From: Halioglobus sp.
GTDB lineage: Bacteria; Pseudomonadota; Gammaproteobacteria; Pseudomonadales; Halieaceae
Assembly (NCBI GenBank): GCA_002699145.1
Contig: PABK01000049.1
Coordinates: 1-47,031, forward strand
DNA length: 47,031 bases
Direction of reading: 5' to 3'
Shown: piece after piece, positions 1 through 47,031 of the stretch
Layout of the letters: the number at the start of each line of letters is the position of its first letter
Position numbering within the stretch: the stretch's first letter is position 1
Made by a program: the position numbers and the translations under genes
The notes under the pieces: model-generated
Told to the model about the DNA's origin: nothing
The model's input: only the letters and a program-made list of their open reading frames with translations
Database searches by the model: none

Positions 1-135
1 CCTCCCGGGCGGGCAGTGTCCCGAGAGGGAGTGAGCTTTTCGACCGACCGGGACACTGCCCGCCCGGGAGGTTCGGTTAGCTCGCACAATACCCTGCAAG
101 GAAGTCTGCTTTGCGACCGACCGGGACACTGCCCG
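1..135. repeat. Palindromic and direct-repeat intergenic element
   Basis: Bases 1-23 and 49-71 are perfect reverse complements (23 bp arms, 25 bp loop). Bases 41-62, which cover most of the right arm, recur exactly as a direct repeat at 114-135; both copies follow a similar GCTTT(T/G)CGACC stretch. The element lies just downstream of yebC, read on the minus strand. The hairpin could act as a terminator or RNA stabiliser, but there is no clear U-tract after it. Combined inverted and direct copies resemble a dispersed intergenic repeat family cut by the window edge. I found no third copy in the window. Confidence 0.7.
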
Positions 136-143
136 TTGCGGCG

Positions 144-887
144 TTACAGGGCCGCCAGCACCTCGTCGGGGATATCGACGTTGGTGTAGACGTTTTGCAC
201 GTCGTCCAGGTCCTCCAGGGCATCGACCAGCCCCATCAGGGTCTCGGCGCCGCCGGCGTCCACCGGTACCGTGGTCGAGGCGATCATGGTGACCTCTCCC
301 GACTCCGCGCTGAAGCCCGCCTCTTCCAGGCCCTGCTTCACCGCGCCGAAGTCTTCCCAGGGCGTGAGTACGTCCACCGAACCGTCGTCGCTGGTCTCCA
401 GGTCCTCGGCGCCGGCCTCCAGGGCGGCCTCCATCAGCGCATCCTCGTCCACGCCGCTGGCGAAGGTGAGCTGGCCCTTGCGCTCGAACAGGTAGGCGAC
501 GGAGCCGTCCGTGCCCAGGTTGCCGCCGCGCTTGGAGAACGCGTGCCGCACTTCGGCCACGGTGCGATTGCGGTTGTCGGTCATGGCCTCGACGAGCACC
601 GCGATGCCACCCGGGGCGTAGCCCTCGTAGGTGATTTCCTCCATGTCGTCCGCGTCGTTGGTGCCGGCGCCGCGGGCGATGGCGCGATCGATGGTATCGC
701 GGGTCATGTTGGCGCCCAGCGCCTTGTCTACCGCGGCGCGCAGGCGGGGATTGTCTTCCGGCGCCGGCCCGCCCTGCTTGGCGGCGACCACCAGTTCACG
801 GATCAGTTTGGTAAAGGCCTTGCCGCGCTTGGCGTCCTGTGCCGCCTTGCGGTGCTTGATGTTGGCCCATTTGCTGTGGCCGGCCAT
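144..887 (-). CDS. yebC: YebC/PmpR family regulatory or translation-associated protein
   Basis: A 247-residue protein of the usual family length, opening with the signature [14 protein letters not shown] and continuing with [18 protein letters not shown] and the [21 protein letters not shown] region. The family (TACO1/YebC) is known both as DNA-binding regulators and as factors that relieve ribosome stalling; which applies here is not visible. The start is supported by an AAGGAAGAG ribosome-binding site just upstream. It lies 22 bases after aspS on the same strand, the common fmdB-aspS-yebC(-ruvC) order of gammaproteobacteria. The expected ruvC would lie beyond the window edge, past the repeat at 1-135. 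Confidence 0.96.
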
Positions 888-909
888 AGACTCTTCCTTC
901 TATATATAA

Positions 910-2706
910 CTACTGCGCCTTGTCCTGTCCTTCGCGCACCTGGCGCAGGCGCAGGTTGAGTTCGCGCAACTGTGCCGCGCCCACATCCGAGGGGGCCTCC
1001 GTCATCAGGCAGGCCGCGGTTTGCGTCTTGGGGAAGGCGATCACGTCGCGGATGGAGCTGGCGCCGGTCATCAGCATGACCAGGCGGTCCAGGCCGAACG
1101 CCAGCCCGCCGTGGGGCGGCGCGCCGTACTGCAGGGCATCGAGCAGGAAGCCGAACTTCTCGCGCGCCTCCGTCTCGTCGATGCCCAGCACCTCGAACAC
1201 CGCCTGTTGCATTTCCGCACGGTGGATACGGATGCTGCCGCCGCCCAGTTCGGTGCCGTTGAGCACCATGTCGTAGGCGCGTGACAACGCCGCCGCCGGC
1301 GCCGCGACCAGCTCTTCCACGCTGCAGGACGGCGCGGTGAAGGGGTGGTGCAGCGGGGTCAGGCCGCCGTCGCCGTCGGCCTCGAACATGGGGAAGTCGA
1401 CCACCCACAGGGGCGCCCAGCCCGCAGACACCAGGCCCAGGTCCTCGGCCACCTTGATGCGCAGCGCGCCCAGGGCCTCGTTGACGATATCGGCGCGGTC
1501 GGCGCCGAAGAAAATAATGTCGCCGTTGGCCGCGCCCAGGCGCTGCATCATGCTGGCGACGATTTCCTCGGGCATGAACTTGAGGATGGGCGACTGCAGC
1601 CCCTCCACGCCCGCGTCGACATCGTTGACCTTGATCCAGGCCAGGCCGCGCGCGCCGTAAATCGCCACGTAATCGGTGTAGGTGTCGATTTCCTTGCGGC
1701 TGATGGTCGCGCCGCCGGTTACCTTGAGCGCGGCGACACGGCCCGCGGGGTCATCCGCCGGGCCGCGGAAAACCTTGAATTCGACCTGCTGCATGAGGTC
1801 ATCGACACTGACCAGTTCCAACGGGATGCGCAGGTCCGGCTTGTCCGAGCCAAAGCGTTCCATGGCCTCGGCATAAGCCATGCGCGGAAACTCTGGCAAC
1901 TCGACGTCCAGCACCGCGCTGAACAGTTCGCGCACCAGGCGCTCGGTGATCGACATGATGTCCTGTTCCTCGAGGAAGGCGGTCTCGATGTCGATCTGCG
2001 TGAACTCCGGCTGGCGGTCGGCGCGCAGGTCCTCGTCGCGGAAACACTTGGCGATCTGGTAGTAGCGGTCGAAGCCGGACACCATGAGCAGTTGCTTGAA
2101 CAGCTGCGGTGACTGCGGCAGCGCGAAAAACTGCCCGGGATGGGTGCGGCTGGGCACCAGGTAGTCGCGCGCGCCCTGGGGCGTGGCGCGAGTCAGTATC
2201 GGCGTCTCGATATCCAGAAAGCCCTCGCCGTCGAGGAAGTTGCGCACCGCGGTGGTGATCTTCGACCGCAGGATGAGTCTCTCCTGCATCTGCTGGCGGC
2301 GCAGGTCCATGTAGCGGTACTGCAGGCGCACGTCCTCGCCCACGTTGGTGTACTCGTCGAGCTGGAAGGGCGGGGTCGCAGCCTGGTTGAGTATCTCCAG
2401 TTCCTTGCCCAGCACCTCGATCTCGCCGGTGGCCATGGCCGGATTCACGGTCCCGGCGCCGCGCGCACGGACCCTGCCAGTGACCCGCAGCACGTACTCG
2501 CTGCGCACGCGGTCGGCGCGCTCGAAGTGCTCTTCGGTGTCCGGGTCGAACACGACCTGGACGATGCCCTGGCGGTCGCGCAGGTCCAGGAAGATCACCC
2601 CGCCGTGGTCACGGCGCCGGTCGACCCAGCCGCACAGGGTCACTGTCTCGTCGATGTGGGTCGTGGAGAGAGCCCCACAATAGTGACTGCGCATAACTGG
2701 ATCCAT
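910..2706 (-). CDS. aspS: Aspartyl-tRNA synthetase
   Basis: Class II aminoacyl-tRNA synthetase of about 598 residues, the bacterial AspRS length. The N-terminal OB-fold anticodon domain begins MRSHYCGAL, motif 2 is in the [14 protein letters not shown] stretch, and motif 3 is [13 protein letters not shown] near the C-terminus, with the bacterial GAD insertion between. Residues RRRDHGG carry His where E. coli AspRS has Leu (RRRDLGS). That His is shared with the non-discriminating Pseudomonas aeruginosa enzyme, so this AspRS may also charge tRNA-Asn and depend on GatCAB; this is inference. The ATG at 2694, four codons inside, matches the E. coli start and is an alternative. It is 28 bases downstream of the FmdB gene. 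Confidence 0.97.
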
Positions 2707-2734
2707 TTACCTGGGCCCGCCGGGCTGCGCCGGT

Positions 2735-3064
2735 TCAGGCCGTCTGTTTGTTGTCGCCGCCGCTCTTGGTTTTACCGGCCGCCTTGTCCCCGGCGCCGTC
2801 GCCGGATTTGCCGCCAGACTTGTCACCGCCCCCGGCGCTGCCTCCCGCGGCGCTTTCGCCCCCGGCGAGGTTTTTCTTGTTACCCGTCTTGAAGTCGGTC
2901 TCATACCAACCGCCTCCCTTGAGGCGGAAGGCCGCTGCCGAGACTTTCTTTTTCAGATCATTCTTGCCACAAGCCGGGCACTCGACCAGAGGCGCGTCGC
3001 TGAGCTTCTGCAGCGCCTCTATCTCTTCACCGCAGGCCTGGCACTGATATTCATAAATCGGCAT
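2735..3064 (-). CDS. FmdB-family zinc-ribbon protein
   Basis: A 109-residue protein. Residues 1-45 are the FmdB regulatory zinc ribbon: MPIYEYQCQACG, then CPACGK, giving two CxxC pairs that should bind one Zn. The remaining half, from about residue 65, is a low-complexity Gly/Lys/Ser/Asp-rich tail, as is common in this family and probably disordered. Function is unknown; homologues very often precede aspS, as here. It is the first gene of the fmdB-aspS-yebC unit and has a candidate promoter just upstream. Confidence 0.9.
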   Translation of the reverse strand: MPIYEYQCQACGEEIEALQKLSDAPLVECPACGKNDLKKKVSAAAFRLKGGGWYETDFKTGNKKNLAGGESAAGGSAGGGDKSGGKSGDGAGDKAAGKTKSGGDNKQTA

Positions 3065-3114
3065 GGATACAACCCCACCAATTAAAGCTGCGAATCAGGA
3101 AAAATGAGGCGCGA

Positions 3115-3143
3115 ATTCTAACGCAAGCGAGCGAGCAGGCCAA
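3115..3143 (-). promoter_or_regulatory. Candidate sigma70 promoter for fmdB-aspS-yebC
   Basis: On the minus strand, TTGGCC (3143-3138; four of six matches to TTGACA) is followed after exactly 17 bases by TAGAAT (3120-3115; five of six matches to TATAAT), about 50 bases upstream of the FmdB start. Identified by eye only. Confidence 0.4.
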
Positions 3144-3219
3144 GCAGGCCCGACGGGGCGTTCAGAGAGGCGTAAAGCGCCCGCACCGGGCGGTGCAGGC
3201 GTTATCCAGAGCCGAGGGA

Positions 3220-3236
3220 GGCCGCCGCAGGCGGCC
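3220..3236 (-). terminator. GC hairpin downstream of the HU-like gene
   Basis: A perfect 7-bp GGCCGCC/GGCGGCC stem with a three-base loop starts 14 bases beyond the HU stop codon. The following minus-strand sequence is only weakly T-containing (TCCCTC), so it is a plausible but imperfect intrinsic terminator. Confidence 0.4.
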
Positions 3237-3249
3237 CCCCGGACACCGC

Positions 3250-3675
3250 TCAGGAGGCGGCGAACTCCTTCAGCTTTTTCAGCGGCCGGATCTTGACGGC
3301 GGTGCTAGCCGGCTTGGCCTTGAAGGTGGTCTCTTCACCGGTGAAGGGGTTGATACCCTTGCGTGCCTTGCGCGCGGGCTTCTTCACGGTGGTGATTTTC
3401 ATGATGCCGGGAATGGTGAATTCGCCCACGGAACGCTTCTTGATGCTGCGCTCGATAAGGGTGTGGAACTCGTCCATTACAGCAGTCACTTCTTTCTTGG
3501 TGAGACCAGTGCTATCAGCCAGGTGAGCGGTGATCTGGCTCTTGGTCATCTTTTCACGGATGGCCGGAGCGGCTTTTTTCACCGGCGCCTTCTTGGCTAC
3601 TTTTTTACGAGCCGGCGCCTTCTTGGCTGCTTTTTTTGCCGGTGCTTTTTTCTTCGCTGCTTTTCTGGTTGCCAT
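3250..3675 (-). CDS. HU-family DNA-binding protein with H1-like basic N-terminal tail
   Basis: The start chosen is the ATG giving MATRKAAKKKAPAKK, preceded by AGGGAAGG; the upstream open frame is unlikely to be translated. The 141-residue product has two parts. Residues 1-43 are made almost only of Lys, Ala, Pro and Arg in PAKKA-type repeats, like eukaryotic histone H1 tails. From about residue 44 (MTKSQITAHLADSTGLTKKEV) there is an HU/IHF fold, including GINPFTGEETTFKAK in the DNA-grasping arm region. It probably compacts the nucleoid, with the tail adding non-specific DNA binding. It is a single-gene unit with its own promoter at 3779-3807. Confidence 0.88.
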   Translation of the reverse strand: MATRKAAKKKAPAKKAAKKAPARKKVAKKAPVKKAAPAIREKMTKSQITAHLADSTGLTKKEVTAVMDEFHTLIERSIKKRSVGEFTIPGIMKITTVKKPARKARKGINPFTGEETTFKAKPASTAVKIRPLKKLKEFAAS

Positions 3676-3996
3676 TAGACTTTGAACCTTCCCTAATAAA
3701 AAGTTGAACGAATCGCGCTTGAAACCTGTAGCGCACACTCCAACAACCTGAAACGGCGCCGCCACAAGGCACACGCACTGTATAATGCATGAAACGCTGC
3801 AATACAAGCGTTTTGTCGGCACGTCGGGAAAAAAACCCTGTTTTTCCAGTATCGATGTCGTACCGGCAAAAACGTGCACTCCCCGGGTGCACCCATGCAA
3901 TATCGCTGCACTGTTCTCGCGTGAGTTCTATCTGTACCCGGATGGGTTTCGCACGTAAACTTGTTCCCCTTCCAAACCGCCTGTCACGAATTCGTC
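3676..3996. other. Divergent intergenic region between the HU-like gene and proS
   Basis: This 321-bp stretch separates two divergent genes. It holds the HU promoter on the minus strand and a plus-strand TATAAT at 3781-3786 without a convincing -35. It also has a GGAAAAA/TTTTTCC dyad near 3828-3850 that could form a hairpin in the proS leader. Open frames here look like chance readings. Confidence 0.5.
3779..3807 (-). promoter_or_regulatory. Candidate sigma70 promoter of the HU-like gene
   Basis: On the minus strand, TTGTAT (3807-3802) and TATACA (3784-3779) are separated by exactly 17 bases, each matching four of six consensus positions, about 105 bases upstream of the HU start. The sequence around it is AT-richer than the rest of the window. 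Confidence 0.45.
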
Positions 3997-5706
3997 ATGC
4001 GCACCAGCCAATTCCTGATCGCCACTCAAAAAGAAACTCCGGCGGACGCCGAGATCGTCAGCCACCAACTCATGCTGCGCGCCGGACTGATCCGCAAAAT
4101 CGCGGCGGGACTTTACACCTGGCTGCCGCTGGGCCTGCGCGTATTGCGCAAGGTCGAGACCATCGTCCGCGAGGAGATGGACCGCTCCGGCGCCCAGGAG
4201 GTCAGCATGCCGGTTATGCAACCCGCTGAATTATGGGAAGAATCCGGCCGCTGGGAACAGTACGGCCCCGAGTTGCTGCGCATACGCGACCGGCACGAAC
4301 GCGACTTTTGCCTGGGCCCGACCCACGAAGAGGTTATAACGGCACTGGTCCGTGATGAAATTCGCAGCTATAAACAGCTGCCGCTGAATCTCTACCAGGT
4401 ACAGACCAAGGTCAGGGATGAAATCAGGCCGCGCTTCGGGGTCATGCGCTCACGCGAGTTCATAATGAAGGACGCCTACTCCTTCCACGTGAGCCAGGCA
4501 TCCCTGCAGGAAACCTACGAGGTGATGTTCGATACCTACTCGCGCATCTTTACCCGCCTGGGCCTGGAGTTTCGCCCGGTGATTGCCGACACCGGCAGCA
4601 TCGGCGGCAGCGCCTCGCACGAATTCCACGTGCTGGCGGACTCGGGCGAGGACGCCATCGCGTTCAGCGACGCCAGCGACTACGCCGCCAATGTGGAGAT
4701 GGCCGAGGCCCTGGCGCCGGGCGAAACGCGCGCGCAGCCGACCGCCGCAATGGCGCGCGCAGACACGCCGGGGGTCACCACCATCGACGCCCTGGCCGGG
4801 TTTTTATCCGTCGAATCAACTACCTGCCTGAAAACACTGGTAGTAAAAGGCGACCAGGACGGCGCACTGGTGGCGCTCGTTCTGCGCGGCGATCACCAGC
4901 TCAACACGGTCAAGGCCGCACACCTGGAGGGCGTCGCATCGCCGTTGCAGATGGCTGCGGAGGACGAGGTGCGCGCGGCGCTGGGGGCGGGATTCGGCTC
5001 CCTGGGTCCGGTGGGCCTGGATATACCGGTCTATGTCGATCGCGCCGCCGCGGTGCTGGCGGATTTCAACTGCGGCGCCAATGAGGACGGCGTGCATTTC
5101 ACCGGGGTGAACTGGGAGCGCGACTGCCCGCTGCCGCAGGTCGCCGACCTGCGCGAAGTCGTCGAGGGCGATCCCAGCCCGGACGGCAAGGGCAAGCTGC
5201 GCATCCGCCGCGGCATCGAGGTGGGCCATATCTTCCAGCTCGGCGACAAGTACAGCGCCGCCATGGGCGCCCGGGTGCTGGACGAAACCGGTAAAAACGT
5301 GACCATGACCATGGGCTGCTACGGCATCGGGGTCACCCGTATCGTCGCCGCCGCCATCGAGCAAAACCACGACGACAGCGGCATTATATGGCCGCACAGC
5401 ATGGCGCCCTTCCAGGTCGCCATCGTCCCGCTGAACATGCGCAAATCGGAGGCGGTGGCCGACGCCGCGGAGACGCTCTACGCACAATTGCGCGAGCTGG
5501 GCGTGGAAGTGCTGATGGACGACCGCGACGAACGCCCGGGTGTAAAATTTGCCGACATGGAACTGGTCGGCATTCCCCACCGCGTCGTCATCGGTGACCG
5601 CGCCCTCGCCGAGGGCAATCTGGAGTACAAGGGCCGCCGCGATGCCGACGCGCAACTGGTTCCCCAGGATAAGGTCATCGAACTGCTGCGGGAGAAGCTG
5701 GGCTGA
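3997..5706 (+). CDS. proS: Prolyl-tRNA synthetase
   Basis: Bacterial-type ProRS of 569 residues (E. coli 572). The start is the ATG giving [19 protein letters not shown], the family N-terminus; a TTG twelve codons upstream is in frame but not needed. The class II catalytic core has motif 2 around [21 protein letters not shown]. The INS editing domain, which clears mischarged Ala-tRNA-Pro, occupies roughly residues 225-385, followed by [19 protein letters not shown] (motif 3) and the anticodon-binding domain. Its stop codon overlaps the start of the transglycosylase gene. Confidence 0.97.
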
Positions 5707-6323
5707 CCCGCGCAGCCACCAGTAGCCACCTGCGGCGGCTGGCATGCGCTGCCGCCTGTCTGCTCTACCTGCTCTGCCCCCCGCTGGCGGCGCAACCGCA
5801 AGACCCGGCAGAGCGCGCCGAGCTGCGCACCTTTCTCGAGCACACTATCGTCGATGCGGACAGTTTCCAGGATCGCTACGACGCCGAGGTCTGGCTGGTG
5901 GACATGTCGGCGCGCCTGGCCCGTTACGTCAAGGAGCCGCAGCGGCGCCTGCAGCTGCTGCAACAGATCCATGCCGCCGCGTCGCGGGCGAGCCTGCCCC
6001 CTGAGCTGGTACTGGCGGTGATCGAGGTGGAAAGCCACTTCGACCGCTTTGCGGTGTCGCGCGTGGGCGCCCAGGGCATGATGCAGGTCATGCCCTTCTG
6101 GAAGAACGAAATCGGCCGGCCGGACGACAACCTCACCCACAACGCCACCAACTTCGAGTACGGTTGCCGCATCCTGCAGTTCTACCTGCAGCGCGAGAAC
6201 GGCCACCTGCACCGCGCCCTGGCGCGTTACAACGGCAGCGTGGGCAGCCGTAAATACAGCAACAAGGTGTACCGCGCCTGGCGCGATCACTGGCGCACCG
6301 AACCGCTGGACTGGTCGGACTGA
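5703..6323 (+). CDS. Lytic transglycosylase (SLT domain), apparent CTG start
   Basis: The SLT catalytic region reads [34 protein letters not shown], with the catalytic Glu in VIEVESHF and the [10 protein letters not shown] substrate-cleft motif; [17 protein letters not shown] closes the fold. It should cut peptidoglycan in the periplasm. The frame stays open upstream through a clear signal peptide ([22 protein letters not shown]) back to an in-frame stop at 5670, with no ATG, GTG or TTG before a GTG at 5898 that would remove the signal. The only sensible start is CTG at 5703, which overlaps the proS TGA as CTGA and follows GGGAGAAG by five bases. Product 206 residues. Function is sure; the start is inferred. 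Confidence 0.85.
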
Positions 6324-6451
6324 CGCAGTTCCGCACCCACGCGATAGCGGCCCGGGAAGACACGGGTCGAAGCGGCCCAGCGCGGGCAGACGTATCCCAC
6401 CCCGCCACACCAGGCACCGGCTCCGGGGCACAACCGCACCGGGCGAGAAGG

Positions 6452-7504
6452 CTAGCGGTAGGAGCCGGGCGACTGCCCTGTCCATTTCTTGAAGGAGCGG
6501 TGGAACGCGCTGGGGTCGGAAAAGCCCACCATCTCGGCCACCTCGCTGACCGTCATGCCCTGGCGGCTGAGCATGGTGATAGCCGCATCGCGCCGCGCGT
6601 TGTCCTTGATCCGCTGGTAGGAGGTGCCCTCTTTCTCCAGGCGCCGGCGCAGGGTGCGCGCCGACATGTTGAGCAGGCCGGTGAGTTCCTCGAAGCTGGG
6701 CAGTTCGCCGCGGAAGTCATCGCCGATGATCTCGCGGATGCGGTACGTAATGCTCAGCGTGCTGGCCTGGGGCTCGATGACCACGTAGTAGGGGGCCAGC
6801 TTGAGGAACTCCATCAGGTCGTCCTCGTCACGCAGTAACTCCGCCTCCAGGTGGCGCGCGCTGAAGGTCACCGAGTTCAGCGGCTGTTCGTAGTCCACCG
6901 GACAGGGAAAAAAGTGGCGGATGCCGGCCATGAAACCCGGCCGCGGCCCGGCGCAGGTGGCGCTGACGATATCGATATGCTGGCCGATCAGCCAGCCGCT
7001 GAAACGCATCCACATGGCGAGGTTACACAACACACTGTGCTGCACCTCCGGCGCGTCGTCCCCCAGCAGGTAGGTGAGGGTCGCCTCCCGTCCCTGCTCG
7101 TCGACCAGCAGTTCGTTGGTGATCTGCGCGTCCTGGCGCACCCGGCACACGCGATTGAACTCGATGCCACGGCGCAGGGCCACCGCCAGGGTGGAGCTGT
7201 TGATCATGCTCAGGGCGATCAGGCGGGTCGTGCCGACAGGCGTCTGCACGTCGGGCATGACGCCGCCGGACTCGTCCCCCAACTCGCGCAACAGTTCGAC
7301 GCACAGGCGCGAGTACTGCTCGCGCGAGACAAACGCGGTTTGCGCACCCTGGCGCAACGGGTCGAAGGGGAAGCGCGCGCGGCGCAGGATGGCGTCGACG
7401 TCGCGCCGGTAGGCGCGCGCCTGGGCCAGCAGCGCCCGGGTAAACTCCATGGGCACCGCCTCGTTGTACATCGCCGAATCGGCGGCTGACTTTCCCGCTT
7501 TCAC
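6452..7504 (-). CDS. AraC-family transcriptional regulator
   Basis: About 350 residues from the GTG at 7504, chosen because GAGGGAGA lies eight bases upstream; ATG at 7471 is an alternative. The N-terminal two thirds match the Arabinose_bd-type ligand domain of the OruR/ArgR-like AraC subfamily (MEFTRALLAQARAYRRDVDAIL onward). The C-terminus has the two helix-turn-helix motifs: MSARTLRRRLEKEGTSYQRI, then GMTVSEVAEMVGFSDPSAFHRSFKKWTG. It is divergent from the LuxR-type gene, so it could control that gene, itself, or the glutamine-synthetase-like gene further on. Ligand unknown. Confidence 0.9.
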   Translation of the reverse strand: MKAGKSAADSAMYNEAVPMEFTRALLAQARAYRRDVDAILRRARFPFDPLRQGAQTAFVSREQYSRLCVELLRELGDESGGVMPDVQTPVGTTRLIALSMINSSTLAVALRRGIEFNRVCRVRQDAQITNELLVDEQGREATLTYLLGDDAPEVQHSVLCNLAMWMRFSGWLIGQHIDIVSATCAGPRPGFMAGIRHFFPCPVDYEQPLNSVTFSARHLEAELLRDEDDLMEFLKLAPYYVVIEPQASTLSITYRIREIIGDDFRGELPSFEELTGLLNMSARTLRRRLEKEGTSYQRIKDNARRDAAITMLSRQGMTVSEVAEMVGFSDPSAFHRSFKKWTGQSPGSYR

Positions 7505-7675
7505 GTATGCTGTCTCCCTCGGCGCCAAGCATAGCGCAGGGTGCCGCCAATGTTGAGCGGCGCGCAGCGCGGGCCCCTGCGCTGGTGATATTGCCGCACA
7601 GCGGGGTTTGACATCACCGCGGCGCCTCCGCACTATTGATGCAGGGACGGCCCAATAAGAATACACCGGCGCCAC

Positions 7676-8521
7676 ATGAACGATATCAACCAGATCAGCA
7701 AGTGGAACAAGGACCTGTCGCGAGCCATCGCCGCGCTCGGTACGGAAGACTTCTTCCCCCTGCTGGTCGCGGCCATCGATGGCCAGGTGCGCATCGACTA
7801 CCCGCAGGTCTGGCTGTATCACCGCGACCTGCCGCCGCGGGTGCTGTACCACCAGATTCCCCCGCACGCGCTGGAGCAGCAGATCGACCAGTACCTGGAC
7901 GGCCCCTACCGCGAGGACCCGTTCTACCAGACCTCCATGAACCAGCCGCGGGCGCGCATCTACCGCCTGTCCCGGGTCACCCTCGGCAAACTCAAGGACT
8001 CAAGCTACTACCGCGACTACTACGGCGACACCGGCACCTGCGATGAGATCGTCTACCTGTCCAAGCTGCAGGCGGGCAACGTGATCAACCTGAGCATGAT
8101 GCGCCTGCCCGAGAACGGCTCCTTCGGCGACGACGAGTACGAGACGCTGTACCTGCTCGCCGAACCCATCTCCGAGCTCATCAAGAGCCACAGTGAGCAC
8201 CAGGATTTTGCCGCGACCAACCTCATCCAGCCCGGCATAGATCACCAGATAGACCTCGCCTTCCGCACCTTCGGCGCCTCGATGCTGTCGCCGCGCGAGA
8301 AAGACGTGCTGGAATTGATGCTGCGTGGATACGGTACCGACATCTCCGCCGAGCGGCTGCAGATCGCCGTGGAAACCGTGCGCCGGCATCGCAAGAGCAT
8401 CTACCGCAAACTCGACGTGAGCTCGCAGACCGACCTGTTCTCGCTGTTCCTCAACTCCATGTCCTGCCTCGGCGAGGCCGGCGGGCAGGACCCACTGAGC
8501 ATCTACATGGCGCCGCGGTAG
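7676..8521 (+). CDS. LuxR-family transcriptional regulator
   Basis: 281 residues. The C-terminal 65 residues are a LuxR/FixJ helix-turn-helix: LSPREKDVLELMLRGYGTD, then AVETVRRHRKSIYRKLDVSS and SQTDLFSLFL. The N-terminal about 200 residues resemble no domain I can name confidently; there is no phospho-acceptor receiver pattern, and the acyl-homoserine-lactone signature is not obvious. It sits between a divergent AraC regulator and, 114 bases on, a glutamine-synthetase-like gene, so local control of nitrogen or polyamine use is a reasonable guess. A TTGACA at 7608-7613 lies upstream, but its spacing to the nearest TATTGA is 20 bases. Confidence 0.88.
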   Translation: MNDINQISKWNKDLSRAIAALGTEDFFPLLVAAIDGQVRIDYPQVWLYHRDLPPRVLYHQIPPHALEQQIDQYLDGPYREDPFYQTSMNQPRARIYRLSRVTLGKLKDSSYYRDYYGDTGTCDEIVYLSKLQAGNVINLSMMRLPENGSFGDDEYETLYLLAEPISELIKSHSEHQDFAATNLIQPGIDHQIDLAFRTFGASMLSPREKDVLELMLRGYGTDISAERLQIAVETVRRHRKSIYRKLDVSSQTDLFSLFLNSMSCLGEAGGQDPLSIYMAPR

Positions 8522-8575
8522 CGCCTCACCGCGCGTGCCCGTCCCCGGACCGTGCTTGCTGCCCCAACTTGGGCA

Positions 8576-8596
8576 TTGTGGTGATCGCCACCACAA
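8576..8596. promoter_or_regulatory. 21-bp dyad upstream of the glutamine-synthetase-like gene
   Basis: TTGTGGTG and CACCACAA form a perfect 8-bp inverted repeat with a five-base spacer, 40 bases before the likely start of the downstream gene. The size and symmetry fit an operator for a dimeric regulator such as the adjacent LuxR-type protein; it could also be a short RNA hairpin. The regulator assignment is inference. Confidence 0.45.
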
Positions 8597-8635
8597 AGGA
8601 TAGTGCATCCTTACCGGTCACTGCACGGTGGATGC

Positions 8636-9979
8636 ATGTCGCTTGAAGCCGATTGGTTCCTGCGGGCGCACCCTGAGATAACCACAATCGAAGCCCTCCT
8701 CCCCGACTGCAACGGGGTCATGCGTGGCAAATGGGTACCCCGGCACAAACTGGCCAAGATTTTCGACGGCGAACTCAAACTCCCCAAAACCGCCCTCAGC
8801 CTGGACATCTGGGGCCGGGATGTCGAAGAACTGGTTTTCGCCGCGGGCGACGCCGACGGCATCTGCCGCCCGGTGGAGGGCTCCCTGCTGCCCACGCCCT
8901 GGGCCGCCGGCGGCCAGCACGGCCAGGTCATGCTGTCCATGTACGACGCCGACGGCAGCGCCTACATGGGCGATCCCCGCCACGTGCTCAAGCAGGTCCT
9001 GACCCGCTACCAGGAAGCCGGCTGGCGGCCGGTGGTGGCGGCGGAACTCGAGTTCAGCCTGGTGCAGTGGGACGAGTCGGTCCCCCTGCACACCTGCCCC
9101 TCGCCGGCGGGCAGCGGCCCCGTGGGCGGCAACACCTACGGGCTGGACGTGCTCAACCACCACCAGGACATGATGGAAGACCTGCGCCTGGCCTGCGAGG
9201 TGCAGGACCTGCCCTTCGACGGCGTGGTCAAGGAGTCGGCGCCCTCCCAGTACGAAATCAACATGACCCATGTCGACAACCCGGTGCTGGCGGCCAAGCA
9301 GATCATGATGATGAAACGGCTGATCAAGGGGGTCGCCGCCAAGCACGGGTTGATCGCCAGCTTCATGCCCAAGCCCTTCGAGGACGAGTCGGGCAACGGC
9401 ATGCACATCCACTGCAGCGTGCTCGACGAGAGCGGCGCCAACATCTTCGATGACGGCTCGGAGAAGGGCTCGCCCCTGCTGCACAACGCCATCGGCGGCT
9501 GCCTGCTGAATATGGCCGACTCGGTGGCGATATTCGCGCCCAGCTACAACGCCTACCGCCGCTTCCAGAAGGGTGCCCACGCCCCCACCTTTCCCAGCTG
9601 GGGCTACGAGAACCGCACCGTGGCGGTGCGCGTTCCCGCCGGCAGCAAGGCCGCGCGGCGCCTGGAGCACCGTGTCGCCGGCGCCGACGCCAATCCCTAT
9701 CTCGCCTTCGCCGTGCTGTTGTCCGCCATGCTCGACGGCATCGAGCAGAATATTTCCCCCGGTGAGCCGATCAAGGGCGACGGTTACTCCCAGGAAAAGG
9801 AAACCCTGCCGGTGTACATGCCGGACGCGGTGAGGCTGTTCAGCGACTCGGACTTCATCCGCAACAGCCTGGGGGAGGAACTGCAGCGTATCTTCACCCT
9901 GACCAAGCAGCAGGAAATCGAGGAGTTCCGCCGCCGCATCACCCTGCTCGAGTACCAGTCCTTCCTGGAAAGGCTCTAG
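8636..9979 (+). CDS. Glutamine synthetase family protein, probably gamma-glutamylpolyamine synthetase
   Basis: A GlnA-fold ligase of 447 residues from ATG 8636; an in-frame GTG at 8603 is possible. Visible motifs are EFSLVQWDESV (metal-binding Glu), GNGMHIHCSVLDESG (active-site His and ATP region) and NRTVAVRVPAGSKAARRLEHRVAGADANPYLAFA. Length, the MSLEADWFLRAHPEITTIEALLPD N-terminus and the missing adenylylation loop fit the PuuA/PauA class, which joins glutamate to putrescine or other polyamines, rather than housekeeping GlnA. No other polyamine genes lie nearby, so the amine substrate is unknown. Its TAG stop shares the CTAG at 9976-9979 with the convergent gene. Confidence 0.85.
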   Translation: MSLEADWFLRAHPEITTIEALLPDCNGVMRGKWVPRHKLAKIFDGELKLPKTALSLDIWGRDVEELVFAAGDADGICRPVEGSLLPTPWAAGGQHGQVMLSMYDADGSAYMGDPRHVLKQVLTRYQEAGWRPVVAAELEFSLVQWDESVPLHTCPSPAGSGPVGGNTYGLDVLNHHQDMMEDLRLACEVQDLPFDGVVKESAPSQYEINMTHVDNPVLAAKQIMMMKRLIKGVAAKHGLIASFMPKPFEDESGNGMHIHCSVLDESGANIFDDGSEKGSPLLHNAIGGCLLNMADSVAIFAPSYNAYRRFQKGAHAPTFPSWGYENRTVAVRVPAGSKAARRLEHRVAGADANPYLAFAVLLSAMLDGIEQNISPGEPIKGDGYSQEKETLPVYMPDAVRLFSDSDFIRNSLGEELQRIFTLTKQQEIEEFRRRITLLEYQSFLERL

Positions 9980-10728
9980 CCGGGCGCGGCGCCCTCCTGC
10001 GCCAGCGCACGGATTTTCCGGTACACCTGCCACATCGCCTCGCTGGTGTTGGCGTCGTCCTGCTCGCCCGTGTAGCGAAATTCGGGCAGCTCCACGCCGC
10101 TGAAATCCAGCGGCGCGAGAAAGGCCTGGTAGTCCGCCAGGCTCAGGTCGGGGACGTACTCGATGATATCGCCGCCGATCTGCAGGTACTGTTCCAGGGA
10201 GTTCACGTACTGCTGCTGCAGGTGCTCGACGCTGCGGCGCGGGAACTTGATGCGCGCCGAGGCGATGAAACCCGAGGGCTCGCGCAGGCAGAAAATCACC
10301 CGCTCCGGCGGGCCCCACATGGCGACAAGGCAGCGGTGCTCCTTCGGCCGCAGCACCGCCTGCTTGTAGACAAAATCCAGTTGCCGGCCGTCACCGGGGT
10401 AGGCGGTGTCCAGGATATTGCGCGACAGGTCGCGCAGCAGCCGCGGGTAGTCGAACTCGATATGATCGTGGTTGGGCAGCGCGCTGACCTCGCGGTACTC
10501 CTCGATGCCCGCCAGGATCGAGCCCAGCCGCCAGTCGCCAATCCACAGGCTGGCGCAGGACTTGGCCAGCTCCGATATATAGGTGGTGCCGCTGCGCGTG
10601 GAGCCGTAGATCAGCCACCAGCGCAGCCGCTCCTTGCCGGCGATCTCGCGCCGCAGGTTGCGCTGGCCGGGCGCGTTGCGCGCAATGCGCCGCAGCGCCC
10701 GTTTTGCCGCCAGCCGGACACGTTCCAT
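9976..10728 (-). CDS. Sulfotransferase-family protein
   Basis: 250 residues. WLIYGSTRSGTTYISELAKS is the 5'-phosphosulfate-binding loop of PAPS-dependent sulfotransferases (P-loop-like, near residue 38), and RVIFCLREPSGFIASARIKF fits the 3'-phosphate-binding strand and helix, including the Arg and Ser. It would transfer sulfate from PAPS to an unknown acceptor. The N-terminus is basic, with no clear membrane segment. It appears to be a single-gene unit, convergent with the glutamine-synthetase-like gene. Confidence 0.75.
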   Translation of the reverse strand: MERVRLAAKRALRRIARNAPGQRNLRREIAGKERLRWWLIYGSTRSGTTYISELAKSCASLWIGDWRLGSILAGIEEYREVSALPNHDHIEFDYPRLLRDLSRNILDTAYPGDGRQLDFVYKQAVLRPKEHRCLVAMWGPPERVIFCLREPSGFIASARIKFPRRSVEHLQQQYVNSLEQYLQIGGDIIEYVPDLSLADYQAFLAPLDFSGVELPEFRYTGEQDDANTSEAMWQVYRKIRALAQEGAAPG

Positions 10729-10996
10729 GCCTGCCCCCTTGTCTTCACCAAGCCGGTGTTGGTTATTGCCTTATTCGTCCCGGCGGACTGCGCAACACGC
10801 CGGGCGCGGCCGCGCGGTGCCCTGACCACATCCACAGCGCCTAATGATGTCAGTTCCCGGCCGCGGAGTCATCCGCACCGGTGCACGCACACCAGCGGTG
10901 TTGCAGGTGACAAATTACCCGCGCCGCGGCGATGCAGGTCATGGTCGCGTTGCGCGGCAAATGCTATAAAGGCCGTCCAGCCGTTGAGATCGTCCC

Positions 10997-11815
10997 GTGC
11001 GCACCTACCGCCTGCCCCACAGCTTCCGCATCGCCACCGGCCTGTTGCTGGTGTTGCTGTGCCTGCTGGCGGCGGCTGGCGCCCGCGCCGACAGTTGCGC
11101 CAACTCGCTGGGCCGCGCACTGCCGGAAAACCGGGAAGCGGCCCTGGGCGACGAGTTCGAGGTACTGAGCTGGAACATCCAGAAGGCCAGCAACCAGGGC
11201 TGGGACACGGACCTGGCCAGCCTGGGCGCCGGCATAGACCTGGCGTTCATCCAGGAGGCCTCCCTGCAGGCGCACCTCGACGAGATCATTCCCGGCCCCC
11301 TGCACCGGGCCTTCGCCCGGGGCTACACGCGGCCGGGCAACAGCACCGGGGTGATGACCCTGAGCACCGGCGCGCCCAGCGGCCGCTGCCAGGTCACGGC
11401 GTGGGAGCCCTGGCTGGGCACACCGAAGGCGGTGAGCATCACCGAGCACCCCCTGCGCGGCCGCGACGAGCGCCTGCTCGCGATCAACGTGCACGCGGTG
11501 AACTTCGAACTCGGCCTGGACAGTTTTTCCGCCCAGTTCCGCGCCCTGGGCGCGGTGCTGGACCTGCACCGCGGGCCGGTGATCCTCGCCGGCGATCTGA
11601 ACACCTGGAACGGCGGGCGACAGGCCCTGGTCGAGCGCTTTACGCGCGAGCACGGTCTGGCCTCGGTGGCTTTCCAGCCCGACCTGCGCACCCGCGCCTT
11701 CGGCCGCGCCCTGGATCACATCTACGTGCGCGGCCTGGCCAGCACCGGGGCGCGCGTGATCCCGGTCTCCAGCTCCGACCACAACCCCCTGCGCGTGCGC
11801 CTGGCGCTGAACTGA
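10997..11815 (+). CDS. Secreted endonuclease/exonuclease/phosphatase-family protein
   Basis: 272 residues starting at GTG, with a signal peptide (RIATGLLLVLLCLLAAAGARA) predicting export. The EEP fold is marked by FEVLSWNIQKA, IDLAFIQEA (metal-binding Glu), LAGDLNTW (catalytic Asp and Asn), LDHIYVRG and the terminal SSSDHNPLRVRL (catalytic Asp-His pair). All core metal and catalytic residues are present, so it should be an active phosphodiesterase or nuclease in the periplasm or outside the cell. The substrate could be DNA, RNA or phospholipid. It is convergent with the MATE gene, seven bases apart. Confidence 0.85.
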   Translation: MRTYRLPHSFRIATGLLLVLLCLLAAAGARADSCANSLGRALPENREAALGDEFEVLSWNIQKASNQGWDTDLASLGAGIDLAFIQEASLQAHLDEIIPGPLHRAFARGYTRPGNSTGVMTLSTGAPSGRCQVTAWEPWLGTPKAVSITEHPLRGRDERLLAINVHAVNFELGLDSFSAQFRALGAVLDLHRGPVILAGDLNTWNGGRQALVERFTREHGLASVAFQPDLRTRAFGRALDHIYVRGLASTGARVIPVSSSDHNPLRVRLALN

Positions 11816-11822
11816 GGCCGTC

Positions 11823-13313
11823 CTAGACCGGCGGCTCGCGTCCCGTATCCAGCCCGGCCACCGCCGGTTCGGACAGCGGTCCGGGCTCGATGGGCCGGTG
11901 CTCGCGCTCCAGGCGATTGACCAGGGCGAAAGCGCCGATCATGGCGGCGATGCCAAACGCCACGGCGCCGAAGGCCTCCCCGGCCATGACCCCGCGCGGG
12001 CCGTACCACTGAGCGCCGAAGTATACCGCGGGTATCGTGCCCAGGACGGCGCGGCCGAAATTGAAACAGGTGGCCCAGTGGGCGTGGCGCAGGTTGTTGA
12101 AGCTGGCGTTGGCGACGAACAGGCAGCCGTTGAAGGCAAAGGCGCCGACCAGGAACCAGCAGTAGAACAGGATCAACTCGGCGGCCTGGTCGCTGGCGGA
12201 AAACACCGCGACGATGCCCTCGGCGCAAAGCGCCAGCAGCAGCCACATCAGGACGACGTAGACCGCGTTGAGCAGGATCGCGCCGCGCAGGGTCGAGCGC
12301 ACGCGGTCGTAGCGGCCGGCGCCGGCATTCTGGCCGACGATGGGGCCGACCGCGCCGGACAGTGCGAAGATCGCGGCGAAGGCAACGGGGGTGATACGCC
12401 CCATGATCGCCGCCCCGGCCACCGCGCTGTCGCCGAACTGGGCCATGGTGCGCAACACGAAACTGTTGCTGATGGGCGTGGCCAGGTTGGTCAGTACCGC
12501 CGGACCGGCGATCACCATGATGGGCCGGATGTCGGCGAGAAATTCTGCGGTGGACACACGGCAGGGCAGCCGGTGCACGACGCCCAGGGCATGCCAGGCG
12601 ACGCCGAATACCACGCAGCGCGCCGCCACCGACGCCCAGGCGGCGCCCTCCAGGCCCCAGCCCAGGGTGAAGATAAACAGCGGGTCCAGCACCGCGTTCA
12701 CCAACGAGCCGAGAACCGTGGCCCACATGGAACGGCGCGCGTCGCCCACCGCGCGCACCCCGGCCGCCATGCTCATGCCCAGCACCAGTATCGGCATGTT
12801 GGGCAGCAGGATGCTGGCGTAGCTGATGGCGTATTCGAGGGTCTGGCCGCTGGCGCCGAGCAGTTCCAGCAGCGGGCGCAGGCGGAACCAGGCCACGCCA
12901 CTGATGGCGCAGGACACCAGCGCGTTGAACAGCAGCGCGCTGCTGCAGTAGCGCCGCGCCAGGTCGCGCCGCTGGGCCCCTTCCGAGCGTGCGACCAGCG
13001 CTCCCAGCGCGATCTGCAGGCCGATACTGACCGAGACCAGGAAAAAGATCAGCGTGCCGGCGAAACCCACCGCGGCGGCCAGTTCCTGCTCGCCCAGCAG
13101 GGTGAGGAAGTACATGTCGATCATGTCCACGCCGAACATGGTCAACAGGCCCGTGGCGCTGGCCCCGGTCATCACCAGCACGTGGCGTGCAGTGGAGCCG
13201 TGGGTGAAGACCGCCCTGCTCACCGGCGGGCGCCCCGGGCGAACACAGGCCCGCACGCGGGGCGACGCGGCGCCGGCGCGTGGGGAGACAGTCCGTCCGC
13301 GCGTGGCTGGCAC
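11823..13313 (-). CDS. MATE-family efflux transporter
   Basis: About 496 residues with some twelve hydrophobic segments in two related halves, beginning VLVMTGASATGLLTMFGVDMIDMYFL. The second half opens PIMVIAGPAVLTNLATPISNSF and contains AIFALSGAVGPIVGQNAGAGRYD, a typical MATE pattern. It should export cationic or organic compounds using a Na+ or H+ gradient; the substrate is unknown. The GTG at 13313 has a weak ribosome-binding site and gives a Pro/Arg-rich leader of 30 residues; GTG at 13223 would remove it. The gene is divergent from the desaturase, with 165 bases between. Confidence 0.9.
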   Translation of the reverse strand: MPATRGRTVSPRAGAASPRVRACVRPGRPPVSRAVFTHGSTARHVLVMTGASATGLLTMFGVDMIDMYFLTLLGEQELAAAVGFAGTLIFFLVSVSIGLQIALGALVARSEGAQRRDLARRYCSSALLFNALVSCAISGVAWFRLRPLLELLGASGQTLEYAISYASILLPNMPILVLGMSMAAGVRAVGDARRSMWATVLGSLVNAVLDPLFIFTLGWGLEGAAWASVAARCVVFGVAWHALGVVHRLPCRVSTAEFLADIRPIMVIAGPAVLTNLATPISNSFVLRTMAQFGDSAVAGAAIMGRITPVAFAAIFALSGAVGPIVGQNAGAGRYDRVRSTLRGAILLNAVYVVLMWLLLALCAEGIVAVFSASDQAAELILFYCWFLVGAFAFNGCLFVANASFNNLRHAHWATCFNFGRAVLGTIPAVYFGAQWYGPRGVMAGEAFGAVAFGIAAMIGAFALVNRLEREHRPIEPGPLSEPAVAGLDTGREPPV

Positions 13314-13478
13314 CGCAGCATGAAAAACTCCGTTTCACAGGATTGAAAAGGGGGGAGAGCATTCTACTGCAGAATCGGCGCGAATGTGTTAAAAGCCGTT
13401 GCGGCGGAAAGACTTTCTCGCCAAAAAAAGTTAATATTCGCAATGTATTGTCTGTCCTGAACCCAGCCGGATTAATTC

Positions 13479-14648
13479 ATGAACAAACCGCCCCTCGACA
13501 CGACCAATGTGATCATCTTTGTCGGCCTGCCCCTGCTCGCCCTGGTACTGGTGCCCCTGTGGGGCGTGTATCACGGTTACACCGGCACCCAGTGGCTGTG
13601 GGCGGTCGCCTTCCTGTACCTCAACGGCATGTCGATCACCGGCGGTTACCACCGCCTGTGGGCGCACAACGCCTACGACGCGCACCCGGCGCTGCGCTGG
13701 TTTTTCGCCTTCTGGGGCGCCGGCGCACTGCAGAACAGCATCCTGATCTGGGCCTCGGACCACCGCCGTCACCACCGCTACGTGGACGACGACGAGAAGG
13801 ACCCGTACTCTGCGAGCCGTGGGCTGTGGTTCAGCCACATGGGCTGGATGCTGCGCGAGTACCGCAGCAACGAGGAGGATTTCTCCAACGCCCGCGACCT
13901 GCAGCGCGACCCCATCGTCATGTGGCAACACAACCACTACGTCGCGCTGACCGTGTTCATGAACGTCGGACTTCCCGTGCTGCTCGGCGTGTGGCTCGGC
14001 GACGTGATCGGCACCGTGCTGCTGGTCGGCCTGCTGCGCCTGGTGGTCAACCACCACGTCACCTTCTTCATCAATTCCCTGGCGCATTTCTGGGGCCGCC
14101 GGCCCTACACCGAGGACAACAGCGCACGCGACAACGACCTGCTCGCCTTCCTCACCTACGGCGAGGGCTACCACAACTACCACCACATCTTCCAGAATGA
14201 CTACCGCAACGGGATTCGCTGGTGGCACTGGGACCCGACCAAGTGGATGATCAACCTCTGCTCGCGGGTCGGCCTGGCCAGCAACCTGACGCGCGTACCG
14301 GATTTCAAGATCCAGCGCGCCATTCTCGACACCCAGTTCCGCCGCGCGCACAACAAGCTCGACGAGGGCCGCGACTGCGAGACCCTGCGCGAAACCCTGG
14401 AGCGCGAATACCAGTTGTTCACCCAGTCCATCAACGAGTGGACCGCCCTGCAGGCCGAGCGCTACGAGCGCAAGAAGGAACAACTCGGCGGAGCCCTCGA
14501 GGAGCACCGGCAACAGTTGCAGCAGAAGTGGGACTCCGCCGCCCTGCGCACCAAGCTGAAGACCCTGGAATACGGACTGAAGATGCAGCGCAAGCGCCTG
14601 CAACTGCTGATGGAGCAGGTGCGCCTGCACCAGGCGCAAATGGCCTGA
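13479..14648 (+). CDS. Acyl-CoA delta-9 fatty acid desaturase
   Basis: 389 residues, a membrane di-iron desaturase. The three histidine boxes are complete: HRLWAH, HRRHH and HNYHH, plus an extra His in VVNHHVTFFINSLAHFWG. There are four hydrophobic segments in two pairs. Residues from about 290 to the end form a long charged helical extension rich in Glu, Lys, Gln and Arg, as in the Pseudomonas DesB type (about 394 residues). It introduces a double bond in saturated acyl-CoA or phospholipid chains and so tunes membrane fluidity. It probably has its own promoter in the AT-richer stretch at 13380-13470. Confidence 0.93.
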   Translation: MNKPPLDTTNVIIFVGLPLLALVLVPLWGVYHGYTGTQWLWAVAFLYLNGMSITGGYHRLWAHNAYDAHPALRWFFAFWGAGALQNSILIWASDHRRHHRYVDDDEKDPYSASRGLWFSHMGWMLREYRSNEEDFSNARDLQRDPIVMWQHNHYVALTVFMNVGLPVLLGVWLGDVIGTVLLVGLLRLVVNHHVTFFINSLAHFWGRRPYTEDNSARDNDLLAFLTYGEGYHNYHHIFQNDYRNGIRWWHWDPTKWMINLCSRVGLASNLTRVPDFKIQRAILDTQFRRAHNKLDEGRDCETLRETLEREYQLFTQSINEWTALQAERYERKKEQLGGALEEHRQQLQQKWDSAALRTKLKTLEYGLKMQRKRLQLLMEQVRLHQAQMA

Positions 14649-14738
14649 CCGCGGCCTGATCCAATGGGCCCGGTCCTGCGTACCGGTGGTTTTATGCTAC
14701 TTTAAACAGCGAGCCACCCGGCCGCTGCGGAGACCCCC

Positions 14739-15224
14739 ATGCCCCAGACCGTCCACGATTTCAGCTGTAAAACCCCCAACGGTGAAGACCGCCCCCTGTC
14801 CGACTTCAAGGGCAAGGTCCTGCTGGTGGTGAACACCGCCTCCAAATGCGGTTTTACCCCGCAATTCAAGGGCCTGGAGGAGATGTACGAGAAGTACCGC
14901 GAGCGCGGGCTGGAAATCCTCGGCTTTCCCTGTAACCAGTTCGGCAAGCAGGACCCGGGCAGCAACGACGAGATCGTCGAGTTCTGCCAGCTCAACTACG
15001 GCGTCAGCTTCCCCATGTTCGGCAAGATAGAGGTCAACGGCGACGGCGCCGACCCGCTGTACCGCCATCTAAAGCAGGCCGCGCCGGGCCTGCTCGGCTC
15101 CGAGGGCATCAAGTGGAACTTCACCAAGTTCCTGGTGGACGCCGACGGCAACGTGGTGCGCCGCTACGCTCCCAAGGACAAGCCGTCGGACATCGAGAAG
15201 GATATCGAGGCCCTGCTGGCCTGA
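14739..15224 (+). CDS. Glutathione peroxidase (BtuE type)
   Basis: 161 residues of the thiol peroxidase family. The peroxidatic residue is Cys rather than selenocysteine in [13 protein letters not shown]; the second Cys is in [12 protein letters not shown]; the Trp of the catalytic tetrad is in [10 protein letters not shown]. It lacks a signal peptide, so it acts in the cytoplasm, reducing hydrogen and lipid hydroperoxides, usually with thioredoxin in bacteria. It stands 90 bases after the desaturase on the same strand and may share its transcript, which would couple unsaturated lipid synthesis with lipid-peroxide removal; that link is inference. Confidence 0.94.
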
Positions 15225-15304
15225 GGGTCGCCCGGGGCCTGAGCATCGCACCCGGCCTCACGTTCGACACTCGCACGGCCTGGGACTGGGGGAGGAGTGC
15301 AATC

Positions 15305-15490
15305 GCCGGCAGGCGGTATCCCCCCCCTGAAACGGCCGCAGCTCCGCGACCGCGCGCGGCTGCTGCGCAACTCGACGATTTTTCGCTGCGCGAAAAATTC
15401 GGACTCGGACAGTGCTCGCAGAAAGCCCCGCGCGCGGTCGCTGCGCTAAACGCGGCCTGATTGTTTCCGGGGGGGATACCGCCTGCCGGC
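15305..15490. repeat. 186-bp nested inverted repeat (MITE-like or structured RNA)
   Basis: The outer arms 15305-15326 and 15469-15490 are perfect 22-bp reverse complements ending in runs of C and G. A second perfect 14-bp pair lies inside (15346-15359 with 15428-15441), and an innermost hairpin pairs ATTTTTCGC (15378-15386) with GCGAAAAAT (15390-15398) around a TGC loop. The 318-bp gap 15225-15542 between the convergent genes gpx and prfC holds nothing else I can see. Terminal inverted repeats without an ORF resemble a non-autonomous mobile element, but I see no target-site duplication. A folded RNA or two-way terminator is the alternative. Confidence 0.7.
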
Positions 15491-15542
15491 TCCCGGCGGC
15501 TCCAGACATGCGATTACTTTGCACGCAATGCCGTGCGCAGGG

Positions 15543-17120
15543 TCAGTGCTCGCGCGTGGCGCGGAACTGGATATCCGGCCAGCGTTCCTCCATCAGCGCC
15601 AGGTTGACCCGCGTCGGCGCCAGGTAGGTGAGGTAGCCGCCACCGTCCTGTGACAGGTGCTCCGAGGCCTTCCTGCGGAATTCCTCCAGCTTGCGCGCGT
15701 CGTCGCAGTGCACCCAGCGCGCGGTGTAGACGTTCACCGGTTCGTAGATCGCCTCCACCTTGTACTCGTCCTTGAGGCGGTAGGCGACCACGTCGAACTG
15801 CAGCTGGCCCACCGCGCCGACGATCAGGTCGGTGCTGTCCAGCGGCGCGAACACCTGGGTGGAGCCCTCCTCGGAGAGCTGTTGCAGGCCGCGCTGCAGC
15901 TGCTTGGACTTCATCGGGTCGGTGAGGCGGATGCGCCGGAACAACTCCGGCGCGAAGTGCGGGATGCCGGTGAACTGCAGGTCCTCGCCGGCGCTGAAGG
16001 TGTCGCCGATCTGGATCGTGCCGTGGTTGTGCAGGCCGATGATGTCGCCGGCTACCGCCTCCTCCACGAGCACACGCTCGCCCGCCTTGAAGGTCACCGC
16101 GTCGGCGATCTTCACGTCCTTGCCGGTGCGCACGTGGCGCATTTTCATGCCCTTGCTGTAGCGCCCGGAACAGACGCGCAGGAAGGCGATGCGGTCGCGG
16201 TGGCGCGGGTCCATGTTCGCCTGGATCTTGAAGACAAAACCGCTGAAGTCCGCTTCGCGCGCCTCGACGTGGCGGGCCGTGGTATCGCGGCCCTGGGGCG
16301 GCGGCGCCCAGCGCACGAAATCGTCGAGCATTTCGCGCACGCCGAAATTGCTCAGGGCGGTGCCGAAAAATACCGGGCTGAGCCTGCCGGCGAGGAACTG
16401 CTGCAGGTCGAATTCGTGGCTGGCGCCGCGCACCAGCTCGATCTCCTCGACGAAATCGTCGTAGTCCTCGCCCAGCAATTCGCGCGCCGCCGGGCTGTCC
16501 AGCCCCTCGATGCGCCGATCCTCGGGCAGGACACTGCCCTGGCCGGGCGCGTACAGGTGAATGACATCGTTGTAGAGGTTGTAGACACCGCGGAATTCGC
16601 GCCCCATGCCGATGGGCCAATTGATCGGCGCGCCCTGGATCTGCAACACCTCCTCGATCTCGTCGAGCAGTTCGATAGGGTCGCGGATATCGCGGTCCAT
16701 CTTGTTGACGAAGCTGAAGATCGGCGTATCACGCAGCCGGCACACGTTCATCAGCTTGATGGTGCGGTCCTCCACGCCCTTGGCGCCGTCGATGACCATG
16801 AGAGCCGCGTCCACCGCGGTCAGCGTGCGGTAGGTGTCCTCGGAAAAGTCCTCGTGGCCCGGGGTATCGAGCAGGTTCACCACGCGCTCGCGGTAAGGGA
16901 ACTGCATCACCGAGGAGGTCACGGAAATGCCGCGCTCCTGCTCCATGCTCATCCAGTCGGAGGTCGCGTGGGGCCCCTTCTTGCCCTTTACGCTGCCCGC
17001 CACCTGGATCGCGTTGCCCAGCAACAGGAGCTTTTCGGTAATGGTGGTCTTGCCCGCGTCCGGGTGCGAGATGATGGCGAAGGTGCGCCGGGCGTCGATG
17101 TCCTGGCCGAGGTCAGACAT
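15543..17120 (-). CDS. prfC: Peptide chain release factor 3
   Basis: 525 residues, the RF3 length. The GTPase domain has [20 protein letters not shown] (P-loop), [12 protein letters not shown] (switch I), [18 protein letters not shown] (DxPGH) and FVNKMDRD (NKxD). After it come the EF-Tu-like domain 2 and an RF3-specific C-terminal domain. RF3 uses GTP hydrolysis to recycle RF1 and RF2 from the ribosome after peptide release. It stands alone between gpx (convergent) and the regB-like gene (divergent). Confidence 0.97.
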
Positions 17121-17146
17121 GGGATAACCGCTGCAAAAAAGCGCGA

Positions 17147-17152
17147 ATTATA
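17147..17152 (-). promoter_or_regulatory. Candidate -10 element for prfC
   Basis: A perfect TATAAT on the minus strand lies 26 bases upstream of the prfC ATG, in an otherwise GC-rich region. No good -35 is seen at 16-18 bases. A second TATAAT, on the plus strand at 17251-17256, overlaps the likely start region of the divergent regB-like gene. Confidence 0.35.
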
Positions 17153-17254
17153 CGCCCTTTTGCCCGCGGGGAGCAGCACCGTCGCGCCGCGCGCGGGCAC
17201 GCCCGGGCCGGCCGCGACAGAATGTCGCTGCCGCGCGGCGCCCCGCGCTCTATA

Positions 17255-18562
17255 ATGCGCAACGTGAAGACGATCCCGGCCAGCCCGCCCCGCGCCTACA
17301 GCCCCTCCGCGGACAACCTGCGCACCCTGCTGCTCATCCGCGGCATCGCCCTGCTCGGCCAGACCGCGGTGCTCGGCTACGTGGTGGCGAGCAGCCGCAC
17401 CACCGCGAGCCTGTCCGGCATTACCGCCAGCCTGGTGTTCATGGCGGCCATCACCATGGCCAGCCTGTGGCGTACCACACGGCCCTGGCCGGTGGCGGAC
17501 CGGGAGTTCCTCGCCCAGTTGCTGGTCGACGTGGCCGGCTGGTCCGCGCTGATGTACTTCACCGGCGGCGCCAACAACCCCTTTATTTCCTACTACGTGG
17601 TCCCGGTGGTCATCGCCGCCGCGGTGCTGCCCTGGAGCCACACCTGGCTGGTGGCCGGGGCCTCGGTGCTCGCCTACAGCGTGCTGCTGTACATCTATCG
17701 GCCCTTCCCGCTGTTCACCCCCCACGCCGCCATGGGTCACGGCGACGGCGCCAACGTGCATATCCTGGGCATGTGGTTCAACTTCCTCTTCAGCGTCGGC
17801 CTGATCACCTTCTTCGTGGTGCGCATGGCGGCCATCCTGCGCCGCCAGGAGGAGACGGTCGCGGCGCAGCGCGAGGAGCGCCTGCGCGACGACCAGATCA
17901 TGGCGGTGGCGGGCCTCGCCGCGGGCACCGCCCACGAACTGGGTACGCCGCTGTCCACCATGCTGGTGGTGGTGGACGAGATGCTGGCGCGCGACGGCCT
18001 GCCCGACGACCTGCGCCAGGACTGCTCCGTGTTACGCGACCAGTTACTGTAGTGTCGCTCCACCCTGTCGGCGCTTGGCCGCACCGCGGAATTACGCTCG
18101 TCCAGCGAAACGCAGCGGCAGGCCGCGGGCGATTTCGCCCGCCACACCCTGGAGCGCTGGGCGGTGCGCCGCCCGGGCACCGCCTACAGTTTCGACTGCG
18201 CGCCGGGCAGCCCTGTGGTCGAGGTCGAGCCAACTCTCGCCCAGGCGCTGGAGAACCTGCTCAACAACGCGGCCGATACCGGTTCGCCGACGCTGGCCAT
18301 GCACGTCGAGTGGGACGACCAGGAGGTGCGTATCGCCGTGCGCGACCACGGCCCGGGCATCGACCCGGCGCTGGCGCAGCGACTGGGCAAACCGGTGATC
18401 CGCGCTGACCGGGGCGGCCTGGGCATCGGCCTGATGCTGGGTCGCGCGGCGGTGGAACGCTGCGGCGGCCGTCTCGAGCTGCGCAATCACCCGCAGGGCG
18501 GCGCACTGGCGCAGATGCACCTGCCGCGCGCACCCGACACGCCGCGGGAGGCCGCGCCGTGA
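17255..18562 (+). pseudogene. regB: RegB/PrrB-like redox sensor kinase interrupted by an in-frame TAG
   Basis: Read through one TAG at 18050-18052, the frame encodes a complete RegB-type kinase. It has six membrane segments (from about residue 23), the quinone-site motif GGANNPF, the phosphorylation box AHELGTPLSTM, and then the ATPase boxes ENLLNNAADTG, DHGPGID and GGLGIGLMLG. The stop falls between the His-box domain and the ATPase domain, directly before CRSTL, which aligns with the redox-active Cys region (CRxxL) of RegB. Both halves stay in the same frame, and the gene end overlaps the regulator start as GTGA. This could be a recent nonsense mutation, amber readthrough or a base-call error. 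The start (ATG 17255, 17222 or GTG 17264) is uncertain. Confidence 0.8.
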
Positions 18563-19086
18563 GCGGGGAGCGGATTCTGCTGATCGATGACGACGAGCTG
18601 TTCACCGAAGTGATGGCGCGCAGCTTCGAACGCCGCGGCTTCGCCACGCGGCGCTGCGCCAGCGCCGCCGAGGGCGTCGCGGCCTGCAGCGAGTTCCGAC
18701 CCAGCCATATCCTGCTCGACCTGAACATGCCGGAAACCTCGGGTCTGCTGGTGCTGCCGCAGCTGCTGGAGCAGGCCCCCGGCTGCCGGCTGGTCGTGCT
18801 GACCGGCTACTCCAGCATCGCCACCGCGGTCGCGGCGACCCGCGCCGGCGCCACCAACTACCTGTGCAAGCCGGCGACGGTCGAGGAGATCCTGCGCGCC
18901 TTCGAGGGGGAGGCGCCGGCGGTGGAGGTGCCGCCGGACCCCATTTCCGTCGACCGGCTGGAGTGGGAGCACATCCAGCGCGTCCTGCACGACAACGACC
19001 AGAATATCTCCGCCACGGCGCGCGCCCTGGGCATGCACCGCCGCACCCTGCAGCGCAAACTGCAGAAGCGCCCGGTGAAACGCTAG
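18559..19086 (+). CDS. regA: RegA/PrrA/ActR-type response regulator
   Basis: 175 residues, the compact RegA length. The receiver domain has the acidic pocket IDDDE (residues 10-12), phospho-acceptor Asp54 in LLDLNMPE, and the Thr and Lys positions in VVLTGYSS and NYLCKPATV. The C-terminus is a Fis-type helix-turn-helix, [20 protein letters not shown] linker with several prolines joins them. RegA proteins control respiration, electron-transport and carbon or nitrogen genes in response to redox state. It is coupled to the kinase by a GTGA overlap, and it is intact although the kinase frame is broken. Its TAG stop shares a CTAG with convergent lipB. Confidence 0.92.
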
Positions 19087-19715
19087 GCGGACGGGGGTGG
19101 CGCGCCGTCCAGGCGCTGCGCGACGATAGTCAGCAGGCGCGCCCCCACCGCGTCGAGGTCCGGTGGCGCGTCCGGCAGCAGCCGCGCCATACTGGTCACA
19201 GCCTGGCCGGGATAACCGCAGGGATTGATCCTCGCGAACGGTTCCAGGTCCATGTCCACGTTCAGCGCCACACCGTGGTAGCTGCAGCCGCGGCGCACGC
19301 GCAGGCCCAGCGAGGCGATCTTTTCCCCGGCGACGTACACCCCGGGTGCGCCCGGCTTGCCCTCGCCGCAGATCCCGTAGCCGGCCAGCAGCTCGCGCAC
19401 GGAGTCCTCGATGAGATCGACCAGGTCGCGCACGCCCAGGCCGTTGCGGCGCAGGTCCAGCAACAGGTACAAGACCCACTGCCCGGGACCGTGATAGGTC
19501 ACCTGCCCGCCACGGTCGACCTGCACCACCGGGATATCCCCGGGCGCGAGCAGGTGCTCGGCCCTGCCGGCCTGGCCCTGGGTGAACACGGGGTGGTGTT
19601 GCAGCAGCCACAGTTCATCCGCGCTGTGCGCATCGCGCGCATCGGTGAACTCGCGCATCGCCTGCAGGGTCGGCAGATAATCCACCAGGCCCAGCTCGCG
19701 CAGCACAGCGGGCAC
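19083..19715 (-). CDS. lipB: Octanoyltransferase (lipoate biosynthesis)
   Basis: 210 residues. Motifs are [20 protein letters not shown], with the substrate-binding His, and [24 protein letters not shown], with the catalytic Lys; NPCGYPG carries the catalytic Cys. It transfers octanoyl from acyl carrier protein to lipoyl domains, which LipA then sulfurates. The GTG start overlaps the YbeD stop by one base (TAGTG), so the two are translationally coupled. LipA, often next to lipB, is absent here; the neighbour is instead the convergent regA. Confidence 0.95.
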
Positions 19716-19984
19716 TAGATCACCATCTGTACGTGGCCGGTGGCCATGAGGTCCCGGTGCAGCGCCTCCAGTTGCTCACGCCCGGTGGCGACGATGGTGA
19801 CGGTGAGGGCGGTGAAAGTGCCCTTGCGGCTGTCGCGCACGGTAATCGTGGCCTGGTCGAAGCCCGGCGCGTGGCGCTCGAACACCTCCAGCACCACGCC
19901 GCGGAAGACGTCGCTGCGGCGGCCCAGCACCTTGATCGGGTACTCACAGGGGAATTCTATTTTCGGTGCTTCGGGCTCTTGCAC
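19715..19984 (-). CDS. ybeD: YbeD/DUF493 family protein
   Basis: 89 residues, the family length, starting at GTG. The protein runs [15 protein letters not shown], then [14 protein letters not shown] and [15 protein letters not shown], matching the ACT-like fold of the E. coli YbeD family. Biochemical role unknown; it almost always lies between dacA and lipB, as it does here, and has been proposed to be regulatory. Confidence 0.93.
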
Positions 19985-20021
19985 GTCCTACGCCTCCACG
20001 GGCTGGCCACGCCGGCCGCGG

Positions 20022-21185
20022 TCAACCGGGGTTGAACAGGCTGGCGAACCACATCAGCACGGTATCCCACAGGCGCGCGAACAGGCCGCCTGGCTCCACC
20101 GCGGCCAGCGCGACCAGCGGGGTGCGCAGCACTGTCTCGCCATCGAGGCGCAGGGTCACGGTGCCGACCTCGTCACCCGCGGCCAGGGGCGCGACCAGTT
20201 CCCCCTGCAGGTCTACCTCGGTCTGCAGCGCGTCGCCGCGGCCCCGGGGCAGGGTGAGAATCGTCTCGTCCATCACCCCCACCGGCACGTAATCGGCCTG
20301 GCCTTTCCAGATGCGCGGCTTGTCCAGTTCGGTCATGGCTTCGAACACCGTGCTCGTTTCGAAGAAGCGGAAGCCGTAGTTGAGCAGGCTGCGCGTCTGG
20401 TTCTTGCGCTCGCGCGTGCCTTTCGCACCCAGCACCACGGACACCAGGCGCATATCGCCGCGTTTGGCCGAAGCGACCAGGCAGTACCCCGCCTCGCTGG
20501 TGTGCCCGGTCTTCAGCCCGTCCACGCTGGAGTCCTCGGCAAGCAGCGTGTTGCGGTTGTACTGGCGAATACCGTTGTAGGTGAACTCCTTTTCCGCGTA
20601 GATCGCATACTGCTGCGGGTGGTCGTTGATCATGGCCACCGCCAGGGTCGCCAGGTCGCGCGCGGTGGTCATGTGGTCCGGGTGCGGCAGGCCGTGCGAG
20701 TTGACGTAGTAGGTGTCGTGCATGCCAAGTTTCGCGGCGGTGGCGTTCATCATTTGCGCAAACACCGCCTCGCTGCCGGCGATGTGCTCGGCCACGGCCA
20801 CGGTGGCGTCGTTGCCGGAGGAGACGATGATGCCGCGCTGCAGGTCGTCGATGGAGACGTCCTTGCCGGGCTCGATCCACATCAGGGAGGAGCCCTTGAA
20901 AATCGGGTTCTGGGACCAGGCATTCTCGCTGACGGCCACCATATCACCGCCGCCGATACGGCCCTCGACGATCTCCCTGGCCAGCAGGTAGCTGGTCATC
21001 ATCTTGGTCAGGCTGGCCGGCGGCAGCGAGCGGTCGGCGTTGTTTTCCGCCAGTACCTCGCCGCTGTCGGCGTCTACCAGCAGCCAGGCCACCGCGTCGA
21101 TCTGCGGCGGGGAGGGAACGATGGCGGCGGCCGGCGCGGCATACACGGCCAGCGCCAGGAACAGGGCCAGAAAAGGTCGCAGCAT
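20022..21185 (-). CDS. dacA: D-alanyl-D-alanine carboxypeptidase (PBP5/6 type)
   Basis: 387 residues from the ATG giving MLRPFLALFLALAVYAAPAAA, a signal peptide; the longer upstream frame is not needed. Active-site motifs of the S11 family are SLTKMM (catalytic Ser), SSGND (SxN) and KTGHTSEAGYC (KTG). A C-terminal all-beta domain (from about residue 285) and a final amphipathic helix (LFARLWDTVLMWFASLF) anchor it to the outer face of the inner membrane. It trims the terminal D-Ala of peptidoglycan stem peptides. It follows rlpA on the same strand after a 91-base gap. Confidence 0.95.
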   Translation of the reverse strand: MLRPFLALFLALAVYAAPAAAIVPSPPQIDAVAWLLVDADSGEVLAENNADRSLPPASLTKMMTSYLLAREIVEGRIGGGDMVAVSENAWSQNPIFKGSSLMWIEPGKDVSIDDLQRGIIVSSGNDATVAVAEHIAGSEAVFAQMMNATAAKLGMHDTYYVNSHGLPHPDHMTTARDLATLAVAMINDHPQQYAIYAEKEFTYNGIRQYNRNTLLAEDSSVDGLKTGHTSEAGYCLVASAKRGDMRLVSVVLGAKGTRERKNQTRSLLNYGFRFFETSTVFEAMTELDKPRIWKGQADYVPVGVMDETILTLPRGRGDALQTEVDLQGELVAPLAAGDEVGTVTLRLDGETVLRTPLVALAAVEPGGLFARLWDTVLMWFASLFNPG

Positions 21186-21276
21186 GGTATCGGGAGTCCG
21201 TGGGCTGAGGGTTCGCACGCGTTGCATGGTAACGCAAGCGCCCCGGCAGCGGAAGAATCCCTGCCCGCGCGACAGC

Positions 21277-22062
21277 CTAGGGCAGCGGCTGCCCGGGGCC
21301 GTAGCCATTGTCGGCGAGGGTGCGGCGCACGGCCTCGAGTTGCGCCGCGTCATCCACCGGGCCCACCCGCACGCGGTACAGCAGGCCGTGCGGCGCCTGC
21401 ACTTCGCTGATCAGCACCGGCGAGCCCAGCAGCGCCTGCAGTTCTCCCTGCAGGCGTTGCGCCGAGGCCGCGGAGCCGAAGGCGCCCACCTGCAGGTAGC
21501 GGTAGGTGCCGGCCGTGGTGCCGCGCCGGTCGTCCACGCCCGCCACCGCGATCGCCTCCACCGCGACCCGCGCGGTGCCCTGCTCCATGTAGCCCAGCTT
21601 CACCGCCGCCGCATAGGAAAGATCGATCAGGCGGTCCGCATGAAACGGGCCGCGATCGTTGATGCGCACCACGACGCTGCGACCGTTGTCGAGGTTGGTC
21701 ACCCTGGCGTAACTGGGGATGGGCAGCGTGCGATGGGCCGCGCTGGCCTTGTACAGGTCGAAGATCTCGCCGTTGGACGTGGCGTAACCATTGAACTTGG
21801 CGCCGTACCAGGAGGCGATGCCCTCCTCGCGGTAGCCGTGGTAGTCGTCCAGTACGCGGTAGGTGACGCCGTTCACCGTGTAGGGGCTGACATTGCCCGC
21901 GGCCAGGATAGGGTCGGGGCGCGGCTGCGCGTCGGCCACCTGCGCCGCGCGGACAGGCTGCGGCGGCGCCGCGTCCTGGCTCAGCTCGTAGCGCGAATCC
22001 GGCGGCGGTGCGGAGCAGGAGGCCAGCAGGGTGGCGGCGAACAGCGTGCGCAGGGCTCTCAA
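21277..22062 (-). CDS. rlpA: RlpA, septal-ring lipoprotein lytic transglycosylase
   Basis: 261 residues. The N-terminus has a lipoprotein signal with LASC lipobox. The double-psi beta-barrel (about residues 75-165) contains GIASWYGAKFNGYATSNGE and RVTNLDNGRSVVVRINDRGPF, with the catalytic Glu and Asp of RlpA transglycosylases. A SPOR domain (about 185-255), from YLQVGAFGSAASAQRLQ, binds denuded glycan strands at the septum. The start is TTG, overlapping the mltB stop as TTGA and preceded by GGGGGA; an ATG nearby is out of frame. Confidence 0.95.
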   Translation of the reverse strand: MRALRTLFAATLLASCSAPPPDSRYELSQDAAPPQPVRAAQVADAQPRPDPILAAGNVSPYTVNGVTYRVLDDYHGYREEGIASWYGAKFNGYATSNGEIFDLYKASAAHRTLPIPSYARVTNLDNGRSVVVRINDRGPFHADRLIDLSYAAAVKLGYMEQGTARVAVEAIAVAGVDDRRGTTAGTYRYLQVGAFGSAASAQRLQGELQALLGSPVLISEVQAPHGLLYRVRVGPVDDAAQLEAVRRTLADNGYGPGQPLP

Positions 22063-23054
22063 CCGGCCATCCCCCGGGCGAGTCGCTGGCTGAGCTGGTA
22101 GACGCTCATCGCGTACATCGCGCTGTGGTTATAGCGGGTGATGACGTAGAAATTGTGCAGCCCCAGCCAGTACTCGTAGCCCTGCTCCAGCTCGAACTGC
22201 ATGGCCGTGGCCAGCGCCGCCGGGTCGACGTCCTGCCGGGGCACCACGCCCGCCTGGGCGAAATCCGCCACACTGCGCACGGGCTTGAGGTCCGCGCGGC
22301 TCTGCACGAACAGCTCCGCCGGTGCGTCCGCCGGTGCGTCCGCGGCGAACACCACCGCCTCGCCGCTGCGCCAGCCGTGGCGCTTGAAGTAGTTGGCGAC
22401 ACTGCCGATGGCGTCGACCGGGTTGTTCCAGATATCGATCACTCCGTCGCCGTCGAAGTCGATGGCGTAGTTGCGGTAGCTGCTGGGCATGAACTGGCCC
22501 AGGCCCATGGCGCCGGCGTAGGAGCCCTTCAGGTCCGCCGGGTCGAAGCCCTGGTCGCGGGTGAGCAACAGGTACTGTTTCAGCTCGCTGGTGAAAAACG
22601 GCGAGCGCCGCGGGTAGTCGAACGCCAGTGTGGAGAGGGCATCGAGCACGCGGTATTTGCCGGCGATGCGCCCGTAATAGGTCTCCACACCGATGATCGC
22701 CACCACGATCTCCGCCGGCACGCCCATCTCGCGCTCCGCCCGCTGCAAGGCCTCGCGGTGCTCGCGGAAGAACGCCAGGCCGCGGGCCTCGCGCTCCTCG
22801 GTGAGAAAGATCGCGCGGTACTCGTACCAGGCCTTGGTCTTTTCCGCCGGCCGCGAAATCGCCTCGAGGATACTGTCCTTGCGTTGTGCCTGGGTAAAAA
22901 CCCGCAGCAGCGCCTCGCGCTCGAAGCCCTCTTCGGCCACCAGTTCGTCGATGACCGCCAGGGCCGCGGGGTTATCGCCGTAATTGTCCGCGGCGCAGGA
23001 CAGGGTGGGCCACAGGCAGCACAGGATGACGAGGATTTTCAGGTGAAGCGGCAT
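22059..23054 (-). CDS. mltB: Membrane-associated lytic murein transglycosylase B
   Basis: 331 residues starting MPLHLKILVILCCLWPTLSCAADN, a signal peptide; the lipobox is poor, so a soluble periplasmic form is possible. The MltB-type catalytic Glu is in VVAIIGVETYYGRIAGKY, followed by KGSYAGAMGLGQFMPSSYRNYAIDFDGDG. It cleaves glycan strands, releasing anhydro-muropeptides. A short repeated stretch encodes ADAPADAPAE. It sits between rodA and rlpA in the rod-shape operon. Confidence 0.95.
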   Translation of the reverse strand: MPLHLKILVILCCLWPTLSCAADNYGDNPAALAVIDELVAEEGFEREALLRVFTQAQRKDSILEAISRPAEKTKAWYEYRAIFLTEEREARGLAFFREHREALQRAEREMGVPAEIVVAIIGVETYYGRIAGKYRVLDALSTLAFDYPRRSPFFTSELKQYLLLTRDQGFDPADLKGSYAGAMGLGQFMPSSYRNYAIDFDGDGVIDIWNNPVDAIGSVANYFKRHGWRSGEAVVFAADAPADAPAELFVQSRADLKPVRSVADFAQAGVVPRQDVDPAALATAMQFELEQGYEYWLGLHNFYVITRYNHSAMYAMSVYQLSQRLARGMAG

Positions 23055-23110
23055 AGACGAATACCCGGTCTCGCGATTAGGAATGTGGGGGCGGCATGGC
23101 ACCTCGCGCG

Positions 23111-24253
23111 TCATCGCGTCACCAGTCGTTGTTCCGTGCTGATTGCCATGAGGATACCGAAACCCGCCATGAGGGTTACCACCGAGGTGCCGCCGGCGCT
23201 CACCAGCGGCAGGGGAACTCCCACCACCGGCAACAGGCCGGCCACCATGCCCATGTTAACAAAGATATATACGAAAAACGTCAGCGTCAGGCTGCCCGCC
23301 ATCATACGCCCGAAGCTGGTCTGTGCGCGCAAGCCGATCCAGAACCCGCGCAGCAGGATCAGCAGGTAGATGCCCACCAGCAACAGCACTCCCTGCAGGC
23401 CCTGCTCCTCGGCCAGCACGGCGATGATGAAATCGGTGTGACTCTCCGGCAGGAAGTCGAGCTGGGACTGGGTGCCCTGCATCCAGCCCTTGCCCTGCCA
23501 ACCGCCGGAACCGATGGCGGTTTTCGACTGGATGATATTCCAGCCGGCGCCGAGCTTGTCGCTCTCCGGGTTGAGCAGGGTGAGAATGCGCTGTTTCTGG
23601 TAATCCTTGAGCACGAACAGCCAGGCCGGCCAGGCGGAGGCCACGGCCAGCACCGCGGCGCCGACGATGTAGCGCCAGCCAATCCCCGCCATGAACAGCA
23701 CGAACAGGCCGCTGGCGGCGATCAGCAGAGCGGTGCCCAGGTCCGGCTGTAACAGGATCAGCGCGGCGGGGACACCGAGCAGGCCCAGCGCGCCGAGCAC
23801 ATTGAGAAAACGTGGCGGCAGCGTGCTGTCGGCGAGGAACCAGGCCAGCGCCAGGGGCACCCCGAGCTTCATGACTTCCGAGGGCTGGAAGCGGAAACCG
23901 CCCAGCTGTAGCCAGCGCTGCGCGCCCTTGGCCCCCACCCCGGCGAGAATCACCGCCACCAGCAGCCCCACCCCGGCCAGGTACAGCCAGGGCGCCCAGC
24001 GCGCGTAGCGTTGCAGGTTGATCTGCGCGGCGACGAACATGCCGACGTAGGCGACGAGGAAAAAGCGGCCCTGGCGCACCACCGCCGCCATGTTCTGCCC
24101 CGAGGCGCTGTAGAGGACGAACAGGCCGTAGGCGGTGAGCGCCAGCAGCAGCAGCAACAGGGGCACGTCGATATGCAGGCGCATGGCCAGGCCCGGTCCC
24201 CGGGTGATGCCCTGGGAGCCCTGGTGCGGCATCTGGCGGACATAATCGCCCAT
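23111..24253 (-). CDS. rodA: RodA, elongasome peptidoglycan glycosyltransferase
   Basis: 380 residues with about ten membrane segments, SEDS family. Conserved stretches include GGFRFQPSEVMKLGVPLALAW, PDLGTALLI, LNPESDKLGAGWNIIQSKTAIGSGG and LPESHTDFIIAVLAEEQG, with the catalytic Asp in the large periplasmic loop. RodA polymerises glycan strands in the rod complex with PBP2, the adjacent upstream gene. Its ATG overlaps the mrdA stop by one base (TGATG), so synthesis of the two partners is coupled. Confidence 0.97.
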   Translation of the reverse strand: MGDYVRQMPHQGSQGITRGPGLAMRLHIDVPLLLLLLALTAYGLFVLYSASGQNMAAVVRQGRFFLVAYVGMFVAAQINLQRYARWAPWLYLAGVGLLVAVILAGVGAKGAQRWLQLGGFRFQPSEVMKLGVPLALAWFLADSTLPPRFLNVLGALGLLGVPAALILLQPDLGTALLIAASGLFVLFMAGIGWRYIVGAAVLAVASAWPAWLFVLKDYQKQRILTLLNPESDKLGAGWNIIQSKTAIGSGGWQGKGWMQGTQSQLDFLPESHTDFIIAVLAEEQGLQGVLLLVGIYLLILLRGFWIGLRAQTSFGRMMAGSLTLTFFVYIFVNMGMVAGLLPVVGVPLPLVSAGGTSVVTLMAGFGILMAISTEQRLVTR

Positions 24254-26094
24254 CAGCCGGCCCCGCCCTGCAGCCAGGTGTCGATCACGGCGCGCGCGAT
24301 GGGCGCCGCGGCGGAACTGCCGCCGCCGTTCTCGACGATGATCGCCACCGCGATGCTCGGCGCCTGCAAGGGCGCGAAGGCGATGAACAGGCCGTGGTGG
24401 CGGTGACGCTCGGCCACCTCCTCCTCGTTGTAGTCCTCGCCCTGGGCGATGCCGATGACCTGGGCGGTCCCCGTCTTGCCCGCCATCTCGTAGGCGATGT
24501 CCTCGGACAGGTAGTTGGCGGTGCCGCGCTCACCGTGCACCACCTCGCGCATGCCGTCGAACACCGCCGCCCAGTCGGCCTCGGGGGCGCTCACCGGCTG
24601 CAGCGCCTGCGGCGGCAACTCCTCGCCGTCCACCGCGCGCAGCAGGCGCGGCGTGTAGCGCTGCCCGCGACTGGCCAGGGTGCCGGTGGCGGCGGCCAGT
24701 TGCATGGGCGTGGCCAGCATGTAGCCCTGCCCGATGCCGGCGCTGATGGTCTCTCCCGGGTACCAGGGCTGGGCCATGGCGGCGCGCTTCCAGGCGCTGG
24801 AGGGCAGCACCCCACTGCGCTCGTTGGTGGTGTCCACGCCGGTGCGCGCGCCGAAGCCGTAGGGCGCCAGGAACTCGTGCATACGATCAATGGTCAGGCG
24901 CCGGGCCAGGTCGTAGAAGTAGACGTCGCAGGACTCGGCGATGGCCATTTTCAGGTCCACCTGCGGCGCGTGGCCGGCGCGCCGCGTGCTCCAGGTCCAG
25001 TCGCGGTAGCGGCGCGAACTGCCGGGCAGGCGATACCAGCCGGGGTCGGGCACCGTGGTCTCCGGGGTGACCAGCCCCGAGGCCAGGCCGGCCATGCCCA
25101 TGAAGGGCTTGATCGTCGAGCCTGGCGGGTAGGAGCCCTGCACCGCACGGTTGAACAGGGGCACGTCCGGGGAGTCGCGCAGGGCGCTGTAGTCCGTGGT
25201 ACTGATACCGTTGACGAACAGGTTGGTGTCGAAGCCCGGGGTCGACACCAGCGCCAGTATGCCGCCGCTGGCCGGGTCGATGGCCACCACCGCGCCGCGC
25301 TGCTCGCCCAGGGCCTCGGTGGCGGCCTTCTGCACATGGTAGTCCAGGTGCAGGGTAAGGTCCGACCCGGGCACCGGCGCGTAGCGCTCCAGCACGCGCA
25401 ATACACGGCCGTGGGCGTTGGTCTCCACGTTCTGGTAGCCGACACTGCCGTGCAGGGTGTCCTCGTAGTACTTCTCCACGCCCACCTTGCCGACGTGGAA
25501 GGTGCCGCGGTAATCGGTCTCGTCCAGTTCCCGGGCCTCGCGCTCGTTGATGCGCCCGACGTAACCCAGGGCGTGGGAAAACAGCTGTCCGTGCGGGTAG
25601 TGGCGCAACAGCTGCGCATCCACCACCACCCCCGGCATACGATGCCGGTTCACCGCCAGCCGCGCGCGCTCGTCCTCGGTCAGGCGGAAACGCAGCGGCA
25701 CCGCCTCGTAGGGGCGGCTGCGCCCGACGCGTTTGTGAAAGCGTTCCAGGTCGCTGTCGCTGATCGGCACCAACCCGGCCAGCTCCTCCAGGGTGGCGTC
25801 CAGGTCCTCAACCCGCTCGCGCACCACCGAGAGGATGAAGCTGGGCCGATTGTCCGCGAGCAGGATGCCGTTGCGGTCGTAGATCAGGCCGCGCTTGGGC
25901 GGCAGGGGCTGCAACTGCACGCGGTTGCGCTCCGACCGGGTGCTGTAGGTCTCGAACTCGGTGATCTGCAGCGTGTAGTAGCGGGCCAGGATGACGGCGA
26001 TAAACAACAGCACCAGCGTGATCGCGGTGACCGTGCGCGCGTTGTAAATGCGCGCTTCGAGGTGCGGGTCCTTCAGGGCGATCTTGCGGTGCAT
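24253..26094 (-). CDS. mrdA: Penicillin-binding protein 2 (transpeptidase)
   Basis: 613 residues. One N-terminal membrane anchor (TVTAITLVLLFIAVILARYY), then the PBP dimerisation domain (ending near residue 230), then the transpeptidase. Motifs are STIKPFMG (catalytic Ser and Lys), SCDVYFYD (SxD, the PBP2 form of SxN) and KTGTAQV. It cross-links peptidoglycan during lateral wall growth, paired with RodA. It is 25 bases downstream of rlmH. Confidence 0.97.
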   Translation of the reverse strand: MHRKIALKDPHLEARIYNARTVTAITLVLLFIAVILARYYTLQITEFETYSTRSERNRVQLQPLPPKRGLIYDRNGILLADNRPSFILSVVRERVEDLDATLEELAGLVPISDSDLERFHKRVGRSRPYEAVPLRFRLTEDERARLAVNRHRMPGVVVDAQLLRHYPHGQLFSHALGYVGRINEREARELDETDYRGTFHVGKVGVEKYYEDTLHGSVGYQNVETNAHGRVLRVLERYAPVPGSDLTLHLDYHVQKAATEALGEQRGAVVAIDPASGGILALVSTPGFDTNLFVNGISTTDYSALRDSPDVPLFNRAVQGSYPPGSTIKPFMGMAGLASGLVTPETTVPDPGWYRLPGSSRRYRDWTWSTRRAGHAPQVDLKMAIAESCDVYFYDLARRLTIDRMHEFLAPYGFGARTGVDTTNERSGVLPSSAWKRAAMAQPWYPGETISAGIGQGYMLATPMQLAAATGTLASRGQRYTPRLLRAVDGEELPPQALQPVSAPEADWAAVFDGMREVVHGERGTANYLSEDIAYEMAGKTGTAQVIGIAQGEDYNEEEVAERHRHHGLFIAFAPLQAPSIAVAIIVENGGGSSAAAPIARAVIDTWLQGGAG

Positions 26095-26119
26095 GGAAGC
26101 GGCTGGCCTGACCTCGTAT

Positions 26120-26584
26120 CTAGGCGCGATGATACGGGTGGTTGACGGTGATTGTCCAAGCCCGGTACAGCTGCTCGGCCAACAGCACGCGCACCAGCGG
26201 ATGCGGCAGGGTGAGGTCGCTCAGCGACCAGCGCCGGGTGGCGCGTTCGAGGCAGGCCGGGGCGAGGCCGTCCGGGCCGCCGACGAGCAAGCTGACGTTG
26301 TCACCCTGCATCTGCCAGTCTTGCAGGCACCTGGCGAGGTCCGGCGTGGACAGGCGCCGGCCCTGCACATCCAGTGCGATCACCAGGTCGCCCGCCGGAA
26401 TCGCCTTGAGTATGTCCCGCGCCTCGCGGTCGCGACGCTGCCCACTGTCTCCGCCACCCCGCGCCAGGCCTATCTCGCGCCAGGCCAGCTTCAGTTCCGG
26501 GGGCAGGCGCTTGCCGTACTCGGCCACCCCCTCGTCGACCCAGCGCGGCATGCGCGTGCCGACGGCGATCACGGTCAGGCGCAT
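26120..26584 (-). CDS. rlmH: 23S rRNA pseudouridine1915 N3-methyltransferase RlmH
   Basis: 154 residues, the usual RlmH length, starting [19 protein letters not shown]. The SPOUT fold's SAM-binding knot is seen in VSLLVGGPDGL and in the C-terminal LPHPLVRVLLAEQLYRAWTI..HPYHR. It methylates pseudouridine 1915 in helix 69 of assembled ribosomes. Its ATG overlaps the rsfS stop by one base (TGATG). The longer open frame upstream is only the rsfS region read in another frame. Confidence 0.96.
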   Translation of the reverse strand: MRLTVIAVGTRMPRWVDEGVAEYGKRLPPELKLAWREIGLARGGGDSGQRRDREARDILKAIPAGDLVIALDVQGRRLSTPDLARCLQDWQMQGDNVSLLVGGPDGLAPACLERATRRWSLSDLTLPHPLVRVLLAEQLYRAWTITVNHPYHRA

Positions 26585-26919
26585 CAGGGGGCGCGGTCGG
26601 GGCTGGCCCAGAGGCGTTCCAGGTCGTAAAAATCGCGGGTCGCCGGCAGCATGACGTGCACCACCACGTCGCCGTAGTCGACCAGCACCCACTCACCGGC
26701 GTCCTCGCCCTCCACACCCAGCGGGCGCATACCCGCCTTCTTCGCCTCGACGGTGACGTTGTCGGCCAGGGATTTCACGTGCCGGTTGGAGGTGCCACTG
26801 GCAATCACCAGGTAGTCCGTGACATCGGTCAGTTCGCGTACGTCGACGGTGACCGTGTTCACGGCCTTGAGATCGTCCAGTGCGGAGACCGCCAGTGCGG
26901 CCAGTTCTTCAGCTTCCAT
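26584..26919 (-). CDS. rsfS: Ribosome silencing factor RsfS
   Basis: 111 residues from the ATG preceded by GAGG. Core motifs are [30 protein letters not shown] and [29 protein letters not shown]. It binds ribosomal protein L14 and blocks subunit joining in starvation. It lies between nadD and rlmH, the classic order. Confidence 0.96.
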
Positions 26920-26951
26920 TGAACCTCGGTAGCGTTCGCCGCGCGCAGCGC

Positions 26952-27608
26952 TCAGCGATACAGTGCATTGTCTTCGATATAATCCAGTACGACCTGCGGC
27001 ATAAGGTAGCGCGCCGATCGCCCCGTGGCCAACAGCCGGCGGATCTCCGTCGAGGAGATATCCAGCGGTCGCAGTTCTTCCACCAGCACGCCGCCGGCGG
27101 GCGCGGCGCGCAGGTCGCCGGCGGCGTCGAGGCGGTGCCGCAGCAGCCAGCGCGCCACCGCGCCGTCCCGCGGCAGGTTCCAGCCCGGCCGCGCGATGAC
27201 GATCACGTGCGCCAGCTCGAGCAGTTCGCGCCAGCGATACCAGCCGTCCAGCCCCGCCACCGCATCGCCGCCCATGACCATGCACAGGCTGCGCCGCGGG
27301 CCTAGTTCTCCGCGCAATTCGGCCAGGCTGTCGTAGGTATAGGACGGACCGGGGCGCTGCAACTCGCGCTCGTCACAGACCAGCCGCGGCTCCCCCGCCA
27401 CCGCCAGGGCAACCATCGCCGCCCGGTGGCGCGCGCTGCAGGCCGGCGCTTCCCGATGCGGCGGCGCGGCGCTGGGCATCAGGCGCAATTGCGCCAGGTC
27501 CAGCTTCTCCACCAACTCCAGGGCGGAGCGCAGGTGACCGTAGTGCACCGGGTTGAAGGTGCCGCCGAACACGGCCAGCGGGGCCTCGCTGGGGGACACG
27601 CCGCTCAA
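26952..27608 (-). CDS. nadD: Nicotinate-nucleotide adenylyltransferase
   Basis: 218 residues. [20 protein letters not shown] is the nucleotidyltransferase HxGH region, and [10 protein letters not shown] near the C-terminus is the second ATP-binding motif. It makes nicotinate adenine dinucleotide in NAD synthesis. The TTG start overlaps the proA stop as TTGA; a GTG three codons later is an alternative. Confidence 0.95.
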
Positions 27609-28861
27609 GCGCGAATCTGCCCCTCGCCCAGCACCACGAATTTTTGCGAGGTCAGCCCCTCCAGGCCCACCGGGCCGCGGGCGTGCAGCTTGTCGGTGGA
27701 GATGCCGATTTCCGCGCCCAGGCCGTACTCGAATCCGTCGGCGAAGCGTGTGGAGGCGTTGACCATGACCGAACTGGAGTCCACCTCGCGCAGGAAGCGC
27801 ATGGCGCGCGCGTGATCGGCGGTGACGATGCTCTCGGTGTGGGCGGAGCTGTAGCGCTCGATATGCTCGATGGCCTGGTCCAGGCCGTCGACCACGCGCA
27901 GCGCGAGAATCGGCGCCAGGTACTCCGCGTGCCAGTCCTGTTCCGTCGCCTCCAGCGCCGTGGGCAGCAACTCGCGGGTGCGCGCACAGCCGCGCAGTTC
28001 CACACCCGCCTCGGCATACGCCGCAGCCAGGCGCGGCAGCAGCGCCGGCGCCATGGACTGCGCCACCAGCAGGGTCTCCATGGTGTTGCAGGTGCCGTAG
28101 CGCTGGGTCTTGGCGTTGACGGCGATATCCAGGGCCATGTCCGCGTCCGCGCCATCGTCGATGTAGACGTGGCAGACACCGTCCAGGTGCTTGATCACCG
28201 GAACTTTCGCCTCGGCGCTAATGCGCTCGATCAGCCCCTTGCCGCCGCGCGGCACGATGACGTCGACGTACTCCGGCATGCTGATCAGCCTGCCCACCGC
28301 GGCGCGGTCGGCGGTCTGCAGCACCTGTACCGCAGCCTCGGGCAGGCCCGCCGCGCGAAGCCCTTGCTCCAGGCAGCGTGCGATCGCCAGGTTGGAGGCC
28401 AGGGCCTCGGAACCGCCGCGCAATATGGTCGCATTGCCCGATTTCAGGCACAGGCTGGCCGCCTCCACCGTCACGTTGGGGCGCGATTCGTAGATGATGC
28501 CGATGACGCCCAGGGGCACACGCATACGCCCGACCTGGATGCCGCTGGGCATGCGCCGCATAGCGTCGATGCTGCCCACCGGGTCCGCCAGGGCGGCGAC
28601 CTGGCGCAAGCCCTCGAGCATGGCGTCGATGCGTCCCGGGGTCAGTTCCAGGCGGTCCATCAGCGCCGCGTCCAGCCCGTTGGCGGCGCCGCGCTCCAGG
28701 TCCTGGCGATTGGCCTGCGCCAGTTCCTCGCGGGCGCCGTCCAGGGCATCGCGCGCGGCCAGCAGGGCCGCGTTACGCGCCGCGGTGGAGGAGGCCGCCA
28801 CCACGCGCGAGGCCTGGCGAGCGGCCGCTCCCACCTCGTTCATGTACTGCTCTACGTCCAT
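27605..28861 (-). CDS. proA: Gamma-glutamyl phosphate reductase
   Basis: 418 residues, aldehyde dehydrogenase superfamily. Landmarks are [20 protein letters not shown], the catalytic Cys in [15 protein letters not shown], and [29 protein letters not shown] near the end. It makes glutamate semialdehyde in proline synthesis. It is the first gene of the long minus-strand operon running to lipB; no proB is in the window. Confidence 0.97.
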
Positions 28862-28962
28862 GGTCGGGTGTGAGTCCTTGGGTCGGGCCTGTGTATTGAT
28901 GCTGCGCTCCGCTGCTTTCGATCGCTGGTACGTCAGCCCGCCGTGCGCGGGCCAGGGGCGGG

Positions 28963-28968
28963 ATTATA
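28963..28968 (-). promoter_or_regulatory. Candidate -10 element for the proA operon
   Basis: A perfect TATAAT on the minus strand 101 bases upstream of proA, in the divergent region 28862-29026. The -35 position is poor. It is the only obvious promoter signal before the eleven-gene operon. Confidence 0.35.
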
Positions 28969-29026
28969 CCCGATAGCCCGCGAGCGTGTGCTAAGCTGCG
29001 TCGGTTAAAAAATTACGGGCCGACCC

Positions 29027-29665
29027 ATGCCAGACCAGCCGCGCGTGGAGTTTTTCTACGACTGTTCCAGCCCCTGGACGTACTTCGCCTTCACCCGCAT
29101 CATTCCGCTGATGGACAGCCTGGGGCTGCCCATCCACTGGCGCCCGCTGCTGGTGGGCGGCGTTTTCAACGCGGTGAACCCGGAACTGTACGCCCAGCGC
29201 GAGGCCATGTTCGCGGGCCAGAACCCCCGCCGCCTGGACTATTTCCTCAAGGACCTGGCGGACTGGGCGGCGCTGAGCGGCGTCACCGTGGCGATGCCGC
29301 CCAACCACCCGATCAGCAGCGTCAAGGCCATGCGCGGCGCCTTCTACGCGCAGGAACAGGACCTGCTCGTGCCCTACTCCCGCGCGATGTTCGAGACCTA
29401 CTGGGGCGGGCAGGACCCGGACATCAGCAAGGACGAGGTGCTGGCCGGGGTGTGCGACGCGGTGGGCCTGGATCGACAGGGGTTTTTTGCCGCCATCAAC
29501 GACCAGCACTACAAGGACCTGCTGCGCGCCAACACCGATGAGCTCATCGCGCGCGGCGGCTTCGGCTCGCCCACCATCTTTATCGACGGCGACGACATGT
29601 ACTTCGGCAACGACCGCCTGCCGCTGGTGGAACATCGCCTGCGCCAGCGGCTCGCGGAGGCCTGA
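29027..29665 (+). CDS. DsbA-like / 2-hydroxychromene-2-carboxylate isomerase-family protein
   Basis: 212 residues with a thioredoxin-like fold and helical insert typical of the HCCA isomerase/GST-kappa group. The N-terminus is VEFFYDCSSPWTYFAFTRI, where Ser-Ser-Pro replaces the CxxC of DsbA. The C-terminus has GGFGSPTIFIDGDDMYFGNDRLPLVE, with the cis-Pro after Ser. No signal peptide, so cytoplasmic. Family members isomerise aromatic degradation intermediates using glutathione, but no degradation genes are nearby, so substrate and even reaction are open. It is four bases upstream of the MscS gene. Confidence 0.85.
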   Translation: MPDQPRVEFFYDCSSPWTYFAFTRIIPLMDSLGLPIHWRPLLVGGVFNAVNPELYAQREAMFAGQNPRRLDYFLKDLADWAALSGVTVAMPPNHPISSVKAMRGAFYAQEQDLLVPYSRAMFETYWGGQDPDISKDEVLAGVCDAVGLDRQGFFAAINDQHYKDLLRANTDELIARGGFGSPTIFIDGDDMYFGNDRLPLVEHRLRQRLAEA

Positions 29666-29668
29666 GTC

Positions 29669-31555
29669 ATGGCAGGTCGACGCTGGCTGGATTGGCCGCC
29701 GCAGCGCGCGGGACACAGGCCCGGCGCGGCCGCGCCGCGCGCGGTGCGCCGCCTGTTCGCCCTGTATTGCCTGGCCGCGCTGCCGCTGCTGGCGGCCGGC
29801 CCGGCGCAGGCCCAGGGCGACGACGGCGCGCCCCGGGAGCCGGTGACCCAACCCGCGAAGACCGCGCCCGCCGCCGCGGAGGCCAATACCTCCGCGCGCG
29901 AGGTGCTGGAGAAGGAAAAGGCCGCCGAGGAACTGCTGCGCCAGCGCGCCACCGCTGGCAACGGCGAACTGGACGCCGGCCGCACCCCGCTGACCGCGAT
30001 GCTCTCCCTGCGCCGCGCTTTCAACGCCGGCGACTACAGCCGTGCGGCGCAGTTCCTGGATATGCGCTACCTGCCGGAGGACATGGGCGACATGACGCCC
30101 GAGCAACTGGTGCGCGCGCTGGCGTTCATGCTCAACCGCCAGATCATCCTCGACCTGGCCTCGCTCAGCGACAATCCCGAGGGCCACACCGACGACGGCC
30201 TGCCCGCTTACCGCGACCGCCTCGCGGTGCTCAACCTGGAACAGGGCGAGGTGGCCATCTACCTGCAACACGTGCCGGACGGCAAGGGCGGCCAGACCTG
30301 GAAGATCTCCAACAGCACCGTGCAGCGCATCCCGGCCATGTGGGAGGAACTGGGCTTCCACCCCCTGGCCTCCTACCTGTTCGACGTGCTGCCCGACTTC
30401 ACCTTCATGGGCATGCTCAACTGGCAGGTCCTGGGCCTGGCGCTGGCCCTGCTGCTGGCCTGGCTCGGCGCGACGCTGCTCACCTGGCTGATGAACAGGC
30501 TGGTGCAGCTCATACCGAACATCTTCCCGCAGGGTATCGAGCACTTCTTCCGCCGCCCGCTGCGTATCTTCGGCTTCATCATGCTCGCCGCGATGTTAAT
30601 CGGTGAGCTGGGGCTGTCGCTGAAGCTGCGCGTGCTACTGGACTCCAGCGGCCTGGACTACCTCGCCTGGACCATCCTGCTCACCGGCCTGATCTCCCTG
30701 CTGCGCGACTACCACATCCGCCGCCTGCAGGCGCTGGGACAGCACAACTACGCGGCGCTGCTGCGGCCCGTGTCAAACATGGCCAAGGTGTTGCTGGTGA
30801 TCGTCATCGCCCTGGTGTGGGCGGACAACGCCGGCTACAGCATGACCACCATCCTCACCGGCCTGGGCGTGGGCAGCCTCGCCGTGGCGCTGGCGGCGCA
30901 GAAAACCCTGGAAAACCTGATCGGCGCCATCACCCTGTACTCCGCGCGTCCCATCTCGCCGGGGGACACCTGCCGCTTCGGCGGCGTGTTCGGCACGGTG
31001 GAGGAAATCGGCCTGCGCTCCACCGCCATCCGCACCCTGGACCGCACGCTGGTGCACGTCCCCAACGCGGTGCTGTCCTCGGTGGAAATCGAGAATTTCT
31101 CGGCGCGCGACCGCTTTCGCTACTTCCGCAACGCGCGGGTGCTGGCGCAAACCCCGGACCAGTTACGCGTGATCCTGGCGCAGATCCGCCGCACCCTGCT
31201 GTCACACCCCATGGTGCACCCGGACACGGTGAGCGTGCGCCTGGACGATATCGAGGACGTCGCGGCGCGCCTGCGCCTGGACGCCGGTATTCGCACCACG
31301 GATTTCCAGGCCTATCTCGCGGTGGCAGAGGATCTCAACCTGCGCTTCATCGAAATTATCGCCGCCGCCGGCGCGAGCCTGGTGGGCCAGGGGCAGTTGC
31401 GCCTGGTGCGCGAAGGCGGCGCGGCGGCGGCGACGCCGCAGGTCGGGGATATGCTCGCGCTGTGGCGCGAGCAGGATAGCGCGCCGTTCCCGGATTTCAG
31501 TGAGCGGGAAAAAGCCGAGCTGCGCGACAGCCTCGACTACCCGCGCGCGACCTAG
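29669..31555 (+). CDS. MscS-family mechanosensitive ion channel
   Basis: 628 residues. An N-terminal signal-like segment (LFALYCLAALPLLAAGPAQAQ) is followed by a periplasmic domain of about 200 residues, with a Glu/Ala/Lys-rich helix near 70-95. Several membrane segments follow (from about 245). The pore helix and beta domain are recognised by GLGVGSLAVALAAQKTLENLIGAI and RPISPGDTCRFGGVFGTVEEIGLRSTAIRTLDRTLVHVPNA. It should release solutes on hypo-osmotic shock. The large exported N-terminal domain puts it in the long MscK/YbdG/YnaI-like variety, with unknown ligand or partner. Confidence 0.92.
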   Translation: MAGRRWLDWPPQRAGHRPGAAAPRAVRRLFALYCLAALPLLAAGPAQAQGDDGAPREPVTQPAKTAPAAAEANTSAREVLEKEKAAEELLRQRATAGNGELDAGRTPLTAMLSLRRAFNAGDYSRAAQFLDMRYLPEDMGDMTPEQLVRALAFMLNRQIILDLASLSDNPEGHTDDGLPAYRDRLAVLNLEQGEVAIYLQHVPDGKGGQTWKISNSTVQRIPAMWEELGFHPLASYLFDVLPDFTFMGMLNWQVLGLALALLLAWLGATLLTWLMNRLVQLIPNIFPQGIEHFFRRPLRIFGFIMLAAMLIGELGLSLKLRVLLDSSGLDYLAWTILLTGLISLLRDYHIRRLQALGQHNYAALLRPVSNMAKVLLVIVIALVWADNAGYSMTTILTGLGVGSLAVALAAQKTLENLIGAITLYSARPISPGDTCRFGGVFGTVEEIGLRSTAIRTLDRTLVHVPNAVLSSVEIENFSARDRFRYFRNARVLAQTPDQLRVILAQIRRTLLSHPMVHPDTVSVRLDDIEDVAARLRLDAGIRTTDFQAYLAVAEDLNLRFIEIIAAAGASLVGQGQLRLVREGGAAAATPQVGDMLALWREQDSAPFPDFSEREKAELRDSLDYPRAT

Positions 31556-31575
31556 GGCGCGTCAACGCGCCGGGG

Positions 31576-31908
31576 TCAGTCCGCCCCGGCCTGGGCCGCG
31601 GCCGCGTCCTTGATCAGGGTCTGCAGCTCGCCACTCTCGTACATCTCGGTGACGATATCGCAACCGCCGACGAGTTCGCCGTCCACCCACAGCTGCGGGA
31701 AGGTCGGCCAGTTGGCGTACTTGGGCAGGTTGCTGCGGATGTCAGGGTTGGCCAGGATGTCCACGTAGGCGAAACGCTCGCCACAGGCCATCAACGCCTG
31801 CACGGTGCGCGCGGAAAAGCCGCACTGTGGCTGGTTGGGGGAGCCCTTCATATACAGCAGGATCTTGTTGTTCTCGATCTGGTCTTTGATGGTTTCGATA
31901 ATATCCAT
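31576..31908 (-). CDS. grxD: Monothiol glutaredoxin (Grx4 type)
   Basis: 110 residues. The monothiol site CGFS lies in SPNQPQCGFSARTVQALMACG, and WPTFPQLWVDGELVGGCDIVTEMYESGEL has the cis-Pro and GG glutathione-binding motifs. Such proteins carry a glutathione-ligated [2Fe-2S] cluster shared with BolA proteins, and deliver clusters or sense iron. It stands alone, convergent with the MscS gene and divergent from argD. Confidence 0.96.
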   Translation of the reverse strand: MDIIETIKDQIENNKILLYMKGSPNQPQCGFSARTVQALMACGERFAYVDILANPDIRSNLPKYANWPTFPQLWVDGELVGGCDIVTEMYESGELQTLIKDAAAAQAGAD

Positions 31909-32101
31909 GTCCTGTCCTTACCTCGGCCCGCCGCCTTGAAGTCGAGCCGCTACCGCTTGCGGCCGGCCATTTTACCCTATTCTCGACACCGTGTGTGCAG
32001 CCGTCGCCAGCGCATTGCCAAGCCTCCCGCATGTCGCTATAGTTAGCCGTTTCCGAGGCAGCACCAGCTGCCTTTTTGCGTTTCTGGGAGGAGGCCAAAC
32101 C

Positions 32102-33271
<1,170 letters not shown>

Positions 33272-33289
33272 GCGCGCCGGGATTCGCCC

Positions 33290-34204
33290 ATGTCCACACC
33301 GAGACACTTCCTGACGCTGCTGGATTTCACCCCGGCCGAGCTCGAGCAGATTATCCAGCGCGCCATTGCCCTGAAGGCACAGCACCGCGCGGGCGAGGCG
33401 CAGCGTCCCTTCGCCGGCAAGGTCCTGGCGATGGTTTTCGAGAAATCCTCCACCCGCACCCGGGTCTCTTTCGAGGCCGGCATGGCCCAGCTCGGCGGCC
33501 ACGCGCTGTTCCTGTCGCCACGCGACAGCCAGCTGGGCCGCGGCGAACCGGTGGAGGACAGCGCGCGGGTGATTTCCTCCATGGTCGACATCGTCATGAT
33601 CCGCACCTTTGGCCACGACATCGTCGAGCGCTTCGCGGCGCATTCCTCGGTACCGGTGATCAATGGCCTCACCGACGACTACCACCCCTGCCAGCTGCTG
33701 GCGGACATCCAGACCTACGTGGAACACCGCGGCAGCATCGGCGGCAAGGTGGTGACCTGGGTGGGCGACGGCAACAACATGGCGCAGTCCTACATCAATG
33801 CCGCGCGCCAGTTCGATTTCGAACTGCGCATCGCCTGTCCCGAGGGCTACGAGCCGAACGCGGAGCTGCTGGCGGCTAACGCGGGACGGGTCAGCCTGCT
33901 GCGCGACCCGCGGGAGGCCGCCGCCGGCGCCGACCTGCTGGTCACGGACGTGTGGGCCTCGATGGGGCAGGAAGAGGAACAGGCGGCCAGGGCGCGGGCT
34001 TTCGCCCCCTACTGCATAGACGCCGAGCTGATGAGCCACGCGGCCAGCGACGCGCTGTACATGCACTGCCTGCCGGCGCACCGCGGGGAGGAAATCAGCG
34101 CGCAACTGATGGACGCCGCCGACAGCGTCATCTGGGACGAGGCGGAGAACCGCCTGCACGCGCAAAAGGCCCTGCTGGAGGCCCTGTTGCTGGCCGCGCA
34201 GTGA
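33290..34204 (+). CDS. argF: Ornithine carbamoyltransferase
   Basis: 304 residues. Carbamoyl-phosphate site STRTR in [25 protein letters not shown] in [14 protein letters not shown]; ornithine site [15 protein letters not shown] in [13 protein letters not shown]. It forms citrulline from ornithine and carbamoyl phosphate in the cytoplasm. It directly follows argD. Confidence 0.97.
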
Positions 34205-34403
34205 GGTCCTGCACAGGCGGCCTGTGGACAAATCGCGACACGCAGCCGCCTAATAACCGGAAACGATAAACAAATCTTTTTATATAAAAAATAAATCGAA
34301 GTCGCCCCGGCGCGCGCTCCCGCAGCCCAGTAGCGGCGGTACTTTTCAGCGAATACAGGGGCTGTCAGGTTAGTAGGTACAGACACACCTTTGTATCTAC
34401 AAG

Positions 34404-34412
34404 TTATCCACA
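34404..34412 (+). promoter_or_regulatory. DnaA box
   Basis: TTATCCACA is the strict DnaA consensus. DnaA is known to regulate nrdAB of E. coli from boxes upstream of its promoter; a box 270 bases before nrdA, followed by the NrdR sites, suggests the same replication-linked control here. Confidence 0.65.
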
Positions 34413-34483
34413 GAATAAACCCAGCCTAATGCCCTTGCATTGCACCGGTGCCCGCATTATCTTGTACCTGAGTGAAGCAGCCA

Positions 34484-34531
34484 CCCCAATATATGGGGTA
34501 TGGCGGCCAAAAAATGATCAAATAATTGTCC
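34484..34531 (+). promoter_or_regulatory. Paired NrdR boxes upstream of nrdA
   Basis: Two sites resemble the NrdR core CwAtATaTwG. The first, CAATATATGG at 34487-34496, matches nine of ten positions. The second, CAAATAATTG at 34519-34528, matches seven of ten. They are exactly 32 bases apart, about three helical turns, which is the characteristic spacing of tandem NrdR boxes. NrdR senses dATP/ATP and represses ribonucleotide reductase genes. Confidence 0.7.
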
Positions 34532-34681
34532 GGCTGGCCGCCGCAACGGGGAAACAACCTCGCCATACCGCCACGGGGCGCCTTTTCCGCACAGAATGGC
34601 GCGCCAGGGGCAGCGGCTTCATTGAGTGGTATTCCACAACAATAAGGCCATCGGGCCATCGGCCGGCCGAGCGGAGAAAAC

Positions 34682-37579
<2,898 letters not shown>

Positions 37580-37668
37580 CGCGCCACGACGGGGCGCCCG
37601 GAAGGGAAGCAAGCAATCAGGAATGAAGCCGGCGAACCGGCAACCAGGACAAAAGGGGTAGAAACAAG

Positions 37669-38940
37669 ATGTTGAGTTGGGAAGACTATAACAAGGAAGA
37701 CGCGGCGCCGGTGATGCAGGTAGCCACCGACCCGATGCCCGCCGCTGCCGAGGCGGGGCGCGCCGCAATCGAGCCGGCGGCAGCGGACGCGGGGGCCGCG
37801 GCCCCCGCCCCCGCGGAGAACGCCGCGCCGGCGGCGGTCGCCTCGGAAAACGTCGCCCGCGCCGCCGATGCGCTGGACAACCTGGACGTCGCACCCGGCC
37901 TGGAAGAGCTGGAAATGGGCGCGGCGCGGGTCTCGGTTGACGAGAAGGCGATGATCAACTGCCGCGCGGACCTGAACCAGCTCGTGCCGTTCAAGTACGA
38001 CTGGGCATGGCAGAAATACCTGGACGGTTGCGCCAACCACTGGATGCCCCAGGAAATCAACATGACCGCCGACGTCGCCCTGTGGAAAAGCTCTGACGGG
38101 CTGACCGAGGACGAGCGGCGTATCGTCATGCGCAACCTCGGCTACTTCTCCACCGCGGATTCGCTGGTGGCGAACAATCTGGTGCTGGCCATCTACCGCC
38201 TCATCACCAACCCCGAGTGCCGCCAGTACCTGCTGCGCCAGGCCTTCGAGGAAGCCATCCACACCCACGCCTACCAGTACTGCATCGAGTCCCTGGGCAT
38301 GGACGAGGGCGCGGTGTTCAACATGTACCGGGAGATTCCCTCGGTGGCCAAAAAAGCCGCCTGGAGCCTGAGCCATACCCACTCCCTGAGCGACCCGACC
38401 TTCAGGACCGGGACCCCGGAAACCGACCAGGAACTGCTGCGCAACCTGATCGGCTTCTACGCCGTGACCGAGGGCATCTTCTTCTACTGCGGCTTCACGC
38501 AGATTCTCTCCATGGGCCGGCGCAACAAGATGACCGGCGTGGCCGAGCAGTTCCAGTACATCCTGCGCGACGAGTCCATGCACCTGAATTTCGGCATCGA
38601 CGTCATCAACCAGATCAAGCTGGAAAATCCGCGGCTGTGGACCGAGACCTTCCAGCAGGAAGTCATACAGATGATTCTCGAGGGCACGCAACTGGAAATC
38701 GACTACGCCCGGGACACCATGCCCCGCGGCGTGCTCGGCATGAACGCCAGCATGATGGAGGAGTACCTGCACTTCATCGCCAACCGGCGGCTGTCCCAGC
38801 TCGGCCTGCCGGAACAGTTCCCCGGCGCGCAGAACCCCTTCCCGTGGATGTCGGAAATCATGGACCTGCGCAAGGAAAAGAACTTCTTCGAGACCCGGGT
38901 CATCGAGTACCAGACAGGCGGTGCACTGAGTTGGGACTGA
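37669..38940 (+). CDS. nrdB: Class Ia ribonucleotide reductase, radical-forming small subunit
   Basis: 423 residues. An N-terminal extension of about 85 residues starts MLSWEDYN and is otherwise Ala/Pro/Glu-rich and probably disordered. The di-iron domain has [18 protein letters not shown] and [16 protein letters not shown] as ligand helices. In [16 protein letters not shown], Tyr159 aligns with the radical-bearing Tyr122 of E. coli, so this is a tyrosyl-radical enzyme and not the Phe-containing Chlamydia type. It passes the radical to NrdA. It lies 89 bases after nrdA in the same operon. Confidence 0.96.
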
Positions 38941-38947
38941 CAACAGG

Positions 38948-38973
38948 GCCGGCGCCCCGGACGGGGCGCCGGC
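38948..38973. terminator. Strong GC hairpin after nrdB
   Basis: A perfect 11-bp GCCGGCGCCCC stem with a GGAC loop starts seven bases after the nrdB stop. There is no T-tract, so it may stabilise the nrdAB message or attenuate readthrough into the small genes downstream. Confidence 0.5.
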
Positions 38974-39015
38974 GGACAGGCAACTGGATCTGCGGTACGA
39001 ACAGAGGACGACCCC

Positions 39016-39213
39016 ATGGCTGACAGCGACAAGCGAACCTCCGATACCGAGACCATCATGATGGCGCTGGACCAGATCAGCCAGACCATCGACGTGATGA
39101 CCAGCGTGGTCGGGCGCCTGCGCAACTACGTACAGCAGCAGGACAGCGCCGCGACCGAGCAGGGAAAGGATGTGCAGGCGGCGGATACCCGCCCGGACAG
39201 GATTTTGCATTGA
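39016..39213 (+). CDS. Small hypothetical protein downstream of nrdB
   Basis: 65 residues, not recognised. AGAGGA lies just upstream of the ATG. Residues about 10-45 (TETIMMALDQISQTIDVMTSVVGRLRNYVQ) should form an amphipathic helix with regular hydrophobic positions, suggesting a coiled coil or oligomer. The tail is polar and disordered. There is no signal peptide or membrane segment. It may be read from the nrdAB transcript past the hairpin at 38948-38973. Confidence 0.6.
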   Translation: MADSDKRTSDTETIMMALDQISQTIDVMTSVVGRLRNYVQQQDSAATEQGKDVQAADTRPDRILH

Positions 39214-39313
39214 GACAGAGAGGCAGTACCGCCCGGCATGCATCTGCCGCCGGGCGCGCAGCACCGGCCCAGGGGGCCAGCAGCACTCCACCCGCTAGAA
39301 GGTAGGAGTAACA

Positions 39314-39487
39314 ATGAGAGCAAAGCAAGACGATAACAAGCTCCAGCGACGCCACGATCACGGCGCCATTCACCAACTGACCCTGCGCTTCATCCGCTGG
39401 TCGCCGCCCTGGCGTTCACGGACGTGGCGCGACCTGCTCGCGGGCAGGTGGCCGGGGGACGTGGAGCGTAAACCTCTGGTCGACTGA
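39314..39487 (+). CDS. Small basic hypothetical protein
   Basis: 57 residues from ATG, with a strong AGGAG five bases upstream. The sequence is very basic, with His, Arg and five Trp residues (FIRWSPPWRSRTWRDLLAGRW), which could suit nucleic-acid or membrane-surface binding. Not recognised. It is 100 bases after the 65-residue ORF; an 8-bp CGCCCGGC/GCCGGGCG hairpin lies between at 39230-39256. The good ribosome-binding site is the main support. Confidence 0.45.
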   Translation: MRAKQDDNKLQRRHDHGAIHQLTLRFIRWSPPWRSRTWRDLLAGRWPGDVERKPLVD

Positions 39488-39644
39488 CCCGGCGGGTCAC
39501 GACGGCAGCGGAGGTTCCAGGCGAGGCATCGCCAGGGGTTAGTTTCGCCAATCAACGGGCGCGGGGGTGGCAAGTACCCGGCCAATCAGGCTATAACTGT
39601 TGCCCCAACCGGCAAGCGCCGGCAGCAGGCAGTTAAGAATCGAC

Positions 39645-39908
39645 ATGCAAACGATGCGCGACAAACTGGCGCTGGAACGCACCAGGCTCGCCAATGAACG
39701 CACCTTCCTCGCCTACGTGCGCACCTCCCTGTCGCTGATTGCCGGGGCGGCGGTGCTGTTCCAGTTTTTTTCCGCGATACAGGCTTACGTGGCGATCGCC
39801 TGGGCGTTGTCAGTGGCCGGCGTGGTCGTGCTCGCCGTCGGCGCCTGGCGCTTCCGCACGGTGCGCTCCGCACTGCGCCGCGAGGTGGCGAGCGGCGATG
39901 GCGGCTAG
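39645..39908 (+). CDS. DUF202 (YidH-like) small membrane protein
   Basis: 87 residues from the ATG giving MQTMRDKLALERTRLANERTFLAYVRTSLSLIAGA, the DUF202 signature. Two membrane segments follow (SLSLIAGAAVLFQFF and VAIAWALSVAGVVVLAVGAW). Function unknown. It overlaps the beta-helix gene by 11 bases. Confidence 0.85.
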   Translation: MQTMRDKLALERTRLANERTFLAYVRTSLSLIAGAAVLFQFFSAIQAYVAIAWALSVAGVVVLAVGAWRFRTVRSALRREVASGDGG

Positions 39909-41058
39909 GCGGCGCCGCTCGCGGGGTCGGCGCGCGCTATTCCCCGCCCTGCTGTGCTGGGCGCTGTCATCGCCGGCCGGCGCCGGCGCCCTGCTGCAGG
40001 TCGGCCCGGGAAAACCCTACCAGACGCCCAGCCACGCCGCGCAACACGCCCGCGATGGCGACACCATCGAGATCGACGCCGGCACCTACCACAACGACTT
40101 CACCCACTGGCGGCAGGACAACCTGACCATCCGCGGCGTCGGTGGCATGGCGCACCTGCACGGCGACACGCTGATCCACAACGGCAAGGGCATCTGGGTG
40201 ATCGACGGCGACAACACGCTGATCGAGAACGTGGAGTTTTCCGGCGCGCGGGTGCGCAGCACCAACGGCGCGGGCATCCGCCACCAGGGCGGCGACCTGA
40301 CCCTGCGCAACACGTTCTTCCACGACAACGAGTTTTCCATCCTCAGCGGGGTCAACCACCAGGCCCGTATCGCGGTGTACGATTCACGCTTCTGGCGCCA
40401 GAAGCGCAGCGTGCGCTGGAGCCATGGTATCTACATCGGGGCGGCGGGGAGCTTCACACTGGTGGGCAGCCACTTCACCGGCACCGACCAGGGGCACCAG
40501 GTGAAAAGTCGCGCGCTGCAAAACCGCATCCTGTACAACCGCATCGAGGACACGCCCCGCGGCAATTCCAGCCGGCTCATCGACCTGCCCAACTGCGGGC
40601 GCAGTGTCATCGTCGGCAATGACCTGCACCAGGCGGCGACCTCGCTGAACTACAACGCCATCGGTTACGGCATGGAGGGCTGCGAGGGGCGCAGCGCGCG
40701 ACAGCGGCAGCTGTATGTGGCGCACAACACCTTCGTCAACGAGGCCCTGGCCGGCACGCTGGTCAGCACCACCGGCAATGGAACCGCCCTGCTCGCCAAC
40801 AACCTGCTCTACGGGCGCGGGGTATTTCTCTCCGGCGAGGGCAGCGAACAGGGCAACCTGCGCCTGCCACTGTCGCAGCGCGCGGCGGACGGCTGGACAC
40901 CGCGTGCGGACAGCGCCGCGATCGACGCCGCCACGGCGCTGCCCCCGGCCGCGCCTGCCCTGGCGCCGCAGCAGATGTTCCGGCCGCCGCTGGGCACCAT
41001 GCCGCGCCCGGCCGATGGCGCGGCGGATATCGGCTCGCGCGAGGCGCCGTCCCGCTGA
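39898..41058 (+). CDS. Secreted right-handed beta-helix repeat protein
   Basis: 386 residues from the ATG inside the end of the DUF202 gene. The N-terminus is a basic signal peptide (RRALFPALLCWALSSPAGAGA). The body repeats beta-helix coils such as NLTIRGVGGMAHLHGD, TLIENVEFSGARVRSTNGAGIRHQ and RNTFFHDNEFSILSGV, as in pectate-lyase-like proteins. The TPSHAAQHARDGDTIEIDAGTYHND opening is typical of exported parallel beta-helix proteins. It may bind or cleave an acidic polysaccharide; no catalytic signature is clear. Confidence 0.82.
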   Translation: MAARRRRSRGRRALFPALLCWALSSPAGAGALLQVGPGKPYQTPSHAAQHARDGDTIEIDAGTYHNDFTHWRQDNLTIRGVGGMAHLHGDTLIHNGKGIWVIDGDNTLIENVEFSGARVRSTNGAGIRHQGGDLTLRNTFFHDNEFSILSGVNHQARIAVYDSRFWRQKRSVRWSHGIYIGAAGSFTLVGSHFTGTDQGHQVKSRALQNRILYNRIEDTPRGNSSRLIDLPNCGRSVIVGNDLHQAATSLNYNAIGYGMEGCEGRSARQRQLYVAHNTFVNEALAGTLVSTTGNGTALLANNLLYGRGVFLSGEGSEQGNLRLPLSQRAADGWTPRADSAAIDAATALPPAAPALAPQQMFRPPLGTMPRPADGAADIGSREAPSR

Positions 41059-41065
41059 GACCAGG

Positions 41066-41962
41066 TCAGGCCCGCGCCAGCGTCCCGTGGCACTGCAGGT
41101 CGTCGTCCACGGCCAGCCACGGCAGGCCCAGGGCGTCCAGCCAGGCGATCCCCTGCGCTCCCTTGAGCAGTGCCACCGTCGCGGCGCTGCCCGCCACCAT
41201 GCACTGCGGGGCGAGCACACTCACCGCGACCAGCCCGCGCACCGGCCAGCCGCTGCGCGGGTCCAGCACATGGCCGTAACGCCTGCCGTCGACGGTGATG
41301 CAACGCTCGTAATCGCCGCTGCTGGCCAGCGCCCCCGGCGGCAGCTCCAGCGCCGCGATGGCCTGCTGGCGCTGTGCCGGGTGACGAATGCCCACGGGCC
41401 AGCCGGGACGATCCGCCGGTGTGCCCACGGCCACCATGTCGCCGGCCAGGTCCACCAGCGCCGCGGCGACGCCGGCGTCGCGCAACTGCGCGGCCGCCGC
41501 ATCCGCGGCGTACTCCTTGACCACGCCACCCAGGTCGATTTCCATGCCGGGCCGCGCCAGGCGCACCGTCTGCGCATCCCGCTCCACCGCCTGCCAGTCC
41601 ACCAGCGGCAGCAGCGCGTCGATGTCGGCCTGCGCGGGCAGGCGGTCGGCGCTGAAATCCCAGGCGCGGCGCAGTACGCCGGAGGTGAGGTCGAACAACC
41701 CGTCGCTCTCGCGCCACACGGTGTCGGCGTAATCGAGCAGGCCGGCGGTCTCGGCGTCGATAGAGACCGGATCCGCGCCGGCGGCGCGGTTGATGCGCGT
41801 GGTGACCGAGTCCTCGAGGTAGCGACTGTACTTGCGCTCCAGCCGCCCCACTTCCGCCAGCGCCGCCGCGATGGCGGCATCGGCCTGCGCCCGGCCGGTC
41901 ACTTCCAGCCGCAACCGGCCGGGACCGCCCATGGCCCTGAAGTCGTGGTCAACGCGCAGCAT
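41066..41962 (-). CDS. apbE: ApbE, FAD:protein FMN transferase
   Basis: 298 residues. Family motifs are RKYSRYLEDSVTTRINRAAG, DLTSGVLRRAWDF, EIDLGGVVKEYAADAAA, LVDLAGDMVAVG and RYGHVLDPRSGWPV, with metal-binding Asp and Thr regions present. ApbE attaches FMN through a phosphodiester bond to Ser/Thr in exported proteins (motif S/T-G-A-S/T). No signal peptide is obvious from this start. It is the last gene of the five-gene redox operon, 38 bases after the DUF3570 gene, whose product carries two SGAS motifs and is the best candidate substrate. Confidence 0.93.
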   Translation of the reverse strand: MLRVDHDFRAMGGPGRLRLEVTGRAQADAAIAAALAEVGRLERKYSRYLEDSVTTRINRAAGADPVSIDAETAGLLDYADTVWRESDGLFDLTSGVLRRAWDFSADRLPAQADIDALLPLVDWQAVERDAQTVRLARPGMEIDLGGVVKEYAADAAAAQLRDAGVAAALVDLAGDMVAVGTPADRPGWPVGIRHPAQRQQAIAALELPPGALASSGDYERCITVDGRRYGHVLDPRSGWPVRGLVAVSVLAPQCMVAGSAATVALLKGAQGIAWLDALGLPWLAVDDDLQCHGTLARA

Positions 41963-42000
41963 GTGCCATGTCCCCGGTAGCGAGGTCCGCTGGCGGGGGT

Positions 42001-43167
42001 TTACCTGAAAACGTAGTCGACCCCAAGGCTGTAACGCCAGTAGTCCACCAGCCCCGGCGCCTCGTCACCACTGTACAGCCCCCAGCTCTCATCCGACTTG
42101 TAGCGCTCGCCGGCGAGGTTAAGCGACCAGTTGCCCAGCTCGCGGCGCAGGCGCAGGCCGTAGGTGAACGCGCCGAAAGCCGACAGGCGGTAATCGTCGG
42201 CGTAGTAGCGCTGGCTGGTGTCGGCCACGACGTCGAAGAACTCCGCCTCGTCCTGGCTGTAATAACGCAGGAAGGGGATCAGTTGCAGCTGGTCGTTCAC
42301 GTTCTGGTGCCAGGACAGGTCCAGGGTGTGCGAGACCACGTCCCAGTCGTCGTCGAAATAACGGTAGTCGACGTGCAGCGCCGCGTCCTGCTGCTGGAAA
42401 AAATGCCGGTAGCCGGCGCTGGCCGTCCACTCCTTGCGCTCGTCCGGGCGGCTGTCGCGGTTCTTGTACGGGTCGGTGAGAAAACCGTCGCGGTAGGTGT
42501 AGCTGAGGCCGAAGCGCACGATGGCGCGCTTGCTGACGATCTGGCTGACGCCGATCCAGGCCGAGCGGATGTCCTTGTCGTCCTGCAGGGTGTTGGTGGG
42601 CACCGCGCCCTGGGTGGGCTCGATGTCGTCCCAGGAGGCGCTGATGGCGGCGGCGTAGGTGCGCATGCCGTCGGCGCTGTTGAACGCGCCGTCCAGCGAC
42701 ACCGCGTCGGACTGGTAGTCGTCCTCGTCGGAGTTGGTGTAGCTCAGGCCGGCGTTGCCGCGGTCGTAGTAGTAGCGCGTGTTGACGCTGACCTCGGTGC
42801 GCGTGTCCTCGATACTGGCGCCGCTCATGATGACCCTGGGGTCGCCGTCGGCGCTCTCGCCGACGAACCAGGGCGAGGCGCCGCTCATGTCTTCCCAGGC
42901 CACGTCCAGGGCGACCGACCAGCTGTCCGCCACCGGGGCGAGCAGGTGGAACTGGGCGACATCGATGTCATAGCGTTCGCTGCCGCTACCGAAACTCTTG
43001 CGGCCGGGAATGTCGTCTTCCTTGTACTTGCTGTAGCGCAGGCCAAGTTCGGTGTACTCGGGCGGCGCGTCCGCCTGGGCGCCCTGGTAGGCGGGCAGCA
43101 GCATGGCGCTGGAGGTCAGCGCCAGCAGGGTGGTGTGGCGCTCGCCGTTGCCGTTGCGCGCGCTCAT
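42001..43167 (-). CDS. DUF3570 outer-membrane protein with two SGAS motifs
   Basis: 388 residues. The ATG at 43167 overlaps the DUF4266 stop as TGATG. A signal segment (TLLALTSSAMLLPAYQGAQA) is followed by alternating amphipathic strands rich in Tyr and Trp, ending in Phe-Arg (LGVDYVFR), as in an outer-membrane barrel. It matches DUF3570 by features: PEYTELGLRYSKYKEDD, then repeated strands. Residues 95-98 and 115-118 both read SGAS, each after Met, exactly 20 residues apart; this is the core pattern of ApbE flavinylation sites. The upstream acidic residue of that pattern is partly present at the first site (EDM) only. Function unknown; a flavin-bearing surface protein is inferred. Confidence 0.85.
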   Translation of the reverse strand: MSARNGNGERHTTLLALTSSAMLLPAYQGAQADAPPEYTELGLRYSKYKEDDIPGRKSFGSGSERYDIDVAQFHLLAPVADSWSVALDVAWEDMSGASPWFVGESADGDPRVIMSGASIEDTRTEVSVNTRYYYDRGNAGLSYTNSDEDDYQSDAVSLDGAFNSADGMRTYAAAISASWDDIEPTQGAVPTNTLQDDKDIRSAWIGVSQIVSKRAIVRFGLSYTYRDGFLTDPYKNRDSRPDERKEWTASAGYRHFFQQQDAALHVDYRYFDDDWDVVSHTLDLSWHQNVNDQLQLIPFLRYYSQDEAEFFDVVADTSQRYYADDYRLSAFGAFTYGLRLRRELGNWSLNLAGERYKSDESWGLYSGDEAPGLVDYWRYSLGVDYVFR

Positions 43168-43373
43168 CAGTTGCACCCGCAGCCGCCGCCGGCGGCCCCG
43201 CTACCGCCGGACGAGGCTTCCTTGCTCGCATGAATCTGGTTCTGCAGCACGCCCTCCATGGTGTCCGGCTGCCACTGCATCTCCGGTTTGGCGAGCAGGC
43301 CGCGCTCCCAGGGCTGCACGGTCGTGCAGCCACACAGGGCGGCCAGAAGACAACAGGCGCTCAGGTATTTCAA
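43167..43373 (-). CDS. DUF4266 lipoprotein with Gly/Cys C-terminal tail
   Basis: 68 residues starting at TTG, with GGAGAA about seven bases upstream and only three bases from tlpA. Lipoprotein signal with ALCGC lipobox, then VQPWERGLLAKPEMQW, the DUF4266 core. The end is Ser/Gly/Ala-rich and closes GGGCGCN, with Cys at residues 65 and 67. DUF4266 genes commonly neighbour DUF3570 and ApbE genes. The terminal Cys pair may bind metal or be a modification or thiol-exchange site; the adjacent TlpA fits the latter. Function unknown. Confidence 0.85.
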   Translation of the reverse strand: MKYLSACCLLAALCGCTTVQPWERGLLAKPEMQWQPDTMEGVLQNQIHASKEASSGGSGAAGGGCGCN

Positions 43374-43376
43374 GGC

Positions 43377-43871
43377 TTATTCTCCCAACAGGTTGATGAC
43401 CGAGGCGCGCAGTTTCTCACCGTCACTCTTCTTGTAGCCCTCGTGCACGTGGCGCACGATGCCCTGGCGGTCAACCAGGTAACCGGTGGGCATGCCCAGG
43501 ATGCCGTACTGCTGCGGGCTCACTCCCGCCGGGTCGTGCACGACCAGGTAGCTCACCGGCACCTCCTGCAGGAACGCCAGTGCGTCCGCCGCGTCCTCGT
43601 CCACGCTGATCGCCAGCACCTCGAAGCCGCGCGGGCCCAGTTCGCGGCGCAGCGCATCCAGTTGCGGGAACGAAACGCGGCAGGGACCGCACCAGGAGGC
43701 CCAGAAATCCACGTAGACCACCTTGCCGCGCAGGGAGGCGAGCGTGACCTGGGCGCCGCCGTGTAGCGACGGCAACGCCACCGCGGGCGCCGGCTGGCCG
43801 ACACTCGCAGCGGCCGTGGCGAACGCCGGCAACAGGCACAGCAGCAGCGCGATGGCGAGACGGCGCGACAC
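43377..43871 (-). CDS. TlpA-family thioredoxin-like disulfide reductase
   Basis: 164 residues from GTG, with a signal peptide (RLAIALLLCLLPAFATA). Redoxin fold: VYVDFWASWCGPCRVSFPQLDAL carries the CxxC active site, and GILGMPTGYLVDRQG the cis-Pro loop. It should keep cysteines of exported proteins reduced, for example CxxCH haem sites before haem attachment, or metal-site cysteines. It lies three bases after the copper-monooxygenase gene and three before DUF4266, so all three must be co-transcribed. Confidence 0.93.
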   Translation of the reverse strand: MSRRLAIALLLCLLPAFATAAASVGQPAPAVALPSLHGGAQVTLASLRGKVVYVDFWASWCGPCRVSFPQLDALRRELGPRGFEVLAISVDEDAADALAFLQEVPVSYLVVHDPAGVSPQQYGILGMPTGYLVDRQGIVRHVHEGYKKSDGEKLRASVINLLGE

Positions 43872-43874
43872 GGC

Positions 43875-46373
43875 TCAGCGCTCGACCGCCAGGTCCAGCA
43901 GGGTCCAGGTGTTGTAGCCGTGGTTGTGGAGGTGGTACTCGATCTTGCTGCCGGCCGGCGCGCTGACATTCACCGGTACACGCACGTCGAAGATCTCGGC
44001 GTCGGCCGGGATCGCCACGTCGCGCTGCCAGACGATATTGCCGTCAATGCTGATCGCCACGTGGGCGCTGGCCGGCTGCGGGAAGGCCAGGTTGCCGTGC
44101 CACAGCACCAGGTGCAGGGTGTCGCCGCTGTCGATGTCGGCGAGGCTGGGCTGCGCCACGGACAGGTAGTTGCAAAAGCCCGTCTCGACCTCCAGCGCGC
44201 CGTCCTCGTTGTACCAGCTGTTGTCCGGGCACTCGACCGTGGCCGGGCGGTGCGCCGCCAGGCTGTCCTGCGCCGCGGACTGGAAGGTCCAGGCGTTGAC
44301 GTCGATAAGCGACTCGACCTGCGCGGGGTCGCCCTGCACCACCTCGATGGTCACCTCATCCTCCACGCCCAGCGCGTGGTGGTCGTCGCCGCGCAGGCTC
44401 ACCCGCAGGGTGTGCAGCCCCGGTTCGATATCCTCGGGCAGCTGGTAATAGTAGCCGGCGTCCCAGGCGGTGAGATGTTCCGCGTTGTCGTCGTCGGTGT
44501 CCAGGTAGACGTGGTAGTGACCGACATGGACCGCCGAGTGGTCCCCTCCGTGCATGTCCTCGCCGTGGTCCATGGCGTGGTCGTGGCCGCCGTGGGAACC
44601 CGGTTCGGCAAGGCTGAAGTTGTTGAACAGGAACTTCAGCGGCACCAGGTCACCGGCGCGGAAGGCCTGGCGATACCCGGGCTCCTCGATATGCACACTG
44701 GCCTTGTAGCTGTAATGATGACCGGGCTTGGGCCTGGTCATATAGATATTCATCAGGCACATCTCGTCGCCCGTGCCATCGCCCCACTCCACATCACGCG
44801 CGGGCTTCTGCACGCCGTTGATGATGACCTGGTTGGCGTCGGTGTTGTCCCAGGTGCACTCCAGGCGAATGCGGTCGTCGGGGTTTACCAGCAGTTCCTG
44901 CTCGAGGCGGTAGGTGCTCTGCCAGTTGAAGTCCCAGTCGCGGATATCCAGGATCACCTGCTCCGTGCCGTCGGCGCGAATCAGCGTGGTGCGCCCGGTG
45001 GTGGCCAGGTAGTGCATGTGCAGGAAGCCGTTGTGAATCACCCAGGGCTCCCCGGGCGCCACCTGCGCCGCGTCGCCGAACAGCGTGGCGAGCACGCCGG
45101 CGGGCACCTCGAAGGAATGGTGCACGTTGGGGTCGCCAGCGGGGATCGGCATGCCGCCAGAGCGCAGCCAGCCCGGGTTGGTGAAGAGGAAGCCGTTGGC
45201 CGGCCGTTCCACCTCGTCGGTGGTGGCGATCAACACGGTGGACTGGTCCGGTGTGGGCTCCGCGACCAGGGTGTTGTAGTGCATCTGCACCACGATCAGG
45301 GAGCCCGGCTCAACCGCCATGCCCGTACCCTCGGGCACGGCGCCGGCGGGGCTGCCCGGTACCCAGCCGCCCAGTTGCCTGGGCAGCGGCGTGCCCGGCA
45401 GGCCGCCGGAAAGCAGGCAGGGCCAGCCCGGGTTGCCGTCCTGGCCGCTGGCGGCGCGGTAGGTGCCGGCCCAGGCCGGCTCGACCACGTTGACGATGAC
45501 GTGGTGCACCTCGGCCACCTGGTCGGGGATCACGTCGACCGCGGTGACGTAGGTCAGCTCGTCGTAGGGCCACTCGATGGCGAAACAGCGATGGTCATCC
45601 GGGCGCAGCGTGGGGGTATAGGGCTGCGGCAGGGGCATGCGCAGGTCGTAGTCGATCGCGTCCGGCTCGGGCATCTGCGGCGGCTCGTAGTCCTGCGGGT
45701 TGCCCTCGGGCAGGTTGCCGCTGTTGAGCCAGTTGAGCAGCGCGAACTCCTCCTGCGGCTCCAGCACGCGCTCGTGGGTGAAGCGGCTGAACCCCGGTGT
45801 GGGTGGCCAGGGCGGCATGTCACCGCTGTCCACCGCGAAAGCCGCCGCCGCGGCGACCGCTTTCACCTTGTCGTAGCTGTCCAGGGGGAAGGGGGCGACG
45901 CCGCCGTCCACGTGACAGGTGACGCAGTACTTCTCGAGGATGGCGCGCGCATCGCCGTGGTAGGTGTAGCCGCCCGACACCGACGGCAGCGGAGCCTGGG
46001 ACGGGTCCCCCTTGGGCGCGCCGGCGGCGAGCCACTGCGCGAGGATGTCCGCCTCCGCGGTGCCCAGGTCGGCGAAACCCAATGGCGGCATGGTATCCGC
46101 CTCCAGCACGTAGGTCATCGCGGACAGTTTGTTGTACACCTGCTGGTAGGTCTCCAGCGGGAAAGGCGCCAGCGGGCTGTCCTGGGTGTGGCAGGAAGTG
46201 CAGTAGCGCTGCACCAGCGGCTGCGCCGCGCTGTACCAGGAAATCTCCGGCGGCCCCGCGTCCTGTACGCTGACACTCGCGTCATAGCTGGATGAGGAAC
46301 CGCCACCGCCACACCCGGACACGGCGACCATCGCGGCCAGCACGGCGGGCTTTACACTGTTTTTTATATTCAT
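43875..46373 (-). CDS. Dihaem cytochrome / copper type II monooxygenase fusion lipoprotein
   Basis: 832 residues from the ATG giving MNIKNSVKPAVLAAMVAVSGC, a lipoprotein signal (Cys21). Two c-type haem sites follow: CTSCH (58-62) with MPP Met95, and CVTCH (150-154) with MPP Met186. Residues about 240-545 form a peptidylglycine/dopamine-beta monooxygenase-like module. CuA ligands are HH 290-291 and His365 (MHYN); CuB ligands are His452 and His454 (HMH) and Met538 (DEMC), all six present. Then comes a His/Asp/Met-rich stretch (GHDHAMDHGEDMHGGDH) and a C-terminal beta-sandwich. The haems may replace ascorbate as electron source. Substrate unknown. It is the first gene of the five-gene operon. 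Confidence 0.88.
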   Translation of the reverse strand: MNIKNSVKPAVLAAMVAVSGCGGGGSSSSYDASVSVQDAGPPEISWYSAAQPLVQRYCTSCHTQDSPLAPFPLETYQQVYNKLSAMTYVLEADTMPPLGFADLGTAEADILAQWLAAGAPKGDPSQAPLPSVSGGYTYHGDARAILEKYCVTCHVDGGVAPFPLDSYDKVKAVAAAAAFAVDSGDMPPWPPTPGFSRFTHERVLEPQEEFALLNWLNSGNLPEGNPQDYEPPQMPEPDAIDYDLRMPLPQPYTPTLRPDDHRCFAIEWPYDELTYVTAVDVIPDQVAEVHHVIVNVVEPAWAGTYRAASGQDGNPGWPCLLSGGLPGTPLPRQLGGWVPGSPAGAVPEGTGMAVEPGSLIVVQMHYNTLVAEPTPDQSTVLIATTDEVERPANGFLFTNPGWLRSGGMPIPAGDPNVHHSFEVPAGVLATLFGDAAQVAPGEPWVIHNGFLHMHYLATTGRTTLIRADGTEQVILDIRDWDFNWQSTYRLEQELLVNPDDRIRLECTWDNTDANQVIINGVQKPARDVEWGDGTGDEMCLMNIYMTRPKPGHHYSYKASVHIEEPGYRQAFRAGDLVPLKFLFNNFSLAEPGSHGGHDHAMDHGEDMHGGDHSAVHVGHYHVYLDTDDDNAEHLTAWDAGYYYQLPEDIEPGLHTLRVSLRGDDHHALGVEDEVTIEVVQGDPAQVESLIDVNAWTFQSAAQDSLAAHRPATVECPDNSWYNEDGALEVETGFCNYLSVAQPSLADIDSGDTLHLVLWHGNLAFPQPASAHVAISIDGNIVWQRDVAIPADAEIFDVRVPVNVSAPAGSKIEYHLHNHGYNTWTLLDLAVER

Positions 46374-46447
46374 GGCGCAAAAGCTAGCACATTCTGACCA
46401 CGTGGTCAGCCCATTATGGCGAGCAATACAAAGCCAGAATTTATAAT

Positions 46448-46777
46448 TTACCGGGCCCCGCCCGTCAGCAGCGTATCGATACGCAGCAGCGCGTCCAGCA
46501 GGTCGTCGTGGGGCAACTCGGTGCCGCGGAAATACTCCTCGGCCATGGGGGCAATGCCGCAGCGCCCGGGCAACTCGCCGCCCTCCTCCAGTATCTGGTA
46601 AAGCGTGGGCAGGAAGATGAACTGCAGCCACTGCGGCAGGGTGAGGGTGTCGACACAGAACGGCTGGCTGGACGCCAGGGCCTCACGGGACGGCGGCAGC
46701 CTGTCCCACTGCCCGATCTGGCGCAACTGCGCCTCGATGTCGATGAGAATTTCCGCGACCTCGGTGTGCCTGCTCAA
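46448..46777 (-). CDS. YqcC-family (DUF446) protein
   Basis: 109 residues. It matches the all-helical YqcC family: RHTEVAEILIDIEAQLRQIGQW, then PFCVDTLTLPQWLQFIFLPTLYQILE and a C-terminal helix DDLLDALLRIDTLL. In many gammaproteobacteria it neighbours truC; that gene is not in the window. No known enzyme function. Confidence 0.88.
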   Translation of the reverse strand: MSRHTEVAEILIDIEAQLRQIGQWDRLPPSREALASSQPFCVDTLTLPQWLQFIFLPTLYQILEEGGELPGRCGIAPMAEEYFRGTELPHDDLLDALLRIDTLLTGGAR

Positions 46778-46922
46778 GCCCCGCTCCTGTCTACCGCCGG
46801 CGTCCGCGCACGCCCCTGACTCCCGCCGCAGTGTAACGCACAGCGCGCGACAGCGGCAGCGCGTTTGCCCAGCCGGGCGGATGTGGCTATGCTGTGCGGC
46901 GCCGCCCTGGCAGCGGCGCCCG

Positions 46923-46996
46923 GCGGGTGTAGTTCAATGGTAGAACCGGAGCTTCCCAAGCTTCTAACGTGGGTTCGATTCCCATCACCCGCTCCA
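46923..46996 (+). tRNA. tRNA-Gly (anticodon CCC)
   Basis: A 74-base cloverleaf. The acceptor stem GCGGGTG/CACCCGC is perfect, the D arm is GTTC...GAAC, and the anticodon stem GGAGC/GCTTC has loop TTCCCAA, so the anticodon CCC reads GGG. The T arm is GTGGG with loop TTCGATT, and the discriminator T is followed by an encoded CCA. Confidence 0.97.
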
Positions 46997-47031
46997 TCGT
47001 CCGCTGAAGCTGCCAACGTGGACCTGGGCGG

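Follow-up and report, generated by a model that had tools for sequence, protein, structure and literature searches.

In the window, i.e., the 47,031 nucleotides of contig PABK01000049.1 from Halioglobus sp. (positions 1 to 47,031), a gene on the minus strand (43875..46373) encodes a di-haem c / PHM-type copper monooxygenase-like lipoprotein of 832 aa. The open reading frame starts with ATG at position 46373 and ends with the stop codon at 43875-43877, which is exactly the frame, strand and extent given in the first-pass annotation. On the same strand follow genes for a TlpA-type redoxin/thioredoxin with a CGPC motif (43377..43871; 3 bases from the copper-gene stop with the listed GTG start), a DUF4266 lipoprotein with a C-terminal CXC (43167..43373), a DUF3570 protein with one SGAS motif in its sequence (42001..43176) and an ApbE FAD:protein FMN transferase (41066..41962). 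The upstream neighbour, also on the minus strand, is a DUF446 gene (46448..46777). A gene for a right-handed beta-helix protein (39739-41058; NosD below cut-off) runs towards the ApbE gene in convergent orientation, and its homologues adjoin the operon in two further loci, L025 and L191.

The protein carries a signal peptide and a lipobox (VSGC followed by GG) with Cys21 at 46311..46313; this and all further features of the protein lie on the minus strand. Cys21, G22 and G23 are invariant in an alignment of nine rows, comprising the query and 8 full-length orthologues from congeneric genomes that are 45-72% identical to it. As a lipoprotein, the product is probably exported and anchored in the outer membrane. 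The nine rows also agree without exception in C58-C61-H62, M95, C150-C153-H154, M186 and the six copper ligands. Over the whole 832 aa, Pfam reports only Cu2_monoox_C and cytochrome stretches above cut-off.

Two CxxCH haem sites with methionine ligands in MPP motifs had been proposed, and the residues are found where they were placed. Haem domain 1 (residues 44-126; 45996..46244) contains C58-C61-H62 and M95 (MPP), and haem domain 2 (residues 136-235; 45669..45968) contains C150-C153-H154 and M186 (MPPW), such that both domains show the CxxCH and the conserved distal methionine of a c-type cytochrome in the query and the 8 orthologues. Pfam recognises two cytochrome stretches, the best of which covers residues 142-191 (Cytochrome_CBB3, E 2.9e-7). 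The domains are 31% identical to each other (E 4e-14; 28-43% across the nine rows), and as judged from this likeness they are a duplication, domain 1 being a tandem copy of domain 2. The latter is common to the one-haem family; its CxxCH and M186 occur in 80 of the 81 rows of the family alignment described below.

Relatives were collected by a scan of GTDB contigs, which returned at least 466 of them; the best 80 of these were kept and, together with the query, form the 81-row family alignment. Two search patterns were used, and the scan favours fused proteins because one of the patterns sits inside the haem domain. The family spans Acidobacteriota, Planctomycetota, Armatimonadota, Myxococcota and Pseudomonadota, and the distance from CxxCH to HH is 136-147 residues with a median of 140 (79 of 80 family ORFs were measurable).

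Residues 241-551 (44721..45653) form a PHM/DBH-type copper module according to Pfam, profile alignment and fold. The search with the Cu2_monooxygen families that had been proposed as a check succeeded for one half of the module: Cu2_monoox_C (PF03712) matches residues 450-543 (E 8.6e-8; 32.2 bits, cut-off 23), but PF01082 (Cu2_monooxygen, the N-terminal half) has no match in the 832-aa protein at E up to 10. In several haem-fused relatives PF01082 matches below its 30-bit cut-off, and in the query the half expected of it is covered both by the profile alignment to PHM and by the fold. The single query sequence reaches DBH at no better than E 0.054, while the profile of the 81 rows matches PHM with E 2.8e-19 and DBH with E 4.1e-13. 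This profile pairs six residues one to one with H107, H108, H172, H242, H244 and M314 of rat PHM (numbers counted within the profile alignment), the copper ligands of that enzyme. By this alignment, H290-H291 (45501..45506; PHM H107, H108) and H365 (45279..45281; H172) are predicted to bind CuH, and H452-M-H454 (45012..45020; H242, H244) and M538 (44760..44762; M314) to bind CuM. The full ligand set and the PHM/DBM-like module named in the first-pass annotation are thus both in place, and the PHM double jelly-roll fold, on whose presence the proposal hinged, was found in the copper module.

Within the best 80 of the at least 466 relatives plus the query, H290, H291 and H365 stand in 80 of 81 rows and H452, H454, E537 and M538 in all 81; the single exception, L040, begins at a contig edge and still has H452, H454 and M538. 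Q485 and the motif WDFxWQ are invariant throughout (81/81).

The additional His-rich and beta-sandwich domains suspected earlier are real. The first is an Ig/FN3-like domain (residues 552-684; 44322..44720) with GHYH and DHH motifs, which resembles DUF4399 weakly and below cut-off, and whose H612, H619, H621, H633, H654 and H665 are invariant in the nine rows. The second is a C-terminal jelly-roll with a CBM-like fold (residues 685-832; 43878..44321), to which no Pfam family matches over cut-off. A tblastn search of 70 one-haem loci (L041-L110) found the His-rich domain in none and the jelly-roll in two, as a separate ORF. In Myxococcota, the jelly-roll is a separate partner gene of the haem-copper gene. 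Members of this jelly-roll family (L045:1771-2343, L041:7482-7907, L283-L342) are mostly genes of their own with approximately 160-290 residues, often located beside haem-copper genes in Myxococcota, and none of five members scanned has a Pfam match. A further group of siblings shows a swapped order (L023:3049-5904, L027:7379-10303, L197:2617-5472, L198-L207), i.e., haem 1, the jelly-roll, a CX4CH haem-like site and then the HH/H/HxH/M copper motifs. The GHYH motif of the His-rich domain occurs in 8 of the 12 uncut members, and PF03712 matches neither of the two that were scanned.

PF03712 alone was used as query for a less biased test of the fusion. Among 369 gammaproteobacterial genomes it is found at 7 places in 6 genomes, with two of these places belonging to the window's own genome, and at each of the 7 a CxxCH stands upstream in the same frame. 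In 30 genomes, chosen because each already held a haem-copper gene, it is found at 76 places: the haem is present at 70, a contig end truncates 3, and the other 3 do not show it (L116, which is clearly haem-less; L119, a short frame; and L181). As to whether haem and copper domains always occur fused, L116 demonstrates that they do not, but since the in-frame haem is present at 7 of 7 and 70 of 76 places, the fusion is the norm among the bacteria sampled and a property of the whole bacterial family. This supports the view that haem and copper belong together. What sets the Halioglobus protein apart is that its chain includes a second haem, a His-rich domain and a jelly-roll; its fold and its haem domains are of known kinds.

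Several individual relatives deserve mention. The haem-less, PHM-like protein from Enhygromyxa (L116:1495-2703) matches both PF03712 (E 3.3e-24) and PF01082 (E 1.8e-14) and forms a very long branch in the tree. The window's own genome encodes a second haem-copper protein (G000:C4:8962-9294; L024:6864-8666) with an N-terminal redoxin and one haem, located on another branch of the tree. The one-haem, redoxin-fused paralogue in this genome, G000:C4:8980-10071, was considered as a very close relative and rejected, as it falls elsewhere in the tree. The haem-copper gene of L047, which comes from a metagenome-assembled record labelled Klebsiella pneumoniae, groups with those of Myxococcota type, and the label is probably wrong.

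The animal relatives finish peptide hormones (PHM) or make noradrenaline (DBH), and both draw electrons from ascorbate. The residues that hold the substrate carboxylate in PHM, R240, N316 and Y318, are replaced by F450, L540 and N542 in the alignment, and the three columns vary over the 81 rows. Hydroxylation of peptides, one of the activities suggested at first, is unlikely because these positions vary in the family, and their lack of conservation also led us to discard peptide amidation as the likely function. From this variation, taken together with the invariance of Q485 within WDFxWQ, the equivalent of PHM Q272, we read the module as a putative oxygenase core of the PHM class that would act on another substrate. 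PHM (PDB 1opm, 1sdw, 1yjk) shares with it the double jelly-roll fold, the six copper ligands and the Q272 equivalent, whereas the two in-chain c-type haems, the lipoprotein anchor and the His-rich and jelly-roll domains distinguish the Halioglobus protein, in which the carboxylate-binding residues of PHM are not conserved. In DBH (PDB 4zel) a DOMON domain precedes the copper core, where the Halioglobus protein has covalent c-type cytochromes. In the one-haem cytochrome c / Cu2_monoox_C proteins (L041-L110, some of them with an N-terminal redoxin), haem 2 and the copper module are homologous throughout, but these proteins have one haem in the aligned part instead of two.

We consider it probable that the gene encodes a PHM/DBM-class copper monooxygenase lipoprotein whose electrons would come from c-type haem within its own chain and not from ascorbate. 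An envelope donor would reduce haem 1; in clade 1, defined below, this may plausibly be a TlpA/DUF4266/DUF3570-FMN chain, and otherwise a soluble cytochrome. Electrons would then pass to haem 2, putatively the ancestral one and next to the copper module, from there to CuH (H290, H291, H365) and on to CuM (H452, H454, M538) as the site of O2 activation, where the C-H bond of a non-peptidylglycine substrate would be hydroxylated. The C-terminal jelly-roll probably serves in substrate positioning or enzyme docking.

Orthologues with at least 59% identity to the query are referred to as clade 1 and those with 45-48% as clade 2. In clade 1, the copper gene is followed by TlpA, DUF4266, DUF3570 and ApbE in all nine distinct loci with downstream DNA (the window, L025, L028, L190, L191, L192, L032, L034, L040; L033 stops before this region, L031 duplicates L028, and L035 duplicates L190). 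It heads the operon there, and in several of the nine the gaps are as small as a few bases. The earlier term "self-contained" is too strong, since the clade-1 gene is co-directional with an electron-transfer operon. In clade 2, the operon is absent from all five loci with flanks (L026, L036, L193, L194, L195; L013 and L014 did not extend far enough to be counted). Of twelve operon loci chosen for lying away from the copper gene, 8 of them congeneric, none has that gene within its stretch (for L209 this includes just 466 bases upstream), and in 5 of the twelve DUF446 and TlpA are 57-203 bases apart; the same junction is filled by the copper gene in the window, L025 and L191. Because of these 12 loci, the copper gene was rejected as an obligate part of the cluster. 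TlpA, DUF4266, DUF3570 and ApbE together on one strand mark a DsbD-type flavinylation cluster, an assignment that rests on these four genes. Such clusters, with DUF3570 as a class of ApbE flavinylation substrates, are described in PMC8238504, whose main text mentions neither 'Cu2' nor 'monooxygenase'; compared with the clusters described there, one clade has the copper gene added at the head.

The four genes might instead belong to a general envelope redox/maturation system which has the copper gene as a chance neighbour and does not supply it with electrons. We put this just short of an even chance, and as it concerns the operon only, it is compatible with a haem-driven monooxygenase. The operon loci that lack the copper gene, the DUF446 junction and the location of clade-2 orthologues elsewhere point in this direction, against which stand the conserved position at the head of the operon, with its short gaps, and the finding that other lineages have repeatedly joined thioredoxin-fold domains to haem-copper units: among 10 long relatives scanned, 6 carry such a domain ahead of the unit over cut-off, and a seventh below it. 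Operon loci and fusions taken together make a thiol/flavin feed plausible.

As for the protein itself, its PHM fold may have been kept for binding copper and transferring electrons, in acquisition, storage or delivery, and not for oxygenation. The haems and the His-rich domain would then serve a copper-handling redox lipoprotein, a reading favoured by the six invariant histidines of the His-rich stretch, by the missing PF01082 match and by the lack of a known substrate. We regard this as improbable: copper handling alone would hardly preserve the methionine site and WDFxWQ, which, like E537 and Q485, persist in every row across five phyla, with the six ligands complete in 80 of 81. A copper monooxygenase reduced by ascorbate or another small reductant, with the haems as electron sink or as sensor of O2 or peroxide, appears to us about as improbable. 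The copper module is indeed PHM-like, and the haem-less L116 does exist, but nearly all members in the bacterial samples carry the haem in frame, at a nearly constant spacing, and one would expect a dispensable sensor to have disappeared more often.

The comparison suggests that cytochromes, and not vitamin C, power the bacterial version, which is preferably read as a haem-driven monooxygenase. A wider scenario, which we offer tentatively and hold to be somewhat less probable than its opposite, sees in the bacterial PHM-class proteins a cytochrome-driven branch in which haem would replace ascorbate and a jelly-roll lipoprotein would act as dedicated partner; Halieaceae would have fused all three in two domain orders and duplicated the haem into a short wire, with one clade placed at the head of a flavinylated DUF3570 chain. 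The route of electrons to CuH and then across to CuM in PHM and DBH has long been debated. If the reading is true, a natural haem donor in the same chain would allow electron transfer to copper to be watched optically and stepwise, and its existence would suggest that the ascorbate dependence that names the family is an animal feature and not a defining one. It would also provide a first role for the haem-copper genes of Acidobacteriota, Planctomycetota and Myxococcota and for the jelly-roll partner family, and possibly for DUF3570 flavin chains.

Other genes recur near haem-copper genes. In 8 Acidobacteriota loci (L059, L061, L062, L064, L066, L067, L070, L096), the gene directly following on the same strand belongs to one cluster, its start lying at -156 to 8 bases relative to the end of the haem-copper gene; the one member scanned, from L067, proved to be a cytochrome P450 (E 2.9e-86), a hint of oxidative pathways in these loci. 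A sulfatase-type cluster is found nearby in 7 loci (L035, L061, L077, L079, L089, L097, L109), the L079 member being a Pfam Sulfatase. In three Acidobacteriota loci (L072, L081, L095), a GlcNAc 2-epimerase-like gene, confirmed by Pfam for L081, lies 2-14 bases after the haem-copper gene.
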